Below the pieces are notes generated by a model. It saw only the letters and a program-made list of their open reading frames with translations. It was not told the DNA's origin and made no database searches. DNA of 64,000 bases from Georgenia ruanii (GTDB lineage: Bacteria; Actinomycetota; Actinomycetes; Actinomycetales; Actinomycetaceae): contig NZ_VUKE01000013.1 in assembly GCF_009193175.1 (NCBI RefSeq), positions 1 through 64,000 of the forward strand. Reading direction: 5' to 3'. Numbering within the stretch: the first letter of the stretch is position 1; each line of letters opens with the position of its first letter. The translations under genes and the position numbers were made by a program. Positions 1 through 64,000 of the stretch are shown piece after piece.

Positions 1-429
1 AGCCCGACGGGCCGGGGCGCCGGCGAAGGCCGGCTCGGGCGCCGGCGCGGGCTCGGCCGGGCGGGCCGACGCGGGGGCGTCCTGGACGGCGCCGGCCTGC
101 GCGCGGGCGGGCCCGGTGGAGGCGGGCGCGCCCGAGGCGGGTGCCTCGCGGCGCTCGCGCCGCCGCACGGGCGCCGCGTCCGCCGACCCGGCGGCGCGCG
201 CGGCGGCCTGGTCCGAGTTCAGCGGGTTGCCCTGCTCGTCCAACAGCTGCAGCTCGCCGGTGGCGATGGCCTCCCGGCGGGCCTCCTCCTCCAGCTGGCG
301 GCGGCGGATCTCCTTGCGGCTCAGCGGCCGCCCCTCGCGCTCGGCCTGGGCGGCGGCGGCCCGCTCGGCCTCGCGCCGGCGGCGCCGCTCCCCCAGCCCG
401 CCGGTCTCGGTGCTCGGCTCCTGGCTCAC
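1..429 (-). CDS. Hypothetical charged protein downstream of nadD (partial, runs off the window)
   Basis: An open frame starts at a GTG (429-427) that overlaps the nadD stop codon as GTGA and stays open to base 1, so at least 143 codons are seen and the C-terminus is missing. The first 70 residues are strongly charged, with an Arg/Glu-rich helix-like stretch and the motif SRKEIRRRQ. After about residue 75 the chain becomes Ala/Pro/Arg-rich and looks disordered. There is no signal peptide or membrane segment in the visible part. Translational coupling to nadD suggests co-expression. Actinobacteria often carry such an unnamed gene between nadD and rsfS; I do not recognise a function. Confidence 0.6.
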
Positions 430-1121
430 TTCGCTGCCTCCACGATGCGGGGCGGCACGTCGGCGCGCGTCGCCGCGACGTCCCGGTCCATCGTCTCCCG
501 GCCCACGCCGGCGTCGTCCTCGGGCAGGTACAGCCCGTACTTGGCGATGTACTGCACGACGCCGTCGGGCACCAGGTACCACACCGGCTTGCCCCCCCGC
601 ACCCGCGCCCGGCACTCGGTGGAGGAGATGGCCATGGCCGTGACCTCCATGAGCGAGACCCCGGCCGCGGGCAGGCCCGTCATGTCCAGGTCGTGCCCGG
701 GCCGGGTGACCCCGATGAAGTGGGCCAGCGACCAGAGCTCGTCGGCGTCCTTCCAGGTGAGGATCTGCGGCAGCACGTCGGCGCCGGTGATGAAGAACAG
801 CTCGGCGTCGGGCAGGTCGCGGCGCAGGTCGCGCAGGGTGTCGATGGTGTAGGTGGTGCCGGGCCGGTCGATCTCCATGCGCGAGACGGTGAAGCGCGGG
901 TTGGACGCCGTCGCGATCACGGTCATGAGGTAGCGGTGCTCGGCCGCGGTGACCTCGTTGCCCTGCTTGAAGGGCTGCTCACCGGTGGGGACGAAGATGA
1001 CCTCGTCGAGGTTGAAGGCGTCGCGCACCTCGCTCGCAGCCACGAGGTGGCCGTGGTGCACCGGGTCGAACGTGCCACCCATGACACCGATCCGGCGCCG
1101 TTGCTTCGCGCCCCACGCCAT
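426..1121 (-). CDS. nadD: Nicotinate-nucleotide adenylyltransferase
   Basis: Transfers AMP from ATP to nicotinate mononucleotide to make deamido-NAD, the penultimate step of NAD synthesis in the cytosol. The 231-residue protein has the nucleotidyltransferase signature [10 protein letters not shown] near the N-terminus (about residues 16-25) and the C-terminal ISSTECRAR element that replaces the canonical ISSTxIR motif. Length is normal for the family, with about 30 extra acidic C-terminal residues. The ATG at 1121 was chosen because it lies ten codons before the start of the Rossmann core. The stop overlaps the GTG start of the next gene. A small membrane protein gene sits just upstream on the same strand. 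Confidence 0.95.
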
Positions 1122-1148
1122 GCTCGTGTCCCTCGTCCCCTCGGTGGC

Positions 1149-1343
1149 TCAGTGGTGCTGCGGCGCCTGCGCGTTCACCTTGTTCACCGCGTGGCGGTGG
1201 TAGGTGTGCCGGAACGCGAACGTCAGCAGCAGGAGCAGCACGAAGACGCCGAAGGTCAGCACGCCGAGCACCCACGGCTCGACGGTCAGGGTGGGGCTGG
1301 TGGTCTGCGTCTCTGCGGCAAACCTCACGAGCGAGCTGGTCAT
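1149..1343 (-). CDS. Small single-pass membrane protein
   Basis: A 64-residue protein with one clear hydrophobic helix (about residues 27-45) followed by a short His/Arg-rich tail. The start ATG at 1343 has a GAAAGGA ribosome-binding site at good spacing, which supports a real gene despite its size. It lies 27 bp upstream of nadD on the same strand and probably shares its transcript. I do not recognise a family; short proteins of this pattern in front of nadD are seen in related actinobacteria, but no role is established to my knowledge. Confidence 0.7.
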   Translation of the reverse strand: MTSSLVRFAAETQTTSPTLTVEPWVLGVLTFGVFVLLLLLTFAFRHTYHRHAVNKVNAQAPQHH

Positions 1344-1470
1344 GGGGGTCCTTTCTCCAGTCCCGGCGGTCAGGGGCCTAGTGTGTCACGACTGCGCCCC
1401 CCGGCGCCGTCAGGGCCCGCCGGGCGTGGTGAGCGTGACGCGCCGCCCGGACCGCGGGCAGGATGCCGCC

Positions 1471-2379
1471 ATGACGACGGCGATCCCCCCGGCGCTTGTC
1501 GGCGTGCTCCCCCGGCTGCGCTGCCCGGTGTGCGCCGGCACGCTCCAGCTCACCGCCGGCCCGGTGCGCTGCGCGAACGGCCATGCCTTCGACCTCGCCC
1601 GGCAGGGGTATCTCAACCTGGTCACCGGCCGCCGCCACGTCACCGGGGACACCGCCGCGATGGTCCTCGCCCGTGAGGCGTTCCTGGCCGGCGGGCACTA
1701 CGCGCCGGTGGCGGCCGCGCTGGCGGACGCGGTGGCGCGCACGACGGCGACCGTGGGCGGCCTGGTCGTCGACCTGGCCGGCGGCACCGGGTACTACCTC
1801 GCCCGGGTGCTCGGGGAGCTCCCGGGCTGGGACGGGGCCTGCCTGGACGTCTCGGTGCCCGCGCTCAAGCGGGCCGCCCGCGCCCACCCGCGGGCCGCGG
1901 CGATCGGCGCGGACCTCCTGGGCGAGCTGCCGCTGCGCGACGCCGCGGCCGACGTCGTCCTCAGCACCTTCGGGCCCCGGCCGGCGGCGGAGGTCGAGCG
2001 GGTGCTCAGCCGCACGGGGGTGTTCGTCGTCGTCGCGCCGACGGCGGACCACCTGCGCGAGCTCGTCGGCCCGCTCGGCCTGGTCAGCGTGGACGAGGCC
2101 AAGGACGAGCGCCTCGCCACCCGGCTGGCCGGGTTCGAGCGCGCCGCCGTCGAGGAGGTGGCGTACGAGCTGCGGCTGGGCCGCGCGGACGTCGAGGCGC
2201 TGGTGGGGATGGGGCCCAGCGCCTTCCACCTGCCGGCGGAGGAGCGGCGCCGGCGGGTGGCCGCCCTGCCCGATCCCGCGCCGGTGACCGTGTCCGTGCG
2301 GGTCGCGACGTACCGCCCGCGGGGCGCCGCGGCCGCCGGCGGTGCGGTGCTGGGCCCGCCGGGCGACGACGAGGCGTAG
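1471..2379 (+). CDS. RlmA-like rRNA (guanine-N1) methyltransferase family protein
   Basis: Probable SAM-dependent RNA methyltransferase of the RlmA type, which methylates N1 of a guanosine in 23S rRNA. The N-terminus carries a zinc ribbon (C18, C21, C34, H38 in CPVC and CxxGH contexts) and the conserved ARQGYLNL segment, followed by a Rossmann fold with the SAM motif VVDLAGGTGYY (about residue 93). Length of about 302 residues is usual. ATG 1471 is taken because the zinc ribbon begins 17 residues later; a CAGGAT box lies 6 nt before it, so the mRNA may be leaderless. The exact target (RlmA I or II site, with tylosin resistance for the latter) cannot be read from sequence. Confidence 0.8.
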   Translation: MTTAIPPALVGVLPRLRCPVCAGTLQLTAGPVRCANGHAFDLARQGYLNLVTGRRHVTGDTAAMVLAREAFLAGGHYAPVAAALADAVARTTATVGGLVVDLAGGTGYYLARVLGELPGWDGACLDVSVPALKRAARAHPRAAAIGADLLGELPLRDAAADVVLSTFGPRPAAEVERVLSRTGVFVVVAPTADHLRELVGPLGLVSVDEAKDERLATRLAGFERAAVEEVAYELRLGRADVEALVGMGPSAFHLPAEERRRRVAALPDPAPVTVSVRVATYRPRGAAAAGGAVLGPPGDDEA

Positions 2380-2402
2380 CCGCGCCACCGGCCGATGGCG
2401 TG

Positions 2403-3407
2403 CTACCGGCCGGCGTCGTGCCCGGCCACCACCTCGTGCACGCCGGGCAGGAACTCCTCGGGGAGCTCCACCACCGGGACGACCACCAGGTCCTGGATCT
2501 TCCAGTCCGCCGCCACCGCCCGCTCGCGCGCGTCGACCAGCTCGGCCAGCATCGGCGCCGTTCCGCCGGCCGGCACGACGAAGGACTCGACGTGGAAGAC
2601 GTGGCCCAGGTCGCGCACCCGCGAGCGCGCCTGCCCCACCCACGGCAGCGCCTCGAGCCGGGCGTCGACCTCGCGCACGAGCGGGTGCGGCTCCTCGCCG
2701 TCGTAGGTGGAGGCCCGGGCGTCCATGAGGGCGGCGACCGCCACGCGCAGGTTCGACACGCCGTCGCGCACGATGCTGGCGGCGATGAACAGGGCGGCGA
2801 CGGCGTCGGCCCACCACAGCCCCACCCCGATGCCGAGGATGCCGACGACGGCGCCGCCGGCGGTCATCCAGTCGGCCTTGTTCATGTCCGCGTCGGCGTA
2901 GAGCACCCGGTCGTGCAGGGTGCGCGCGAGCGGCAGCTTGAGCCGGCCGAGGATCACCGGCGGGATGCCGGTCCAGGCCAGCACGACGATCATCAGCCAG
3001 CCGGACCAGACCGCGTGGCCGGCGACGTCGATGAGGCCGACGGGCGGGTGCTCGGCCGTGACCAGTCGGGTGGCGGAGTCCCACACGAGCAGGGCGCCCA
3101 TGCTCAGCAGCGCCGTGGCGGCGACGAGGTGCCCCACGCCGATCGCGCGGTGGTAGCCGAAGGGGTGCTTCGGGCTCGGGGCGCGGCGGGTCACCCGCAC
3201 CGCGACGAGGAACGCGATGGGCGGGATGAAGGAGAGCATGTCCTCGGCCCAGGCGGCCTTCATCGCCTGCGAGGAGCCCATGACCAGGTAGACGGGGACG
3301 ACGGCGGTGACGAGGTAGACGAGCGACACCCACTCCAGCCGCATCGCCCGGCGCAGGGCCCGCTCCTGCTCGGCGGGCAGCTCCGTGTTCCCGAACCGCG
3401 CGCTCAT
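2403..3407 (-). CDS. Cation diffusion facilitator family transporter
   Basis: A 334-residue CDF-type integral membrane transporter, expected to export divalent metal ions (Zn, Co, Mn or Fe) by proton antiport. About five to six hydrophobic helices are visible. HPFGYHRA follows TM2, as in CDF proteins, and DADMNKADWM near residue 180 supplies the Asp residues that usually bind the metal in TM5. The C-terminal cytoplasmic domain (about residues 225-330) matches the small CDF dimerisation domain. The ATG overlaps the TGA of the upstream lipoprotein gene as ATGA, so the two are translationally coupled. The metal cannot be assigned from these motifs. Confidence 0.85.
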   Translation of the reverse strand: MSARFGNTELPAEQERALRRAMRLEWVSLVYLVTAVVPVYLVMGSSQAMKAAWAEDMLSFIPPIAFLVAVRVTRRAPSPKHPFGYHRAIGVGHLVAATALLSMGALLVWDSATRLVTAEHPPVGLIDVAGHAVWSGWLMIVVLAWTGIPPVILGRLKLPLARTLHDRVLYADADMNKADWMTAGGAVVGILGIGVGLWWADAVAALFIAASIVRDGVSNLRVAVAALMDARASTYDGEEPHPLVREVDARLEALPWVGQARSRVRDLGHVFHVESFVVPAGGTAPMLAELVDARERAVAADWKIQDLVVVPVVELPEEFLPGVHEVVAGHDAGR

Positions 3408-3895
3408 GCTAGCTCCTTGCCCAGGAGGAAGCTCTCGAGCTCGACGAGGAAGGCGTTCTCCCCCTTCGGCGCGGCCATGACGTGCAGCTCCTTCGCCCCC
3501 TCCGGGCCCACCGCCTCGGCGTAGCGGTAGGTCAGCGCCGCCTTCTGCGCCCAGGGCGAGCGGGCCGTCGGGCCGCCGACGACGAGGTCGAGCTGGCCGC
3601 GCTCGAGCCGCGCGACGAGGGACTCCTCCCCACCGACGGTCCAGTCGACCTCGGCGTCGAGGGTCCGGGCGAACTCCTCCACGAGCACCGCCTCGGTGCC
3701 GGAGGGCGGGGCGTCCTCGGCGGTGACGATCGTCCACGGCGGGTTGGGCGAGACGCCGACCCGCAGGACGCCGCCGCGCACGCGCTCGAGGGTGCCGTCG
3801 GGGTCGGTCGGGATGGTGGCGGAGCAGCCCGCGGCGAGGCCGGCCAGGAGCAGGCCGGCGAGCAGGCCACGCAGCCGGCGCCAGTTTCGGGTCAT
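3404..3895 (-). CDS. Lipoprotein with SBP-bac-3-like domain
   Basis: A 163-residue exported lipoprotein: Arg-rich start, hydrophobic stretch and lipobox LAAGCS (Cys about 24). The mature part resembles a shortened family 3 solute-binding protein (VLRVGVSPNPPWT, then EAVLVEEFARTLDAEVDW, then LERGQLDLVVGGPTA), but at about 140 residues it keeps only part of the two-lobe fold. No ABC permease or ATPase is adjacent. The stop overlaps the start of the CDF transporter gene, so it may act with that exporter on the outer face of the membrane. That pairing is inference from coupling alone. Confidence 0.75.
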   Translation of the reverse strand: MTRNWRRLRGLLAGLLLAGLAAGCSATIPTDPDGTLERVRGGVLRVGVSPNPPWTIVTAEDAPPSGTEAVLVEEFARTLDAEVDWTVGGEESLVARLERGQLDLVVGGPTARSPWAQKAALTYRYAEAVGPEGAKELHVMAAPKGENAFLVELESFLLGKELA

Positions 3896-4074
3896 GTCGG
3901 CAGTAAACGGCAGTCACGAATTTCCGCACCTCGAGCGGCCGGCCGCCCGCCGGCGCCGCGGCTCAGCCGCCTTGCTCGAAAACCCTCCGGTTCTCGACCG
4001 TTCCGGGGCACGTTCCCGACCGGGAAGCCCGGCAATGAGACCACTCTCACGGCCGCCCCCACGACGGGGGACCA

Positions 4075-4080
4075 TACCAT
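4075..4080 (+). promoter_or_regulatory. -10 box for a leaderless start
   Basis: TACCAT fits the actinobacterial TANNNT -10 consensus and ends 6 nt before the GTG start of the acyltransferase gene. This is the geometry of leaderless transcripts. No -35 element is obvious. Confidence 0.5.
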
Positions 4081-4086
4081 CGACAG

Positions 4087-6183
4087 GTGTCGTTAAGTCT
4101 CTCCCGAAACTCCGCCGTGCCGGCTGCCCCCGCGCGCCCGGGGCTCGAGGACTCCCCGCGCCCCGAGGCGGGCGGGCCGCCCCGGGTGGCGCCTCGCGCC
4201 CCGGCGCCGCGCCGCTTCCGTCCCGAGATCCAGGGCCTGCGCTCCCTCGCGGTGCTGATGGTCGTGACCTACCACGTCTTCCTCGACCGGGTCTCCGGCG
4301 GGGTGGACATCTTCCTCATGATCTCGGCCTTCCTCCTCACCCTGTCCTTCACGCGCAAGGTCGAGGAGGACCGGCCGCTCGCCCTCGGCCGGCACTGGCT
4401 GCACCGCTTCAAACGGCTCATGCCGGCCGCCGCGGTCACGATCGTCGGCACGCTCGCGGCCGCCTGGCTGTGGCTGCCGCCGTCGCGCTGGGCCGCCGTG
4501 CTCGACCAGGCCTGGGCATCTCTGCTCTACGCCCAGAACTGGCTGCTCGCGGCCACCTCGGTGGACTACTACGCCAGCGACGACTCCCTGGCCAGCCCGC
4601 TCCAGCACTTCTGGTCCCTGTCGATCCAGGGCCAGGTCTTCCTCCTGTGGCCGCTCGTGCTCGCCGGCGGCGCGTGGCTGAGCCGCCGCCTCGGCTGGCG
4701 CTACCGCGCCGTCCTCGCGGTGGCCTTCGGCCTGGTCTTCGTCGCCTCCCTCGCCTTCTCCGTCCACGAGACGGCGACCAATCAGGCCTTCGCATACTTC
4801 GACACCCGCGCCCGCCTGTGGGAGTTCGCCGCCGGCTCGCTGCTGGCCCTCGCGCTGCCGTACCTGCGCGCCCCGCGCCTACTGCGGGTGGTGCTGGGCT
4901 GGACGGGCGTCGTCGCCATGCTCGCGTGCGGGCTGCTGCTGCCGGTGGGCCAGTCCTTCCCGGGCGTCGTCGCGCTGTGGCCCATCGGTGCCGCCGCGCT
5001 GGTCATCGTGGCCGGACAGACGGGCTCGCGGCTGGGCGCGGACCGGCTGCTCTCGGCCCGCCCGCTGGTCGGGATGGGCAACGTCTCCTACGCCCTCTAC
5101 CTCGTGCACTGGCCGATCCTCACGACCTACCTCGCCGTGGCCGGCGAGGCCCGCGCCTCCCTCGCCGCCGGGCTGGCCATCATCGCCGCCTCGGTGGTCG
5201 CCGCCTACCTGATCACCCGCCTCGTGGAGACCCCGCTGCGCCGCGCCGCCTGGACCGAGGCGCGTCGGTGGCGGATGGCGGCCGTCGTGGCCGCGTGCCT
5301 GACCGTCGTCGCGGTGCCCGCGGCCGCCTGGCAGACGGACCTCACCCGCACCGCCCAGGCCGCCGGCGTCAGCGGCGCGGCGACCAACCCCGGTGCCCTG
5401 ACCCTGCGGACAGGCGTCCCCGGCGACGCGTCGGCCCCCACCCTGCCCCTGGCGACCCAGCTCGACCGGCAGTGGGTGCACCTGGACCACCAGTGCCAGG
5501 GCCGGTTCGCGCCGTCCGACCCGCGGCTGGAAGAGTGCACCCAGACCCTCGTCGAGGGCGAGCCGAGCAAGGTGGTCCTCGTCGTGGGCAACTCCCACGC
5601 CGAGCAGTGGATGGCCGCGCTCGAGCCCGTGGCGCGAGAGCGCAACTGGCAGCTCGTGGGCCTGCTCAAGGGCGGGTGCGCGTTCGGCGAGCCCACCGCC
5701 GGCCAGTCGGACTTCTGCGCCGGCTGGCTCGCGGCGGCCAAGGACTACGTGCTCGACGTCCAGCCCGACGCCGTGTTCACCGTCGCCACCGCGGCGGCGC
5801 CCAGCGCCCCGGACGAACGTGAGGTCACCGGGTACGAGCAGCTGGTCCGGGAGCTGACCGGCCGCGGCATCGAGGTCGTCGGGATCCGGGACAACCCGCG
5901 GTTCACCTTCAACATGTACCAGTGCGTCGAGGACCGCGGCGCGGCGGCGTGCGAGGTGCCGCTCGAGACGGCCCTCGCCCCCACCAACCCGGCGGTGCCC
6001 CTCGACGCGATCCCCGGCGTCCATCTCGTCGACCTGACCGACCGGCTCTGCCCGGACGGCGTCTGCCGGCCCGTCATCGGCAACGTCCACGTCTACCTCG
6101 ACGACAACCACCTCACCGCGGACTACTCCGCCACGCTGGCCGCCGACATGCGCGAACGGCTGCTGGCCGCCACCGGCTGGTGA
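4087..6183 (+). CDS. Acyltransferase 3 with C-terminal SGNH domain (OafA/YrhL type)
   Basis: A 698-residue membrane O-acyltransferase that probably acetylates an extracellular glycan. After a Pro-rich cytosolic leader of about 40 residues comes the acyltransferase-3 domain (FRPEIQGLRSLAVLMVVTYH, about residues 44-63, with the conserved His) and about ten membrane helices to residue 420. The C-terminal SGNH-hydrolase-like domain shows GNSHAEQW (nucleophile block, about residue 500) and DDNHLT near the end with the Asp/His pair. Fused AT3-SGNH proteins modify cell-wall polymers or exopolysaccharides. No glycan gene cluster lies beside it, so the acceptor is unknown. A GTG start with a leaderless -10 is the best start. 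Confidence 0.9.
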   Translation: MSLSLSRNSAVPAAPARPGLEDSPRPEAGGPPRVAPRAPAPRRFRPEIQGLRSLAVLMVVTYHVFLDRVSGGVDIFLMISAFLLTLSFTRKVEEDRPLALGRHWLHRFKRLMPAAAVTIVGTLAAAWLWLPPSRWAAVLDQAWASLLYAQNWLLAATSVDYYASDDSLASPLQHFWSLSIQGQVFLLWPLVLAGGAWLSRRLGWRYRAVLAVAFGLVFVASLAFSVHETATNQAFAYFDTRARLWEFAAGSLLALALPYLRAPRLLRVVLGWTGVVAMLACGLLLPVGQSFPGVVALWPIGAAALVIVAGQTGSRLGADRLLSARPLVGMGNVSYALYLVHWPILTTYLAVAGEARASLAAGLAIIAASVVAAYLITRLVETPLRRAAWTEARRWRMAAVVAACLTVVAVPAAAWQTDLTRTAQAAGVSGAATNPGALTLRTGVPGDASAPTLPLATQLDRQWVHLDHQCQGRFAPSDPRLEECTQTLVEGEPSKVVLVVGNSHAEQWMAALEPVARERNWQLVGLLKGGCAFGEPTAGQSDFCAGWLAAAKDYVLDVQPDAVFTVATAAAPSAPDEREVTGYEQLVRELTGRGIEVVGIRDNPRFTFNMYQCVEDRGAAACEVPLETALAPTNPAVPLDAIPGVHLVDLTDRLCPDGVCRPVIGNVHVYLDDNHLTADYSATLAADMRERLLAATGW

Positions 6184-6334
6184 GCCCGGCGCCGCCCGGG
6201 GACGGCCCCGGGCGGTGCCGGCGCCGGGCCGGGGTGCGCCGGGCCGGGCCGCGCCGGGCCGCGCTCCGCCGGCGCGGCCCGTCGTGCGCGCCGCGCACCG
6301 AGCCGGTTCACTGGCCTCCCAGGAGGTGAGGACG

Positions 6335-7180
6335 ATGTGCCGCTGGCTGGCGTACTCCGGCTCGCCGGTCCTGGCCGAGGAGCTGCTTTTCAAGCCCACC
6401 CACTCACTGATCGACCAGAGCCTGCACTCCAAGCTCGGGGCGACGACGACGAACGGGGACGGCTTCGGGCTGGGCTGGTACGGCGAGGGCGAGGCCCCCG
6501 CGCTGTTCAAGAGCATCGAGCCGGCCTGGAACGACCAGAACCTGCGCGAGGTGGCCGGCCAGATCCGCACGAGCCTGTTCTTCGCGCACGTGCGCGCCTC
6601 CACCGGAGCCCCGGTCCAGCGCACCAACTGCCACCCGTTCCGCTACGGCCGCTGGATGTGGATGCACAACGGCGGCATCACCGGCTTCCCGCACCTCAAG
6701 CGCGACCTCGACGCCGTCGTCGACCCCGACCTGTACCCGTACATCGAGGGCTCCACCGACTCGGAGGTGCTCTTCTACCTCGCGCTGACCATGGGGCTGA
6801 TGGACGACCCGCCCGCGGCGGTCGAGCGGGCGGTCGGCTTCGTCGAGGACGTCGCCGCCCGGCACCGGGTCATGCACCCGGTCCAGATGACGGTGGCGAC
6901 CTCCGACGGGGAGTCGGTGTGGGGGTTCCGGTACTCCAGCGTGGGCAAGTCCCGGTCGCTGTTCTACTCCGCCGAGGTGGCGACGATGCGCAAGCTGCAC
7001 CCCGAGCTGCCCGTGCTTCGGCTGCTGGGCGAGGAGTCCCGCCTCATCGTCTCCGAGCCGCTGCGCGACCTGCCCGGGGCGTGGCACGAGGTGCCGGAGT
7101 CGCGCTGGGGCGTGATCCGTCCCGACGGCGACGACGAGATGCACCGTTTCCGCCCCTTCTCGGCGCCGCGGCTGGTGTGA
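6335..7180 (+). CDS. Class II glutamine amidotransferase (YafJ/EgtC-like)
   Basis: A 281-residue protein of the Ntn-hydrolase glutaminase fold. Cys2 directly after the initiator Met is the expected nucleophile, followed by RWLAYSG, NGDGFGLGWYG (about residues 37-47) and HNGGITGF, all hallmarks of stand-alone GATase-2 proteins. The start is fixed by Cys2 and by AGGAGGTGAGG just upstream. Relatives include E. coli YafJ and EgtC of ergothioneine synthesis, which hydrolyses a gamma-glutamyl bond, but no egt genes are nearby. It is therefore best called a class II amidotransferase of unknown substrate. Confidence 0.9.
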   Translation: MCRWLAYSGSPVLAEELLFKPTHSLIDQSLHSKLGATTTNGDGFGLGWYGEGEAPALFKSIEPAWNDQNLREVAGQIRTSLFFAHVRASTGAPVQRTNCHPFRYGRWMWMHNGGITGFPHLKRDLDAVVDPDLYPYIEGSTDSEVLFYLALTMGLMDDPPAAVERAVGFVEDVAARHRVMHPVQMTVATSDGESVWGFRYSSVGKSRSLFYSAEVATMRKLHPELPVLRLLGEESRLIVSEPLRDLPGAWHEVPESRWGVIRPDGDDEMHRFRPFSAPRLV

Positions 7181-7184
7181 GCGG

Positions 7185-8495
7185 TTATCCCAGCACCGCC
7201 CACGCGTGCGCCGGCACCCGGACGAGCCCGTCGCCGGCGGCCGCGTGCCCGGCGAGCACCGCGGGCGCCGGCGTCGCCTCGTACGCCACCTCCGCGTCGC
7301 CGTCGGCCAGGTTGAGGACGACGAGGAGGCGGCCCGCCGCGGGGCCCCGCGGCGCCGTGACCTCGTAGGCGAGCACCTCGTTGGTGAGGGTCAGCGTGCG
7401 GGTGCGGGCCCGGTGCAGCCAGGGGTGGCGCCGGCGCAGGGCGATCAGCTCCTGGTGCAGGCGGTAGACCGGCCACCCCTCGTCGGGGAGGTCCGCGGGC
7501 GCGGCGGGGAACGGCTGGCGGATGGCGTCGTCGCCGCCCAGGCGCTCCTCCTTGAGGCCGGTCAGGCCCTGCTCGTCGCCGTAGTACAGGCTCGGCGTGC
7601 CGCCGACGGTGAGCAGCACGACGAGCGCGTGGGGCAGGTGGCGGTCGTCGGTGAGCCGGGTGGCCAGGCGGGTGACGTCGTGGTTGCCCACGAAGGTCAG
7701 CGGCGCGAAGGTGTCCAGCATGGCGTTGTGCCGGCCCAGGGCGTGGTCGAGCTCCCACAGGTTGCGGTCGTTGAGCGAGCTCCAGATGGCCTTCCACAGC
7801 TCGTACTGGGTCACGGCGTCCATCCCGGACTCGGCCACGATCGCCGCGTACTCGCCGTGGATGACCTCGCCCACCACGTACGCCTCCGGGAACTCCTCGC
7901 GCACGCCGGGCAGCACCTGGGCCCAGAAGGCCGGCGGGACGGCGTAGGCGGCGTCCAGGCGCCACCCGTCCGCGCCCCGGCCGAGCCAGTAGCGCATGAC
8001 CTCCCCGACGAGCTCGGCCACGGCGGCGGCGTCGTGGTCGAGGGCCACCAGGCCCCCGTGGCCCTCGAAGGTGGCGTAGGTCGGCTCGCCCTGCGCCGGC
8101 CAGGTGACGTGGAAGAGCCCGCCCTCGGGCGCGCCCGGCCGGCCCAGGGCCGCCCGCACGAGCGGGTGGCGCGAGCCGACGTGGTTGAACACCCCGTCGA
8201 GGACGACCTTGAGCCCGCGCGCGTGCGCGGCGGCCACGAGGGCGTCGAAGTCGTCCAGATCGCCCAGGCGCGGGTCGATGGCGAAGTGATCGATGGTGTC
8301 GTAGCCGTGGCTGTAGGAGGTGAACACCGGGCCGAGCAGCAGGCCCGAGACGCCCAGGTCGACGGCGTAGTCGAGCCAGTCCACCAGCCGCGGCAGCCGG
8401 TGGGTCACCGCCTGATCCTCGGCGAGCACCGGCTCGGCGCCGAGGAAGCCCAACGGGTAGACCTGCCAGAAGATCGCGTGCTCGTGCCAGCCCAT
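7185..8495 (-). CDS. Glycoside hydrolase family 13 (alpha-amylase family)
   Basis: A 436-residue cytosolic (no signal peptide) GH13 enzyme with a TIM barrel and a short C-terminal beta domain. The catalytic set is present: nucleophile Asp in DGWRLDAAY, acid/base Glu in VVGEVIHGEY, transition-state Asp in FVGNHDVTR. VVLDGVFNHVG is conserved region I. Substrate is probably a short alpha-glucan, sucrose- or trehalose-like sugar; the subfamily cannot be fixed. It converges on the amidotransferase gene with a 4-bp gap, so the two transcripts run into one another. Confidence 0.88.
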   Translation of the reverse strand: MGWHEHAIFWQVYPLGFLGAEPVLAEDQAVTHRLPRLVDWLDYAVDLGVSGLLLGPVFTSYSHGYDTIDHFAIDPRLGDLDDFDALVAAAHARGLKVVLDGVFNHVGSRHPLVRAALGRPGAPEGGLFHVTWPAQGEPTYATFEGHGGLVALDHDAAAVAELVGEVMRYWLGRGADGWRLDAAYAVPPAFWAQVLPGVREEFPEAYVVGEVIHGEYAAIVAESGMDAVTQYELWKAIWSSLNDRNLWELDHALGRHNAMLDTFAPLTFVGNHDVTRLATRLTDDRHLPHALVVLLTVGGTPSLYYGDEQGLTGLKEERLGGDDAIRQPFPAAPADLPDEGWPVYRLHQELIALRRRHPWLHRARTRTLTLTNEVLAYEVTAPRGPAAGRLLVVLNLADGDAEVAYEATPAPAVLAGHAAAGDGLVRVPAHAWAVLG

Positions 8496-8618
8496 GGGGG
8501 CATCCTCGCGGACCGGCGCCGGGGGAGGCGAGCGCGGGGCCCGCCGCGGAGGGGACGGGGCGGCGCACCGAGACGTCGCGTGCCTCCGGGGGCGCGGAGG
8601 CGAGGTGGCCCCGCGGGC

Positions 8619-9662
8619 TCAGGCCGGCGCCGGCGCCCACCCGATCGCCGGGGCGACGTGCCGGGCGACGGACTCGAGCAGGTGCGCGTTGTAGTCCACC
8701 CCGAGCTGGTTGGGCACGGTGAGCAGCACGGTGTCGGCCGCCTGGACGGCGGCGTCGCCGGAGAGCTCCCTGGCGATGACGTCCGGCTCGCCGGTGTAGC
8801 TCTTGCCGAACCGGGCCACGACCCCCTCGAGGAAGCCGACCTGGTCCTCGTTCTCCTCGGCGCGGCCGCCGAAGTAGGCCCGGTCCTCGTCGGTGGTCAG
8901 CGGGATGACGCTGCGGCTGACCGAGACCCGCGGCTCGCGCTCGTGCCCGGCGGCCCGCCACGCCTCGCGGTAGGCCGCGATCTGCTGGGCCTGCAGCTCG
9001 TCGAAGGGCACCCCGGTGTCCTCCGAGAGCAGGGTCGAGCTCATGAGGTTCATCCCCTGCTGGGCGGTCCACCGGGCGGTGCGCCGGGTCCCGGACCCCC
9101 ACCAGATCCGCTCGCCCAGCCCCGCGGAGTGCGGCTGGATCGCCAGCCCGCCGGCCGAGCCGGTCATCTGCGGGTCCGCCCGCGCCACCGGCGTCCCGGC
9201 GACCGCGGCGCGGAAGATCTCCGCGTGCTCGCGGGCCATGTCGGCGTCGCTGCGCCCGTGCCCGGGCACGTACCCGAAGGACTCGTAGCCGCGCAGGGCC
9301 GGCTCGGGCGAGCCCCGGCTGATCCCCAGCTGCAGCCGCCCGCCGCTGATCAGGTCGGTGGCCGCGGCCTCCTCGGCCAGGTACAGGGGATTCTCGTAGC
9401 GCATGTCGACGACGGCGGTGCCCAGCTCGATCCGCCGGGTGCGCGCCGCGATCGCCGCCAGCAGCGGGAACGGCGAGGCGAGCTGGCGGGCGAAGTGGTG
9501 CACGCGCACGAAGGCGCCGTCGAGGCCGAGCTCCTCGGCGACGACGGCCAGCTCGACGGTCTGCAGGTGCGCCTCGGCCGCGGTGCGGGTGCGCGAGCCG
9601 GGCACGGCCTGCCAGTGCCCGAAGGAGAGGAAGCCGATGCGCTTGCGGTGCGCGGCGGTCAC
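8619..9662 (-). CDS. LLM class flavin-dependent oxidoreductase
   Basis: A 347-residue luciferase-like flavin enzyme (TIM barrel). RIGFLSFGHW starts the first strand and the LELGT/VVDMRYENPLYLAEEAA region is typical of the bacterial luciferase superfamily. The start is a GTG whose last bases overlap the stop of the upstream SDR gene as GTGA, so the pair is coupled. The coupling suggests that both enzymes act on one alcohol/ketone or hydrocarbon-like substrate, but neither substrate can be read from the sequence. Whether FMN or F420 is used is open. Confidence 0.85.
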   Translation of the reverse strand: MTAAHRKRIGFLSFGHWQAVPGSRTRTAAEAHLQTVELAVVAEELGLDGAFVRVHHFARQLASPFPLLAAIAARTRRIELGTAVVDMRYENPLYLAEEAAATDLISGGRLQLGISRGSPEPALRGYESFGYVPGHGRSDADMAREHAEIFRAAVAGTPVARADPQMTGSAGGLAIQPHSAGLGERIWWGSGTRRTARWTAQQGMNLMSSTLLSEDTGVPFDELQAQQIAAYREAWRAAGHEREPRVSVSRSVIPLTTDEDRAYFGGRAEENEDQVGFLEGVVARFGKSYTGEPDVIARELSGDAAVQAADTVLLTVPNQLGVDYNAHLLESVARHVAPAIGWAPAPA

Positions 9663-10492
9663 GGCCGGCGCCAGTCGTCGCTCGTCAGGTGCGAGCCCGC
9701 CTGCGGGCCCATCTGCAGCATGCCGCCGTCGACCACCCAGGACGCGCCGGTGACGTACCCGGCGTCCGGGCCGCACAGGAACGCCACCGTGGCGGCGATC
9801 TCGCGCGCGTCGCCCGGCCGGGCGACGGGGATGCCAGGGCGGTCCTTGCCCTGCAGCACGCTCTCGTCCTCCTGCCCGGTCATCGGGGTGGCGATCTCCC
9901 CCGGCGCGACGGCGTTGACCGTGATGCCGTGCTCGGCCAGCTCGAGGGCCGCGACCGTGACCAGCAGCCCGAGCCCGCCCTTGGCCGCGCAGTACGGGCC
10001 GGCGCCCACGCGCGGGGCGTGCTCGTGCACGGAGGTGATCGCGACGATGCGCCCGCCGGTGCCGCCGTCGACCATGTGCCGGGCCGCGGCCGTGAGGCAG
10101 CAGAACGCCCCGTCGAGGTCGACGCCCACCACCTGGCGCCACCGGTCGTAGTCCATGCCCAGAAGGAGCTCGGCGCTGCCGGTGCCCGAGCACATCACCA
10201 GGGCGTCCAAGCCGCCCATCTCCCCCACCAGGGCGTCGACGACCGCGGCGCCGTCCCGGGGGTCGGTGAGGTCCAGGCGCCGGACGTGCGCGGTGGCCCC
10301 GTGCGCAGCGATCTCCGCGGCGGTGCGGCGGGCGCCGTCGTCGTCCTCGTGCCAGGTCAGGGCGATGTGGCGGCCCGGCGCGGCCAGCGCGACGGCGGTG
10401 GCCCTGCCGATGCCGGAGTCGGCGCCGGTGACGACGACGCGGCGGGCCTCGAAGGCGGCGGGCGGCCAGGCGGGGTTGGGGGCGGCGGTCAT
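9659..10492 (-). CDS. Short-chain dehydrogenase/reductase (SDR)
   Basis: A 277-residue classical SDR. The Rossmann motif VVVTGADSGIG lies near residue 19; the catalytic Ser of AITSVHEH and the YCAAK motif (Tyr/Lys) are both present, as is the VDGGM C-terminal signature. Expected to oxidise or reduce a small alcohol or carbonyl with NAD(P)H. A GGAGGG sequence precedes the ATG at 10492. Its stop overlaps the GTG of the downstream LLM gene. MCSGTGSAE replaces the common NNAG motif, a modest deviation. Confidence 0.85.
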   Translation of the reverse strand: MTAAPNPAWPPAAFEARRVVVTGADSGIGRATAVALAAPGRHIALTWHEDDDGARRTAAEIAAHGATAHVRRLDLTDPRDGAAVVDALVGEMGGLDALVMCSGTGSAELLLGMDYDRWRQVVGVDLDGAFCCLTAAARHMVDGGTGGRIVAITSVHEHAPRVGAGPYCAAKGGLGLLVTVAALELAEHGITVNAVAPGEIATPMTGQEDESVLQGKDRPGIPVARPGDAREIAATVAFLCGPDAGYVTGASWVVDGGMLQMGPQAGSHLTSDDWRRP

Positions 10493-10557
10493 GCGGTCTC
10501 CCTCCGGCAGGGGCGCGCGCCCCGCCGACGGACGGGGCGCGCACGTGGGCTGGTCGG

Positions 10558-10794
10558 TCAGCTGCCGGCGGAGAGCCGCTTGGCGAGCATCGCCTTGCCC
10601 TGCTCGGCCCCCTTGCGGCTGTCGTGCTGGGCCTTGCGGAAGAACTCGGCGAGCTCGTTGTCGCCCTCGCGCTCGGCGTCCTGGATGTAGGTCTCCAACC
10701 GCAGGGCGTTGGACAGGCACGCCTCGGTGAACCAGATGATGTTGTAGTCCTTGTCCTTGGTGCCGGTGACCTCGCCGGTCTCGCTGGTGCTCAT
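10558..10794 (-). CDS. Small hydrophilic conserved protein
   Basis: A 78-residue soluble protein, acidic at the start and helical in the middle (ALRLETYIQDAEREGDNELAE), ending in a Lys/Arg-rich segment with HDSRKGAEQGKAML. The pattern resembles a short ferritin-like or stress-associated helical hairpin often annotated only as hypothetical in actinobacteria. A GAGGGGA stretch precedes the ATG. It lies between the SDR pair and two other small proteins transcribed the same way. Function unknown. Confidence 0.75.
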   Translation of the reverse strand: MSTSETGEVTGTKDKDYNIIWFTEACLSNALRLETYIQDAEREGDNELAEFFRKAQHDSRKGAEQGKAMLAKRLSAGS

Positions 10795-10887
10795 CGGTGC
10801 GTTCCCCTCATGTGTAGGTGGCCGCGACCGGTCCCGGCCGCGGCGCCGACGATCCGCCCGGCTCCGATGTCGGGCGCGCCCGCCCGG

Positions 10888-11172
10888 TCAACCCTCGCGG
10901 GCGACCAGCTTCAAGAAGGTGCTGTCCGAGCCGTCCGCCTTCTGCTCCTGGTAGAGGAAGGCGAGCTTCTCCTCGTCGAACTTGGCGAACCAGTCGTCCC
11001 AGCTGATGTGTTCGAGCTCCTTGGCGCCGGCCCCGCCAGGGAAGTCGATGCGGAGCACGCCGGCCGTCTCGGACCTCTCGGTGCCCCGCACGCTCGCGGG
11101 CTTGCCGTCGTGCTGCTCGACCCAGGTGCGGATCTCGTCGTGGTCGGTGGTCGTGTGGCTCTTCGAGGCCAT
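10888..11172 (-). CDS. Small conserved hypothetical protein
   Basis: A 94-residue soluble protein. It pairs an N-terminal helix (HDEIRTWVEQHDGKPASVRGTE) with a beta-rich, acidic C-terminal part containing ISWDDWFAKFDEEKLAFLYQ. Homologues of this size occur widely, sometimes mislabelled as glucan branching proteins. The start has an excellent GAGGAGGAG Shine-Dalgarno. It lies 10 bp downstream of the DUF3140 gene and is probably cotranscribed with it. Cys-free, no membrane segment. I do not know its role. Confidence 0.8.
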   Translation of the reverse strand: MASKSHTTTDHDEIRTWVEQHDGKPASVRGTERSETAGVLRIDFPGGAGAKELEHISWDDWFAKFDEEKLAFLYQEQKADGSDSTFLKLVAREG

Positions 11173-11182
11173 CGTCTCCTCC

Positions 11183-11518
11183 TCAGCTGGGCTTGAGCGG
11201 GTCGTGCCCGAGCGACATGAGACGGTGCCGCCACGCCTCCGACCCGGCGGTGGGCTCGGGCTCTTCCCCGCGCGCGGCGCGGATCTGCTCGACGACGTCG
11301 CGCATCACCACGATGTCGTCGTCGGTGAGGTCGGTGCGGCGCTTGCCGAGCACCTCCAGCACCGTGCGGGACCGTTCGTTGCCGGCCTGGTCGGGCAGAA
11401 CCTCGCCCTCCTCGCCGGCCGCCGACGTGGTGAGCCAGTCACGCAGCTCCGCCGAGGTCATGTTCACCAGGACGTGGAACTCGTCCCAGAGCTCGTCGTC
11501 GATCGCGGTCTCGGCCAT
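11183..11518 (-). CDS. DUF3140 family protein
   Basis: A 111-residue protein matching the DUF3140 pattern: an N-terminal helix (DELWDEFHVLVNMTSAELRDWL), then GNERSRTVLEVLGKRRTDLTDDDIVVMRDVVEQI and the end motif WRHRLMSLGHDPLK. These proteins are thought to be small DNA-binding or DNA-associated proteins because the segment with RSRTVLEVLGK resembles a helix-turn-helix, but this is unproven. CAGGAGGA precedes the ATG. It heads a short run of small genes and may be part of a general stress set. Confidence 0.85.
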   Translation of the reverse strand: MAETAIDDELWDEFHVLVNMTSAELRDWLTTSAAGEEGEVLPDQAGNERSRTVLEVLGKRRTDLTDDDIVVMRDVVEQIRAARGEEPEPTAGSEAWRHRLMSLGHDPLKPS

Positions 11519-11657
11519 GCGTCCTCCTGGTGGGCCGGGGGCTGCTGTCCGTGCTCCGACCGTACGAGCGATGGCAAATGGGCGCACCTCGGCACCGCCG
11601 CGCGAGGAGACCCGGTGTGGTGCGAGGTCAGCGCGGCGGCGGGTGAGCTGCGGCGCG

Positions 11658-11721
11658 CCGGACCCGGTCCCGGCGCGCGGGTACGTCAGACCGGACCCGG
11701 TCCCGGCGCGCGGTGCGTCAG
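11658..11721. repeat. 33-bp direct repeat (two copies)
   Basis: A unit beginning CCGGACCCGGTCCCGGCGCG and ending GTCAG occurs at 11658-11689 and again from 11691, with one or two base differences. Each unit has an internal palindrome (GGACCCGGTCC-like), so each may form a hairpin. It occupies the gap between the DUF3140 gene and the convergent end of the next small gene, and slightly overlaps that gene's 3' end. Confidence 0.6.
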
Positions 11722-11948
11722 AGGCGCTCGAGGCGCGGGCTGTTCAGCGCCACCCGGCGGCGCTCGCCCTTGCCGAAGTCGACGATGACCGAGGCGGGTC
11801 CGTCGAGGGCGACCACGCGGCCGAGCCCGTGGCGGTCGTGGCTGACCTGCTCGCCGACGGCGATCGGGGCCGCCTGCGCGGCTGCCGCCTCCCGGGCCGC
11901 GTTGAACGGGCTGTTGGCGAGATGCGGACGCTTGCCGGAGGAGGTCAT
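11718..11948 (-). CDS. Small CarD/UvrD-tail-like beta-barrel protein
   Basis: A 76-residue protein. The first 30 residues are a hydrophilic Ala-rich helix. The rest (VGEQVSHDRHGLGRVVALDG, then VIVDFGKGERRRVALNSPRLERL) resembles the small Tudor/CarD-like beta-barrel found at the C-terminus of UvrD helicases and in CdnL proteins, which contacts RNA polymerase. A nucleic-acid or polymerase contact is therefore possible but is inference from fold pattern. It stands alone, facing the secreted CAP gene with about 240 bp between the starts. Confidence 0.75.
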   Translation of the reverse strand: MTSSGKRPHLANSPFNAAREAAAAQAAPIAVGEQVSHDRHGLGRVVALDGPASVIVDFGKGERRRVALNSPRLERL

Positions 11949-12132
11949 GGGTCCAGTGTCCCTCCGCCGCTCGCCCGGAGAAACCCGGGCGCGACTTTCG
12001 TCGCCGTTCTCACGTCGATCCGGCCGCCCGCACCGATGGCGCGTCAGCGCTGGTAGGGCCGGGATTCCGGGGCAGTGCCGCGCCACACCCGGCCCCGGCG
12101 GCGGCCGTCCCTGGACCGGCCCAACAACGGAC

Positions 12133-12149
12133 GTTATCGAACTGTTACC
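12133..12149. promoter_or_regulatory. Possible MtrA-type site upstream of the CAP gene
   Basis: On the minus strand this 17-bp stretch reads as a direct repeat GTAAC-N6-ATAAC with 11-bp period. That resembles the binding motif reported for the actinobacterial response regulator MtrA, which controls cell-wall hydrolase and secreted-protein genes. It ends 38 bp before the GTG of a secreted CAP-domain protein, in the promoter zone. The motif is short, so chance is possible. Confidence 0.3.
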
Positions 12150-12187
12150 TTGACGCCCGTCCTTCACCCTCCCCAGGAGAACCAGCC

Positions 12188-13240
12188 GTGACTGTCCTGT
12201 CCTCCCGCCAGCGCCGATCCGCCCTCGCCGCCGTGGCCGCCGCCGCAGTCGCAATCCCCGCCGGCCTGGCCGCCGCCCCGGCCACGGCCGCCCCGGTCAC
12301 GGCCGCCCCCGCCGCGCTCCAGGCCTCGACGGCCGCGCAGCTCGAGGCGGCGATCGTCGCCCAGGTCAACGCCTACCGCGCCGCCAACGGGGTCGCCCCG
12401 CTCACCCGCAACAGCGGCATCGACTCCGTCGCCCGCGGCTGGAGCCAGAACCAGGCGGACCGCGGCACCATGTCGCACAACCCCCGCTACGCCGACCAGA
12501 TGCCCGCCGGGGCCTCGGCGTGGGCCGAGAACGTCGCCTACCTGCAGGGCTACAGCGTGAGCGAGATGGCCAAGGTCTTCGTCGACGACTGGATCGGCTC
12601 CCCCGGCCACCGGCGCAACATCCTCGACGCGAACATGACCCACACCGGGGTCGGCATCGCCCAGAACGCCGCCGGCGAGGTGTACGCGACGCAGAACTTC
12701 GGCCGCTACGCGGGGGGGATCTCCGGCGACCGCGCCACGGCGTCCCCCACCCCCAAGCCCGCACCGTCGTCTCCGGCTCCGAAGGCCGCACCGCCGACGC
12801 CCACCCCGAAGGCCGCACCGCCGACGCCCGCCCCGAAGGCCGCACCATTGACGCCCGCCCCGAAGGCCGCACCATTGACGCCGGCCCCGTCGCCGACGAC
12901 GGACAGCGCTCCGGCGCCCGCGCCCCAGGCCCCCGCGCCGCAGCCGGAGCGGCCGACCGCCACCGGCCCGACGGCGGGTCAGACCCCCGCGCCGGCCCCG
13001 AGCACCCCGGCGTCCCCCGCGGACGAGTCCGCCGAGCCCACGCCCGAGGCCGCCGAGGGCGCCGCCACGGACCACGCCGGCACGCCGAGCGAGACCGCCG
13101 ACCACCCCGCCGAGGCGGCGGCGGACGGCGCCGAGCGCGCGGAGGAGGCCACCGGCCACGAGTCCCGGCACGCGAGCGAGCGCCTCAACCGCTTCCAGCG
13201 GATGGTGCTCGAGATCCTCATGAGCGTCTTCACGCGCTGA
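12188..13240 (+). CDS. Secreted CAP (SCP/PR1) domain protein with Pro-rich repeats
   Basis: A 350-residue exported protein. A Tat/Sec-like signal peptide (Arg-rich start, Ala-rich helix, cleavage after ATAAP region, about residue 35) precedes a bacterial CAP domain (about residues 50-180) with AENVAY, WIGSPGHRRNIL and the His/Glu residues of the cavity. Residues about 185-330 are Pro/Ala/Thr-rich and disordered, with four PKAAP-type 9-residue repeats, and the C-terminal 30 residues form a charged helix. CAP proteins bind lipids or act in cell-wall biology. No LPXTG motif is present, so it is probably released or held by wall interactions. GTG start with AGGAGA before it. Confidence 0.85.
   Translation: MTVLSSRQRRSALAAVAAAAVAIPAGLAAAPATAAPVTAAPAALQASTAAQLEAAIVAQVNAYRAANGVAPLTRNSGIDSVARGWSQNQADRGTMSHNPRYADQMPAGASAWAENVAYLQGYSVSEMAKVFVDDWIGSPGHRRNILDANMTHTGVGIAQNAAGEVYATQNFGRYAGGISGDRATASPTPKPAPSSPAPKAAPPTPTPKAAPPTPAPKAAPLTPAPKAAPLTPAPSPTTDSAPAPAPQAPAPQPERPTATGPTAGQTPAPAPSTPASPADESAEPTPEAAEGAATDHAGTPSETADHPAEAAADGAERAEEATGHESRHASERLNRFQRMVLEILMSVFTR
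12781..12888 (+). repeat. 27-bp in-frame tandem repeat (4 copies)
   Basis: Four copies start at 12781, 12808, 12835 and 12862. Each encodes nine residues of the form PKAAPxTPx in the linker of the CAP protein. Copies 1-2 and 3-4 differ mainly at CCGCCGACG versus CCATTGACG. The period is a multiple of three, so copy-number change would lengthen the linker without a frameshift. Confidence 0.9.
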
Positions 13241-13253
13241 TGAGGACCCGGCT

Positions 13254-13281
13254 GGAGGCCCGCACCACGGTGCGCGCCTCC
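13254..13281. terminator. Hairpin between convergent genes
   Basis: A 13-bp inverted repeat with one mismatch and almost no loop (GGAGGCCCGCACC against GGTGCGCGCCTCC) lies just after the CAP gene and about 90 bp past the end of the convergent phosphoesterase gene. It can serve both transcripts. There is no T-run, as is common for high-GC actinobacterial terminators. Confidence 0.6.
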
Positions 13282-13367
13282 GGCCGAGGAGCAGGTCCCG
13301 CCGCGGCGGTCGGGCCCTGCCCCTCCGCTCCGCCCGCGGCCCGTGCGGCCTCGATCGGCGGGCGCCG

Positions 13368-14444
13368 TCACGACGCGAACGGGACGGCCTCCCAGGTCAG
13401 GACCTCGTCCGTGCGGGCGGCGTTCGGCGCGACGGTGAAACGCAGGTAGCTCGTGGCGTTCGCCGCACCGTCGACCGTCACGCGGCGCAGGTCGTCGGCC
13501 GGGGCCGCGCCGTAGACCGCGAGCCACGGCGACCCCGCGGCCAGCGGAGCGTTGACGGCGTAGGCGTGGCTGTCGCCGTTGATGAGGTACACGGGCCCGT
13601 CGAACCGGTTGGTCTCCGCCACGAGCGCGGCGACGATCTCCCGGGAGCCGCTGACGGCCGCGGGGTCCGCCTGGGCGCCGGCCAGCTGGGCGGGGTCGAA
13701 CATGTCGGCCTGGGTGAGGATGACGACGGCGCGGTCGTGCCGCTGGGTCGCTTCGGCGAAGGTGGTCCGCAGCTGCGCGACGACGGCGGCGGTGCGGTGC
13801 TCGACCTCGGCGAGCTGCGCCGTCGTCGGCTCGGACAGGCCGCGACCGGCCCACGGCTGGAGGGCGTTGTTGCTGCCCTGGACGTTCACGACGGAGAAGG
13901 CCACGCGGTCGTGGCCGAAGGTGACGTTCTCCGGCAGCCCGAGCGCGGCCTGGGACCGCACCGGCATGGTGGCACCGAGGGTCTTGCCGGGCACCGGGAA
14001 GAAGACCTCGCGGACTGTGGCCAGCCGCTCGAGCGGGTCGTAGGCGCCGTTGTTGGTGCGGTGGCAGTCCACCCACTCGTTGTCGCCGGGGGTGTAGACG
14101 AGCGGGTGCTCGAAGGTGTCCAGCGCTGATCGGATGCCGGCGAAGTAGGCGTCGGAGCACTCGGACGAGCCGTCCTTGATGTCGCCGACGTGCGCGACGA
14201 AGCGCAGGTCGTCCTCGTTCATCTGCCGGATCTGGCCGGGAAAGGCCGCGCCGGCCGCGGTGCCGTAGGGCACGTCGCCGATGACGGCGAAGCTGAAGGC
14301 GTCCTGGGACGGCGCGTGCTGCGCCGGGGTGGGCGCGGCGTGCGAAGCGGGCGCCTGCGGGGCGGGCGCGGCCGACGCCGGCGCTGCGCACAGCGCGGCC
14401 ACCAGGGCCAGGCCGGCGCCGACGAGGGAGCGGGAGATGGGCAA
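13368..14444 (-). CDS. Secreted metallophosphoesterase
   Basis: A 358-residue exported calcineurin-like phosphoesterase. The signal peptide ends near ASAAPAP (about residue 26) and a Pro/Ala/His linker follows. The metal-binding motifs appear in order: GDVPYG (residue about 56), HVGDIKDG, GDNEW and GDSHAY. These supply the Asp/Asn/His ligands for two metal ions. It probably cleaves phosphate esters outside the cell. A PHO-box-like direct repeat lies upstream of its -10 (TAAGGT at 14475-14480), which suggests induction on phosphate starvation. AGGAGGACACG precedes the ATG with a somewhat long spacer. Confidence 0.88.
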   Translation of the reverse strand: MPISRSLVGAGLALVAALCAAPASAAPAPQAPASHAAPTPAQHAPSQDAFSFAVIGDVPYGTAAGAAFPGQIRQMNEDDLRFVAHVGDIKDGSSECSDAYFAGIRSALDTFEHPLVYTPGDNEWVDCHRTNNGAYDPLERLATVREVFFPVPGKTLGATMPVRSQAALGLPENVTFGHDRVAFSVVNVQGSNNALQPWAGRGLSEPTTAQLAEVEHRTAAVVAQLRTTFAEATQRHDRAVVILTQADMFDPAQLAGAQADPAAVSGSREIVAALVAETNRFDGPVYLINGDSHAYAVNAPLAAGSPWLAVYGAAPADDLRRVTVDGAANATSYLRFTVAPNAARTDEVLTWEAVPFAS

Positions 14445-14507
14445 CGTGTCCTCCTGGGTCGATGGGCGGCGGGGACCTTATCGGACCCAGCAGAGCGGTA
14501 ACCCACG

Positions 14508-14529
14508 GGGCGGTGAACGCCGGGTGACG
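14508..14529 (-). promoter_or_regulatory. PHO-box-like direct repeat (PhoP)
   Basis: Read on the minus strand, two adjacent 11-bp units resemble the actinobacterial PHO unit GTTCACCCGGC: CGTCACCCGGC followed by GTTCACCGCCC. A weaker third unit with GGTTACC follows toward the -35 region. The site lies upstream of the candidate -10 of the secreted phosphoesterase gene, a biologically sensible target of PhoP. Confidence 0.5.
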
Positions 14530-14585
14530 CGAGCGCGGACGGCACCGGCACGGAATGCTCGGCGCGGCCGCCGGGTTGACCCGGC

Positions 14586-15260
14586 ATGAGCCAACCCATC
14601 TCCGTGCACGTGTGGTCCGACATCGCCTGCCCGTGGTGCTACATCGGCAAGCGCCGGTTCGAGTCGGCCGCCGCCGCCTTCGACGGGCAGGTCGAGGTCG
14701 TCTACCACTCCTTCGAGCTGGCCCCGGACACGCCGGTGGACTTCGAGGGCAGCGAGGTGGACTTCCTCGCCGGCCACAAGGGCATGCCGCGTGAGCAGGT
14801 CGCCCAGATGCTCGGGCAGATGACCCAGCTGGCCGCCACCGAGGGCCTGGCCTACGACTTCGACAAGGTGCAGCACACCAAGACGCTCAAGGCCCACGAG
14901 CTCCTGCACCACGCCAAGACCCAGGGCCTGCAGCTCGAGGTCGCCGAGCGACTCTTCTCGGCCTACTTCGAGCAGGGCCGCCACGTCGGGCACGAGGAGG
15001 ACCTGGTGGCCCTCGCGGCCGAGGCCGGGCTCGACCCGGAGGAGGCGCGCCGCGTCCTCGCCGAGGGCACCTACCGCGCCGACGTCCAGGCCGACATCGC
15101 GGCCGCCCGCCAGCTCGGCATCCAGGGCGTGCCCTTCTACGTCGTGGGCGAGAAGTACGGCGTCTCGGGCGCCCAGAGCCCCGAGGTCTTCGCCGAGGCG
15201 CTGCGCCGGGCCGCCGCCGAGCGCGACGCCGGGGAGCCCGCGGGCCAGGCGGCCCGGTGA
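14586..15260 (+). CDS. DsbA-family oxidoreductase (FrnE-like)
   Basis: A 224-residue cytosolic thiol oxidoreductase of the FrnE branch of the DsbA fold. The active site is C15-P-W-C18 on the first helix, in the family motif SDIACPWCYIGKRRF. The helical insertion (residues about 65-150) contains KTLKAHELLHHAK and FSAYFEQGRHVG, and the cis-Pro loop is GVPFYVV. It may isomerise disulfides or handle oxidised small thiols. The stop overlaps a GTG that opens a short frame carrying a cysteine tail typical of this family's C-terminus. The protein here may therefore be truncated. Confidence 0.9.
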   Translation: MSQPISVHVWSDIACPWCYIGKRRFESAAAAFDGQVEVVYHSFELAPDTPVDFEGSEVDFLAGHKGMPREQVAQMLGQMTQLAATEGLAYDFDKVQHTKTLKAHELLHHAKTQGLQLEVAERLFSAYFEQGRHVGHEEDLVALAAEAGLDPEEARRVLAEGTYRADVQADIAAARQLGIQGVPFYVVGEKYGVSGAQSPEVFAEALRRAAAERDAGEPAGQAAR

Positions 15261-15505
15261 GCGCCCCGGAACCGGCGCGCGCCGGCCAGGTCGCGACCGC
15301 GACGCCGGCGAGCACGGGGGGCCCGTCTCTGTCCGACCGCGGCGGCCTCCTCGGGCTCGGCGGTGTCGGCGGGCTCGGCGGCCTACCCGGGCTCGAGGGT
15401 GTCGGCGGGCTCGAGCCGCTCGGTGAGGCGGGGGCGGGCGTGTGCGTCGACGGCGTCTGCGCGGTGCCGGGCGTCGAGCCGGCCGCCCCCCGCCCGGCGG
15501 AGTAG
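15257..15505 (+). CDS. Gly/Leu-rich small ORF with CVDGVC tail, coupled to FrnE
   Basis: An 82-codon frame starting at GTG 15257, overlapping the FrnE stop as GTGA. The body is low complexity (repeats of GLGGVGGLGGL). It ends in GVCVDGVCAVPG, similar to the C-terminal Cys pair plus Ala-Val-Pro seen at the end of many FrnE proteins. It may be the detached tail of FrnE, lost through a one-base change or joined by frameshifting, or a separate coupled peptide. There is no Shine-Dalgarno beyond the overlap. The existence of a product is uncertain. Confidence 0.4.
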   Translation: MSAPEPARAGQVATATPASTGGPSLSDRGGLLGLGGVGGLGGLPGLEGVGGLEPLGEAGAGVCVDGVCAVPGVEPAAPRPAE

Positions 15506-15569
15506 CGCGCCCGCGGCCCCGGTGTGGGCGGGAGGTGCCATGCTCGGCTCCGAACCCAAGGGAGGACCC

Positions 15570-15917
15570 GTGAAGTACCTGCTGCTGATCGCCGTCCCCG
15601 AGGCGGAGGACCGCCCGGACGTCACCCCGCCCGGCTGCGGCACGTGGAGCGAGGACACCGTGCGTCGCGGCGTCATGCGCCACACGAGCCAGCTGCGTCC
15701 GCACGTCGAGGCCCGGACCGTGCGCGTGCGCGACGGCCGCCCGCAGGTCTCCGACGGGCCCTACACGGAGGCCAAGGAGGTCATCGCCGGCTACGCCCTC
15801 ATCGAGTGCGACAGCCACGCGGAGGCCCTCGAGGTGGCGGCGCAGCACCCCGTCGCCTCGTACGGCGCGGTCGAGGTGCGCCCGCTCCTCGAGGGCAGCG
15901 GGGTGCCGTTCGGCTGA
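15570..15917 (+). CDS. YCII/DGPF-domain protein
   Basis: A 115-residue ferredoxin-like-fold protein of the YCII family, often encoded near ECF sigma factors. It opens with KYLLLIAVPE, has VRDGRPQVSDGPYTEAKEVIAGYALIECDSHAEALE (the DGPYTEAKE signature), and ends with AVEVRPLLEG. The GTG at 15570 has AAGGGAGG just upstream; an in-frame ATG at 15540 is less well placed. No sigma factor is adjacent. The biochemical role of such stand-alone YCII proteins is unknown; a small-molecule dehalogenase or hydrolase role has been suggested for the family. Confidence 0.85.
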   Translation: MKYLLLIAVPEAEDRPDVTPPGCGTWSEDTVRRGVMRHTSQLRPHVEARTVRVRDGRPQVSDGPYTEAKEVIAGYALIECDSHAEALEVAAQHPVASYGAVEVRPLLEGSGVPFG

Positions 15918-15987
15918 CCGGCCCCTCCGCCGCCGTCGGCACGGGGGCGCGCCGCCGTGCCGGGACGCGCAGGCGGTCGCGCCGGCG

Positions 15988-16515
15988 TCAGCCGGCCGCC
16001 GCCTCCCGGACGGGGACGCCGGTGAGCGGCGCGCCGCCGCCGACGGTGCGCCGCGCGAGTGCCCGGGCGAGCCGGGCGATGCCCCAGGCCTCCCCCGCGG
16101 CGACGACGACGAAGGCGCCCAGCACGAGGACCACCAGCAGGAGCCGGGACCCGCCGGCCCGGACGAGCTCAGCGGCGTCGTCCTGCACCGCGATGTTGAC
16201 GGCCTCGAAGAGGAGGAACGCCGCGCCCAGCGCCAGCAGCCCGTAGCCGGTCCGCCGGGCCCCCAGGGCCGTGGTCAGCGCGCCGGGCAGCATGGCACCG
16301 ACGAACACGAGGACGATGAAGAAGGTGCCGAGCGCCGAGAAGCGCGTCTCCCCGTCGCCGAGGAGGGCGACCAGCCGCATGAGCAGCCGCGCCATCGCAC
16401 CGGCGAGCACGCCGACCGCCACGGCGGCGAGCAGGCCGGCCAGCACGCGGGTGCCGATGGTCCTGAGCATGGAGGGGTCCGTTCGTCCGGGGCGGTCGTC
16501 GTCGACCGCCTGCAC
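15988..16515 (-). CDS. Four-helix integral membrane protein
   Basis: A 175-residue membrane protein with about four hydrophobic helices (residues about 22-40, 55-80, 88-108, 122-145) and a short charged C-terminus. I recognise no family. The GTG at 16515 is chosen because a TAGGCT -10 lies 6 nt before it, a leaderless arrangement; a shorter start at 16470 (ATG, just before the first helix) has no clear Shine-Dalgarno. It is divergent from another small membrane protein whose -10 is the same hexamer. Confidence 0.65.
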   Translation of the reverse strand: MQAVDDDRPGRTDPSMLRTIGTRVLAGLLAAVAVGVLAGAMARLLMRLVALLGDGETRFSALGTFFIVLVFVGAMLPGALTTALGARRTGYGLLALGAAFLLFEAVNIAVQDDAAELVRAGGSRLLLVVLVLGAFVVVAAGEAWGIARLARALARRTVGGGAPLTGVPVREAAAG

Positions 16516-16521
16516 GCCCCG

Positions 16522-16527
16522 AGCCTA
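16522..16527 (-). promoter_or_regulatory. -10 box (leaderless) for the membrane protein gene
   Basis: TAGGCT on the minus strand, 6 nt before the GTG at 16515. The opposite gene has the identical hexamer 7 nt before its ATG. Confidence 0.5.
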
Positions 16528-16598
16528 GGAACGTCATCCGTTCCGGTCATTCCCGAATTTCTGGGGCAGTTCCTCGCCCGCCCCATGACGGGCCGCCC

Positions 16599-16604
16599 TA
16601 GGCT
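16599..16604 (+). promoter_or_regulatory. -10 box (leaderless) for the DUF2975-like gene
   Basis: TAGGCT followed by 7 nt and the ATG at 16612. It supports that start over the ATG at 16585, which lies upstream of the box. Confidence 0.55.
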
Positions 16605-16611
16605 CCGGCGC

Positions 16612-17277
16612 ATGTCCCGATCTCTTCTCGGCGTCCTCGCCGCGCTCGCGGGCCTGGCCTCCATGGCGGTGCTCATCACCGTGCCGACGGTCCAGTGCCT
16701 GGCGTGCCAGGCGTCCCTGCGATCGTCCGACCAGACCCTGGTCCGTCTCTTCACCGAGCGGGAGCGCGAGTTCTATGCGGCCGCCTACGCCGAGCTGCTC
16801 GCCCTGTTCCTGTTCGTCTGGTTCCTGGCCTACCTGTACGGCGAGCTGCGCCGGGTGGCGCCGGGCCGGGTCCTCGCCACCGTGGTGGTCATCGCCGGCG
16901 GGCTGTTCGGTGCCGGCGTGCTCATCCAGGTCCTGCTCTCGCTGGCCGCCACCACGGTCGCCGAGAGCGGTGACGCGACCATCGCCCGGGTGGTGTTTGC
17001 CGTCTCGTACGACGGCGCCTTCGCTCTCGCCGCGCCGGTGGCCGCGCTGGTGGGTGCGACGAGCCTGGCCATCCTGCGGTCGCGGTGGCTCCCGCGGGCG
17101 TTGGGGTGGGCGGGGCTGCCGGTGGTGCTCGTCGCGCTGGCGTGGATCACGCCGGGCATCGGTGCCGTCGGCGGCATGGCCTGGTTGGTGGCGCTGGGCG
17201 TGTGTCTGGGGGCGCAGGCCCTCCGCACGCGTGCGCCGGTCGCGCCTGCCGCGGCCCCGGTGGCGGAGCCGTCGTGA
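16612..17277 (+). CDS. DUF2975-like membrane protein
   Basis: A 221-residue membrane protein with about four to five helices. The first helix is followed by an external loop with CLACQ, then LFTEREREFYAAAYAELL. The pattern of a cysteine-bearing first loop and four helices resembles DUF2975 proteins, but the match is loose. The start is set by the leaderless -10 TAGGCT at 16599. No partner gene is linked; the downstream neighbour is convergent. Function unknown. Confidence 0.7.
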   Translation: MSRSLLGVLAALAGLASMAVLITVPTVQCLACQASLRSSDQTLVRLFTEREREFYAAAYAELLALFLFVWFLAYLYGELRRVAPGRVLATVVVIAGGLFGAGVLIQVLLSLAATTVAESGDATIARVVFAVSYDGAFALAAPVAALVGATSLAILRSRWLPRALGWAGLPVVLVALAWITPGIGAVGGMAWLVALGVCLGAQALRTRAPVAPAAAPVAEPS

Positions 17278-17290
17278 CCCGGTGCGGCGC

Positions 17291-19771
17291 CTACCGCCTG
17301 GTGAGGCTCCGCCCCGCCCGTCGCGCCTGAGGCGCGGCGCGCCGCCTCGGGCTCTCCGTCGCCCGGGCCGCCGCACCGACCCCGAGCACCTGGCCCAGGC
17401 GCCCCGTGGCCTCGCGCAGCTGGGTGGTCCCGCTGCGCGGCCACAGCGCCGCCCGCACCCGGGCGCGCCAGGGGGCGGCCGCCCGCACCTGGCGGGTCAC
17501 CTCGCGCACGTCGTCGACCATGGTTCCCACGGCGGCGCCGCCGGGGGCGTACCGCGCGGCCTCCACCCGCCCGGCCGCGCGGGCCAGGGCCCGGGCGCCG
17601 TCCGCGTCCAGCGGCGCGGCGCGCGCGTAGTGGGCCCGCAGCTGGCGCGGGGTGGCCGCGCGCGGGGCGGTCACGCCGAGGTCGGTCAGGGTCGCGGTGA
17701 GGGCCTCCCACTCCCCCTCGACCGCGGCCGCGTCGTCGCCGGCCCGGCGCCGGGCACCCCTGCGCCGCCACCGGCCGGCCAGCGGGACCAGCGCGCCGAG
17801 CAGCACCAGGGCGACGCCGACGCCCGCGCCCGCCACGAACCGCCGCGCCCCGTCCCACCAGGCCGGCTCGTCCAGCACCGGGGTGTCGCCGAGGCCCGTG
17901 CCCATGCTGGGCCGCTCGGCCGCCGCCGTCGGGGCGGGGGCGGGCGCGGGCTGGATCGGCGCCCCGGGGGTGCGGTAGACGGGCGCGGTGCCGGACCGGG
18001 CGCCGGGGGTCGGCTCGAACCGGGTCCACCCCAGGCCGGTGATGTACAGCTCGGGCCAGGCGTGTGCGTCCGCCGCGACGACGGTGCGGGCGCCGTCCTC
18101 GCCCTTCTCGCCGGGCAGGAAGCCCACCGCGAGCCGGGCCGGGATGTCGGCGGCCCGGGCGATCATGACCATCGCGGTGGCGAACTGGACGCAGTAGCCC
18201 ACCTTGGTCTCGAGGAAGTTGCTGATGGGGTCGAGCGGCTGCCCGTCCGGGCCGGGCACCGGGTCGGCCAGGGTGAGGGAGTACCGGAACGCGCTGCCGC
18301 GCAGGTAGGACTGGATGGCCATGCCGGCCTGCTCCTGGCTGGTCGCGCCCCCGGTGAGCTTCTGGGCGAGCGCCGTCGCCACCGGCGCGGAGGCCGGGTC
18401 CACGGCCAGGGTGGCGGGATCGGCGTCCGGCGGCGGGCCGCCCTGCCCCATCCCCTCGGGCAGGGCGCCGAGGAGGCGCCAGTAGCTCGCCCCGTAGCTC
18501 TCCGGGCGCTCGGCGACGACGACGGCGCCGGTCGCCGGCCGCATGCCCCACCGGATCGAGCCGAAGTCGGCGTTGGTGAGCGTGGCCGGGACCGCGACCT
18601 GCGGGGCGCGCAGCTCGTTGTGGAACACCGTCAGGGAGTGCTGCTCGACGTCGATGCCGCCCGGGGGCAGCGGGTACCCCTGCTGCACCGGCGGCTCCTC
18701 CGGGCCGGGCACCCAGCGCCGCCCGTCGTAGGTGGTGCTCACCGCGACGCGCAGCGGGGTGCCCATCGGGTCGTCGGTGCGGTAGCGCAGCACGGGCCGG
18801 GTGCTGCGGCTGGCGAGGTCGGCGGCCAGGTCGAGGGTGTCGGTGAAGGTCACCGGGCCGTCCTGGGCCTGGCCGGCGGCGCGGACCAGTCCCTGGGCCA
18901 GGACGGTGGGCGGCAGGTGGGGCAGCGCGGCGGGCACGAGCAGCGCGAGGACGACGGCGACGGCGCCCACCACCCGGCCCCAGCGGGCGTAGCCCTGCGC
19001 GCCCTGGCGCACGCCGCGCTCGGCCTCGGCGCGGTCGTGGCTGAAGGGGTCCTCGTGCTCACCCCGGGCCGCCTCGCCCCGGGCTCGGCCCTCGCTCTGC
19101 GTTGCGCCCTCGCTCCTGGATCCGTTCTCGCTCCGGGTCTCGCCGCGGCGCCAGGCCCGGATCTCGCCCACCCCCTGCCGGCCGACGAGCAGCAGCCAGG
19201 CGGCCGCCGGGGCGAGGAAGAACTTCGGGTGCAGCGCGACCCCGGTGCCCGACGCGCTGACGGTCAGCACGGCCAGCAACGGCAGCCCGGCCAGCGCCGG
19301 GGACCGGCGGGTGACCGCGAGCGCGTCGACGGCGAGCCCCACCAGCGCGATCGCCACGACGACGACGAGCACCATGCCCGGGCGGGCGGTGACCGGCACC
19401 GTCTCGTCCCGGATGGTGGCGATGCCCTCCCCCACGAGCCGGGCCGCCTCGCTCACCGCCGCGAGCCGGGGCAGCCCGAGCCAGTGGTATCCCGGCACGA
19501 GGATCCACGACAGCACCAGGGCGGCGACCGCCGCCTGCAGCGCGACGACGGCGGGCCCGGAGCGGTCGGCGCCGCGGGCCAGCGCCCCGGTGACGGCGAT
19601 GACGCCGAGCCCGGTCAGCGCCGGCAGCAGCCAGCTCGCGTCGCTCAGCAGCAGGGTGACCGGCCAGCTCGCCACCGCGGTCGTCAGGGCCGCCAGCCCC
19701 GCCTGGGGCCACCGCGCCCGGTCGGAGCGGAGCCCGACCAGGACCCGCTGCGCGACGTCGGCCGCGCTCAC
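17291..19771 (-). CDS. Transglutaminase-like membrane protein (TgpA type)
   Basis: An 826-residue protein with about six N-terminal membrane helices (residues 20-215), a charged insertion (about 215-260), another helix, then a periplasmic-side transglutaminase core and a final helix near residue 640 with a cytosolic tail. The core shows GYCVQFATAMV (Cys about 527) and DAHAWPELYI (His about 570). The third member of the triad falls in FEPTPG, where Glu replaces the usual Asp, as in many actinobacterial relatives. The GTG overlaps the DUF58 stop as GTGA. With MoxR and DUF58 this makes a standard three-gene module, thought to assemble or modify surface protein complexes. Confidence 0.9.
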   Translation of the reverse strand: MSAADVAQRVLVGLRSDRARWPQAGLAALTTAVASWPVTLLLSDASWLLPALTGLGVIAVTGALARGADRSGPAVVALQAAVAALVLSWILVPGYHWLGLPRLAAVSEAARLVGEGIATIRDETVPVTARPGMVLVVVVAIALVGLAVDALAVTRRSPALAGLPLLAVLTVSASGTGVALHPKFFLAPAAAWLLLVGRQGVGEIRAWRRGETRSENGSRSEGATQSEGRARGEAARGEHEDPFSHDRAEAERGVRQGAQGYARWGRVVGAVAVVLALLVPAALPHLPPTVLAQGLVRAAGQAQDGPVTFTDTLDLAADLASRSTRPVLRYRTDDPMGTPLRVAVSTTYDGRRWVPGPEEPPVQQGYPLPPGGIDVEQHSLTVFHNELRAPQVAVPATLTNADFGSIRWGMRPATGAVVVAERPESYGASYWRLLGALPEGMGQGGPPPDADPATLAVDPASAPVATALAQKLTGGATSQEQAGMAIQSYLRGSAFRYSLTLADPVPGPDGQPLDPISNFLETKVGYCVQFATAMVMIARAADIPARLAVGFLPGEKGEDGARTVVAADAHAWPELYITGLGWTRFEPTPGARSGTAPVYRTPGAPIQPAPAPAPTAAAERPSMGTGLGDTPVLDEPAWWDGARRFVAGAGVGVALVLLGALVPLAGRWRRRGARRRAGDDAAAVEGEWEALTATLTDLGVTAPRAATPRQLRAHYARAAPLDADGARALARAAGRVEAARYAPGGAAVGTMVDDVREVTRQVRAAAPWRARVRAALWPRSGTTQLREATGRLGQVLGVGAAARATESPRRRAAPQARRAGRSLTRR

Positions 19772-21132
19772 CGGGCCACCGCCGGCGGGGCGGCGGTCCC
19801 GGCCGGCTCCGCCGTCCCCGTCGCCGTCCCCGTCGGAACCGCGGCGGTGGGGGCCGTCGCGGCCGGCACCGTCCGGGCCGCCGTGCGGTCGGGCGGCGCC
19901 GCGGTCGCGGCGCGCCAGACCGTGCTCGGCGGGTCCCCGGCACGGGCGACCGCGGTGCGCCAGCCCCCCGCGCGGGCGAGCCGGGCGAGGCGGTCCGCCC
20001 GGTCCGCGGCGCCGGGGCCGGGCGGGTCGGCCAGCGCCCCGGGAGCGAAGGTCTCGGCGCGCACCAGCAGGAGCACCCCCGCGGCCCCGTGCGGGCGGGC
20101 CGGGACCAGGCGCCGCAGCGCCGGCTCGTCGTGGTCGGTGGCCACGGCGACCACCGCGCCGGCGGGCAGCTCCCGGGCGGCGCGCAGCACCGGGTCGAGG
20201 TCGCCCCAGTGCACCCGGGCGCGGGCCAGCTCACGCAGCACGGCGTCGGCGCCGAGCACCCGCGCGGCGGTGCCCTCCCGGACGGTGTCGGCGCTGACCA
20301 GGGACAGCGACCAGCCCTGCCGGCCGAGGTGGACCGCGACGGAGGCGAGGGCGCTGACCGCCCACTCGAACGAGCCGTCCTCGTCGGTGCCCCAGTGGGC
20401 CTTGGCGCGCGAGTCCAGGACGAGGGTCGCGCGGCGGCGCGCCGGGCGCTCCTCCTGGCGCACCATGAGCTGACCGCGGTGGGCGGTGGCCGGCCAGTGC
20501 ACGCGCCGCAGGTCGTCGCCGTAGCGGTAGTGGCGGGTGCTTATGTCGTCCTCGCCCTGGGGGGCGACGCTGTGCGGGACGTGCCAGTCGCCCGCGTCCC
20601 CCTCCCGGCGCAGGCGGACGCCGCCGAGCTCGTGCACCCGCGGCAGGACGACGAGCTCGGCGGGGTCCCCCGGTTCGAGCCCGGCGCGGGTGAGGCCGAA
20701 GGGGTCGCGCAGCTCCAGGGCGAGCGGCCCCAGGGCGTAGACCCCGCGCCGGGCGGGATGGAGCCGGTAGGTCGCGGCGTGCCGCTCGCCCACCCGCAGG
20801 GGCGGCAGCACGAGGCGCGGCGCGTCGCCCAGGGCGGGGTCCAGCCGCTCGGTGGCGAGGAACGGCAGGGTGGGGCGCCGGCCCTCGTTGCGCACCTCGA
20901 GGGTCACGGTGGCCTCGCCGTCGGGCCAGAGCAGGTCCGGGGCGACGCTCCGCCGCACGCCCAACCGCGGCGTGCGGCGCCACCCGGTCAGCACGGCGAG
21001 CGCCGGCAGGGCGGCCAGGAGCACCCCGATCCGGGTGATGTCGGGGTAGCCGAGGACGACGGCGGCGAGCACGGCCGCCAGCCCGGCGGCGAGGAAGGCC
21101 AGGCCGCGGGTGGTCAGCCGCAGCGGCCTCAT
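19768..21132 (-). CDS. DUF58 domain protein (von Willebrand A-like)
   Basis: A 454-residue membrane-anchored protein. Two helices near the N-terminus (about 10-50) are followed by a beta-rich domain and the DUF58 signature GDDLRRVHWPATAHRGQLMVRQEE (quoted in part) around residue 220. This is the most conserved part of the family and lies in a vWA-like fold. After residue 410 it becomes a Thr/Ala/Pro-rich tail. Both its start (ATGA with moxR) and its stop (GTGA with the transglutaminase gene) are coupled. Its role with the MoxR chaperone is known only in outline. Confidence 0.9.
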   Translation of the reverse strand: MRPLRLTTRGLAFLAAGLAAVLAAVVLGYPDITRIGVLLAALPALAVLTGWRRTPRLGVRRSVAPDLLWPDGEATVTLEVRNEGRRPTLPFLATERLDPALGDAPRLVLPPLRVGERHAATYRLHPARRGVYALGPLALELRDPFGLTRAGLEPGDPAELVVLPRVHELGGVRLRREGDAGDWHVPHSVAPQGEDDISTRHYRYGDDLRRVHWPATAHRGQLMVRQEERPARRRATLVLDSRAKAHWGTDEDGSFEWAVSALASVAVHLGRQGWSLSLVSADTVREGTAARVLGADAVLRELARARVHWGDLDPVLRAARELPAGAVVAVATDHDEPALRRLVPARPHGAAGVLLLVRAETFAPGALADPPGPGAADRADRLARLARAGGWRTAVARAGDPPSTVWRAATAAPPDRTAARTVPAATAPTAAVPTGTATGTAEPAGTAAPPAVAR

Positions 21133-22127
21133 CGCGGGCGGCTGGGGACGGGAACGTCGGCCAGCACGGCGCCGAGCACGTCCTGGGCGCCCATGCCGCT
21201 CAGCTCCGCCTCGCTGGCGAGCAGCACCCGGTGGGCGAGGACGGGGACGAGGAGCTCCTGGACGTCGTCGGGCAGGACGTGGTCGCGGCCCTGGAGGGCG
21301 GCGCGGGCCCGGCTCGCGCGCAGCAGCTGCAGGCCCGCGCGGGGGCTGGCGCCGAGCCGCAGGTACCGGCTGGCGCGGGTGGCGGTGACCAGGTCCACCA
21401 CGTACTGCCGCACCGCCGGGCTGGCGTGAAGCCGCTCGACCACGCCGACCAGGCCGGCGACGGTGGCCGCGTCGGTGACCGGGGCCAGGCCCTCGAGCGG
21501 GGAGCCGGCGCCGTGGGTGTCGAGCATGGCGAGCTCGGCCGCCGGGGACGGGTACCCCATGGAGATGCGGGCCATGAAGCGGTCGCGCTGGGCCTCGGGC
21601 AGGGGGTAGGTGCCCTCCATCTCCAGCGGGTTCTGGGTGGCCATGACGATGAAGGGCCCGGGCAGCGGGTAGGTGCGCCCGTCGACGGTGACCTGGTGCT
21701 CCTCCATCGACTCCAGCAGCGCCGACTGGGTCTTCGGGGACGCGCGGTTGATCTCGTCGCCGACCACCACGTTGGCGAAGATCGCGCCGGGGCGGAACTC
21801 GAACGCGTGGGTGTCCTGGTTGAACACGCTGACGCCGGTGACGTCCGAGGGCAGCAGGTCCGGGGTGAACTGGATGCGCCGGACGGTGGAGTCGATGGTG
21901 TGCGCGAGCGTCTTGGCCAGCAGGGTCTTGCCCACGCCGGGCACGTCCTCGATGAGCAGGTGACCGCCGGCCAGGAGCACGGTCAGGGCGGTGCGGACCG
22001 CCTCGTCCTTGCCCTGGACCACGGTGGTCATGGCGCGGTGGACGTCGCCGACGACGGCGTGCAGGTGGTCCAGGGCGGTGTCGACGTCCCCGATGACGGC
22101 CGGTTCCATGGGCCGATGGTCCCCCAT
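21129..22127 (-). CDS. MoxR-family AAA ATPase
   Basis: A 332-residue AAA+ ATPase, presumed chaperone for the DUF58 and transglutaminase partners. Walker A is EDVPGVGKT (about residue 60), Walker B is VVGDEINRA, sensor 1 is MATQNP and the sensor 2 region follows RASRYLRLGASPRAGL. It heads the operon. Start ATG 22127 gives MGDHRP; ATG 22109 (six codons later) is an equally good alternative. Its stop overlaps the DUF58 start as ATGA. The three-gene order is conserved across actinobacteria. Confidence 0.92.
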   Translation of the reverse strand: MGDHRPMEPAVIGDVDTALDHLHAVVGDVHRAMTTVVQGKDEAVRTALTVLLAGGHLLIEDVPGVGKTLLAKTLAHTIDSTVRRIQFTPDLLPSDVTGVSVFNQDTHAFEFRPGAIFANVVVGDEINRASPKTQSALLESMEEHQVTVDGRTYPLPGPFIVMATQNPLEMEGTYPLPEAQRDRFMARISMGYPSPAAELAMLDTHGAGSPLEGLAPVTDAATVAGLVGVVERLHASPAVRQYVVDLVTATRASRYLRLGASPRAGLQLLRASRARAALQGRDHVLPDDVQELLVPVLAHRVLLASEAELSGMGAQDVLGAVLADVPVPSRPR

Positions 22128-22225
22128 GGGGCCCCTCGACGAAACCGTAATCGCCGTCCGATTTTGGGGAGGTGCGTTGTGCGGCGCCTCGCGCCGGCCG
22201 TGACGCCCGGCGCGGCGGGGTCGGG

Positions 22226-23539
22226 CTATTCGCGGATCTGCCCGTCGCCCTCGACGATCCAGGTGGTCGTGGTCAGCTCGGCCAGCCCCATCGGACCCCG
22301 GGCGTGCAGCTTCTGCGTCGAGATGCCGATCTCCGCGCCGAGGCCGAACTGGCCGCCGTCGGTGAAGCGGGAGGAGGCGTTGACGATGAGCGCGGCGGCG
22401 TCCAGCTCGGTGGTGAACCGGCGGGCGGCGCCGAGGTCGCGGGTGCAGATGACCTCGGTGTGCCCCGAGGAGTAGCGCCGAATGTGCTCGAGCGCCTCGT
22501 CGAGGGAGTCCACCACCTTCACGGCGAGGTCGAGCGAGAGGTACTCGGTCTCCCAGTCCGCCTCGGTGGCCGGCTCGAGCCGCAGGCCCGCGGGCGCCGC
22601 GGCGGCCGTGGCGTCGTCGCCGTGGATGGTCACGTCCTTCGCCCGCAGCGCCTCGAGCACCGCCGGGAGGAACTCCCCCGCCACGTCCCGGTGGACCAGG
22701 AGCGTCTCGGCGGCGTTGCACACGCCGGTGCGCTGGGTCTTGGAGTTGAGCACGATCGGCACCGCCTGCGCGACGTCGGCGCCGGCGTCGACGTAGACGT
22801 GGCAGTTGCCCACGCCGGTCTCGATGACCGGCACCACCGACTCGCGCACGACCGTCTGGATGAGGTCCGCGCCCCCGCGCGGGACGAGCACGTCGACCAG
22901 CCCGCGGGCGCGCATGAGCTCGACCGCGCCTGCCCGCCCGTGGGCGTCGATGGACTGCACCAGCTCGCGGGGCAGGCCCCGGGCGGCGAGCGCGTCGGCG
23001 AGGATCTCCACGATGACGGCGTTCGAGCTCGCGGCGGCGGAGCCACCGCGCAGGATGACGGCGTTGCCGGACTTCAGCGCCAGGCCGGCGGCGTCGACGG
23101 TGACGTTGGGCCGCGCCTCGTAGATCATCCCGACGACGCCCATCGGCACCCGCACCTGACGCAGGCGCAGCCCGTTGGGCAGCGTCGAGCCGCGCACCAC
23201 CTCGCCCACCGGGTCCGGCAGGGCCGCGAGCTCGCGCAGCGCGTCGGCGATCGCGCCGATGCGGTCCGCGTCGAGGGCCAGCCGGTCGAGCAGGGAGGTC
23301 TTCATGCCCGCGTCCCGGCCGCGCTCGAGGTCGGCGCCGTTCGCCTCGATGATGCGCGCGGCGCCGGCGACCAGGGCGTCCGCCATGGCGTGCAGCGCGG
23401 CGTCCTTCTGGGCCCGGGTGGCGGTCGCGAGCGCCCGCGAGGCGTGCTTCGCGGCTCGGGCGACGTCGACGACGGCGGCGCGCACGTCGACGGCGGACGC
23501 GGCCGGCTCCTGCGCGGGCGAGACAAGGGTGTCGCTCAT
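22226..23539 (-). CDS. proA: Glutamate-5-semialdehyde dehydrogenase (gamma-glutamyl phosphate reductase)
   Basis: Second enzyme of proline synthesis: NADPH-dependent reduction of gamma-glutamyl phosphate to glutamate semialdehyde. The 437-residue protein belongs to the aldehyde dehydrogenase superfamily. Catalytic Cys is in [12 protein letters not shown] (about residue 270), the cofactor loop is [15 protein letters not shown], and the C-terminal [22 protein letters not shown] is diagnostic of ProA. ATG 23539 is preferred over a TTG two codons upstream. The proB partner is not in this window. Confidence 0.96.
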
Positions 23540-23716
23540 GGCCAACAGCGTACGGTGACCGCCCGAGTACCGGTATGACGCTGCTCACCAACTGGGCACG
23601 GGAGGGCGCGCGCCGCGACGCGCCCTTTCCGGTTCCGGGCCCAACATCTGCCCGATCGATCCGGTCGGTTGTCGTCCGCAGCGCGGGCACGGCGAGGCCG
23701 CACGCCGGAAGTTCGT

Positions 23717-23722
23717 TAGATT
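23717..23722 (+). promoter_or_regulatory. -10 box for a leaderless start
   Basis: TAGATT with 6 nt to the ATG at 23729. No Shine-Dalgarno is present, which fits a leaderless message. Confidence 0.5.
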
Positions 23723-23728
23723 TCGGCT

Positions 23729-24550
23729 ATGGCATCCCTGTCCGACCTCGGCGAGACCCTCCAGGTGAGCGGCTGCGGCCTGCGGTACTGGAACCACGGC
23801 GAGGGCGGCCCTGTGGTGCTCACCCACGGCGCCGGCACCGACCACACCGTCTTCGACGCGCAGGTGCGTTTCCTCACCGAGGCCGGGCACCGCGTCATCG
23901 CCTGGGACCGCCGCGGCAGCGGCGAGTCCGGCCCGTGGGACGCGCCGTTCGACGTCGACCGGGCCACCGAGGACCTCGCGAGGCTCCTCGAGGTGCTCGG
24001 CCTGGTCCGACCCGTCCTCGTCGGGCAGGGCCTCGGCGGCACCATCGTCCAGGAGTACAGCCGGCGCTACCCCGCCCACGTGCGCGCGCTCGTCGTCATC
24101 GGCGCGGGCTCCAACGCCGGCCGGGTGACGCTCACCGAGCGGGTCACCGGCGCCGTCAAGGGCCAGCTGCTGCGCCGGATGCCGCCGGGCCGGCTGCGCC
24201 GCGTGCTCGCCCAGCGCTCGGCGACCAGCCGCGCCGGGCGCACCTACGCGGCCCAGGCCTACGCCCGGATGCAGCCCGAGCGGCTGCTGGAGGAGTGGAC
24301 CGCCACCTGGCGCTTCCGCACGCGCAAGCGCTTCTACCGCACCCCGGTCCCGCTGTGCCTGGTGCGCGGGGAGGCCGACCACACCGGCACCGTCGACAGC
24401 TCGATGCGCCGCTGGGCCCCGCGCGAGCTCACCCGCCAGGTCGTCATCCCCGACGCCGGCCACCTCGCCACCCTCGACGCGCCGGAGGCCGTCAACGCCG
24501 TGCTGGCCGACTTCCTCGAGCGCATCCACCCCGCCGAACGGGCGTGGTGA
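23729..24550 (+). CDS. Alpha/beta hydrolase-fold protein lacking the nucleophile Ser
   Basis: A 273-residue alpha/beta-hydrolase fold: LTHGAGTDHTVFD forms the oxyanion-hole region, WDRRGSGESG follows strand 4, GEADHTG is the acid-turn region and PDAGHLATLDAPEAV holds the catalytic-type His. The nucleophile elbow, however, reads LVGQGLGGTI where active enzymes have GHSLGG. Ser is replaced by Gly (codon GGC at about 24027) and His by Gln, so classic ester hydrolysis is not expected. It could be a non-hydrolytic binder or use another chemistry. The rest of the fold is intact, so decay is not evident. Leaderless start. Confidence 0.8.
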   Translation: MASLSDLGETLQVSGCGLRYWNHGEGGPVVLTHGAGTDHTVFDAQVRFLTEAGHRVIAWDRRGSGESGPWDAPFDVDRATEDLARLLEVLGLVRPVLVGQGLGGTIVQEYSRRYPAHVRALVVIGAGSNAGRVTLTERVTGAVKGQLLRRMPPGRLRRVLAQRSATSRAGRTYAAQAYARMQPERLLEEWTATWRFRTRKRFYRTPVPLCLVRGEADHTGTVDSSMRRWAPRELTRQVVIPDAGHLATLDAPEAVNAVLADFLERIHPAERAW

Positions 24551-24711
24551 CGCCGGCCGCGGCGTGGTGACCGCGGCCCTGGTCTAGTCTTCGCGGCCGC
24601 GGTCGCGGCCTGGCCTTCCCGGCCCTGGGGACCCCGGCCCCGGCCGAGCACGCCGGCGGACGCCGAGCGACCGGGTTGCGGCCGCTCCCCGGCCGTCCGA
24701 GGCTCGGGGGC

Positions 24712-25635
24712 ATGAAGGCAGCAGCGATCCAGTCCTTCGACGGCCCCGACGCCCTCGAGATCACCGAGCTCGACGCCCCGCCCCTCGGCCCGGACACGCT
24801 CCTCGTCGAGATGGCGGCGGCGAGCATCAACCCCGTCGACTGGCAGATCCTCCACGGCCGGCTGCGGGGCGCCTTCTACCATCACCTGCCGGTGGTGCCC
24901 GGCTGGGACGTGGCCGGCACGGTGGTCGCCGTCGGGCCCGCCGTGCGCGGCGTCGCCCCCGGAGACCGGGTCGCCGCGTACGCCCGCAAGGACCACATCC
25001 AGGACGGCACCTTCGCCGAGGTGGTCTCCGTGTCGGAGCGGTCCTGGGCGCACATCCCCGACGGGGTGCCCTTCGACGTCGCCGCCTGCGTGCCGCTGGC
25101 CGGCATGACGGCCGACATGACGCTCGACGCCGCGCAGGTCGGGGCCGGCGACACCGTGCTCGTCCACGCCGCGGCCGGCGGCGTGGGCTCCTTCGCCGTG
25201 CAGCTGGCCCGGCTGCGCGGCGCCACCGTCATCGGCACGGCCAGCCCGCGCAACCACGACTACCTCGCCGGGCTGGGCGCGACCCCGGTGGCCTACGGCG
25301 AGGGCCTGGTCGAGAACGTCCGGGCCGCCGCGCCCGACGGCGTCGACGCGGTCATCGACCTCGTCGGCGGCGAGGCGCTGGACGCCACGGACCGGTTGCT
25401 GCGCGCGGGCGGCCGGGTCGCGTCCGTCCTCGACCCCAGCGTCAAGGATCGCTTCGGCGGCGCCTACGTCTTCGTCCACGCCGACCGCGAGCGCCTGGCC
25501 CGCCTGCTCGGCCTGGTGGCCGACGGGCGCCTGCGCGTGGAGATCGCCGAGCGCTTCCCGCTGGACCAGGCGCGCCGCGCGCTGCAGCTCAGCGAGGGTC
25601 GGCACGTCCGGGGCAAGCTGGTCCTCCTGCGCTGA
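24712..25635 (+). CDS. NADP-dependent MDR oxidoreductase (quinone-oxidoreductase type)
   Basis: A 307-residue medium-chain dehydrogenase/reductase without the structural zinc cysteines. MKAAAIQSFDGPDALEI is the typical start, NPVDWQILHGRLRG and PGWDVAGTVVAVG follow, and the nucleotide-binding motif is HAAAGGVGSFAVQLARLRGA (about residue 150). The C-terminal GRHVRGKLVL is conserved. It probably reduces quinones or alpha,beta-unsaturated carbonyls with NADPH. ATG 24712 follows a GGGGG tract; its promoter is not obvious. No linked partner. Confidence 0.88.
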   Translation: MKAAAIQSFDGPDALEITELDAPPLGPDTLLVEMAAASINPVDWQILHGRLRGAFYHHLPVVPGWDVAGTVVAVGPAVRGVAPGDRVAAYARKDHIQDGTFAEVVSVSERSWAHIPDGVPFDVAACVPLAGMTADMTLDAAQVGAGDTVLVHAAAGGVGSFAVQLARLRGATVIGTASPRNHDYLAGLGATPVAYGEGLVENVRAAAPDGVDAVIDLVGGEALDATDRLLRAGGRVASVLDPSVKDRFGGAYVFVHADRERLARLLGLVADGRLRVEIAERFPLDQARRALQLSEGRHVRGKLVLLR

Positions 25636-25692
25636 TGGCGGGGCCGGGCGAGCGGCCCCGGCCAGGCGCGGCGAGCGGTACCGCGCGATCCG

Positions 25693-25731
25693 CCGCGCCC
25701 CCGCGCCCCCGCGCCCCCGCGCCCCCGCGCC
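25693..25731. repeat. 9-bp low-complexity repeat (CGCGCCCCC)
   Basis: About four copies of a C-rich 9-mer in the gap upstream of the thioredoxin gene. A simple-sequence tract, likely prone to slippage; it lies upstream of the promoter region and no function is implied. Confidence 0.7.
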
Positions 25732-25791
25732 CGGGAATGTTGGCGCAGGCACGTTGTTGTAGCCGATAAGCAACCGTGAAGGAGACGCAGC

Positions 25792-26166
25792 ATGGCGACG
25801 AAGAACCTCACCACCCAGGAGTTCGAGAAGGCGGTCAGCGGAGAGGGCATCACCCTCGTCGACTTCTGGGCGGACTGGTGCGGCCCGTGCAAGATGTTCG
25901 CGCCGATCTACGAGCAGGCCTCCGAGGAGCACCCCGACATCACCTTCGCCAAGGTGGATACCGAGGCCGAGCAGGCCCTCGCCGCCGGCCTTGAGATCAG
26001 CGCCATCCCGACCCTCATGGCGTTCCGCGACGGCATCCTCGTCTTCTCCCAGGCCGGCGCGCTGCCGGCGAAGAGCCTCGAGCAGCTCATCGACGGCGTC
26101 AAGGGCCTGGACATGGACGACGTGCGCAAGCAGATCGCCGAGCACGAGACCTCGCACCAGCACTGA
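25792..26166 (+). CDS. trxA: Thioredoxin
   Basis: A 124-residue thioredoxin with active site WADWCGPCKM (C30 and C33), buried Asp in VDFWAD, and cis-Pro in SAIPTL. Cytosolic disulfide reductase, reduced by thioredoxin reductase. It is slightly longer than the usual 105-110 residues, with a charged His-ending C-terminal tail (ETSHQH). GAAGGAGA precedes the ATG at good distance. The divergence from canonical TrxA (FAPIYEQASEEHPDITFAKVD) is like that of the stand-alone thioredoxins common in actinobacteria. Confidence 0.93.
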   Translation: MATKNLTTQEFEKAVSGEGITLVDFWADWCGPCKMFAPIYEQASEEHPDITFAKVDTEAEQALAAGLEISAIPTLMAFRDGILVFSQAGALPAKSLEQLIDGVKGLDMDDVRKQIAEHETSHQH

Positions 26167-26186
26167 GCGGTGCCGGCGGGGCGCGG

Positions 26187-26224
26187 TCAGTTCCGCGGCG
26201 GGACGGGTTCAGTTCCGCGGCGGG
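26187..26224. repeat. 22-bp tandem duplication at the 3' end of the LLM gene
   Basis: TCAGTTCCGCGGCGGG appears at 26187 and again at 26209, 22 bp apart. Each copy begins with TCA, the reverse complement of a TGA stop, so the duplication supplies a stop in two frames (22 is 1 modulo 3). Both frames end in the residues PPRN. Confidence 0.8.
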
Positions 26225-27047
26225 CCCTGCCGGGCCCGCTCGAGCAGGCGCTCTGGCGTGGCCGCCTCCCCCTCCCACCGTGACTCGATCCACCAGGTGA
26301 CCCCCGCCGCGGCGAGCTCGCGCACTCGCTCGGCCGCGGCGGCGGGGTCGTCGGGCAGCACCCCCTCGACGACGACGTCGAAGGGCGCGGTCCGGCCGGC
26401 CGCGGCGCGCTGCGCGGTGGTCCAGGCCACCACCTCGCGGAGCTCGTCGGTCGAGAACGGCTCGAACGGGTCCCCGTGCCGGGAGGGCAGGATGCCGTCC
26501 CGCGCACGGCCCGGTTCATGGACCGCGGCACGGGCCAGGAGGCGACCACCCACACCGGGATGCGCGGCTGCTGCACCGGCCGGGGCCTGAACATCAGGTC
26601 ACGCACCCGGTACTGGGTGCCGGCGTAGCTGAAGGGCTCGCCGGTCCACGCCCGCTCGAGGATCGCCAGGGCGTCGTCGAGGCGCTCGGCGCGGGTGCGG
26701 CGGTCGACGTCGTCGCCGCTGACCCGGCTGTATCCGCCGTCGTCCGTGGCGCCGAGGCCGACGGGGATGACGAGCCGGCCGCCGCTGAGGTGGTCGACGG
26801 TGAGGGCCTCGCGCGCGACCTTCCAGGGCCGGCGCCGCGGCAGGGAGAAGATCATCGCGCCGAGGCGGATGGTGGACGTACGCACGGCGACCGCGCCGAG
26901 CAGCGTCCAGGGGTCGAAGGTGTCGACCTCCCCCACGCTGATGCCGTCCCACGTGAAGAAGCCGTCCCAGCCGGCCCGCTCGGCCTCCACCGCGAGGTCG
27001 ACCATCTGCCGGGCCGAGCCGAAGGTGCCCACCAGCCCGAACCTCAT
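26209..27047 (-). pseudogene. LLM class F420/FMN-dependent oxidoreductase, frameshifted
   Basis: From ATG 27047 a good luciferase-like frame runs for about 180 residues (MRFGLVGTFGSARQMVDLAVEA by start, then FTWDG, LGAMIFSLPRRRPWKVA, LSGGRLVIPVGLGATDDGGY, PVWVVASWP). Near 26501 the homology moves to the next frame, which continues DGILPSR, FDVVVEGVLPDDP and WWIESRW to the stop at 26209. The junction reads GCCGTGCGCGGGACGGC; one added base would give the expected Arg-Trp-Asp-Gly. Either one base was lost in evolution or the sequence has an error. When intact, the protein would be about 280 residues, normal for the F420-type LLM group. Confidence 0.75.
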
Positions 27048-27100
27048 GGCGCCGACCGTAGCGCCCGCCACCGACAGCCGGAGGTCAGACGGTCCGCCCG

Positions 27101-29071
27101 TCAGGCGGCGCGGCGGAGGAACTCCTCGAGCAGCGGGCCGGCGGTCTGCGCGCCGGCGATGCCGTCCTCGACGAACGTGGCGACGGCGAGGTCGCCCTGG
27201 AAGGCGATCATCCAGGCGTGGGCCCGCGGCGGGTCGCCGGTGCCGTACTCGGCGGTCCCGCTCTTGGCGTGCACCGGCTCGCCGGGCATGTCGGCGAGGA
27301 AGCTGCCCGTGCCGTCCTCGACGACGGCGCGCATGAGCGAGCGCAGCGCCTCGGCCTCCGCCGCGGTCAGCGGTCCCGCGTCCCGCGCGCCGGCGTCGGG
27401 CGAGGCGGCGGGGCTCGGCGGCTGCCCGCCCGCGTCGCGCACGAGCACCGGGGCGACGCGCTCGCCGCGCGCCACCGACGCCGCCACGGTGGCCATCGCC
27501 AGCGGGGAGGCCTGGATCCGGCCCTGGCCGATCAGGGCGGCGGCGTGCTCGGTGCCGGTGGCGTCCGCGGGGGCCTCGCCGGTGACGTAGGGCACCCCGA
27601 GCGCGGCGGGCACGCCGAGGCCGAGGGCCGCCGCGGCGTCGGCGAGGTCCCGGGCGTCGACGCGGTCGCGCTGGGCGATCAGGGCGGCGTTGCACGAGCT
27701 GGCGATGGCGCCGCGCAGCGTCGTCGGGCCGAGGTCGTCGGCGGGGAAGCCCGGGTAGTTGGAGAACTCGCGGCCATCCGCCGTCGCCGTGGGCGTGCAC
27801 TGCAGCGGGCTGTCCGGGGTCAGGCCGGACCGCAGCAGCGCCAGCGCGGTGGCGACCTTGAAGGTCGAGCCCGGCGCGTAGGCGCCCAGGGTCGCGGTGC
27901 TCAGCCCCTGCCCGCCGGGCCCGCTGGCGGCGGCGAGCACCTCGCCCGTCGAGGGGCGCAGCGCCACGATGGCGCTGGCCGGCTCCACCGCGGCGAGGAT
28001 CTCCTCGGCCGCGGTCTGCAGGGCGGCGTCGAGGGTGACGGTCACGTCCTTGCCCGCCTCCGGCGGGGCGCTGAAGAGGTCGACGGCGCTGCCGTCGCCG
28101 CGGCGGATGACCATGGTGGTACCAGGTCGGCCGCGCAGGACCTCGTCGTACTGGCGTTGCAGGCCGGACAGGCCCGTCTGGTCCCCCGGCCGGACGGCCC
28201 CCTCGGACTCCTCGACGATCTCGGCCGTGGCCGGGCCCACCGTGCCCAGGATGGGCCGGGCGAACTGGCGGGTGGGCGCCAGCGGCAGCACGTCGGGCAG
28301 CAGGAGCACGCCACGCACCTGGCGCACCGCGTCGAGGTCGACGTCGCCCGGGTCTTCCTGGCGCACCGTGATCGCCTCGACGAAGGCCCTCGGGCCCGCC
28401 GCCACCGCACGGTCGGCGAACGCCTGGGGGTCGTCGAAGCCGAGCGCCGCGGCCAGATTGGTGGCGACCTCCGCGACGCCCTCGGGTGCGAGGTTCGCCT
28501 TGTCGACGCCGATGCGCAGCACCGGCCGGGGCATCACGAGCGGGGTCTTGTCGCCGGCCAGCACCCGGCCGCGCTCGGCGGGGACGGTCTCGACGGCGAG
28601 GACGCCGTCGCCGATCGCGGCGTGCACGAGCTCGCGCGACCACAGCGCGGTCCACTCCTCGCCGTCGTGCGTGAGCGTGGTGGTGGTGCGGTAGGCGAGG
28701 TCCTGCTCGCCCAGCTCCCAGGTCCACTCGAGGGTGACCGGGGCGGTGAGGGTCTCTCCGTCCTCGCGCACCTCCCCCACGGTGGCGGCGACGGCGCGGT
28801 CCACCTCGCCGGTGCCGGCCAGGACCTCCGTCAGCTCCGCCGCGGCCCGCTCGCGGTCGGCGGCGGCGAGCGGGGCCGTGTCGAGGTTCCCCTCGGCGAG
28901 GGCGGCGGCGAGCGCCTCGGCCGCCTCGGTCGGGTCCGGCCGGGCCGGGGAGCAGGCGGCCAAGGTCAGGGCCACGACGACGGCGAGGCCGGCTCCCGCC
29001 GCGCGCGCGAGCGAGCGCCGGGCACGCGTCCTCCGCACGAGCGGCGTCCGCGCCGCGGCTGGGGGGTGCAC
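27101..29071 (-). CDS. Penicillin-binding protein (transpeptidase, MecA-N/NTF2 type)
   Basis: A 656-residue exported transpeptidase that cross-links peptidoglycan. A lipobox-like LTLAACSP follows the signal helix, so it may be a lipoprotein. An NTF2-like domain (about residues 45-160) precedes the dimerisation domain and the transpeptidase. Catalytic motifs: GSTFKV (Ser about 402, Lys about 405), SSCN (SxN) and KSGTAEYG (KTG-type, about 603). GTG 29071 fits a leaderless geometry; GTG 29038 is an alternative with a shorter signal peptide. It lies alone, divergent from the DUF2807 gene. The domain order matches low-affinity class B penicillin-binding proteins. Confidence 0.9.
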   Translation of the reverse strand: MHPPAAARTPLVRRTRARRSLARAAGAGLAVVVALTLAACSPARPDPTEAAEALAAALAEGNLDTAPLAAADRERAAAELTEVLAGTGEVDRAVAATVGEVREDGETLTAPVTLEWTWELGEQDLAYRTTTTLTHDGEEWTALWSRELVHAAIGDGVLAVETVPAERGRVLAGDKTPLVMPRPVLRIGVDKANLAPEGVAEVATNLAAALGFDDPQAFADRAVAAGPRAFVEAITVRQEDPGDVDLDAVRQVRGVLLLPDVLPLAPTRQFARPILGTVGPATAEIVEESEGAVRPGDQTGLSGLQRQYDEVLRGRPGTTMVIRRGDGSAVDLFSAPPEAGKDVTVTLDAALQTAAEEILAAVEPASAIVALRPSTGEVLAAASGPGGQGLSTATLGAYAPGSTFKVATALALLRSGLTPDSPLQCTPTATADGREFSNYPGFPADDLGPTTLRGAIASSCNAALIAQRDRVDARDLADAAAALGLGVPAALGVPYVTGEAPADATGTEHAAALIGQGRIQASPLAMATVAASVARGERVAPVLVRDAGGQPPSPAASPDAGARDAGPLTAAEAEALRSLMRAVVEDGTGSFLADMPGEPVHAKSGTAEYGTGDPPRAHAWMIAFQGDLAVATFVEDGIAGAQTAGPLLEEFLRRAA

Positions 29072-29372
29072 GGCACGTACGATCCCACAGTTGCCGCCGG
29101 GTAACGACCAAAATGCGCGGTAGGCGCGGTGCCGAGGTCCGACGGGCCGGCGCCGGCCCCACCGGGGGTCCGACGGGCCGGCGCCCACGCGGCCCCGCCG
29201 GGGCCGGAGTGCCCCCAGGGACCGCGCCCCGGCGCCCCCCTGAGGACCGCCCCACCGATCTCAGGGGGCGACCCGGGCGAACCCCCATATCCGGCGGGTG
29301 TCCTCCGCTGCCAGGCTGGACACAGCCCGGCCGGAGTGCGGCCGGAACCCGGACCGAAGAACAGGAACCGTC
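29072..29372. other. Divergent intergenic region with a 19-bp direct repeat
   Basis: About 300 bp between the divergent penicillin-binding protein and DUF2807 genes. It holds GGTCCGACGGGCCGGCGCC twice (29136-29154 and 29167-29185, 31 bp apart), each with an internal inverted repeat. Otherwise GC-rich sequence; I see no RNA gene or credible small ORF. Confidence 0.6.
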
Positions 29373-30086
29373 ATGACCCTGCCCAAGCTCGCCATGCTCC
29401 TGCTCGCCGTCGCCCCGCCCTTCGCCCTGACCGGCTGCGCCGCGCTGGACGTGGCGGCCGGCGACCCCACCACCGAGCGACGGACCATCGAAGACGTCTC
29501 CGCCGTGACACTGGCCTCCGTGGGCGACCTCCACATCCGCACCGGCGCCGAGCCGTCGCTCACCATCACGGCCGGCGACCGGGTCCTCGACCGCGTCACC
29601 AGCGAGGTGCGCGACGGCACCCTCGTGCTCGACCTCGACGGTCGCTTCCTCCGCACCCCCGGGCGCATCACCTACGACCTCGTCCTGCCGGCGGTGGACG
29701 AGATCCGCCTCGAGGGCGCCGGCGCGGTGGACGCCGACCTCGCGGCCACCGACCGCCTGCGCGTCGAGCTCGCTGGGGCCGGCGACATCACCGCCCACGG
29801 CGTCGACGTCGATGACCTCACCGTCCGCGTCGACGGGGCCGGCACCGTGAGCCTCGCCGGCACCGCCGTACGGCAGGACGTGGAGATCGACGGCGTCGGC
29901 GGGTACTCGGGCGAGGACCTCACCAGCGCCAACGCGGACGTGACGATCGGCGGCGCGGGCGACGCGCACGTCCACGTCACCAATGCTCTCAGCGCCGCCG
30001 TCGACGGCGCGGGCGAGATCGTCCACACCGGCGGCGCCCGGGTCACCAGCAGCATCAGCGGCCTCGGGGCCGTGCGGCAGGGGTAG
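29373..30086 (+). CDS. DUF2807 (GIN-domain) lipoprotein
   Basis: A 237-residue exported lipoprotein (signal helix, lipobox LTGCA, Cys about 25). The mature part is a repetitive beta-solenoid of the DUF2807/GIN type, with recurring EGAGAVDADL, LAGAGDITAH, VDGAGTVSLAG and VDGAGEIVHTGGA units spaced about 20 residues apart. The DLHIRTG motif near the start is characteristic. Likely cell-surface attached; the molecular function of the family is unknown. CAGGAACCGTC precedes the ATG. No operon partner: the following MFS gene has its own leaderless promoter. Confidence 0.88.
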   Translation: MTLPKLAMLLLAVAPPFALTGCAALDVAAGDPTTERRTIEDVSAVTLASVGDLHIRTGAEPSLTITAGDRVLDRVTSEVRDGTLVLDLDGRFLRTPGRITYDLVLPAVDEIRLEGAGAVDADLAATDRLRVELAGAGDITAHGVDVDDLTVRVDGAGTVSLAGTAVRQDVEIDGVGGYSGEDLTSANADVTIGGAGDAHVHVTNALSAAVDGAGEIVHTGGARVTSSISGLGAVRQG

Positions 30087-30187
30087 GACCGCGTCTGGAC
30101 GGTCCGGCAGGACGGCGCCGGCTCGCCGGGCCCCCACGGTGCGGCTCGTCCGCACGGAAAGCCCTGGCCCGACGGCGCGCCCGGGCC

Positions 30188-30193
30188 TAGCCT
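30188..30193 (+). promoter_or_regulatory. -10 box for the leaderless MFS gene
   Basis: TAGCCT, then 7 nt, then ATG at 30201. This geometry argues that the ATG at 30201 is the native start even though codon 4 is TGA. Confidence 0.5.
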
Positions 30194-30200
30194 GGCCGCC

Positions 30201-31523
30201 ATGCGACATTGATCCTCGACGCCCCCTCGGGCCCGACGGCTCGCCCGGCTCGCCACCGGCTGGGCCCTCCTCGCCGAGACGATCCCGCTGTACCCGCTCT
30301 ACGCGCTGCTCTTCGCCGACGCCGGCCTGAGCGACGCGCAGATCTCCGCCCTCTTCGCCATCTGGTCCGCGGTGGCCCTCCTCGCCGAGGTGCCCACCGG
30401 GATGCTCGCCGACCGCGTCCCGCGCCGGGCCGCGCTCGCCGCCGCCGGCGCCGTGCAGGCGACCGGGTTCGCGCTCTGGCTCCTCACCCCCGGGTTCCCC
30501 GGCTTCGCCGCGGGCTTCGCGCTGTGGGCGGTCGGGGGCGCGCTCACCTCCGGCGCCCTCGAGGCGCTGCTCTTCGACGCCCTGACCGCGCTGGGCGCCC
30601 CGGGGCAGTTCCCCCGCCTGCTCGGTCGCGTCACCTCCGCCGGCCTGCTGGCCCAGCTCCCCGCCGCCGCGCTGGCCACCGTTCTGGTCGGGGCAGGCGG
30701 CTACGCCCTGGCGGGGTGGGCGAGCGTGGTCGTCTGCCTGGCCGCCGCGGCCCTCGCGGCGTGCCTGCCCGAGCCGCGCCCGGCCCCACCGGTCGCCAAC
30801 GGCGCCCCCGCCCCGCCGGGGGACGTCGCGTCCGACGGCGCACCGGGCCCCGTCGGGCAGGAGGCCCCCGCCCCCAGCGGCTTCCTGGCCGACCTGCGCG
30901 CGACGGCGGCGCTGCCCGGCGCCGCCGGGTGCGCCCTCGCCGTCGCGCTGGTGACCGCCCTCGACGCCGTCGAGGAGTACGCCGGGCTGCTCGCCCAGGA
31001 CTGGGGCGTGCCCTCGGCCGCCGTGCCGCTCGCCCTCGTCGCCGTGCCGCTCGCCGGCGCCGCGGGCGCGGGGCTGGCCGGCGTCTGCACCCGGCACCGG
31101 GGGCGGTCGCTCGTCCTCCCGCTGGCCGGCGCCGCCGCCTCGCTGGCCGGGGCGGCGCTGCTCGCCCGGCCCGCGGGCGTGCTCGCCGTCGCCGCGTTCT
31201 ACGGGCTGTGCCAGCTGGTCCAGGTGGCCCTCGGCGCCCGGCTGCAGGAGCGCATCCCCGGCGGCCGCCGGGCGACGGTCACCTCCGTGGCGGGCGTAGG
31301 GGCGGAGGTGGCGTCCCTCGCCGTCTTCGCCGCCTGGGCGCAAGGCGGGGCGCTCGCCGTCAGCGCCCTCGTCGCCGCGGTGGCCGCCGCTCTGCCGTGG
31401 CTGCTGCGGGCGCCCGGCTCAGGACGCCGCCCCGTCCGCGACGGCGTCACCCGGCGATGCCCGTGGTCCCGAAGAGCAGGCCGACGAAGAAGGTCGCCGC
31501 CAGCGCCAGGGCCCCGCCGATGA
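30201..31523 (+). CDS. MFS transporter with a stop at codon 4
   Basis: A major facilitator of about 440 residues if read from 30201. The frame begins ATG CGA CAT TGA and then continues open with convincing membrane sequence (LARLATGWALLAETIPLYPL is helix 1). The loop motif EVPTGMLADRVPRR between helices 2 and 3 matches MFS motif A. Without the TGA (a C-to-T change from CGA would explain it) the gene is complete. The first start codon after the TGA is the GTG at 30372, which would drop helix 1. The 3' end overlaps the convergent VIT1-like gene by 77 bp. It is a pseudogene, a sequencing error, or uses an unusual start. Confidence 0.6.
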
Positions 31524-32196
31524 CCACCCGGGCGGACGCCCGGCCGCGCGCGGCGCCGCCGATCCACGCCGCGACGTACCCGGTCAGCGCGAGCGCGACG
31601 AGGGTGACGACGAAGGTGATGAGCACCCGCACGTCCGGGCCGGGCAGGAGGATCGCGACCAGCGGCAGCACGGCGCCGATGCTGAACGAGATGAACGAGG
31701 CCGCCGCGGCGTGCCAGGGGCTGACGACGTCCCCCTGGTCGATGCCCAGCTCGGCCTGCAGGTGGGCCGCCAGCGCGTCGCGCTCGGTCAGCTCGACGGC
31801 GGCCTGCCGGGCGGTGGCCGGCGAGATGCCCTGGGCGGTGTACAGCCGGGTGAGCTCGTCCAGCTCGCCGTCGGGGTCCTCGGCGAGCTCGCGGCGCTCC
31901 TTGTCGATGAGCGCGTGCTCGGTGTCGCGCTGGCTGCTGACCGAGACGTACTCGCCCAGCGCCATCGAGACGGCGCCTCCGACGGCGGCCGCGGCACCGG
32001 CCGTGGCGATGGCGCCGGTGCTCGTCGACGACGCGCCGGCCACGCCCACCACCACCGCCGCCGTCGAGACGATGCCGTCGTTGGCGCCCAGCACGCCGGC
32101 CCGCAGCCAGTTCAGCCGCTGGGCGAGGTTGCTGCGGTGCGGCTCGGGACGGCCCTCGTCGTGCGTGGTGGCCTGACCTTCCTCCTGCGCGCTCAT
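31447..32196 (-). CDS. VIT1/CCC1-family transporter
   Basis: A 249-residue membrane protein of the vacuolar iron transporter family, expected to move Fe2+ or Mn2+. NWLRAGVLGANDGIVSTAAV (about residue 35) is the diagnostic first segment, with ALGEYVSVSSQRD after helix 2. The cytosolic helical domain (about residues 95-170) contains ERRELAEDP, ELTRLYTAQGI and ERDALAAHLQAELGID. Three further helices end the protein. ATG 32196 was chosen over one 12 codons upstream because it begins the usual short acidic leader. Its 3' end overlaps the convergent MFS gene. Confidence 0.9.
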   Translation of the reverse strand: MSAQEEGQATTHDEGRPEPHRSNLAQRLNWLRAGVLGANDGIVSTAAVVVGVAGASSTSTGAIATAGAAAAVGGAVSMALGEYVSVSSQRDTEHALIDKERRELAEDPDGELDELTRLYTAQGISPATARQAAVELTERDALAAHLQAELGIDQGDVVSPWHAAAASFISFSIGAVLPLVAILLPGPDVRVLITFVVTLVALALTGYVAAWIGGAARGRASARVVIGGALALAATFFVGLLFGTTGIAG

Positions 32197-32304
32197 GCAA
32201 GTCAGCGAAGCACCGTGACGTACGCCCGGCAACGGCAGCAGGTGCCGGCCGCTCGGAGCGGGAAGACGCGACGAAGGGGCGGCGGGCCAGGGGCGAGCGC
32301 GCCG

Positions 32305-32838
32305 TCATGGCGGGGCCGGCGGCCCGTCCTCGGGTCGCCCGGACGGGGTCCTGGGCCCGTCCTCGGGTCGCCCGGACGGCGTCGGCGACCCGTCCGGCGC
32401 GACGAGCAGCACGTCGCACGGGGCGTGGTCGACGACGAAGCGCGTGGGCGGCTCCAGGCTGCGCGGGCCCAGGCGGGCGCCGTCGCCGTCCCGAGCGAGC
32501 ACCAGCAGGTCGGCGCCGGCGGCGACGTCCACCACCACGCGCTCGACGCGGCCGGCGCGCAGTTCCTGGCGCGCCTCCCGCCCCAGCAACGCACCCGCCT
32601 CAGCCAGCAGCTCGTGGGCGGAGCGGCGGGCGAGGTCGTCCAGCGCCCCGGAGCCGCCCGGCTGCGAGGGCCGGCGCCCCCGGCCCAGCAGTCCGGCGGC
32701 GGCGCCGCCCGCCACCCCGAGCAGGTCCGCGCTCGCGACGTAGAGCAGGGTCAGCCGCGCGTCGTCGGGGACGAGCCGGCGCACCCCTGCGACGCACGCC
32801 GGCCAGGTCGCCTCCGTCAGCCAGACCACGACGTCCAT
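32305..32838 (-). CDS. UspA-like stress protein with repeat tail
   Basis: A 177-residue protein. Strand 1 (MDVVVWLTEATWPACVAGVRRL) and the C-terminal DVLLVAPDGS, with VERVVVDVAAGADLLVLARDGDG, match the universal stress fold, although the ATP motif GxxGSxS is not clear (ARLGPRSLEPPT). The last 25 residues contain a tandem SGRPEDGP element from a 33-bp DNA repeat. It starts 4 bp after the ArsB/NhaD-like gene's stop on the same strand and is surely cotranscribed. A regulatory or accessory role for that carrier is possible. Confidence 0.75.
   Translation of the reverse strand: MDVVVWLTEATWPACVAGVRRLVPDDARLTLLYVASADLLGVAGGAAAGLLGRGRRPSQPGGSGALDDLARRSAHELLAEAGALLGREARQELRAGRVERVVVDVAAGADLLVLARDGDGARLGPRSLEPPTRFVVDHAPCDVLLVAPDGSPTPSGRPEDGPRTPSGRPEDGPPAPP
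32321..32383. repeat. 33-bp in-frame tandem repeat (2 copies)
   Basis: GGCCCGTCCTCGGGTCGCCC begins at about 32321 and 32354. It encodes repeated SGRPEDGP in the disordered tail of the UspA-like protein. Confidence 0.75.
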
Positions 32839-32842
32839 GCGC

Positions 32843-34090
32843 TCATCCTCCCGCGACCGTCAGCGCGAGAGACAGCGCCGCGACGCCGGCCACCAGCGCG
32901 CCCGGCACGCTGACGAGCCCGAGGCGGCTGAACTCCCCCAGGCCGGGTTCGACGTCGTGCCCGCGCAGCACGCGGCGCCACAGCAGCGTCGCGAGCGAGC
33001 CGACGTAGGTGAGGTTGGGCCCGACGTTGACCCCGACGAGGACGGCGAGCACCGCCGCCGCCCCGCCGGCGGGCGCCACCAGCGGCAGCAGCAGGAGCAC
33101 CGCGGGCAGGTTGTTGAGCAGGTTGGCCAGCACGGCCGCGAGCGCCGCGGTGCCCAGCAGCGGCAAGAACGCCGTGCCGTGCGGCAGCACAGCCGCCACG
33201 GCGTCGCCCAGGCCGCCGCCGACCACGGCGCTGACGACCACGCCGAGGGCCAGGACGAAGACGGCGAAGGGCAGGTTGGCGGCCCGGACCAGGGCCGCCG
33301 GGCCCGTGCGGCGGCGGATCATGGCACGCACGGCGAGCACCGCGGCGCCGCCGGCGGCCGCCCACGCCGGCTCGAGGCCCAGCACCGCGGCGAGGACGAA
33401 GGCGGCGAGCGTGGCCAGCACGAGGGCGACCGTCCGGCGGGAGACCGGCGCCGCGCGTCGGGCCGCGCGCGGCGCCCGCAGGGCCAGGTCCACGGCGAAG
33501 AAGCGGCGCAGCACCACGTACTCGACGGCGATCACCACCAGCCAGGGCAGCGCCATCACCGCGGCGAACTGTGCGAAGGACAGGCCGCTGGCCCGCAGGG
33601 CCAGGAGGTTGGTGAGGTTGGAGATCGGCAGCCACAGCGACGCGGAGTTGGCCAGGTGGGTGCACGCGTAGACGAAGGGCTTGGGCCGCACCCCGGCGCC
33701 GGCCGCGGTGGCGAAGACGACCGGGGTGAGCAGCACGACGGTGGCGTCGAGGCTGAGCACCGCCGTCACGAGCGAGGCGGTGACGAACACCGCGACCAGC
33801 AGGCGCTGCGGGCTTCCCCCGGCGGCGCGGGCCATGGCCGCGCCCGTCGCGTCGAACAGGCCCTCGGCGTCGCACAGGTGGGCGAGGACGAGGACGGCGA
33901 CGAGGAACGCGACCACCGGAAGCAGGGCCCGGATCTCGGCCCACGCCGCGGCCGGGGTGACGGCGCCCAGCGCCACCACCGCGACGGCGGCCGGCACGGC
34001 GGCGACCGCCTCGGGCAGCCCGCGCGGGCGGGCGACGGCGAAACCGAGCACCGCCAGCAGCAGGGCGAGAACCGCGAGGGTCTCGAGCAC
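32843..34090 (-). CDS. ArsB/NhaD-type ion transporter (SLC13-like)
   Basis: A 415-residue membrane carrier of the ion-transporter superfamily with about eleven helices. The signature NSASLWLPISNLTNLLALR (about residue 150) and the second repeat's NLLNNLPAVLLLLPLV and GVNVGPNLTYVGSLATLLW are typical of the ArsB/P-protein group. Candidate substrates are arsenite, Na+/H+ or dicarboxylates; no ars regulator or arsenate reductase is nearby, so arsenic is not assured. GTG 34090 begins at the first helix. The UspA-like gene follows 4 bp later. Confidence 0.82.
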   Translation of the reverse strand: MLETLAVLALLLAVLGFAVARPRGLPEAVAAVPAAVAVVALGAVTPAAAWAEIRALLPVVAFLVAVLVLAHLCDAEGLFDATGAAMARAAGGSPQRLLVAVFVTASLVTAVLSLDATVVLLTPVVFATAAGAGVRPKPFVYACTHLANSASLWLPISNLTNLLALRASGLSFAQFAAVMALPWLVVIAVEYVVLRRFFAVDLALRAPRAARRAAPVSRRTVALVLATLAAFVLAAVLGLEPAWAAAGGAAVLAVRAMIRRRTGPAALVRAANLPFAVFVLALGVVVSAVVGGGLGDAVAAVLPHGTAFLPLLGTAALAAVLANLLNNLPAVLLLLPLVAPAGGAAAVLAVLVGVNVGPNLTYVGSLATLLWRRVLRGHDVEPGLGEFSRLGLVSVPGALVAGVAALSLALTVAGG

Positions 34091-34207
34091 CGGCTCATGA
34101 TCCGGCCGGGGACCGCGGGCCGCGCGGCAGTGGACGCGGCGCGCCGGGCCTCGCCCGGCGCGCCCCTGCCGGCGCGCCCCTGCCGGCGCGCAGGGGGCCG
34201 ATGAGCA

Positions 34208-34244
34208 AGGAGCAGGCCACCGGCGGACCCGGCGGCCTGCTCCT
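34208..34244 (-). terminator. Hairpin after the ABC importer operon
   Basis: Perfect 11-bp arms AGGAGCAGGCC and GGCCTGCTCCT at 34208-34218 and 34234-34244 with a 15-nt loop. It lies 10 bp beyond the stop of the ABC ATPase gene on the minus strand. Likely terminator of the four-gene importer operon. Confidence 0.6.
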
Positions 34245-34253
34245 CCCCCGTGC

Positions 34254-35336
34254 TCACGCCGAGGCGGTGGCCTCCCGCGGCTCGATGGCCACGGCGCGCT
34301 TCCGCAGCGTGAGGTGCACACCCTCCCCCGATTGGCGCGCGTCAGCGGCGTCGTGCTGCACCACGACGACAACTCCCCCGTCCAGGCGCACCTGCGTGCG
34401 GCGCACCGCTCCGAGAAAACTGGAGGCCACTACGGTACCCGCCACGGGACCGTGTTCGTCCAGCCCGAGATCTTCCGGGCGGACGTAGGCGGTGACCGGC
34501 CCGTCCGGGGTCTGGTGACCTGCCCAGGCCAGCGCGGCACCGAGGACGGTGAGCACGCCGTCGGCCAGGTGCCCGGGCAGCCGGTTGCTCAGCCCGACGA
34601 AGCCGGCCACGAACGCCGTGGCGGGCGTGGAGTAGAGCTCTTCGGGGGTGCCGACCTGCTCGACGACGCCGGCCCGCATGACCGCGACCCGGTCCGCCAC
34701 GGCCAGGGCTTCCTCCTGGTCGTGCGTGACGAACAGGGTGGTGATGCCCAGCTCGGTCTGCAGGCGGCGGATCTCCTCGCGCAGCTGGACGCGGACCTGG
34801 GCGTCCAGCGCCGAGAGCGGCTCGTCGAGCAGGAGCACCCGCGGCCGGGTGACCAGCGCACGCGCCAGCGCCACGCGCTGCTGCTGCCCGCCGCTGAGCT
34901 GGTGGGCGTAGCGCCCGCCCAGGTGTCCCAGGCCCACCAGCTCGAGCGCCTCGGCCGCGCGCCGCCGACGCTCGCCGGTCCCGGCCTTGCGCATCCGCAG
35001 CCCGAACTCGACGTTCTCCGCCACCGTCATGTGCGGGAAGAGCGAGTACTGCTGGAACACCATGCCGAGGTCGCGCCGGTTCGTCGGCACCGCCGCGACG
35101 TCCTCCCCGCCCAGCAGGATGCTGCCGGCGCTGACCTCCTCCAGCCCCGCCAGGCAGCGCAGCGCGGTGGTCTTGCCGCAGCCGGAGGGCCCGAGCAGCG
35201 CGACCAGCTCCCCGGGCTCCAGGGCGAGGTCCACCCCGGCCAGGGCCCGGTGCCCGGCGAACTCCTTGACGACCCCGCGCAGCTCGACGCGGGTGCCCTG
35301 TCGGGCCGCGACGGCCCGGGCGGTGGTGGCGGTCAT
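34254..35336 (-). CDS. ABC transporter ATP-binding protein (PotA/FbpC type)
   Basis: A 360-residue ATPase that drives the adjacent importer. Walker A GPSGCGKTT (about residue 52), Q-loop VFQQYSLFPHMT, signature LSGGQQQRVALARAL, Walker B LLLDEPLSALD and switch His in VTHDQEEAL. The C-terminal TOBE domain (about residues 270-345, VTAYVRPEDLGLDEHG) is typical of the spermidine/iron/phosphonate importer group. The ATG overlaps the upstream permease stop (ATGA). Last gene of the operon. Confidence 0.92.
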   Translation of the reverse strand: MTATTARAVAARQGTRVELRGVVKEFAGHRALAGVDLALEPGELVALLGPSGCGKTTALRCLAGLEEVSAGSILLGGEDVAAVPTNRRDLGMVFQQYSLFPHMTVAENVEFGLRMRKAGTGERRRRAAEALELVGLGHLGGRYAHQLSGGQQQRVALARALVTRPRVLLLDEPLSALDAQVRVQLREEIRRLQTELGITTLFVTHDQEEALAVADRVAVMRAGVVEQVGTPEELYSTPATAFVAGFVGLSNRLPGHLADGVLTVLGAALAWAGHQTPDGPVTAYVRPEDLGLDEHGPVAGTVVASSFLGAVRRTQVRLDGGVVVVVQHDAADARQSGEGVHLTLRKRAVAIEPREATASA

Positions 35337-36202
35337 GACTTCCTCCCGGGCCGCGCGGCGGAGGCGCGTCCCATGACGAACAGCAGGACGAACCCGAGGG
35401 CGAGCGCCAGCATCGCGAAGATGACGGCGACGTAGGGGTCGGACTTCGAGACCTGCACGACGGCGGTCTGCAGGTTGGCGCGGTTGAGCAGCGAGGCGAT
35501 GGTGTACTCGCCGAGCACCACGGCCACGGAGATCAGTGACGCGGCGAGGAGGCCGCGGCGCAGGTTGGGCAGGATCACGCGCACGACGACGGTGGGCCAG
35601 CCGGCACCCAGGGTGCGGGCCGCCTCGGCGAGGGTCACGGCGTCGACCGCGGCGAGGTTGGCCGCGATGGCGCGGTAGGCGTAGGGCAGCACGAGGACGC
35701 CGTAGGCGAGGGCCAGCGTCCACGCGTCGGAGCCGAAGACCCGCGCCACCACCGAGTACACCGGCGCCAGCCCCACCACGAGCACGATGGCCGGGATGGT
35801 GATGGGCAGCAGGCACACCAGCTCCAGCGCCCGTTGCAGGTGCGGGAGCCGCAGCCGGACCAGGACCATGGTCGGGACCAGCAGCGCGAGCATGATGGCC
35901 ACCGTCGCGACGGCGAGCACCAGCGAGTTCGTCACGCCGGCGAAGAGGTTGCGGTAGGTGCGCGCGTTCTCCGGGGCGAGGATGGCGGCCCAGTGGTCGA
36001 GCCCGTAGCCGCCCGCGGTGCGCAGCGAGAACTCCACCATGGCCACGAGCGGCAGGGCGAAGAGCACGCCGACCACCCCGAGGACGACGGTGCGGGTGGC
36101 GCGGGAGGGCGCGCCGGCGTCCGGGGCGCGGCGGCCACGTGCACCGGCGCGGGCACGGCCGGCGCCCGTGCGGAGCGGCGCCGCCTCCCGGCGGCCGGTC
36201 AC
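35333..36202 (-). CDS. ABC transporter permease 2
   Basis: A 289-residue inner-membrane permease with six helices after a 40-residue Arg/Ala-rich cytosolic leader. The coupling-helix EAA motif lies near EAARTLGAGWPTVVVRVILPNLRRGL (quoted in part). It pairs with permease 1, whose stop overlaps this GTG start (GTGA). An in-frame GTG at 36211 is possible. Belongs to the spermidine/putrescine/iron-type BPD permeases. Its own stop overlaps the ATPase start. Confidence 0.88.
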   Translation of the reverse strand: MTGRREAAPLRTGAGRARAGARGRRAPDAGAPSRATRTVVLGVVGVLFALPLVAMVEFSLRTAGGYGLDHWAAILAPENARTYRNLFAGVTNSLVLAVATVAIMLALLVPTMVLVRLRLPHLQRALELVCLLPITIPAIVLVVGLAPVYSVVARVFGSDAWTLALAYGVLVLPYAYRAIAANLAAVDAVTLAEAARTLGAGWPTVVVRVILPNLRRGLLAASLISVAVVLGEYTIASLLNRANLQTAVVQVSKSDPYVAVIFAMLALALGFVLLFVMGRASAARPGRKS

Positions 36203-37065
36203 CGTTGCCACCTCGCGGCACGGCGCTGCAGCGCCGAGTACCCGACCATGACCGCGGCCATGACCGCGATCATGCCGAGGGCGAGCGCGCCGGCCATGCC
36301 CTCGCGGCCCAGCACGGTCTCGCTCACCAGCGCCGCCCGGATCTGCAGGGGGACGATCTGCGAGCCCTGGCTGATCAGCGCGGCGGCGGTGGCGAAGGAG
36401 GAGAAGGCGTTGGCGAACAGCAGCAGCACGCTGCCGAGGAACGACGGGGCCAGCACCGGCGCGGCGATGCGCGCCCAGTAGGTCCAGCGCGTGCCGCCGA
36501 GCGTGGCGTTGGCCTCGGCCCACTGGGGCTTGAGCGCCTCCATCGCCGGCATGAACGTCAGCACCATGAGCGGGATCTGGAAGTACAGGTACGGCAGCAG
36601 GAGCCCGGGCACCTCGTAGAGCCACACGCCGCCGGCGAAGATGTCCACCTCGAGGCTGGTGAGCAGCCATTGGGTGAGCATCCCCTGGATGCCGATGGTG
36701 GCGATGAACGCGAAGGCGAGCATGGCGCCGCCGAACTGGGCGAGCACCCCGCTGGCGGCGTCGACGGCCGTGCGCAGGACGCCGTCGGGCCGGGTGCCCA
36801 GCAGCGCGTAGCAGATCATGGCGCCCACCACGGCGCCGACCAGGGCGGTGACCGCGGCGACCCCCAGGGACGCACCGAAGGTCTTGAGGATCGCCGGCTC
36901 GAACAGGCCACCGAGGTTGTGCCAGGTGAACGACCCCTCGCCGTCGACGAACCCCACGGCCAGGGCGAGCACCGTCGGGACGGCGAGGAACAGCAGGACG
37001 TAGAGGCCGAAGGGGGTGAGCCCGGCCAGGGCCCACCCCCGTCGCGCCGCACGAGGCGTGGTCAC
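36199..37065 (-). CDS. ABC transporter permease 1
   Basis: A 288-residue permease with six membrane helices and the BPD coupling motif ANATLGGTRWTYWARIAAPVL (quoted in part) near residue 190. WALAGLTPFGLYVLLFLAVPT is helix 1. GTG start overlapping the stop of the substrate-binding lipoprotein gene. Forms a heterodimeric channel with permease 2. The YEVPGLLLPYLYFQIPLM segment is like that of 2-aminoethylphosphonate and polyamine importers, but this does not fix the substrate. Confidence 0.88.
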   Translation of the reverse strand: MTTPRAARRGWALAGLTPFGLYVLLFLAVPTVLALAVGFVDGEGSFTWHNLGGLFEPAILKTFGASLGVAAVTALVGAVVGAMICYALLGTRPDGVLRTAVDAASGVLAQFGGAMLAFAFIATIGIQGMLTQWLLTSLEVDIFAGGVWLYEVPGLLLPYLYFQIPLMVLTFMPAMEALKPQWAEANATLGGTRWTYWARIAAPVLAPSFLGSVLLLFANAFSSFATAAALISQGSQIVPLQIRAALVSETVLGREGMAGALALGMIAVMAAVMVGYSALQRRAARWQR

Positions 37066-38180
37066 TGGATGGCTGCGGCCCAGTTCTTGGCCAGCAGGGC
37101 CGAGGCGGCCTCGGTCTGCTCGGCGGTGAACTGCACGAGGTCCGCGGGCATCTCACCGACGGCGTCGAGCGCCTCCTGGTCCACGGTGCCCGCCTCGACC
37201 ATTGCGTCCAGGCGCACGGGGTACGCGCCCGCCTTGAGGTAGAGGTTCTGGACCTCGTCGCTGAAGATGTGCTCCTGCCACAGCCGGGCGGCCGCGGGGT
37301 GCGGGGCGTCGACGTTGATGGCCTGGTTGTAGTACGAGCCGACCGCGACACCGGGCAGGACGGTCACCTGCCAGTCCCGCTGCCCCTCGTTCGCCTTGGC
37401 CTCGGCCAGGTTGTTGTAGCTCCAGTCGAAGACGACCGGAGTCTCGCCCGAGGCGATGGTGGCGGGGGTGGGGTCGAGCGGGAGGAAGTTCCCGGCGTCG
37501 GCCAGCTTCGCGAACCAGTCGATACCCGGCTGGATGTCGTCGGCGGAGCCACCGGTCTGCAGCGCGACGAGGTTGACGGCCGCGGCGGCCGAGCCGGCCT
37601 GCGTCGGGTCGCCGTTGAGCGCGACCTTGCCCTTGTACTCCTCGCCGAGGAGGTCGTCGAGGGAGGTGGGAGCGGGCACCGCGTCCGCGTCGAAGCCGAC
37701 GGACATCAGGCCGGTGTAGTCGTAGACCCACAGGCCCGACTTCTCCTTGTACCCCTCGGGGATGTCGTCCCAGGCCTGCACCTGGTACGGCGCGAAGTGG
37801 TCGGTGGAGTCCAGGGTGACGGCGGAGCCCAGGTCGAACACGTCGGGGGCGGTGTCCTGGCCCTTGAGGTTCTTCGCGGCCTGGATCTCCTCGGCGGAGG
37901 ACACGTCCGGGTCGGCCGAGTTGACCGTGATGCCGTACTTCTCCTCGAACAGCGCGATGATCTCGCCGTAGTTGGCCCAGTTCTCGGGCAGCGCGATGAC
38001 GTTGAGCTCCCCCTCCGCCTTCGCGGCCTCGACGAGGGCGTCGAAGCCGCCGAGGTCCTCGGCGCTGGTGGCGGTCGCGGCGTCGGAGTCGCCCGCCTCC
38101 GCGCTCGAGCTGCAGGCGGACAGGGTAAGTGCGAGGGCCGCGGTAGCGGCCACGCCCGCGAAGACGCGCTTGGTGATCAC
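37062..38180 (-). CDS. ABC transporter substrate-binding lipoprotein (family 1/8 type)
   Basis: A 372-residue lipoprotein, first gene of the importer operon. Signal helix with lipobox ALTLSACSS (Cys about 23), followed by an acidic linker and a periplasmic-binding fold (GELNVIALPENWANYGEIIALFEEKYGI by pieces; VFDWSYNNLAEA; YYNQAINVDAPHPAAARLWQEHI). The last pattern is common to iron, polyamine and phosphonate binding proteins. GTG start with GGAGGATCT in front. Ligand is unassigned: polyamine, aminoethylphosphonate or a metal chelate are all possible. Confidence 0.88.
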   Translation of the reverse strand: MITKRVFAGVAATAALALTLSACSSSAEAGDSDAATATSAEDLGGFDALVEAAKAEGELNVIALPENWANYGEIIALFEEKYGITVNSADPDVSSAEEIQAAKNLKGQDTAPDVFDLGSAVTLDSTDHFAPYQVQAWDDIPEGYKEKSGLWVYDYTGLMSVGFDADAVPAPTSLDDLLGEEYKGKVALNGDPTQAGSAAAAVNLVALQTGGSADDIQPGIDWFAKLADAGNFLPLDPTPATIASGETPVVFDWSYNNLAEAKANEGQRDWQVTVLPGVAVGSYYNQAINVDAPHPAAARLWQEHIFSDEVQNLYLKAGAYPVRLDAMVEAGTVDQEALDAVGEMPADLVQFTAEQTEAASALLAKNWAAAIQ

Positions 38181-38403
38181 AGATCCTCCGTCGGACCCGC
38201 CGCGGCCGCCCGGCAGGGGACGGGCGGAGGGGACCGGGGCGGTGCCCGCGCCGACGCTAGGCCCCTATTGCGACCGAATGGCGTCCGCTTCACAAAGAGG
38301 GGGTGAACGTGCGGTGGCGTCGTGGCGCCGGGTGCGCAGCGTGCCTCACCGGGGTGCCCCGCATCCTCCTCGCCGCGGCCTCCGCGCCGTCGTGCCAGGG
38401 GGC

Positions 38404-38685
38404 CTACGTGTGGACGTGGCCGCCCTCGTGGGTCAGGACGTCGGCGTCGGGGTCGTCGAACCAGTGCCCGTTCTCGCCGAGGTAACGGAAGACCACCCGT
38501 GCCCCGTCCGGCACAGTGACCGTCACGCTCTTCGTGCCGTTGCTGCGGCGGCGGAGGACGTGCACCCCCGGGGTCCAGTCGTTGAAGCTGCCGACCACGG
38601 AGACGGTTCCGGCCGGGTGCTCGGCGGGCAGCGCGAACGTCAGCTTCCGGCCGGCGCCCCTGGGCGCGCGAGACTGCTTGATCAC
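38404..38685 (-). CDS. Stand-alone CBM48/isoamylase-N domain protein
   Basis: A 93-residue single-domain protein. GRKLTFALPAEHPAGTVSVVGSFNDWTPG, then RRRSNGTKSVTVTVPDGARVVFRYLGENGHWFDDPDAD (shown in part) match the N-terminal early-set domain (CBM48) of glycogen-branching enzymes and AMPK-beta, where NDW and the aromatic residues bind glucan. Here the domain is alone. GGGGGAGGACC precedes the GTG. It lies downstream of ligD with a strong hairpin between them, so it is likely an independent unit. It might tether something to glycogen; the partner is unknown. Confidence 0.82.
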   Translation of the reverse strand: MIKQSRAPRGAGRKLTFALPAEHPAGTVSVVGSFNDWTPGVHVLRRRSNGTKSVTVTVPDGARVVFRYLGENGHWFDDPDADVLTHEGGHVHT

Positions 38686-38738
38686 GGTCCTCCCCCTCGT
38701 GTCATGACCTGTGGCAGCAGCCTGGCAGGCAGTCGGCG

Positions 38739-38776
38739 GCCCGTCACCGGATCGGGACACCGTCCCGGTGACGGGC
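38739..38776. terminator. Hairpin between ligD and the CBM48 gene
   Basis: Outer arms GCCCGTCACC and GGTGACGGGC enclose inner arms GGGAC and GTCCC with a 5-nt bulge and a 3-nt loop. It lies about 120 bp past the ligD stop and upstream of the CBM48 start; probable terminator of ligD. Confidence 0.55.
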
Positions 38777-38894
38777 GCCACACTCGATCGCGCGCCGCTC
38801 GGCCGCGCCCGCCGCCCGGCCCCGCCCGCCGCCCGCTGCCCGGCCCCGCCAATCGCCCGGCCGCGCCCGCCGCCCGGCCCGGCAAGCGCGCGGC

Positions 38895-41723
38895 TCAGCC
38901 CGGCACCTCCCGCACGACGTCCGACGGAGCCTTGTCCGGACGCCACCCGCGCCAGCGGGGGTGACGCAGCCGGCCGTCCGTCGTCCACTCCGACAGCTCC
39001 ACCTCAGCGACGCGCGACGGGGTGACCCAGTGGGCGTCGCGGGCGTCGGCGCGGGGGACGTCCGGCGCGGGCGGGTCCGGCCGCTCGTCGCGGGCGAGGT
39101 CGCGCTGCCACTGCTCGGCCTCCTTGAGGGTGAAGCCGGTGCCCACCCGCCCGACGTAGCGCAGCCGCCCGCCCGGCCCGTCGGGCACCGCCAGCAGGAG
39201 CGAGCCGACGGCCCCGGCCCGCGAGCCCTGCCCGGGGCGCCAGCCGATCACCACGACCTCCTGGGCGAGGGTGTGCTTGATCTTCACCCACGCCCGCGAG
39301 CGCCGGCCCGGGGTATAGCGCGAGTCGCGCCGCTTGGCCATGACGCCCTCCAGGCCCCAGGCGCGGCTGGCGGCCATCGCGGCGTCGACGTCGCCGTCGA
39401 AGACGGCGGGGATCTCCGCCAGCCGGTGCCGCTCGGGGTCGACCAGCTCGTGGAGCAGCGCCCGGCGCTCGTCGTAGGGCAGGCGCACGACCGACTCGCC
39501 GTCGACCTCGAGGACGTCGAAGAGCATGAGCCGCACGGGGTTGGCCGCGGCCAGCCTGGCGACCTGCCGGTCGTCGCCGAGCCCGAAGCGCTTCTGCAGG
39601 ACGCCGAAGCTGGGGCGGCCGCGTGCGTCGAGGGCGACGATCTCGCCGTCGAGCACGGCGCTGTGCGCGCGGAGGGTGGCGGCGACGTCGCCGAGCTCGG
39701 GGTACTGGCGGGTGACGTCGTTGCCGTTGCGGCTGACCAGGCGCACGGTGCCGGCGTCGACCTCCACGACGGCGCGCACGCCGTCCCACTTCATCTCCAG
39801 CGCCCACTCGTGCTCGCCCGAGAGGTCGTGGGCGGTGCCCGGCGTGGCCAGCATCGGCGCGGGGGGCCGCTCCCCCGGGGCGCGCGCTGGCGCCGTCGGC
39901 TGTGCGTCCGGGCGCCCCTCGGGCGCCGCCGGTTGCTCGTCCGGGCGCCCCTCGGGCGCCGCGGCGGCCGTCGTCGTGGCACCGCCGGGTGACCGGCCCG
40001 GTGCTGCCGCGGTGCTCGCGCCACGGCGCGACGGGCGCGGTCCGGGCGCGCGCGCCGGCTCCGGCTCTGCCGACGTGCCGGCCGCGACGGTGGACGGCCG
40101 AGCGCCCGCGGCACGGCGCGTCCGGCGTTCGCCGGCCCGCGCGGGGTCCATGAGATGGATGAGCCACTGGTTCGGCTCCTGCCCCCCGCGCCCGCCCGTG
40201 TGGATGAGCGCCACCTGCGTGGTGCGCCCCGGCCCCTGCGTCTCCAGGCCGCCGCCCTCCCGGCCGTGCAGGACGACGATGACCTCCCGGCCCTCGTGCC
40301 ACTTGCGCAGCTCGAAGGTGCCCGAGTCCCAGATGGCCACCTCCCCGCCGCCGTACTCCCCCTTGGGGATGGTGCCCGCGAACGTGCCGTACTCCATCGG
40401 GTGGTCCTCGGTCTGGACGGCGAGGTTGTTCCTGCCCGGGTCGGTCGGCACGCCCTTGGGCAGCGCCCAGCTCACGAGCACGCCGCGGTGCGCCAGGCGG
40501 AAGTCCCAGTGGAGCCGGCTGGCGTGGTGCTCCTGGATGACGAAGGTCTGGGCGGCCTCGGAGTAGTCGTCGAGGACCTCGTCGGGCACCGGCTCGGGGG
40601 TCTTGGCGGGGTCGCGCATGGCCCGGTAGGTGGCGAGTCGGTCCAGCCGGCGCCGGACGGCGACGGCGTTCGTGAGGTCTCGCGGAGGACCCGACGTCTC
40701 GCCGCGCGAGCGGGCAGGAGCCGGCGTCTCGCCGCGCGAGCGGGCAGGAGCCGGCGTCTCGCCGCCCGCGGAGGCGAGGGCCGGCGCGTCGGCGGCGCGC
40801 TCGCCCGGGTCGGTGTAGGGCACCTCGTAGGCGCCCAGCAGCGCCGCCAGCGGGTCCCCGCGCCGGCGCACCAGCTCGAGGACCTCGGGGTACGCCAGGT
40901 GACGCAGGTCGGGGTCGTCAAGCTCCTCCCAGGTCCGCGGCGCCGCGACGGTGGGGTGCGGGCGCCCGCGCAGGGAGTACGGCGCGATCGTGGTCTTGTT
41001 GCCGTTGTTCTGGGACCAGTCGACGAGCACCTTGCCCCGGCGCAGCTCCTTCTTCATGTCCGAGACCACGAGGTCCTTGTGGTCGGCCTCCATGGCCCTG
41101 GCCAGCTCGTGCGCGACGGTGTTGATCTGGTCGGAGGTGTTCGACCCGTCCAGCGCCGCGTACAGATGGATGCCCTTCGACCCCGAGGTCACCGGCACCG
41201 GGTCGAGCCCCATGCCGCGGAGCAGCCCGCGGGCGAGGCGGGCGACCTCGGCGCACTCGGCCAGCCCAGTGCCCGGCCCGGGGTCGAGGTCGAGCACCAG
41301 CCGGTCGGGGTTGCGCGCCTCGCCGTCGCTGCGGAAGGTCCACTGCGGCACGTGCACCTCGAGGGCCGCCACCTGGCCGAGCCAGACCAGCGTGGCGACG
41401 TCGTCGACCAGCGGGTAGCTCTTGGCGCCGGAGGAGTGACCGACGTCGGCGCGCACCACCCACTCGGGCGCGCTGGGTTCGAGGTTCTTGATGAAGAAGA
41501 CCTCGCCGGGCTGCCCGGCGGTGCCCACACCGTCGGGCCAGCGCTTGCGGGTGGCCGGGCGGCCGGCGCAGTGCGGCAGCATCACCGGCGCGATCTCGGT
41601 GAGGTAGGCGAGCACCTCGGCCTTGGTCGTGCCGGTCTCGGGGTAGAGCACCTTGCCCAGGTTCGTCAGCCGCAGGCGGCGGCCCTGGATCAGGACGGTC
41701 TCCGGCTTCTCGCTGGCGGGCAT
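38895..41723 (-). CDS. ligD: Multifunctional ATP-dependent DNA ligase LigD (Pol-PE-Lig)
   Basis: Seals double-strand breaks in bacterial NHEJ with Ku. The 942-residue protein has the mycobacterial domain order. Polymerase/primase domain (about 15-300) with the metal motif LVLDLDPG (Asp 145 and 147). Phosphoesterase domain (about 390-530) with EHHASRLHWDFRL and PKGEYGGG. Ligase domain (about 630-930) with the AMP-accepting Lys 645 in EMKWDGVRA, and DGEIVAL and WVKIKH downstream. Linkers are long and Pro/Ala/Arg-rich, making it about 180 residues longer than the M. tuberculosis protein. One linker carries a 30-bp tandem repeat. Ku is encoded at 63233, 21 kb away. Confidence 0.96.
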   Translation of the reverse strand: MPASEKPETVLIQGRRLRLTNLGKVLYPETGTTKAEVLAYLTEIAPVMLPHCAGRPATRKRWPDGVGTAGQPGEVFFIKNLEPSAPEWVVRADVGHSSGAKSYPLVDDVATLVWLGQVAALEVHVPQWTFRSDGEARNPDRLVLDLDPGPGTGLAECAEVARLARGLLRGMGLDPVPVTSGSKGIHLYAALDGSNTSDQINTVAHELARAMEADHKDLVVSDMKKELRRGKVLVDWSQNNGNKTTIAPYSLRGRPHPTVAAPRTWEELDDPDLRHLAYPEVLELVRRRGDPLAALLGAYEVPYTDPGERAADAPALASAGGETPAPARSRGETPAPARSRGETSGPPRDLTNAVAVRRRLDRLATYRAMRDPAKTPEPVPDEVLDDYSEAAQTFVIQEHHASRLHWDFRLAHRGVLVSWALPKGVPTDPGRNNLAVQTEDHPMEYGTFAGTIPKGEYGGGEVAIWDSGTFELRKWHEGREVIVVLHGREGGGLETQGPGRTTQVALIHTGGRGGQEPNQWLIHLMDPARAGERRTRRAAGARPSTVAAGTSAEPEPARAPGPRPSRRGASTAAAPGRSPGGATTTAAAAPEGRPDEQPAAPEGRPDAQPTAPARAPGERPPAPMLATPGTAHDLSGEHEWALEMKWDGVRAVVEVDAGTVRLVSRNGNDVTRQYPELGDVAATLRAHSAVLDGEIVALDARGRPSFGVLQKRFGLGDDRQVARLAAANPVRLMLFDVLEVDGESVVRLPYDERRALLHELVDPERHRLAEIPAVFDGDVDAAMAASRAWGLEGVMAKRRDSRYTPGRRSRAWVKIKHTLAQEVVVIGWRPGQGSRAGAVGSLLLAVPDGPGGRLRYVGRVGTGFTLKEAEQWQRDLARDERPDPPAPDVPRADARDAHWVTPSRVAEVELSEWTTDGRLRHPRWRGWRPDKAPSDVVREVPG
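40691..40766 (-). repeat. 30-bp in-frame tandem repeat in ligD
   Basis: Two full copies (40691-40720, 40721-40750) and a partial third encode a ten-residue unit RGETPAPARS in the linker between the polymerase and phosphoesterase domains. Being a multiple of three, changes in copy number keep the frame. Confidence 0.85.
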
Positions 41724-41749
41724 GCCTCATCGTGGCGCGCGCGCCGGGC

Positions 41750-41859
41750 GGGCGCACCCGTGTCGCCGCGCGGGCGCACCCGTGTCGCCGCGCGGGCGCA
41801 CCCGTGTCGCCGCGCGGGCGCAGCCGCGTCGCCGCGCGGGCGAACGCGCGTCGCCAGGC
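41750..41859. repeat. 22-bp tandem repeat (5 copies)
   Basis: Units start at 41750, 41772, 41794, 41816 and 41838. The consensus begins GGGCGCACCCGTGTCGCC and ends GCGC. The first three copies are identical; the last two diverge. The array begins 27 bp before the ligD start codon, so it lies in its 5' untranslated or promoter zone. There are no spacers, so this is not CRISPR. Confidence 0.9.
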
Positions 41860-41957
41860 GTCGTCGCGCCGTGTCGGGACGGCGGCCCCTCCCCAGGCCG
41901 CTCGGTCACAACACGGTTGCAGATCGCCCGCCGGGATGCCGGGTGCCTTTTCATGAA

Positions 41958-41967
41958 ACACCGGTGT
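41958..41967. promoter_or_regulatory. Palindrome ACACCGGTGT near the importer promoter
   Basis: A perfect 10-bp palindrome about 100 bp before the binding-protein gene, just upstream of an AT-richer TAGGAAGTAT stretch. It could be an operator, but no linked regulator is present. Confidence 0.3.
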
Positions 41968-42070
41968 GCTAGGAAGTATCCCCACATGAGAGGCACGCCA
42001 CAGTGGCGCGCCCCCGGCTCCCGCGCCCCGCGTCCCCGACCGCGGCTCGGGCCTGACGAAGGAACTTCAC

Positions 42071-43714
42071 ATGGCACTTGCTGGACACCGGCGCCGTGCC
42101 CTGGGCGCGGTCGGCATCTCCGCCGCCCTCGCCCTGGTGCTCGCCTCCTGCGCCAAGACCGACGACACCACCGGCGGCGACAAGAGCGGCGGCGGCGGCT
42201 CCGCGGGCATCACGGTCGGCACCACGGACAGAATCACCTCCCTCGACCCGGCCGGTTCGTACGACAACGGCTCCTTCGCCGTGCAGAACCAGGTCTACCC
42301 GTTCCTCCTCAACTCCCCTTACGGCAGCCCCGACGTCGAGCCGGACATCGCCGAGAGCGCCGAGTTCACCTCCCCCACCGAGTACACCGTCAAGCTCAAG
42401 AGCGGCCTGAAGTGGGCTAACGGCAACGACCTGACCTCGTCGGACGTGAAGTTCAGCTTCGACCGTCAGCTCGCCATCGCCGACCCGAACGGCCCGTCGT
42501 CGCTGCTGTACAACCTCGAGAGCACCGAGGCGACGGACGACCTCACGGTCGTCTTCCACCTCAAGAGCGAGAACGACCAGATCTTCCCGCAGATCCTCTC
42601 CTCGCCGGTCGGCCCCATCGTCGACGAGGACTCCTTCTCCGCCACCGCGCTGACGCCGTCGGCGGACATCGTCAAGGCCAAGGCGTTCGCCGGCCCGTAC
42701 ACGATCACCGACTACACCGAGAACGAGCTCGTCAAGTACGCCGCCTACGACGGCTACCAGGGCCTGCTGGGCAAGCCGAAGACGGCCTCGATCACCGCTC
42801 AGTACTTCACCGAGGAGACCTCGCTCAAGCTCGCGGTCCAGCAGGGCGACGTCGACGTCGCCACCCGCAGCCTCAGCCCCACCGACCTCGCGGACCTGCG
42901 CAAGGACGAGAAGGTCAAGGTCTACGACGGCCCGGGCGGGGAGATCCGCTACATCGTCTTCAACTTCAACACCCAGCCCTACGGCGCCACGACGCCGGAG
43001 GCGGATCCGGCCAAGGCGCTGGCCGTGCGTCAGGCCGTCGCCAACCTCCTCGACCGCGACGCGCTGTCGAACGAGATCTACAACGGCGCCTACACCCCGC
43101 TGTACTCCTACATCCCCGAGGGCCTCACCGGCGCGGCGCAGCCGCTCAAGGAGCTCTACGGCGACGGCAACGGCGGCCCGGACGCCGACAAGGCCAAGGC
43201 GGCGCTCGAAGCCGCGGGTGTGACCACGCCCGTGAAGCTCAACTTGCAGTTCAGCCCCGACCACTATGGCAAGTCCTCCGACGATGAGTACGCCATGGTC
43301 GAGAAGCAGCTCGAGGCGGACGGCCTGTTCGACGTCAACCTCCAGTCGACCCTGTGGACCGTCTACAGCGCCGAGCGCACCGACGACCTCTACCCGGCCT
43401 ACCAGCTGGGCTGGTTCCCGGACTACTCCGACGCCGACAACTACCTCTCGCCGTTCTTCCTCAAGGAGAACTTCCTGGCGAACCACTACGACAACGCCGA
43501 GGTCAACGACCTCATCCTCCAGCAGGCCACCACCCCGGACGCGGCGCAGCGCACCGCGCTGATCGAGCAGATCCAGGAGAAGGTCGCGCAGGACCTGTCC
43601 ACGGTGCCGTTCCTCCAGGGCGCCCAGGTCGCGGTCGCGGCCAAGGACATCACCGGCGTCCAGGACACCCTCGACGCCTCGTTCAAGTTCCGCTACGCGG
43701 CCCTGGGCCGCTGA
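42071..43714 (+). CDS. ABC transporter substrate-binding protein, family 5 (peptide/opine/nickel type)
   Basis: A 547-residue lipoprotein (lipobox LVLASCA, Cys about 27) with the large family 5 fold. The N-terminal signature DRITSLDPAGSYDNGSF, GLKWANGNDLTSSDVKFSFDR and VRQAVANLLDRDAL are typical. Captures peptides or another solute outside the cell for the permeases encoded downstream. GAAGGA precedes the ATG. Codon usage is more optimal and its third positions more uniform than its neighbours, which suggests high expression. A strong hairpin after the gene probably limits expression of the downstream components. Confidence 0.93.
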   Translation: MALAGHRRRALGAVGISAALALVLASCAKTDDTTGGDKSGGGGSAGITVGTTDRITSLDPAGSYDNGSFAVQNQVYPFLLNSPYGSPDVEPDIAESAEFTSPTEYTVKLKSGLKWANGNDLTSSDVKFSFDRQLAIADPNGPSSLLYNLESTEATDDLTVVFHLKSENDQIFPQILSSPVGPIVDEDSFSATALTPSADIVKAKAFAGPYTITDYTENELVKYAAYDGYQGLLGKPKTASITAQYFTEETSLKLAVQQGDVDVATRSLSPTDLADLRKDEKVKVYDGPGGEIRYIVFNFNTQPYGATTPEADPAKALAVRQAVANLLDRDALSNEIYNGAYTPLYSYIPEGLTGAAQPLKELYGDGNGGPDADKAKAALEAAGVTTPVKLNLQFSPDHYGKSSDDEYAMVEKQLEADGLFDVNLQSTLWTVYSAERTDDLYPAYQLGWFPDYSDADNYLSPFFLKENFLANHYDNAEVNDLILQQATTPDAAQRTALIEQIQEKVAQDLSTVPFLQGAQVAVAAKDITGVQDTLDASFKFRYAALGR

Positions 43715-43780
43715 CCGACGGCGCGGTGCCCGCGGGCGCCGCGCCGTGGCCGGCCCTCGAGGCCGGCTGTGCACAGACCC

Positions 43781-43814
43781 GTGGGTGGTCACGGCCCCGG
43801 CCGTGACCACCCAC
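43781..43814. terminator. Perfect 16-bp hairpin between binding protein and permease
   Basis: GTGGGTGGTCACGGCC and its exact complement GGCCGTGACCACCCAC are separated by 2 nt. It lies 67 bp after the binding-protein stop and 103 bp before the permease start, in the same operon. Such a structure can protect the upstream message and attenuate the downstream one. A weaker GCCGGCC hairpin lies just before it. Confidence 0.7.
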
Positions 43815-43916
43815 CGGCGCGCGGGGGCGGTGCCGGGGACGGCGCCACCGGTGCCGGGCACGGTGCCGCGTGGCGCCACCCCGCCGCCTCCGACCTACCG
43901 AGAGGACACCCACGCG

Positions 43917-44996
43917 GTGACGATCGCCGACGAGCGGACCGTGGGCACCACGGCGACCGCCAAGACCGGAGGGGGCTCGGGACTGGGCCGGTACATCCTG
44001 GTCCGCTTCCTGCTCATCATCCCCACCGTGCTCATCCTGGTGACGCTGGTCTTCTTCCTCATGCGCGTGGTCGGGGACCCGATCACCGCCTCCGTGGGCG
44101 GGCGCCTGACCCAGGCGCAGCTCGCCGAGCGGCTGCACGCGGCCGGGTACGACCGGCCGATCCTCGTGCAGTACGGCGAGTACCTCGGCCAGGTCTTCAC
44201 CGGCGACTTCGGCCGCACCATCACCGACAACCGGGCCATCGGCGAGATCCTCGTGACCTACGGCTCCGCGACCCTGGAGCTGGTGCTCTACTCGCTGGTG
44301 GTCGCCCTCGTCGTCGGCATCCCGCTGGGCATGCTGGCCGCCTACCTGCGCGACCGCTTCCCCGACGCCGTCCTGCGCGTCTTCGCGATCCTCTGCTACG
44401 CCACCCCGGTGTTCTTCGCCGGACTGATCCTCAAGCTCGTCTTCTCCGTCTGGCTGGGCTGGTTCCCGCTCGGCGGGCGGGCCTCCACCGACGTCCAGCT
44501 CATCCTCGGGCGCATCTCCGGCTCGACCGGCATCAACACCATCGACGCCCTCCGCACCGGGCGGTGGGACCTCATCAGCGACGTCCTGGCGCACGCCGTG
44601 CTGCCCGCGGTGGCGCTCGGGCTGCTCACCGCCGGGGTGTTCCTGCGCCTGGTGCGCACCAACGTCATCGGCACGCTCGGCATGGACTACGTCGACGCCG
44701 CCCGCTCGCGCGGCGTGCGCGAGTCCCGCCTCGTGCGCCGCCACGCCTACAAGCCGGCGCTCATCCCCATCATCACCGTCATGGGCATGCAGATCGCGCT
44801 CATGATGGGCGGGGCGATCCTCACCGAGACCACCTTCGAGTGGCGCGGCCTGGGCTTCCAGCTGGCCCAGTACCTGGGCGCCCGCGACTACGTCGCGGTC
44901 CAGGGCATCGTCGCCCTCATCGCCGTGATCGTCGCCGTCACCAACTTCGTCGTGGACGTCATCGCCGCGCTGGTCGACCCGAGGGTGAGGTACTGA
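43917..44996 (+). CDS. ABC transporter permease (DppB type)
   Basis: A 359-residue permease with six helices. GRYILVRFLLIIPTVLILVTLVFFL (in part) is the hallmark first helix of DppB/OppB proteins; the EAA loop is near GMDYVDAARSRGVRESRLVRRHAYK (in part). GTG 43917 with GAGAGGA 15 bp upstream fits best, since earlier in-frame sequence is low complexity and overlaps the hairpin. Stop overlaps the next permease start (TGATG). Confidence 0.9.
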   Translation: MTIADERTVGTTATAKTGGGSGLGRYILVRFLLIIPTVLILVTLVFFLMRVVGDPITASVGGRLTQAQLAERLHAAGYDRPILVQYGEYLGQVFTGDFGRTITDNRAIGEILVTYGSATLELVLYSLVVALVVGIPLGMLAAYLRDRFPDAVLRVFAILCYATPVFFAGLILKLVFSVWLGWFPLGGRASTDVQLILGRISGSTGINTIDALRTGRWDLISDVLAHAVLPAVALGLLTAGVFLRLVRTNVIGTLGMDYVDAARSRGVRESRLVRRHAYKPALIPIITVMGMQIALMMGGAILTETTFEWRGLGFQLAQYLGARDYVAVQGIVALIAVIVAVTNFVVDVIAALVDPRVRY

Positions 44997-46111
44997 TGAG
45001 CCAGCTCCGCTCCGAGGCCGCCGGGCGGCCTGAGGTCGACCAGGCGGCGGCCGCCGCCGACGTCGTCCTACCCGGCTCCTCCGCCGAGGCCCGCTGGAAG
45101 AAGCTGCCGGTGATCTGGCACCTGCGGCGCAGCGTGGGCCTGCAGCGCGGCATGCTCGTCGCCGGGCTCGTGCTGTGCGTCGGGTTCGTCCTGCTCGCCG
45201 TCCTCGCGCCGCTCGTCACCCCGTACTCGTACAACCAGCTCAGCGGCCCGGACGGGAACTTCGCCCGCCAGGCCGCGCCGTCGGGCGAGCACGTCTGGGG
45301 CACCACCGTCGGCGGCTACGACGTCTTCTCCCGGGTGGTGTGGGGCTCGCAGACGGCGCTGCTGACGGTCGTGCTCGCCGTCGTCGCCTCGATCTTCCTC
45401 GGCGTGGCGCTGGGCCTGCTCTCGGGCTACCTCGGCGGCTGGGTGGACCGGGTCCTGGTGACCGTCGCCGACGCGATCTACGCCATGCCGTCCCTGCTGC
45501 TGGCGATCGTCATCTCGATCATCATCAGCGGCGGGCAGTCCGGCTTCCTCAGCGGCATCACCGCCGCGGCGCTGTCGATCACGGTGGTGTTCGTGCCGCA
45601 GTACTTCCGCGTGGTGCGCGCCGAGACCGTCCGCCTCAAGGCCGAGCCGTTCGTCGAGTCCGCCCGGGTCATCGGCACCTCCACCCCGCGCATCCTCGGC
45701 CGGCACGTGCTGCGCAACGCGACCCGGTCGCTGCCGCTCATCGTCACCCTCAACGCCTCCGAGGCGATCCTCACCCTGGCGGGCCTGGGCTTCCTCGGCT
45801 TCGGCATCAACCCGACGGCGGCGGCCGAGTGGGGCTACGACCTCAACCGGGCGCTCGCCGACGTCGCCAGCGGCATCTGGTGGACCGGCATCTTCCCCGG
45901 CGCCGCGATCGTGCTGCTCGTGCTCGGGGTGACGCTGGTGGGCGAGAGCCTCAACGACCTGTCCGACCCGCGCCTGCGCATCCGCCGGCGCGCGCCCCGC
46001 CGGCTCGCCGGCGCCCCCGCGCCCACCCCGGCCTCGCCGGACACCGCCGCGGACGCCGTCCCCGCCGCCGACGGCACCGCCCCCACCGCGCAGAACGGAG
46101 ACCAGGCGTGA
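44996..46111 (+). CDS. ABC transporter permease (DppC type)
   Basis: A 371-residue permease. After a soluble leader, WHLRRSVGLQRGMLVAGLVL begins helix 1 and the extracellular loop carries HVWGTTVGGYDVFSRVVWGSQ, typical of DppC. The EAA loop ESARVIGTSTPRILGRHVLRN follows. The C-terminus has an unusual 35-residue Ala/Pro/Thr-rich tail. Pairs with the DppB-type protein. Confidence 0.9.
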   Translation: MSQLRSEAAGRPEVDQAAAAADVVLPGSSAEARWKKLPVIWHLRRSVGLQRGMLVAGLVLCVGFVLLAVLAPLVTPYSYNQLSGPDGNFARQAAPSGEHVWGTTVGGYDVFSRVVWGSQTALLTVVLAVVASIFLGVALGLLSGYLGGWVDRVLVTVADAIYAMPSLLLAIVISIIISGGQSGFLSGITAAALSITVVFVPQYFRVVRAETVRLKAEPFVESARVIGTSTPRILGRHVLRNATRSLPLIVTLNASEAILTLAGLGFLGFGINPTAAAEWGYDLNRALADVASGIWWTGIFPGAAIVLLVLGVTLVGESLNDLSDPRLRIRRRAPRRLAGAPAPTPASPDTAADAVPAADGTAPTAQNGDQA

Positions 46112-47841
46112 GCCCCGTCGTCGACATCACCAACCTCGAGGTCACCTTCGCCACCGACGCCGCCCCGGTGCCCGCCGTGCGCGGGGTGTCGCTGAGCGTC
46201 GAGCCGGGCGAGGTGCTGGCCATCGTCGGGGAGTCCGGCTCGGGCAAGACGGTGACCGCCAAGACCATCCTCAAGCTGCTGCCCGACAGCGCGACGGTCT
46301 CCGGCGCCGTCGTCCTGGCCGGGCAGGACGTCGTCGGCCTCACCGGCGACGGGCTGCGCGGCGTGCGGGGCCGGGACGTGGCGATGGTGTTCCAGGAGCC
46401 GTCCACGGCGCTCAACCCGGTCTTCACGGTGGGCTGGCAGATCGCCGAGGGGCTGCGCGCGCACGGGCAGTACTCCAAGAAGGCGGCGCGCGCCAAGGCG
46501 ATCGAGATCCTCGGCAAGGTCGGCATCCCCGACCCGGAGCGCCGGGTGGACCACTACCCGCACCAGTTCTCCGGCGGGCAGAAGCAGCGCCTGGTCATCG
46601 CCATGGCGCTCGTGCTCGGCCCCAAGGTCATCGTCGCCGACGAGCCGACCACCGCCCTCGACGTCACCGTGCAGGCCGAGATCCTCGACCTGCTGCGCCG
46701 GGTGCGCACCGAGTTCGGCACCGCGATCGTGCTCATCACGCACAACATGGGCGTGGTGGCCGACCTGGCCGACCGCGTGGCGGTGATGTACCAGGGCGAG
46801 CTGGTCGAGGTCGCCGGCGTGCGCGAGCTCTTCGCCGCCCCGCGCCACGAGTACACACGACGCCTGCTCGCGGCGGTCCCCCGGCTCGGCGGCGGCGCCG
46901 ACCCGGCCCCGCGCGACCGGACTGCCGCCCCGGCCGCCCGGCACCGCCAGGACGACGACGCGGCCGGGCACCTCGAGCCCCGGCCGGACGCCGCGGGCGC
47001 CGCGGGCGGCGCGGGGCCGGCCGTGGTCGAGGCCCGCGACCTGGAGATCGTCTACCCCGGCCGCCTCGGGCAGAGCGGCTTTCGCGCCGTGCACCGGGTG
47101 AGCCTGGCGATCGCGCCGGGCGAGGTGCTCGGGCTGGTCGGCGAGTCCGGCTCCGGCAAGACGACGATCGGGCGGGCCATCGCCGGGCTGACCCGGGCGA
47201 CCGGCGGGTCGCTGCGGGTGCTCGGCCACGAGATGGTCGGCTTCCGCGAGCGCGCCTTCCGGCCGCTGCGCGCGCGCATCGGCTTCGTCTTTCAGGACCC
47301 GGCCACCAGCTTCAACCCGCTGCTCACGCTCGAGGAGGCGATCGCCGAGCCGCTGGTCGTGCACGGCCACGCCCGCGACGTGGCCGCCGCCCGGCCGCGG
47401 GTGCACGAGCTGCTCGACGCGGTGCACCTGCCGGTCGCCTACGCCCAGCGCTACCCGCACGAGCTCTCCGGCGGGCAGCGTCAGCGCGCGAGCCTGGCGC
47501 GGGGGCTCGCCCTCGACCCCGAGCTGCTCATCGCCGACGAGCCGACCTCCGCCCTCGACGTCTCCGTGCAGGCCAAGGTGCTCGAGGTCTTCACCGAGCT
47601 CCAGGCGCGGCTGGGCTTCGCCACGCTGTTCATCAGCCACGACCTCGCGGTGGTCGGCATGCTGGCGGACCGGATCGCGGTGCTCTACCGCGGCCGGCTG
47701 GTCGAGGAGGGCGCCGGCGCGCAGGTGCTCGGCGACCCGCAGCACCCCTACACCCAGCGCCTCCTGGCCTCGGTGCCGGTGCCCGACCCCGTCGAGCAGG
47801 AGCGGCGCCGCGAGGCCCTGGCGGCACTGGCCGAACGGTAG
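46108..47841 (+). CDS. Fused double ABC ATPase (DppD-DppF type)
   Basis: A 577-residue protein with two complete ATPase domains, doing in one chain what DppD and DppF do separately. First domain (about 1-260): Walker A GESGSGKTV, signature FSGGQKQRL, Walker B VIVADEPTTALD. Second domain (about 310-570): GESGSGKTT, LSGGQRQRA, LLIADEPTSALD. A Pro/Ala/Arg linker joins them. GTG overlaps the previous stop (GTGA). Each half keeps the C-terminal oligopeptide-transporter extension (HEYTRRLLAAVP; HPYTQRLLASVP). Ends the operon. Confidence 0.93.
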   Translation: MSPVVDITNLEVTFATDAAPVPAVRGVSLSVEPGEVLAIVGESGSGKTVTAKTILKLLPDSATVSGAVVLAGQDVVGLTGDGLRGVRGRDVAMVFQEPSTALNPVFTVGWQIAEGLRAHGQYSKKAARAKAIEILGKVGIPDPERRVDHYPHQFSGGQKQRLVIAMALVLGPKVIVADEPTTALDVTVQAEILDLLRRVRTEFGTAIVLITHNMGVVADLADRVAVMYQGELVEVAGVRELFAAPRHEYTRRLLAAVPRLGGGADPAPRDRTAAPAARHRQDDDAAGHLEPRPDAAGAAGGAGPAVVEARDLEIVYPGRLGQSGFRAVHRVSLAIAPGEVLGLVGESGSGKTTIGRAIAGLTRATGGSLRVLGHEMVGFRERAFRPLRARIGFVFQDPATSFNPLLTLEEAIAEPLVVHGHARDVAAARPRVHELLDAVHLPVAYAQRYPHELSGGQRQRASLARGLALDPELLIADEPTSALDVSVQAKVLEVFTELQARLGFATLFISHDLAVVGMLADRIAVLYRGRLVEEGAGAQVLGDPQHPYTQRLLASVPVPDPVEQERRREALAALAER

Positions 47842-47857
47842 CCCGCGAATCGGGGCG

Positions 47858-48145
47858 TCAGGCCGCGGCGGTACCGAGGTCGACGGTGATCAGCCGCGCC
47901 CCGGTGAGGTCCAGGCGCAGCCGGCCCTCGGCCGAGCCGAAGCGCAGCACCACGGCCGTGCAGCTCGGGCAGCGCACCACCAGCGCCGGGGCGTCGGCGT
48001 AGAGCAGGTGCGCGGCCAGCGGCGCCGCCGCCCCGCACCCCGCGCAGGTGGACACGGCCGCGGCCAGGTCGACGGTGAACAGCTCGGCCAGCGGCCCGGC
48101 CGCCGCGTTGCCGTCGAGGCGGCGCTCCTGCGTTTCCTCGTCCAT
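47858..48145 (-). CDS. DUF6510-like zinc-ribbon protein
   Basis: A 95-residue soluble protein with two Cys pairs, CAGCGA and CPSC, spaced about 30 residues apart, forming a probable zinc ribbon. It ends in a short beta-strand pattern (LRLDLTGARLITVDLG). It starts 2 bp past the stop of the flavin reductase gene and so closes a three-gene operon with that gene and the molybdopterin enzyme. Small proteins of this kind recur beside sulfite-oxidase-like enzymes in actinobacteria; the function is unknown. Confidence 0.8.
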   Translation of the reverse strand: MDEETQERRLDGNAAAGPLAELFTVDLAAAVSTCAGCGAAAPLAAHLLYADAPALVVRCPSCTAVVLRFGSAEGRLRLDLTGARLITVDLGTAAA

Positions 48146-48147
48146 CA

Positions 48148-48888
48148 CTACCCCCCGGTCGCTCCGAACCGCTCGGTCTTCACCCGGGCCGGGTCGTGGC
48201 CCAGCGCGAGCAGCTCGCGCGCCACCGCCTCGACGAACCCCGTCGGCCCGCACACCAGCACCCACGGCCGCGCCGCGGCGGGCAGCGCGTGCGCGGCCAG
48301 CATCGGCCCGTCCACCCGGCCTGTCAGCCCGGCCCAGCCCGCCGGTGCGCCGCGGGTGAGGGTCAGCCGCACCTGCGCGCCGTCGGCGGGCCGCTCCAGC
48401 TCCTCACGGCCGATGACGTCGTCGAGGGTCCGGGCGGAGTAGAGCAGCCGGACCTCGCCGCCCGCGCCCCGGTCGCGCCGGGCCGCGAGCATGCTGAGGA
48501 ACGGCACGACGCCCGAGCCGCCGGCGACCAGCTGGACGGCGCCGCCGTCGCCCGGCCAGACGAAGTAGCCACCGACCGGGCCGCGCAGCTCGAGCACGTC
48601 GCCGGGGACGAGGACGTCGGTGAGGTAGGGCGAGACCTCGCCGTCGTCGAGGCGCTCGACGACGAGCTCGACGTGCCCGGCCCGCGGCGCCGAGGCGATG
48701 GAGTAGCTGCGCTGGGCGGTGTAGCCGTCCTCGGCGGTCAGGCGCACGTCGAGGTGCTGACCGGGCACGTGCCCGGGCCAGTCCGGCGGCGCGAGCGCGA
48801 GGCGCCAGGCCCGGGCGCTCTCGCGCCCGGTGCTGCGCACCTCCGCGCGCTGCCAGGTCAGTCGCCGGCGTACCGCTGCTCGCGCCAT
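48148..48888 (-). CDS. FAD-binding oxidoreductase (ferredoxin/flavodoxin reductase-like)
   Basis: A 246-residue flavin reductase. FAD motif RSYSIAS (about residue 62), NAD(P) motif GGSGVVPFLSML and C-terminal CGPTGFVEAV. There is no ferredoxin domain, so it is a two-domain reductase. It is expected to pass electrons from NAD(P)H to or from a partner, most likely the molybdopterin enzyme encoded upstream, with which it overlaps by 31 bp. ATG 48888 was used; a slightly later start is possible. Confidence 0.88.
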   Translation of the reverse strand: MARAAVRRRLTWQRAEVRSTGRESARAWRLALAPPDWPGHVPGQHLDVRLTAEDGYTAQRSYSIASAPRAGHVELVVERLDDGEVSPYLTDVLVPGDVLELRGPVGGYFVWPGDGGAVQLVAGGSGVVPFLSMLAARRDRGAGGEVRLLYSARTLDDVIGREELERPADGAQVRLTLTRGAPAGWAGLTGRVDGPMLAAHALPAAARPWVLVCGPTGFVEAVARELLALGHDPARVKTERFGATGG

Positions 48889-49463
48889 GGGTCCCCGCGG
48901 TTGTGGTAGCCAAACGTCTCCCAGAACCCCGGCTCGTCGCGCAGGGTGAGGGTCAGCCCGCGCACCCACTTCGCCGACTTCCAGAAGTACAGGTGCGGCA
49001 CGAGCAGGCGCGCCGGGCCGCCGTGCTGGGGATCGAGCGGCGCGCCGTCGAAGGTGTCCACCACCCATGCCCGCCCGCCGCGCAGGTCCGCCAGCGGCAG
49101 GTTGGTGGTGTAGCCGCCGTCGCAGAAGGCGACGGCGAACTCGGCCGGCGTGTCCACGCCCTCGAGGAGGGTGTCCACCGAGACGCCTTCCCAGCGGGTG
49201 TCGAACTTGGACCAGCTCGTCACGCAGTGGATGTCCACGGTCGGCGCCGCGCGCGGGAGGCGGCGGAACTCGTCCCAGGTCCACCGGCGCAGGTGGTCCA
49301 CCTCGCCCCGGACGCTGAAGTCCCACTCCCCCAGCGGGGTGTGCGGCGTGGGCCCGGCGGAGAGCACCGGGAAGCCCTCGCCGACGTCGTACTGCCCGGG
49401 CGGCAGGCGGCCCGGCGGTCCGGCGCGGCGGCGTCCCTTGAAGCCGCGGGAGATGAAGGACAT
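48858..49463 (-). CDS. Molybdopterin-dependent oxidoreductase (sulfite-oxidase-like)
   Basis: A 201-residue protein with the Oxidored_molyb fold only. Mo-ligand Cys80 lies in VDIHCVTSWSKFD, followed by WEGVSVDTLL, YTTNLPL, and LYFWKSAKWVRGLTL, all conserved in the short sulfite-oxidase-like group. No Tat signal is seen, so it acts in the cytosol. Related MsrP enzymes reduce methionine sulfoxide, but the native substrate here is unknown. First gene of the operon with the FAD reductase and zinc-ribbon protein. An AGGAGGGCAGCC ribosome-binding site is strong. Confidence 0.9.
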   Translation of the reverse strand: MSFISRGFKGRRRAGPPGRLPPGQYDVGEGFPVLSAGPTPHTPLGEWDFSVRGEVDHLRRWTWDEFRRLPRAAPTVDIHCVTSWSKFDTRWEGVSVDTLLEGVDTPAEFAVAFCDGGYTTNLPLADLRGGRAWVVDTFDGAPLDPQHGGPARLLVPHLYFWKSAKWVRGLTLTLRDEPGFWETFGYHNRGDPWREQRYAGD

Positions 49464-49473
49464 GGCTGCCCTC

Positions 49474-50106
49474 CTAGGAGGCCCCGAGCACCTTGACGGC
49501 CGTGCTCCACGTGTTGCCGAGCGCCCCCTGCATGGTCATCTGGAGGAACCCGATCGCCTCGAGCTCGTGGGCGCGGCGCAACGGGCCGGCGTCGAGCGCG
49601 CGCAGCCCGGCCGACTCGACGAGGTCGGTCACGGCGGACTTGGCCTCCTCGTCGTCGGCGGCGACGAAGACGTCGAGCAGGTACCCGTCCACCTCCCCCG
49701 CCGTCAGCGGCCCGGCGAGGGTGGTGTTGAAGGCCTTGACCACGCGCGAGCCGGGCAGCTTCTTCTGGATCTCCTCCGCGGCGGAGGAGTTCGGCGGGGT
49801 GACGAGGCCGTCGAAGGTCTCGGTGTTCACCGGGTTGGTGATGTCGACGACGACCTTGCCCTCCAGCTCCGGGCCGTGGTCCTTGATCACGCTCATCACG
49901 GGCTGGTAGTACAGCGCGAGGACGACGACGTCGCCGGTGAGCGGGTCACCGAGCTGGGCCGCGGTGGCGTTGCCGCCCAGCTCGTGCGCGAGGGCCCCGG
50001 CGTGCTCGCGGTCGCGGTCGACGACCTGGATGTCGTGGTGGCCGGTCGCCGCCCGCGTGGCGATCGCCCGGCCCATGTTGCCCGTGCCGATGATGCTGAT
50101 CCTCAT
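49474..50106 (-). CDS. F420-reductase-like NAD(P)-binding protein (copy 1)
   Basis: A 210-residue Rossmann protein of the NADPH-dependent F420 reductase family. ISIIGTGNMGRAIATRA is the dinucleotide motif. VVVLALYYQPVMSVI, VVVDITNPVN, VVKAFNTTLAG and the C-terminal ALGNTWSTAVKVLG are family marks. GAGGAGGGG precedes the ATG. It is a paralogue of the gene at 51263 and the two flank the dioxygenase gene. Whether F420 is the true partner is uncertain; many bacterial members act on NADP alone. Confidence 0.85.
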   Translation of the reverse strand: MRISIIGTGNMGRAIATRAATGHHDIQVVDRDREHAGALAHELGGNATAAQLGDPLTGDVVVLALYYQPVMSVIKDHGPELEGKVVVDITNPVNTETFDGLVTPPNSSAAEEIQKKLPGSRVVKAFNTTLAGPLTAGEVDGYLLDVFVAADDEEAKSAVTDLVESAGLRALDAGPLRRAHELEAIGFLQMTMQGALGNTWSTAVKVLGAS

Positions 50107-50198
50107 CGCAGCCCCTCCTCACGGCGGCGCGTCGTTGCGTCACCACGCGTGCCACCCATGATGCGTCCGGCCGGGCGGTCCGGCATCTCCCGGGGGCG

Positions 50199-51077
50199 TC
50201 AGGCCACCTGGAAGGACCGCTTCGCGAACCCCATCATGTAGCCGTCGATGACGGTGGTGACCGGTGCGTCGGCGGCCGTCGCGGCGCCGAGGGTGACGAA
50301 CAGCGGGATGTAGTGGTCCACCGTCGGGTGCGCGTAGGGCATGCCCGGCGCCCGGGTCCGGAAGGCGGCGAGGGTGTCCACGTCGCCGCGTGCCAGCGCG
50401 TCGGCCGCCCACGCGTCGAAGTCGGAGGACCAGGTGGGGACGGCGCCCTCGAACATCTCTCGGGTGAGGTAGGGCAGCCCGTGGGTCATGAACCCCGAGC
50501 CGATGATCAGCACGCCCTCGTCGCGCAGCTCGCGCAGGCGGGCACCGATGCGCATGAGGGCGTCGGGGTCGTGGGTGGGCATCGACATCTGCAGGACGGG
50601 CACGTCCGCCAGCGGGTACATGACCTTCAGGGGCACCCACGCGCCGTGGTCGAGCCCGCGGCCCGTGTACTGGTGGATCGGCTCGGTGTCCGGCATCGCG
50701 GTCACCACCCGCCGCAGCAGCTCCGAGGCGTCGGGCGTCGCATAGGTCATCTCGTAGTAGCGCCGGTGGAACCCGCCGAAGTCGTACACGAGCGGCGTGC
50801 CGGCGTCGGAGCCGCTCAGCGCGAGCGGCGCATTCTCCCAGTGCGCGCTGACGATGAGGATCGCGCGGGGCTTGGGCAGCGACAGGGCCCACTCGGACAG
50901 CTGCCGGATCCACAGCGGGTCGTCGAACAGCGGCGGTGCCCCGTGGCTGAGGTACAGCGACGGCAGCGGGCCGTCCGCGGGCGTCCACGGCCGCTGGCGG
51001 CGGCTCGCGGCGACGGCGGTGGGCAGGTAGGTGTCGAACGCGCCCGCCGGGACGGCGGGGTTCAGCAGTGAGCTCAT
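50199..51077 (-). CDS. Class III extradiol dioxygenase family protein (YgiD/DODA-like)
   Basis: A 292-residue member of the LigB superfamily, related to 4,5-DOPA extradiol dioxygenase and YgiD. Candidate metal ligands: His in YLSHGAPPL (about residue 45), SAHWEN and GLDHGAWVPL; SGFMTHGL holds another His. It is expected to open aromatic rings of catechols. It lies between two F420-reductase-like genes on the same strand and is close to a divergent MarR gene. This combination suggests handling of phenolic or quinone compounds. Confidence 0.88.
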   Translation of the reverse strand: MSSLLNPAVPAGAFDTYLPTAVAASRRQRPWTPADGPLPSLYLSHGAPPLFDDPLWIRQLSEWALSLPKPRAILIVSAHWENAPLALSGSDAGTPLVYDFGGFHRRYYEMTYATPDASELLRRVVTAMPDTEPIHQYTGRGLDHGAWVPLKVMYPLADVPVLQMSMPTHDPDALMRIGARLRELRDEGVLIIGSGFMTHGLPYLTREMFEGAVPTWSSDFDAWAADALARGDVDTLAAFRTRAPGMPYAHPTVDHYIPLFVTLGAATAADAPVTTVIDGYMMGFAKRSFQVA

Positions 51078-51262
51078 GACGGTCCTTGGCGTGAGCGGTG
51101 CGTGGACGAAACGGTGGGGCGGGTGCGGCGGTGAGCGCCCCGGGGCGGGCCGGTGAGCGGCCCTGGGACAGGCAGTGAGCGCCCACCGGGCGGGCCGGTG
51201 CCACCCATGGTGGCACCGGCCCAGTGGGTTGCTGCGTCGGTGCGACGGCGGACCGGGCGGAG

Positions 51263-52024
51263 TCAGGCGCCGATGATCTTCACGGCGGTGCTCCAGGTGT
51301 TGCCGAGCTGGCCCTGGACGGCCATGTGGAGGAAGCCGAGGCCCTCGAGCTGGTGGGCGCGCTTGAGCGGGCCCGCGTCGATGGCACGCATCCCGGAGGA
51401 CTCGACCAGGGCGGCGACGGCGTCCTTCGCCTCGGGGTCGTCCGCGGCCAGGGCCACGTCGAGCTTCTGGCCGGCGACCTCGCCCGCGACGAGCGTGCCC
51501 GCGAAGACGGTGTTGAAGCCCTTGACCACCTTGGACGCGGGGACGACCTTCTGGATCTCCTGGGCGGCCGAGGAGTCGTCCGGGGTGACGAGGCGGTCGA
51601 AGGTGGCGAAGTCGACCGGGTTGGAGATGTCGACGACGACCTTGCCGGCGAGGGCGTCGCGCAGCTGCTCGGCCACGGCGAGCGCGGCGTCGTAGGGCAG
51701 GGCGAGGACGACGATGTCGCCGGTGACCGGGGCGGCCAGCGAGCCGGAGGCGGCGCCGCCGAGCTCGCCGGCGAGGCTGCCGGCGTTGGACTCGTCGCGG
51801 GCGAGGATCTGGACGGCGTGCCCGCCGGCGAGGGCGCGGGTGGCGATGCCGCGGGCCATGTTGCCCGCGCCGATGATGGTGATGGCGGTCATCTTGCTGC
51901 TCCTTGTGGTGGTGCTGGACGACGGCGCCGGGCTCGGCGTCGGGGTGGGCTCCGGTGCGGTGGTGGGCTCCGGGGCGGCCGCCGCGGGGGTCTCCCTGCG
52001 GCGGAAGCGGTCGAACAGGCCCAT
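51263..52024 (-). CDS. F420-reductase-like NAD(P)-binding protein (copy 2)
   Basis: A 253-residue protein. The first 44 residues form a leader MGLFDRFRRR plus Pro/Thr/Ser-rich linker; then comes the same fold as copy 1, with TIIGAGNMARGIATRAL, VVVDISNPVDF, VVKGFNTVFAG and GQLGNTWSTAVKIIG. Start is ambiguous: ATG 52024 (GGGAGAG before it) gives the leader; ATG 51892 (AAGGAG) gives a 209-residue protein like copy 1. It is the gene nearest the MarR operators. Confidence 0.82.
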   Translation of the reverse strand: MGLFDRFRRRETPAAAAPEPTTAPEPTPTPSPAPSSSTTTRSSKMTAITIIGAGNMARGIATRALAGGHAVQILARDESNAGSLAGELGGAASGSLAAPVTGDIVVLALPYDAALAVAEQLRDALAGKVVVDISNPVDFATFDRLVTPDDSSAAQEIQKVVPASKVVKGFNTVFAGTLVAGEVAGQKLDVALAADDPEAKDAVAALVESSGMRAIDAGPLKRAHQLEGLGFLHMAVQGQLGNTWSTAVKIIGA

Positions 52025-52106
52025 GGGCTCTCTCCCTAGTCGGCGGGCGTGCGGGGGCCGAGCGGAACGCCGCGGCGTGCGCCGACGGCCCGACCGCCCA
52101 GGCACA

Positions 52107-52122
52107 TTGCTTGAAGCGACAA
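52107..52122. promoter_or_regulatory. MarR operator-like site 1
   Basis: TTGCTTGAAGCGACAA, the first of three similar sites at exact 35-bp spacing. Core TTGA-N4-ACAA differs by one base from the palindromic TTGA-N4-TCAA. Confidence 0.65.
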
Positions 52123-52141
52123 CCTTGACGCTAGACCCGGG

Positions 52142-52157
52142 TCGCTTGAGCCGTCAA
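52142..52157. promoter_or_regulatory. MarR operator-like site 2
   Basis: TCGCTTGAGCCGTCAA, the second site. It contains the palindrome TTGA-N4-TCAA and lies 35 bp from site 1. Confidence 0.65.
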
Positions 52158-52176
52158 CTACCTTCTCCACGTCCAG

Positions 52177-52192
52177 TTGCTTGAACGCTCAA
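52177..52192. promoter_or_regulatory. MarR operator-like site 3, over the -35 of marR
   Basis: TTGCTTGAACGCTCAA, the third site. Its TTGAAC is a candidate -35 (52181-52186), 18 bp before TACACT, so binding here would repress marR itself. Confidence 0.7.
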
Positions 52193-52204
52193 TTTTCTTG
52201 GCGC

Positions 52205-52210
52205 TACACT
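52205..52210 (+). promoter_or_regulatory. -10 box for leaderless marR
   Basis: TACACT, 7 nt before the ATG at 52218. Confidence 0.6.
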
Positions 52211-52217
52211 GGCGGGC

Positions 52218-52739
52218 ATGGACGAGACGACCCAGTGGCTGACGGCCGAGCAGGAGTCGGCCTGGCGGTCCCTCATGGCCGCGATCCTGTTGCTCCCCGG
52301 CGCCCTGGACGCCCAGCTGCAGCGCGACGCCGAGCTCACGCACGCGGGGTACGTCGCGATGTCCGCGCTCTCCGAGGCCCCCGGTCACGCCATCCGCATG
52401 AGCGAGCTCGCCCACATGGCCAGTCTCAGCATGTCGCGCCTGTCCCACCTTGTCGACCGCCTCGAGCAGCGCGGCTGGGTCGAGCGCCAGCCCGTCCCGG
52501 GCGACCGCCGCAGCACCATGGCCGTGCTCACGGAGGAGGGCTGGCAGAAGGTCGTCGCGACCGCCCCGGGCCACGTCGACACCGTACGCTCGCTCATCTT
52601 CGACGACCTCACCCCGGCCCAGACCCGCCAGCTCAAGGCGATCTTCGACAAGATCGTGCCGAAGCTGGACCCGGAGAACCGGCTGCGCTCCTGCGGGGCC
52701 GCGCGTGCGGGCAAGGAGGCTGCCCCGGCGCAGGGCTGA
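52218..52739 (+). CDS. MarR-family transcriptional regulator
   Basis: A 173-residue winged-helix regulator. Helices before the wing (ALSEAPGHAIRMSELAHMASLSMSRLSHLVDRLEQRGWVER in pieces) include the HTH, and the wing is QPVPGDRRSTMAVLTEEGW, the standard MarR DR-motif. It is divergent from the F420-reductase-like copy 2. The gap holds three 16-bp sites, one over its own -35. It probably represses both itself and the reductase/dioxygenase genes and is released by a phenolic or oxidised ligand. Confidence 0.9.
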   Translation: MDETTQWLTAEQESAWRSLMAAILLLPGALDAQLQRDAELTHAGYVAMSALSEAPGHAIRMSELAHMASLSMSRLSHLVDRLEQRGWVERQPVPGDRRSTMAVLTEEGWQKVVATAPGHVDTVRSLIFDDLTPAQTRQLKAIFDKIVPKLDPENRLRSCGAARAGKEAAPAQG

Positions 52740-52889
52740 GAGCCGATCGAGCCCCCGCCGGCCCGGCAGCGGCTACCGTGGTGATCTGCCCGACCCCTCA
52801 CCGCCGAGCCGTCGACCCGGTCGGCGGACACCACCGAGGTCGAGCCCGAACGTCTCTTCGCCAGCTGCCGAGCGGAACGGAACAGAGTC

Positions 52890-53716
52890 GTGGAACGTGT
52901 CACCGCCGCCGACGGCACCGACCTCGTCCTCGAGCGCCATGGTGAGCCGGTTCCCGGCCGGCCACCGGTCGTTCTCCTCACCCCCGCCGGCGCCGACCGC
53001 ACGGACCTCGCCGCCCTCGCCGAGGCGCTCGCGCCGGCCGGCCTGACCGTCAGTTACGACCGGCGGGGCCGCGGTGACAGCGGCGACAACGCCGACACCC
53101 TGAACGGCGCGGTGGCCCGCGAGCTGGCGGACCTGCGGGCGATCATCGCGGCCGTCGGCGGCCCGGTGGTCCTGCTCGGATACTCCTCGGGCGCCATCCT
53201 CTCGGCCGTGGCCGCCGCGTCCGGCCTGCCCGTGCTGGCCGTCGTGCTCTTCGAGCCGCCGTTCCTCCCCCGCCCCGGCGCCCGGGGGATCCCGCCGGAC
53301 CTGCCGGGCCGCCTCTGGGACCTGGCCGCGCGCGGCCGCGGGGACGAGGCCGTGACGCTGTTCCAGACCGACGCCGTGGGACTTCCCGCGGAGATGGTCG
53401 CGCAGTTCCGGCAGTCGCCGTCCTGGAGCCGCATGACGGCGATGGCCCGGTCGCTCGCCTACGACACGGCGGTGTCGGCAGAGCACGGCGAGCCCGCGGA
53501 CCTCGCCGTGCTCTGACGGTGCCCGTCCTCGTCCTCGCGGGGCGGGACACCTGGCCCGAGCTGGCCGAGTCCGCCCGGCACGCCGCCGAGGCCTTCGGGG
53601 CGGAGCACCGCACGGTCGAGGGCGAGGGCCACGCGCTCGTGCCCGCGGCGGTGGCGCCGGTGGTCGCCGACTTCGTCGGCCGCGTCGCCGCGGGACAGCT
53701 CCCCCAGCGCTCATGA
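52890..53716 (+). pseudogene. Alpha/beta hydrolase split by a frameshift
   Basis: The first frame (52890-53516, 208 residues) has the hydrolase start, SYDRRGRGDSG and the nucleophile elbow LLGYSSGAIL, but stops right after EPADLAVL. The shifted frame continues with LTVPVLVLAGRDTWPELAE (acid-turn Asp) and VEGEGHALVP (catalytic His), ending at 53716. One missing base near 53513 explains this. A GTG at 53519 could restart translation of the second part (65 residues), but neither part is complete alone. It was probably a 275-residue hydrolase. The second part overlaps the next gene (ATGA). Confidence 0.7.
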
Positions 53717-54519
53717 CCACCTACGCCATCGTCCACGGGGCCGGGGGCAGCGGCTGGGACTGGCGCCTGGTGGCGGCCGAGCTGCAGGCCCGCGGGCACG
53801 ACGTCGTCGCGCCGGACCTGCCCTGCGAGGACGACGGCGCCGGGCTCGCGGCCTACACGGACACCGTCGTGCAGGCCGTGGAGCGCGCTGGGGTGGGCCG
53901 TGACCGCCTCGTGGTGGTCGGGCACTCGCTCGGCGGCTTCACCGCGCCCCACGTCGCCGCCCGCCTGGGCGCGGACCATCTCGCGCTGGCCGCCGCGATG
54001 GTGCCCCGCCCCGGGGAGACCGGGAGCGAGTGGTGGGAGGCCTCCGGGTACCAGGCCGCCATGCGGGCCATGAAGGCGGGCACCGAGGACGACACGCGTC
54101 GGCCCAGCGCCGCGACCGCCGACGGCGAGCCGGGAGCCGCGGCCGACGACGACGAGCCCGGCGCCGCGGCCGACGACGGCGAGCACCCGAGCCGCATCCA
54201 GGAGGCCGAGGGCGAGGCGTGGGTGGTCGAGACCTTCTTCCACGACGTCGAGCCGCACCTGGCCGCCGAGGCGCTGCGCCGCACCCGGAAGCAGACCATG
54301 ACCGTCATGACCGAGCCCTGGCCGCTGGCCGCGTGGCCCGACGTGGCGACCTCCTTCGTGCTCTTCCGCGACGACCGGTTCTTCCCCGCCGTCTTCCTCC
54401 GGGCGATGGTCCGCGAGCGCCTCGGTCTCACCGCCGCCGAGGTCCCCGGCGGCCACTGCGCCTACCTGTCTCAGCCCAAGGAGCTGGCCGGCTGGCTCGC
54501 CGCCGTGCCCTCCCGCTGA
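53713..54519 (+). CDS. Alpha/beta hydrolase
   Basis: A 268-residue hydrolase-fold protein. TTYAIVHGAGGSGWDW is the oxyanion-hole start, VVVGHSLGGFT holds the nucleophile Ser and GGHCAYLSQP the catalytic His. An insertion at about residues 122-165 is acidic and repetitive (two DGEPGAAADD-like units from a 27-bp duplication) and looks like a disordered loop in the cap region. The ATG overlaps the preceding frame's stop. Substrate unknown; resembles small-ester or salicylate-ester hydrolases of the HNL-like group. Confidence 0.85.
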   Translation: MTTYAIVHGAGGSGWDWRLVAAELQARGHDVVAPDLPCEDDGAGLAAYTDTVVQAVERAGVGRDRLVVVGHSLGGFTAPHVAARLGADHLALAAAMVPRPGETGSEWWEASGYQAAMRAMKAGTEDDTRRPSAATADGEPGAAADDDEPGAAADDGEHPSRIQEAEGEAWVVETFFHDVEPHLAAEALRRTRKQTMTVMTEPWPLAAWPDVATSFVLFRDDRFFPAVFLRAMVRERLGLTAAEVPGGHCAYLSQPKELAGWLAAVPSR

Positions 54520-54733
54520 GCCGCCGCCTCCCCCCGGCCGAGTCAGCGCCGCATCCCTTCCGGCTGCCCCGCCGCGGTGTCCTCCAGGTGAGAAGCCGAG
54601 CGGCCTGCCCACCCCCGCCGTGCCACATGGCGAGATTCCCCGCACCGCGCGCGACACCAGCCCTGTCAGCGACGACATGATCACCACCGATGCACGTCGC
54701 ACCCGGCGCCGTGCCCGGTGTCCGGAGGTGACC

Positions 54734-55558
54734 ATGACCGCCAGCGTGCTCACGCCCCCCGCGGCCCAGGAGCGCACCGCCGGCATGCGCGCCCTCGAGG
54801 TCCGCTTCGAGCGCGCCGGGAAGACCTTCCGCAGCGGCGGCGTCGACCGCACCGTCCTGGCCGACGTCTCCTTCGCCGTCGCCCCCGGCGAGGTCGTCGC
54901 GATCCTGGGCCCCAGCGGCTGCGGCAAGTCCACCCTCCTGCGCATCGCCGCCGGGCTGGAGACGGCGAGCGCCGGCGCCGTCCGCGTCGACGGCACGCCC
55001 GTGAGCGGGATCGACCCCCGCTGCGCCGTCGCCTTCCAGGAGCCGCGGCTGCTGCCGTGGCGCAACCTGCGCGACAACGTCGCCCTCGGCCTACCCCGCG
55101 GCACCGGGCGGCGGGCGGGCGGCGCCGTCGTCGACCGCCTCCTCGAGCTCGTCGGCCTCGCCGGCCACGCCGGCCACCGGCCGCGGGAGGTCTCCGGCGG
55201 CATGGCCCAGCGCGCCTCGCTGGCCCGGGCCCTGGCCCGCACCCCCGGCGTCCTGCTCCTGGACGAGCCGTTCGGCGCCCTCGACGCCCTCACGCGCCTA
55301 AAGATGCAGGACCTCCTCCTCGACGTCCACGCCGCCGAGCCCACCACGGTCCTGCTCGTCACCCACGACGTCGACGAGGCGCTCCAGCTCGCCGACCGCA
55401 TCCTCGTGCTGGGCCGTGAGGACGCCGCCGGACCGGCCGGCGTCCACTCCGTGGTCACCGTCCCCGGCGCCCGGCCGCGCGACCGTTCCTCGGCCGCCCT
55501 CGCCGCGCTGCGCGGCGACCTCCTCGCCGCCCTGGGCGTCGAGCGCGCCCACCACTGA
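54734..55558 (+). CDS. ssuB: ABC transporter ATPase, sulfonate/taurine type
   Basis: A 274-residue ATPase of the nitrate/sulfonate/taurine group. Walker A GPSGCGKST, Q-loop FQEPRLLPWRNL, signature VSGGMAQRASLARAL (the SGGM form is typical for SsuB/TauB), Walker B LLLDEPFGALD, His in VTHDVDEAL. It opens the seven-gene sulfur operon. CCGGAGGTGACC before the ATG at 54734 supports that start; a longer in-frame opening exists upstream. Confidence 0.88.
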   Translation: MTASVLTPPAAQERTAGMRALEVRFERAGKTFRSGGVDRTVLADVSFAVAPGEVVAILGPSGCGKSTLLRIAAGLETASAGAVRVDGTPVSGIDPRCAVAFQEPRLLPWRNLRDNVALGLPRGTGRRAGGAVVDRLLELVGLAGHAGHRPREVSGGMAQRASLARALARTPGVLLLDEPFGALDALTRLKMQDLLLDVHAAEPTTVLLVTHDVDEALQLADRILVLGREDAAGPAGVHSVVTVPGARPRDRSSAALAALRGDLLAALGVERAHH

Positions 55559-55649
55559 CCCCCACCGATCCCCCGACGGCGCCGCCCCGGCGCCGTCGAC
55601 CGCCGCGCGGTGCCACCGCCCGGCTCTCCCCCACCCGAAAGGCCCACCC

Positions 55650-56678
55650 GTGTCCCGCACCCGCACCGTGTCCGCCGTCGCCGCCCTCGCCGCCGTCGGC
55701 GCCATGATGGCGGGCTGCTCCGCCGGGGAGGACGCCAAGGCGTCCGGGACCACGACCAAGGCCCAGACCCTCGAGATCGACTACGCCACCTACAACCCGC
55801 TGTCCCTGGTCATCAAGGACAAGGGCTGGCTCGAGCAGGCGCTCGGCGAGGACGTCAAGGTCACCTGGGTCTTCTCGGCCGGCTCGAACAAGGCCAACGA
55901 GTCCTTGCGCGCCGGCGCCGTCGACGTCGGCTCCACCGCGGGCTCGGCGGCGCTGCTCGCCCGCTCGAACGGCAGCCCGATCCAGGTCATCGACCTGTTC
56001 TCGCAGCCGGAGTGGTCCGCGCTGGTCACCCGGCCGGACTCGGGCGTCGCCGGCGTCGACGACCTCGCCGGCAGGTCCGTCGCGGCCACCAAGGGCACCG
56101 ACCCCTACTTCGTGCTCCTGCAGGCCCTCGACGAGGCCGGCGTCGCCCCGGGCGACGTCACGGTGCAGAACCTCCAGCACGCCGACGGCCGCCGGGCCCT
56201 CGACAACGGCGACGTCGACGCCTGGGCGGGCCTCGACCCGATCATGGCCGACGCCGAGCGCGGCGGGGACGTGCTGTTCTACCGCAACGTCGACTTCAAC
56301 TCCTACGGCTTCCTCAACGCCACCGAGGACTTCCTGGAGAACCAGCCCGAGGTGGCCCAGACCGTCGTGGACGTCTACGAGTACGCCCGCCAGTGGGCGC
56401 TGGAGCACCCGGAGGAGACGGCGCAGATCCTCGCCACCGAGGCCGACATCGACCCGGAGGTCGCCACGGCGGTGCTTCAGCGGACCCACCTCGACATCGA
56501 CAACGTCCCGGGGCAGAAGCAGCTGGACGTCCTGCGCGGCATCGGCCCGTTCTTCGTCGCCAACGGCGACGTCAAGAACCAGGCACAGGTCGACGACGCC
56601 CTCGGCACCATCGTCCACGCCGACCTCGCCGAGCATGCCGACGCATCCCGGGTGGCCGGCGCGCTGGAGAAGCAGTGA
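55650..56678 (+). CDS. ssuA: ABC transporter substrate-binding lipoprotein, sulfonate type
   Basis: A 342-residue lipoprotein: signal helix and lipobox MMAGCS (Cys about 23). Fold of the SsuA/TauA group: LEIDYATYNPLSLVIKDKGWLEQAL (in part), SNKANESLRAGAVDVGSTAGSAAL, and GTDPYFVLLQALDEAG are characteristic. Binds an organosulfur compound at the cell surface and hands it to the permease. GAAAGG precedes the GTG. The stop overlaps the permease start (GTGA). The gap of about 90 bp after the ATPase gene contains a GGCGCCG-rich inverted stretch. Confidence 0.88.
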   Translation: MSRTRTVSAVAALAAVGAMMAGCSAGEDAKASGTTTKAQTLEIDYATYNPLSLVIKDKGWLEQALGEDVKVTWVFSAGSNKANESLRAGAVDVGSTAGSAALLARSNGSPIQVIDLFSQPEWSALVTRPDSGVAGVDDLAGRSVAATKGTDPYFVLLQALDEAGVAPGDVTVQNLQHADGRRALDNGDVDAWAGLDPIMADAERGGDVLFYRNVDFNSYGFLNATEDFLENQPEVAQTVVDVYEYARQWALEHPEETAQILATEADIDPEVATAVLQRTHLDIDNVPGQKQLDVLRGIGPFFVANGDVKNQAQVDDALGTIVHADLAEHADASRVAGALEKQ

Positions 56679-57592
56679 GCGCGGAGCCCCGCGAGACCGT
56701 CATCGCCGGCACCGGCAGCGGGTCCTACGCCACCGGCGCCGCGGTCGTCGCGGCCCCGGGCACCGGCCCGGCGGGCGAGGCGAGCGTGGCGGGCACGGGC
56801 GGGCCGGACGGCCCCGGCGCGGCGGACGCCGGACGCCGTCCGCGCCGCGGACCGGTCGCCCTGGCCGGGCTGCTCCTGCCGGTCGCGCTCGTCGCCGCCT
56901 GGCACGTGCTGTCCACCGCCGGGGTGTTCAGCGCCGTCGAGCTGCCCGCCCCGCTGCGGGTGCTCGAGGCCGGCGCCGATCTGCTCGCCCGCGGCGAGCT
57001 GTGGACCCACGTGCAGATCTCCACCCAGCGGGTGCTCCTCGGCTTCGCCATCGGCGGCTCGCTGGGCCTGGCCCTCGGGGCGCTGCTGGGCCTGTCCCGC
57101 TGGGCCGAGGTGCTGCTCGGCCCGACCGTCGGCGCGTTCCGCGCCGTCCCGTCGCTGGCGTGGGTGCCGCTGCTGCTGATCTGGATCGGCATCGGGGAGG
57201 ACTCCAAGGTCACCCTCGTGGCCATCGGCGCGTTCTTCCCGGTGTTCACCACCGTCTCGGGGGCCCTGCGCCACGTCGACCGCCACCTGGTCGAGGCCGG
57301 GCGGGCCTTCGGGCTGCGGGGGCTGTCCCTGCTCACCACGGTGCAGCTGCCCGCCGTCCTCCCCGCGATCATCTCGGGCCTGCGCCTGGCCCTGGCCCAG
57401 GGGTGGCTGTTCCTCGTGGCCGCCGAGCTCATCGCGGCGTCGATGGGCCTGGGCTTCCTCCTCACCGACTCCCAGAACAACGGCCGCACCGACCGCCTGC
57501 TCCTCGCGATCGTGCTGCTGGCCGTGCTCGGCAAGCTCTCCGACGCCGTCCTCGGCGTCTTCGAGCGCTGGGCGATCAAGAAGTGGGCGTGA
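56675..57592 (+). CDS. ssuC: ABC transporter permease, sulfonate type
   Basis: A 305-residue permease of the BPD family. After a Gly/Ala-rich 60-residue leader, six helices; EAA loop EAGRAFGLRGLSLLTTVQLPAVLPAI (in part). PSLAWVPLLLIWIGIGEDSK is the conserved SsuC/TauC segment. GTG overlaps the binding-protein stop; its own stop overlaps the acetyl-CoA synthetase start. Confidence 0.9.
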   Translation: MSAEPRETVIAGTGSGSYATGAAVVAAPGTGPAGEASVAGTGGPDGPGAADAGRRPRRGPVALAGLLLPVALVAAWHVLSTAGVFSAVELPAPLRVLEAGADLLARGELWTHVQISTQRVLLGFAIGGSLGLALGALLGLSRWAEVLLGPTVGAFRAVPSLAWVPLLLIWIGIGEDSKVTLVAIGAFFPVFTTVSGALRHVDRHLVEAGRAFGLRGLSLLTTVQLPAVLPAIISGLRLALAQGWLFLVAAELIAASMGLGFLLTDSQNNGRTDRLLLAIVLLAVLGKLSDAVLGVFERWAIKKWA

Positions 57593-59637
57593 CCGACACC
57601 ATGACAACCACCGCGACCGCACCCGCCCCCAACCCCGCCCTCGTCTCCGACGAGGCCCGCATCGACTTCTGGGCCCGCCAGGCCGGCCGCCTGGACTGGT
57701 CCACGCCCTGGCACACCACCCACCGCTGGCAGCCGCCAACCGCCGTCGGCACCGAGCCCGACGGCACGGTGCGCTGGAGCGTGCCGGAGATCGGCTGGTT
57801 CGAGGGCGGCACCCTCAACGTCGCCTACAACTGCGTCGACCGGCACGTCGAGGCCGGACGCGGCGACCACGTGGCCCTGTACGTCGAGGGCGAACCGGGC
57901 GACCGGCGCACCTACACCTACGCCGAGCTCCAGCGGGAGGTCGCCCGCGCCGCCAACGCCCTGCTCAGCCTGGGCGTGGAGGCGGGCGACCGGGTGGTCA
58001 TCTACCTGCCGGTGATCCCCGAGACCGTGATCGCGACCCTCGCCTGCGCCCGCATCGGCGCCGTCCACTCCCTGGTCTTCGGCGGCTTCTCCGCCGAGGC
58101 GCTGCGCTTCCGGGTCGAGGACACCGGCGCCAAGGTGCTGGTCACCACCGACGGGCAGTTCCGCCGCGGGGCCGCCGTGCCGGTCAAGGCCGCCGCGGAC
58201 GAGGCCGTCTCGGGCGACAACGCCATCGAGCACGTGCTCGTGGTGCGCCGCACCGGCGAGACGGACATCCCCTGGACTCCGGGCCGGGACCTCTGGTGGC
58301 ACGACGTCCTCGCCGGGCAGAGCGACGTCCACGTCCCGCAGCCCTTCGACGCCGAGGCGCCGCTGTTCATCATCTACACCTCCGGCACCACCGGGCGGCC
58401 CAAGGGACTGGTGCACACCATGGGCGGCTACCTCGTCCAGGCGGCCTACACCCACGCCCTGCTGTTCGACCTGCTGCCCGAGACGACAGGCGATGACGGT
58501 GTGGCCCGCCCCGACGAGCTCGCCGCCGTCAACGATCCGGTCAAGGTCGACCGCACCGTCCACTGGTGCACCGCCGACCTGGCCTGGGTCACCGCGCACA
58601 CCTACGAGATCTACGGGCCGCTGGCCAACGGCGTGTCGGAGGTCCTCTACGAGGGCACGCCGACCACCCCGCACCCGGGCCGGCACTTCGAGATCATCGA
58701 GCGCTACGGGGTGACGACCTACTACACCGCCCCCACGCTGGTGCGCTCGCTCATGGCCGCCTTCTTCGACGGCGTCCCTGCCACCTACGACCTCTCCTCC
58801 GTCCGCCTGCTCGGCTCCGTCGGCGAGGCGATCAACCCCGAGGCGTGGCGGTGGCTGCGGGCCCAGGTCGGCGCCGGCACCGCGCCCGTGGTGGACACCT
58901 GGTGGCAGTCCGAGACGGGGGCGACCATCCTCTCCCCGCGCCCCGGCGACGCCCAGTTCGACGACGGCGCCGCACCCAAGCCCGGTTGCGCCACCCGGCC
59001 GGTGCCCGGGGTGAGCGTGCGGGTGGTCGACGAGCACGGCGCCGCCGTCGCGCCCGGGGAGCACGGCCTCGCCGTCGTCGACAAGATCGGCCCGTCGATG
59101 GCCCGCACCGTGTGGGGCGACCCGCAGCGCTACCTCGACTCCTACTGGCGCGCCTTCGCCGCCCAGGGCTGGTTCCTCGCCGGCGACGGCGCGAAGGTCG
59201 ACGCCGACGGCGACATCTGGATCCTCGGCCGGGTCGACGACGTCATCAACGTCTCCGGCCACCGCCTGTCCACCATCGAGATCGAGTCCGCGCTCGTGGC
59301 CCACCCGTGGGTCGTCGAGGCGGGCGTCGCCCCGACGGCGGACGCGCGCACCGGGCACGCCATCACGGCGTTCGTCGTGCTGCACGACGGCGTGCCCCTC
59401 ACCGACGTCGCGCCCGCGCTGCGGGCCCACGTCAGCCGCGAGATCGGTCCCATCGCCAAGCCCGCGCACGTCGTGATCGTCCCGGACCTGCCCAAGACCC
59501 GGTCCGGGAAGATCATGCGCCGCCTCCTCACCCAGCTCTTCGAGGGCACCGAGCTGGGCGACACCACCTCCCTGCAGAACGCGCCCGCCATCCCTGCCAT
59601 CGCCGCGGCGGTGACCAGCTGGAAGGACAACTCATGA
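57589..59637 (+). CDS. acsA: Acetyl-CoA synthetase (AMP-forming)
   Basis: A 682-residue acyl-CoA synthetase of the Acs type. P-loop YTSGTTGRPKG (about residue 264), VHSLVFGGFSAEAL, TWWQSETG (with the Trp that restricts the pocket to acetate), GRVDDVINVSGHRLS and the C-terminal KTRSGKIMRR with the acetylatable Lys. It makes acetyl-CoA from acetate, ATP and CoA. The context is odd: it is coupled by GTGA to an ABC permease and by ATGA to a sulfone monooxygenase, and two genes later MetY releases acetate. This suggests recycling of that acetate. A start at 57601 is possible. Confidence 0.92.
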   Translation: MTDTMTTTATAPAPNPALVSDEARIDFWARQAGRLDWSTPWHTTHRWQPPTAVGTEPDGTVRWSVPEIGWFEGGTLNVAYNCVDRHVEAGRGDHVALYVEGEPGDRRTYTYAELQREVARAANALLSLGVEAGDRVVIYLPVIPETVIATLACARIGAVHSLVFGGFSAEALRFRVEDTGAKVLVTTDGQFRRGAAVPVKAAADEAVSGDNAIEHVLVVRRTGETDIPWTPGRDLWWHDVLAGQSDVHVPQPFDAEAPLFIIYTSGTTGRPKGLVHTMGGYLVQAAYTHALLFDLLPETTGDDGVARPDELAAVNDPVKVDRTVHWCTADLAWVTAHTYEIYGPLANGVSEVLYEGTPTTPHPGRHFEIIERYGVTTYYTAPTLVRSLMAAFFDGVPATYDLSSVRLLGSVGEAINPEAWRWLRAQVGAGTAPVVDTWWQSETGATILSPRPGDAQFDDGAAPKPGCATRPVPGVSVRVVDEHGAAVAPGEHGLAVVDKIGPSMARTVWGDPQRYLDSYWRAFAAQGWFLAGDGAKVDADGDIWILGRVDDVINVSGHRLSTIEIESALVAHPWVVEAGVAPTADARTGHAITAFVVLHDGVPLTDVAPALRAHVSREIGPIAKPAHVVIVPDLPKTRSGKIMRRLLTQLFEGTELGDTTSLQNAPAIPAIAAAVTSWKDNS

Positions 59638-60845
59638 GCACCATCGACTACGCGACCCCGCTGAAGTTCGCGTACTGGGTCCCCAACGTCTCGGGCGGCC
59701 TGGTCGTCTCCACCATCGAGCAGCGCACCAGCTGGGACTACGACTACAACGCCACCCTCGCCCGCATCGCCGAGGACAGCGGCTTCGAGTACGCCCTGAC
59801 CCAGACCCGCTACGCGGCGAGCTACGGCGCGGACAAGCAGCACGAGGCGACGAGCTTCTCCCTCGCGCTGCTGCTGGCCACCCAGCGGCTGAAGGTGATC
59901 GCCGCCGTCCACCCCGGGATGTGGCACCCCGGCGTGCTGGCGAAGTTCATCATCACCGCCGACCAGCTCTCGCACGGCCGCGCCGCGGTGAACATCGTCT
60001 CCGGCTGGCTCAAGGACGAGTTCACGGGCTTCGGGCTGCCCTGGCTCGAGCACGACGAGCGCTACGTGCGCACCGAGGAGTTCATCCGGGTGCTGCGCGG
60101 GCTGTGGACCGAAGCCGGCTACTCCCAGTCCGGGAAGTACTACGACATCACCGACTTCACCCTCAACCCGCCGCCGGTGGCCGTGCCGGGCCGGCCGCAC
60201 CCGGAGGTCTTCTTCGGCGGCAACTCCACCGCCGCGCAGCGTGCCGCCGGGCACGTCGCCGACTGGTACTTCTCCAACGGCCGCGACCTCGAGGGGTTCA
60301 AGGAGAACATCGCCGGGGTCACCCGGGCGGCCGCCGAGGCCGGCCGGCACCCGCGCTTCGGCCTCAACGGCTTCGTCATCGCCCGCGACAGCGAGCGCGA
60401 GGCGCGCGAGACGCTGCGCGAGATCGTCGCCAAGGCGCACCGCCCCGCCGTCGAGGGCTTCGCTGCCGCCGTGAAGGAGGCCGGCCAGTCCACGAAGGAC
60501 GGCAAGGGCATGTGGGAGGACTCGACCTTCGAGGACCTCGTGCAGTACAACGACGGCTTCCGCACCCAGCTCATCGGCACCCCGGAGCAGATCGCCGAGC
60601 GGATCGTGGCCTACAAGGCGATCGGGGTGAACCTCTTCCTCACCTGCTACCTACACTTCCAGGAGGAGATCGTCGCGTTCGGCCGCGACGTCCTGCCGAT
60701 CGTCCGCGAGCTCGAGGCCGACCTGGCCCGCAAGCACGGCACCGAGCTCGACACCGGCCTGCTGCCCGCCGTCGACCTCGACCGCGCCGCGGCGGCCGTG
60801 ACCACAACCACACCCGCCCCGACCCTCACGGAGGTGAGCGCCTGA
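59634..60845 (+). CDS. sfnG: SfnG-like dimethyl sulfone monooxygenase (LLM class)
   Basis: A 403-residue FMN-dependent monooxygenase. The start LKFAYWVPNVSGGLVVSTIEQRT, then FEYALTQTRYAASYGAD, LLLATQRLKVIAAVHPGMWHPG, VNIVSGWLKDEFTGFG and WYFSNGRDL match SfnG, which oxidises dimethyl sulfone to methanesulfinate and formaldehyde with reduced FMN. Compared with typical SfnG (about 365 residues) it has a Thr/Ala-rich C-terminal tail. Coupled by ATGA to the preceding gene and TGATG to metY. A flavin reductase for FMNH2 is not in the operon. Family close to SsuD, so alkanesulfonates remain possible. Confidence 0.85.
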   Translation: MSTIDYATPLKFAYWVPNVSGGLVVSTIEQRTSWDYDYNATLARIAEDSGFEYALTQTRYAASYGADKQHEATSFSLALLLATQRLKVIAAVHPGMWHPGVLAKFIITADQLSHGRAAVNIVSGWLKDEFTGFGLPWLEHDERYVRTEEFIRVLRGLWTEAGYSQSGKYYDITDFTLNPPPVAVPGRPHPEVFFGGNSTAAQRAAGHVADWYFSNGRDLEGFKENIAGVTRAAAEAGRHPRFGLNGFVIARDSEREARETLREIVAKAHRPAVEGFAAAVKEAGQSTKDGKGMWEDSTFEDLVQYNDGFRTQLIGTPEQIAERIVAYKAIGVNLFLTCYLHFQEEIVAFGRDVLPIVRELEADLARKHGTELDTGLLPAVDLDRAAAAVTTTTPAPTLTEVSA

Positions 60846-62323
60846 TGAGTGAGCACCAGTTCGGGTTCCGCACCCGCGCCCTGCACGCCGGCGGCACGCC
60901 CGACGCCGAGCACGGCGCCCGGGCGGTGCCCATCTACCAGTCGACGTCGTTCGTGTTCAACAACGCCGACGACGCCGCGAACCTCTTCGCGCTGCAGAAG
61001 TACGGCAACATCTACTCGCGCATCTCCAACCCCACGGTCGCCGCGCTCGAGGAGCGGGTGGCCTCGCTGGAGGGCGGCATCGGGGCGGTGGCGACGTCGT
61101 CGGGCATGGCCGCGGAGTTCATCACCTTCGCCGCGCTGGTGCAGGCCGGCGACCACATCGTCGCCTCGGCCCAGCTCTACGGCGGCACGGTGACCCAGCT
61201 GGACGTGACGCTGCGCCGCTTCGGGGTGGAGACGACGTTCGTGGCCGGGACCGACCCGGCCGACTTCGCCGCCGCGCTGCGCCCGGAGACGAAGGCGATC
61301 TACACCGAGATCGTCGCCAACCCGTCCGGGGAGGTCGCCGACCTCGCGGGGCTGGCCGCCGTCGCCCACGGGGCGGGCGTCCCGCTCGTCGTCGACGCCA
61401 CCTTGTCGACGCCGTACCTCATCCGCCCGTTCGAGCACGGCGCGGACATCGTCATCCACTCGGCCACGAAGTTCCTCGGCGGGCACGGCACCACCCTGGG
61501 CGGCGTCGTCGTCGAGTCCGGCCGGTTCGACTGGGGCAACGGCAACTTCCCCACCATGACCGAGCCGGTGCCCTCCTACGGCAACATCTCCTGGTGGGGG
61601 AACTTCGGCGAGTACGGCTTCCTCACCAAGCTGCGCTCGGAGCAGCTGCGCGACATCGGGCCCTCGCTCTCCCCGCAGGCGGCGTTCCAGCTGCTGCAGG
61701 GCATCGAGACCCTCCCCCAGCGCATGGACGCCCACCTGGCCAACGCGGCCGAGGTGGCGGCCTGGCTCGACGCCGACCCGCGCGTGGCCTACGTCAACTA
61801 CGCCGGGCTGCCCGGGCACCCGCACCACGAGCGGGCCCGCAGGTATCTGCCGCTGGGCGCCGGGTCGGTCTTCGCCTTCGGCGTGGCCGCGCCCGACGGC
61901 CAGGACGCGCGGGCCGTGGGCGAGCGGTTCATCGAGTCGCTGCAGCTGGCCAGCCACCTGGCCAACGTCGGGGACGCCAAGACCCTCGTGCTGCACCCGG
62001 CCTCGACCACGCACCGGCAGCTGAGCGCCGAGCAGCTGGACGCCGCCGGGGTGCGCGGGGACCTCATCCGGCTCTCCGTCGGGCTCGAGGACCTCGAGGA
62101 CATCCTGTGGGACCTCGACCAGGCACTGACCCGGGCCACCGGACGCACCCGCGAGGGCGCGCCGGCCGACGTCGTCGCCGACTGGGACGACGCGGGGCCG
62201 GCGGGGGCTGCCGGGGAGCCGGCGGGTGTCGCGGTGCCCGTCGAGGCCGCGTCCGTCCAGGCGGGCGCCGCGTCCATCCAGGCGGGCGCCGCCTGCACCA
62301 TCGGAGAAGGAGCCCGCGCATGA
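60845..62323 (+). CDS. metY: O-acetylhomoserine sulfhydrylase (aminocarboxypropyltransferase)
   Basis: A 492-residue PLP enzyme of the Cys/Met metabolism family. GFRTRALHAGGTPDAEHGARAVPIYQS by pieces is the typical MetY start; PLP Lys is in HSATKFLGGHGTT (about residue 205), with YSRISNPT and SSGMAAEF upstream. It condenses O-acetyl-L-homoserine with sulfide to homocysteine and acetate. The last 55 residues are an extra Ala-rich tail with a duplicated QAGAASIQAGAA-like stretch. Coupled to sfnG (TGATG) and to the CoA-binding gene (ATGA). metX is not in the window. Confidence 0.93.
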   Translation: MSEHQFGFRTRALHAGGTPDAEHGARAVPIYQSTSFVFNNADDAANLFALQKYGNIYSRISNPTVAALEERVASLEGGIGAVATSSGMAAEFITFAALVQAGDHIVASAQLYGGTVTQLDVTLRRFGVETTFVAGTDPADFAAALRPETKAIYTEIVANPSGEVADLAGLAAVAHGAGVPLVVDATLSTPYLIRPFEHGADIVIHSATKFLGGHGTTLGGVVVESGRFDWGNGNFPTMTEPVPSYGNISWWGNFGEYGFLTKLRSEQLRDIGPSLSPQAAFQLLQGIETLPQRMDAHLANAAEVAAWLDADPRVAYVNYAGLPGHPHHERARRYLPLGAGSVFAFGVAAPDGQDARAVGERFIESLQLASHLANVGDAKTLVLHPASTTHRQLSAEQLDAAGVRGDLIRLSVGLEDLEDILWDLDQALTRATGRTREGAPADVVADWDDAGPAGAAGEPAGVAVPVEAASVQAGAASIQAGAACTIGEGARA

Positions 62324-62817
62324 CCGCCACCGCCGAACGCACCTGGGTGGGGCCCTCCGCCCCCGAACGGCTCGCCATCCTGCGCCGCACCCGCTCGATC
62401 GCGATCGTCGGGGCGTCGGACAAGCCCTCCCGGGCGTCGTACTTCGTGGCGACCTACCTGCTCTCCTCCACGCCGTACCGGGTGTACTTCGTCAACCCGG
62501 TCGCCAAGGAGATCCTGGGACAGCCCGTCTACCCCTCGCTGGCGGACCTGCCCGAGGCGCCCGACCTCGTCGACGTCTTCCGCCGCCACGACGACCTGCC
62601 GCAGGTGCTCGAGGAGACCATCGCCGCCGGGGCCAAGACGTTGTGGCTGCAGCTGGGGTCCTGGCACGAGGACGTCGCCCGCGGCGGCGAGGCGGCCGGC
62701 CTGGAGGTGGTCATGGACCGCTGCGTGAAGATCGAGCACGCCCGCTTCCACGGCGGGCTGCACCTGGCGGGCTTCAACACCGGGGTGATCTCCTCGCGGC
62801 GCCAGGTGCGCGCCTGA
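62320..62817 (+). CDS. CoA-binding domain protein
   Basis: A 165-residue single-domain Rossmann protein of the CoA_binding_2 family (succinyl-CoA synthetase alpha-like). RTRSIAIVGASDKPSRASYFVATYL is the nucleotide loop; PVYPSLADLPEAPDLVDVFRRHDDLP and the end with VVMDRCVKIEHARF are family features. It is the last gene of the sulfur operon and starts inside the metY stop (ATGA). Members are small CoA-binding proteins without catalytic subunits. A link with the acetyl-CoA made by the operon's synthetase is tempting but unproven. Relatives often lie next to metY in actinobacteria. Confidence 0.9.
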   Translation: MTATAERTWVGPSAPERLAILRRTRSIAIVGASDKPSRASYFVATYLLSSTPYRVYFVNPVAKEILGQPVYPSLADLPEAPDLVDVFRRHDDLPQVLEETIAAGAKTLWLQLGSWHEDVARGGEAAGLEVVMDRCVKIEHARFHGGLHLAGFNTGVISSRRQVRA

Positions 62818-62839
62818 CGCGCGCTGCCCTTTGTCCCGG

Positions 62840-62872
62840 CCGGCCCCGGCGCCCCTGTGGCGCCGGGGCCGG
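62840..62872. terminator. Perfect 14-bp terminator hairpin of the sulfur operon
   Basis: CCGGCCCCGGCGCC and its exact complement GGCGCCGGGGCCGG enclose CCTGT. It begins 22 bp after the last stop of the operon; extremely GC-rich, no T-tract. Confidence 0.85.
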
Positions 62873-63232
62873 TTCGGCAGTGGCGCGCGCCGGCGTCAGC
62901 TTCGCCTTCCGGTGGCGGTGAAGGCCCCGCAGGTCGCTGTGGTGTCACCTTCGTCAGGCATATAGCCGGACGGATGTACACCATTGCGTGCGCGCCGGGG
63001 CCTCGGCCGTCCTCGGGCCCCGCGTCGCTTCCACCGTCGTCCAGGCGCCGCCGGTTGAGCCCGATCGAACGTGCGCTGCTACCAGCCGATCGGCGCGTCA
63101 CCGCGAGCAGGACCTCGCGGCCCGCCGCAGGCCGCGCCCTTCCGCGCAAATCGTCCCGATTCCGGTGGCACCGCCCCGGCCCGCCCGGTTGACTGGGACG
63201 AGGTACAGGCGTCGAGGACGAGGAGCGTCGAG
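62873..63232. other. Intergenic region upstream of ku
   Basis: About 360 bp between the operon terminator and ku. It includes an AT-richer patch (GGCATATAGCC near 62957) that might be a -10 region, then GC-rich non-coding sequence. I see no small gene or recognisable RNA. AGGAGCG lies about 10 bp before the ku ATG. Confidence 0.5.
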
Positions 63233-64000
63233 ATGCGCGCGATCTGGAAGGGGTCGATCAGCTTCGGCCTGGTCAACGTGCCCATCAAGCTCTTCAGCGC
63301 CACGGAGAGCCACGATGTCGAGCTGCACCAGGTACACAACGCCGACGGCGGCCGCATCCGGTACCAGCGCCGCTGCGAGGTGTGCGGCAAGGTGGTCGAC
63401 TACCAGGACATCGCCAAGGCCTACGACGACGGCGACCGCACGGTGGTCCTCACCGACGAGGACTTCGACGCCCTGCCGGTGGAGAAGTCCCGCGAGATCA
63501 GCGTGCTGGAGTTCGTCCCCTCGGACCAGCTCGACCCGATCATGTTCCAGAAGCCGTACTACCTGGCGCCGGACTCGAAGTCGACGAAGTCCTACGTGCT
63601 GCTGCGCCGGACCCTCGAGGAGACGGACCGCACGGCGATCGTGAACTTCACGCTGCGGGAGAAGACGCGGCTGGGGGCGCTGCGGGTGCGCGGTGACGTC
63701 CTCGTGCTGCAGTCGCTGCTGTGGGAGGACGAGGTCCGCGAGGCGAACTTCCCCGAGCTCGAGCAGAGCGTCACGCTCAGCTCGAAGGAGATGGAGATGG
63801 CCTCCGCGCTCGTCTCCAGCTTCGAGTCCGACTTCAACCCCGACGAGTTCGAGGACGAGTACCAGGTCGAGCTGCGCCAGCTCATCCAGGCCAAGCTCGA
63901 GCAGGGCGAGGCCGTCGACACCGAGAAGACGTTCGGCGAGACCGGCGAGGAGGAGGGCGCGGAGGTGCTCGACCTCATGGAGGCCCTGCGCCGGTCGGTC
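63233..64000 (+). CDS. ku: Ku protein (NHEJ), C-terminus beyond the window
   Basis: 256 codons without a stop to the window end. MRAIWKGSISFGLVNVPIKLFSATE is the universal bacterial Ku start; RCEVCGKVVDYQDIAKAYDDG, FYxLAP-like KPYYLAPD and YVLLRRTLEETDRTAIV follow. Ku binds DNA ends and recruits LigD, encoded at 38895-41723. The usual length is 270-340 residues, so little is missing. The segment around residue 190-250 is acidic. Ku and LigD are not adjacent, unlike in many genomes. Confidence 0.95.
   Translation, partial: MRAIWKGSISFGLVNVPIKLFSATESHDVELHQVHNADGGRIRYQRRCEVCGKVVDYQDIAKAYDDGDRTVVLTDEDFDALPVEKSREISVLEFVPSDQLDPIMFQKPYYLAPDSKSTKSYVLLRRTLEETDRTAIVNFTLREKTRLGALRVRGDVLVLQSLLWEDEVREANFPELEQSVTLSSKEMEMASALVSSFESDFNPDEFEDEYQVELRQLIQAKLEQGEAVDTEKTFGETGEEEGAEVLDLMEALRRSV

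Follow-up and report, generated by a model that had tools for sequence, protein, structure and literature searches.

An operon-type acetyl-CoA synthetase linked to metY in actinobacteria and its possible part in acetate recovery

The window considered here is a stretch of 64,000 nucleotides from Georgenia ruanii (contig NZ_VUKE01000013.1). Seven genes lie in it at 54734–62817 in the order ssuB-ssuA-ssuC-acs-sfnG-metY-CoA_binding_2 (Table 1). All seven frames are open and have the same direction. Neighbouring genes share 1 or 4 bases at five of the six junctions, and 91 bases separate ssuB from ssuA. Thus, the seven-gene operon with mostly overlapping starts and stops proposed in the first-pass annotation was confirmed, and the TWWQSETG motif that it had reported in the synthetase is present. 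A chance arrangement of these genes is very unlikely, because their order is conserved in other genomes. For ssuB and ssuC, the top matches were sulfonate-importer models, yet the scores were below the equivalog cut-offs of those models. The ssuB-type ATPase is an optional member in relatives. A three-sequence alignment of the region before the Georgenia operon gave nothing firm as to conserved operators.

Table 1. Features of the operon and the housekeeping acs gene of the same genome (gene coordinates include the stop; starts were picked by the analyst)
Feature	Position	Strand	Assignment and remarks
Operon leader	54520–54733	+	Without Rfam match and without SAM riboswitch; differs from many relatives
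ssuB	54734–55558	+	ssuB-type ABC ATPase, sulfonate-type importer; NF008420 203 bits, under cut-off 395
ssuA	55650–56678	+	GTG start; ssuA-type substrate-binding lipoprotein; TIGR01728 210 bits, over cut-off 163.5
ssuC	56675–57592	+	GTG start; ssuC-type permease; NF008470 205 bits, under cut-off 347
acs	57589–59637	+	GTG start; second, operon-type (type-O) acetyl-CoA synthetase; TIGR02188
sfnG	59634–60845	+	Predicted sfnG-type FMN monooxygenase; TIGR04021 614 bits; 8t0u match
metY	60845–62323	+	O-acetylhomoserine sulfhydrylase, second copy of the genome; TIGR01326 572 bits
CoA_binding_2	62320–62817	+	Stand-alone protein, metY partner; PF13380 139 bits, over cut-off 23
Housekeeping acs paralogue	G000:C8, ~69.9–71.6 kb (L154)		53% identical to window Acs

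The synthetase had been claimed to be of the acetate type, and its sequence bears this prediction out. It scored 764.1 bits with the TIGR02188 model (acetate--CoA ligase AcsA), above the curated cut-off of 724.95, and a PrpE-like (propionate--CoA ligase) identity was rejected, the scores with PrpE models being far below their cut-offs (445 vs 827 bits for TIGR02316 and 486 vs 955 bits for NF007815). The residues V310, T311, V386 and W414, which we take to form the acetate pocket of Acs, were found in 99, 98, 98 and 98 of the 99 type-O sequences, respectively (Salmonella numbering, alignment with the Salmonella-type Acs chains of the PDB).

In a tree of 36 of the 99 type-O and 20 of the 30 housekeeping sequences, type-O Acs formed a single clade apart from the housekeeping enzymes with a support of 100; the repeats of named records L108, L110, L111, L152 and L153 were omitted from the tree input and from the Met and Cys counts given below. 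Housekeeping AcsA shares T311, V386, W414 and the acetylation lysine with type-O Acs and has V (19 of 30) or I (11 of 30) at position 310, but it belongs to a separate clade, is 50–54% identical to the window Acs, is richer in Met and lacks a SAM riboswitch. It was also present in 31 of the 32 genomes carrying type-O Acs, as read by eye for a hand-picked set.

The connection of acs with metY recurs in other genomes. Among the named SfnG loci, which are the best 80 of 160 encoding a relative, 74 contained a close relative of the window Acs, and in 50 of those 74 acs was situated no more than 1.6 kb before metY. These loci come mostly from Arthrobacter and its kin, and therefore the counts are not independent. 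Seven loci (L159, L161, L162, L179, L229, L235 and L237), spread over five other or overlapping families, have acs-metY-CoA_binding without an adjoining sfnG. Chance or a one-strain oddity was thus rejected as the origin of the link, which is kept well beyond this Georgenia ruanii strain (50 of the 80 named loci, best 80 of 160). The importance of sfnG as the key partner in the operon was not borne out, and the idea that acs belongs mainly with sfnG was rejected, because acs keeps to metY in those seven loci and neither acs nor metY adjoins sfnG in 31 divergent SfnG loci (L120–L148, L150 and L151). Open reading frames were called by a crude method, and in several cases, such as L121, L137, L140 and L150, the locus stops close to the gene.

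A further 45 genomes were picked for the Acs, MetY and sulfite reductase counts because of earlier matches, and Fisher values for them were set aside on account of this selection. Operon-type MetY (at least 65% identity) was found in all 32 of these hand-picked genomes with type-O Acs and in eight others of the 45, which lack type-O Acs. Type-O acs may also be separated from metY: in L228 (G090) acs is beside ssuBAC and metY lies ~12.6 kb away on the opposite strand, and in L230 (G055), L232 (G206), L233 (G169) and L236 (G110) neither metY nor ssuBAC adjoins acs. No housekeeping acs was found within 50 kb of any metY, by coordinates compared by eye, on which these distances rest since 29 of the 30 housekeeping neighbourhoods had short flanks.

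In relatives, acs often has a SAM riboswitch of the type that also heads the sulfur genes. The SAM-I model R1 detected a riboswitch at the head of 56 of the 71 evaluable acs units of the named loci (best 80 of 160), namely 28 of 30 ssuB-led and 28 of 41 acs-led units, the weakest acs-led match being that of L074 with just 39 bits. The other 15 of these 71 units were riboswitch-free, as were 21 of the 29 units outside the named set, and those of L229 and L237 gave no match. The training set of R1 consisted of 12 Rfam matches (four split-unit loci, with L048, L228 and L238 among the sources), and this model therefore leans to loci of that kind. Immediately upstream of acs, the Rfam model RF00162 exceeded its gathering score in L035, L039, L080, L091 and L238; the acs leaders of L041, L073, L083, L088, L092 and L228 were below that score and were detected by R1 alone with 71–85 bits. 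No SAM riboswitch was found before any of the 30 housekeeping acs genes at 39 bits or more. For the operon of the window itself, a SAM riboswitch was searched for and not found: RF00162 reached its gathering score nowhere in the window and had no match up to E 1 in 54200–55000. The idea that Paenarthrobacter-like loci have a leader RNA of a new kind was rejected; read by eye, these leaders suggest decayed S-box remnants. Of the 31 divergent sfnG genes without acs, 16 also have a SAM riboswitch a short way upstream, and therefore SAM control marks a sulfur regulon and not acetate recycling as such.

The metY product passed the O-acetylhomoserine sulfhydrylase model (572 bits, cut-off 495). Its paralogue in the same genome (G000:C20), 51% identical, lies beside metX, the source of O-acetylhomoserine; this MetX was recognised by NF047917 (496.8 bits, cut-off 475) and NF001209 (440 bits, cut-off 331) and scored 426 bits with TIGR01392, below its cut-off of 500.

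In direct sulfhydrylation, one acetyl-CoA is spent per sulfur fixed and acetate is discarded; to our knowledge, the fate of this acetate has rarely been considered. In our opinion, it is moderately probable that the operon Acs is an acetyl-CoA synthetase of the methionine/sulfur regulon, re-activating the acetate released by MetY as its physiological substrate. MetX would use up acetyl-CoA for the formation of O-acetylhomoserine, MetY would exchange the acetyl group for a reduced sulfur compound with release of acetate, and the operon Acs, using ATP and CoA, would re-activate acetate, directing carbon back to the acetyl-CoA pool that serves MetX. The core of such a system would consist of acs-metY-CoA_binding, and the importer and SfnG would be optional additions for sulfur acquisition. 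Speaking against this reading are the type-O acs genes that have no adjoining metY, the SAM riboswitches of divergent sfnG genes without acs, the lack of a riboswitch in the window and in part of the other units, and the housekeeping Acs of nearly all carriers. The occurrence of a second Acs near MetY in many soil actinobacteria, often controlled by a SAM riboswitch, suggests a built-in acetate recovery loop.

Other roles of this enzyme have to be weighed against acetate recovery. Type-O Acs might be a sulfur-sparing isozyme that replaces the Met-rich housekeeping Acs under sulfur starvation, the link to metY reflecting shared regulation only, which we regard as rather unlikely. Within 610 core columns, type-O chains contain on average 4.7 Met residues vs 10.5 in housekeeping Acs, and the window Acs has 4 vs 12 in its own paralogue; sulfur-poor enzymes were reported for sulfate-starved Rhodococcus grown on dibenzothiophene (PMC8557817). 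However, Cys is more frequent in type-O Acs (mean of 4.9 vs 3.0), and therefore the net saving is just about 4 sulfur atoms per chain; moreover, low Met marks the whole clade, including copies away from metY, and in genome G090 type-O Acs is the sole Acs at E 1e-60.

It seems quite improbable that the synthetase forms the CoA thioester of an acid imported by SsuABC or made by the monooxygenase. The genes ssuBAC stand directly before acs in 30 of the 74 named loci (best 80 of 160), and in L231 and L234 acs stays with ssuBAC while metY is elsewhere, so that the importer is also tied to acs. Nevertheless, in the remaining 44 of these 74 loci ssuBAC and acs are not neighbours under a 300-base rule, L235 and L179 have acs-metY-CoA_binding with neither importer nor sfnG adjoining, and the acetate-pocket residues are all but invariant. 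Very improbable, in our opinion, is a role of acs as a spare copy for general acetyl-CoA supply, useful during methionine synthesis and with no specific use of MetY acetate. The presence of another Acs in nearly all carriers agrees with it, as does the flux of MetY acetate, which we estimate (this is not a computed value) to be small next to central metabolism. Against it, a single clade has stayed close to metY or ssuBAC in several families, often with SAM control, and housekeeping copies show neither property.

A literature search found no published description of an acs-metY module. The dimethyl sulfone pathway of Pseudomonas and Acinetobacter with SfnG, MsuC and MsuD/SsuD (PMC13352529) has an SfnG-family monooxygenase in common with our operon, but metY does not occur in the portion of its text available, and the Georgenia genome has no sulfite reductase match. 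The TetR-LLM-SfnG-SfnB region of Gordonia (PMC9861168) likewise places an actinobacterial sfnG inside a sulfur-acquisition cluster; its gene set is different, and the terms acetyl-CoA, sulfhydrylase, CoA-binding and synthetase are absent from the available text. In Rhodococcus qingshengii IGTS8 growing on dibenzothiophene with MetY-dependent direct sulfhydrylation, PMC8557817 describes MetY as more abundant and sulfur-poor, terms SfnG highly abundant and lists SsuA and SsuB in its table. These four proteins are also encoded in our operon, but acetyl-CoA and acetate have no occurrence in the main text as available. SAM-I (S-box) regulons (PMC3766115) resemble our loci in that SAM riboswitches precede genes for methionine and sulfur metabolism; Actinobacteria are represented in the table only by Corynebacteriaceae and Mycobacteriaceae, and acetyl-CoA, metY and acs are absent from the main text available.

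A distinct Acs clade tied to metY or the importer and often SAM-controlled suggests that acetate recovery is a part of methionine synthesis in some bacteria. This gives a predicted, testable function to a gene labelled just 'acetate--CoA ligase' by curated models and may be relevant to the engineering of methionine and O-acetylhomoserine production.

The sulfur compound feeding MetY is a question raised by the many carriers without detected sulfite reductase. The sfnG product is a predicted dimethylsulfone monooxygenase according to TIGR04021 (614.4 bits, cut-off 382.95), with a match to the FMNH2-dependent dimethylsulfone monooxygenase 8t0u at E 7e-130. The route from organosulfur through sulfite to sulfide, proposed in the first-pass annotation, is incomplete in the genome: the sulfite reductase model PF01077 had no match there (11 of 14 controls match) and none in the six Georgenia genomes examined, and a Sir-type sulfite reductase was not found in 19 of 26 module carriers. 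With TIGR03565 (alkanesulfonate monooxygenase), which just 2 of 14 controls pass, the best match of this genome other than SfnG had 135 vs 518 bits. We consider it decidedly improbable that, in Actinomycetales without sulfite reductase, a SAM-regulon MetX-MetY-Acs cycle would trap organosulfur-derived sulfide or methanethiol bypassing sulfite, with the SfnG of the module acting in a thiol-releasing route rather than in oxidation to sulfite and the CoA-binding protein perhaps tuning the cycle. Among the 40 CoA-binding loci retrieved for that comparison, 28 have the gene of the latter protein after metY.

The seven genes of the proposed organosulfur operon were all found in the window, on one strand throughout and with overlaps at five of the six junctions.

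Genes of the operon in the window and the support for each
Gene	Position	Strand	Support
ssuB	54734-55558	+	open reading frame
ssuA	55650-56678	+	SsuA family model over cut-off
ssuC	56675-57592	+	open reading frame
acs	57589-59637	+	curated Acs model over cut-off
sfnG	59634-60845	+	curated SfnG model over cut-off
metY	60845-62323	+	curated MetY model over cut-off
CoA_binding_2 gene	62320-62817	+	CoA-binding domain supported by model

In G. thermotolerans the operon is followed, after a gap of about 460 bases, by a gene (L025:13707-14819) that encodes a Ku protein (TIGR02772) and is no sulfur gene.

The link between acs and metY extends beyond one strain. In one SfnG scan of named genomes, the best 80 of 160 loci belonged mostly to Arthrobacter and its kin, with two loci from Georgenia and one from Brachybacterium. 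Among these best 80, 74 encode an Acs related to that of the operon (minimum length 150 residues, score >300 bits), and metY and the CoA-binding gene were found in 79 each; in 50 loci acs precedes metY by no more than 1.6 kb, in 50 its distance from sfnG is at most 300 bases, and ssuBAC is situated directly 5' of acs in 30. No acs was found within the stretch covered in L027, L031, L042 and L057, and only its tail, at the contig end, is present in L086 and L095. Two Arthrobacter-type loci come from records titled Vibrio cholerae (L040, WNZI01000008.1) and Sporosarcina (L059, NZ_JADHDY010000018.1), which are probably mislabelled or contaminated.

Linkage surveys in both directions indicate that acs goes with metY, and locally with ssuBAC too, and not with sfnG. 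SfnG at E 1e-90 or better was found in 49 of 297 sampled genomes of the order, and the window was compared with the neighbourhoods of 47 of the other 48 (G051, a 4 kb contig, was left out) and of two same-genus genomes. Beside sfnG, metY and the CoA-binding gene occur in 16 of the 47 neighbourhoods (L105-L119, L149), and 15 of these have acs within the stretch, though in L112 just the end of the gene is present, ~9 kb away. The remaining one, L149 of genome G322, is a decaying copy with acs missing and sfnG in two frames, which keeps ssuBAC, metY and the CoA-binding gene. Neither acs nor metY was found in the other 31 sfnG stretches, some of them short (L120-L148, L150, L151), and some of these genomes (G200, G109, G042) have an acs-metY locus elsewhere. 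SfnG of the 31 loci is 53-79% identical to that of the window; the protein of L120 (79%) reaches into the identity range seen for module SfnG, and hence the two groups are not cleanly divided by identity alone.

The search for the CoA-binding protein gave matches in 58 of 394 genomes of the class. In 28 of 40 neighbourhoods from this search metY lies just 5' of the CoA-binding gene; four of them (L159, L161, L162, L179) have acs before metY without sfnG, and no acs was found in the remaining 24. Three further acs-metY-CoA_binding loci without adjoining sfnG (L229, L235, L237), as well as three loci with acs near ssuBAC but not metY (L228, L231, L234), came from an Acs search in 45 chosen genomes. 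The seven sfnG-less acs-metY loci span the family codes f5, f6, f7, f13 and f19. Of the 45 genomes, 32 have the operon-type synthetase (type-O Acs), and operon-type MetY was present in every one of them; eight others have this MetY without type-O Acs. By the coordinates of both gene searches, no housekeeping acs lies <50 kb from metY.

In split loci, Rfam called SAM-I riboswitches (RF00162) upstream of acs, ssuB and sfnG, and the leaders have an S-box sequence in common. Directly 5' of acs, the Rfam threshold was met in L035, L039, L080, L091 and L238 and not reached in L041, L073, L083, L088, L092 and L228. The search model R1, made from 12 Rfam SAM-I matches, gave 107 matches in 81 sources and 42 in 100 sources. 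According to R1, a SAM riboswitch heads 56 of the 71 evaluable acs units in the 80 loci (three others begin outside their locus), namely 28 of 30 ssuB-led and 28 of 41 acs-led units, the acs-led match in L074 having only 39 bits. It also heads 28 of 30 units counted as sfnG-led; of the two exceptions, L095 carries the acs tail just upstream and hence is not truly sfnG-led. Matches of at least 39 bits were absent before all 30 housekeeping acs genes; L259 has one of 16.9 bits (E 0.036).

The 15 riboswitch-less acs units of the 71 are those of the two Georgenia loci, the Brachybacterium locus and 12 more, and no SAM riboswitch was found in the window. Several Paenarthrobacter-like acs leaders look like decayed riboswitch remnants. 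By eye, the leaders before acs in L055, L058, L060, L067 and L084 resemble decayed SAM riboswitches, and their upstream GAATATTCTGC / GAATATTACGC-like motifs could be a protein operator. Outside the 80 loci, the riboswitch was found at 8 of 29 units, three of the eight repeating named records. Since R1 also gave a SAM-I match close upstream of sfnG in 16 of the 31 loci with a divergent SfnG and neither acs nor metY beside it (L130-L137, L139, L142, L144-L148, L151), the switch is a mark of the whole sulfur regulon. In L228, L039, L080 and L091, the SAM-I riboswitch heading ssuB or acs has a SAM-IV riboswitch back to back with it on the other strand.

Type-O Acs was split from 20 housekeeping Acs by a branch with support 100 in a 56-row tree made by a quick method, and all matches of at least 64% identity were from this order, among the matches listed for the class sample. 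Alignment to PDB Acs chains showed that V310 (99/99), T311, V386 and W414 (98/99 each), residues with a role in holding acetate, are kept in type-O Acs. W414 by itself would leave the acid undecided, but the window Acs scored far under the cut-offs of the PrpE models.

MetY releases acetate from O-acetylhomoserine, and this ester can be made in the window genome, as metX is present beside the other metY copy. MetX would form O-acetylhomoserine, MetY would then free acetate, and type-O Acs would re-activate it; in our opinion, this is the simplest reading of linkage, clade, pocket and SAM control taken together. Type-O Acs may instead be a sulfur-sparing isozyme: in 610 core columns it has on average 4.7 Met vs 10.5 in 30 housekeeping Acs, though more Cys (4.9 vs 3.0). 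It may also activate an imported acid, a reading best supported by the pairs of ssuBAC and acs that lack metY.

The suggested route from organosulfur compounds to sulfide is incomplete in the window genome, which gave no match to PF01077 (sulfite/nitrite reductase). No alkanesulfonate monooxygenase passed its cut-off there, a score reached by just 2 of 14 controls. PF01077 matched 11 of 14 control genomes and none of the six genus genomes searched, of nine in the sample (G000, which is the window genome, G001, G002, G003, G005, G008), despite a sulfonate-type importer and SfnG in G000 and G002 and SfnG in G008. No Sir-type match was found in 19 of 26 module genomes, defined by a shared neighbourhood of acs and metY (distance up to ~13 kb, greatest in G090); 13 had no PF01077 match and six a single one, in a frame of ~880-1190 residues taken for nitrite reductase. 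The window assembly is rated 97.3% complete; an assembly gap is possible as the cause for one genome and unlikely for six.

No paper describing the acs-metY sulfur module, presumed new in the first-pass annotation, was found among the matches listed or in passages of PMC9861168, PMC8557817, PMC3766115, PMC8922893 and PMC13352529. Papers combining sfnG, acetyl-CoA synthetase and O-acetylhomoserine, or SAM riboswitch and acetyl-CoA synthetase, were not found either; most subscription papers lie outside this scope, so the evidence for novelty is weak.

Two loci of family code f14 (L232, L236) contain type-O acs without adjoining metY or ssuBAC, and in the former (L232:8772-9863) acs and a gene for an NtaA/DmoA-like monooxygenase (199 bits, below the cut-off of 280) are divergently oriented. 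A stand-alone CoA_binding_2 gene behind metY is spread more widely than the acs module, this pair occurring also in L163-L168, L172-L178, L187, L189, L190 and L192-L195 and in genomes of ~1.3-1.5 Mb with family code f44.
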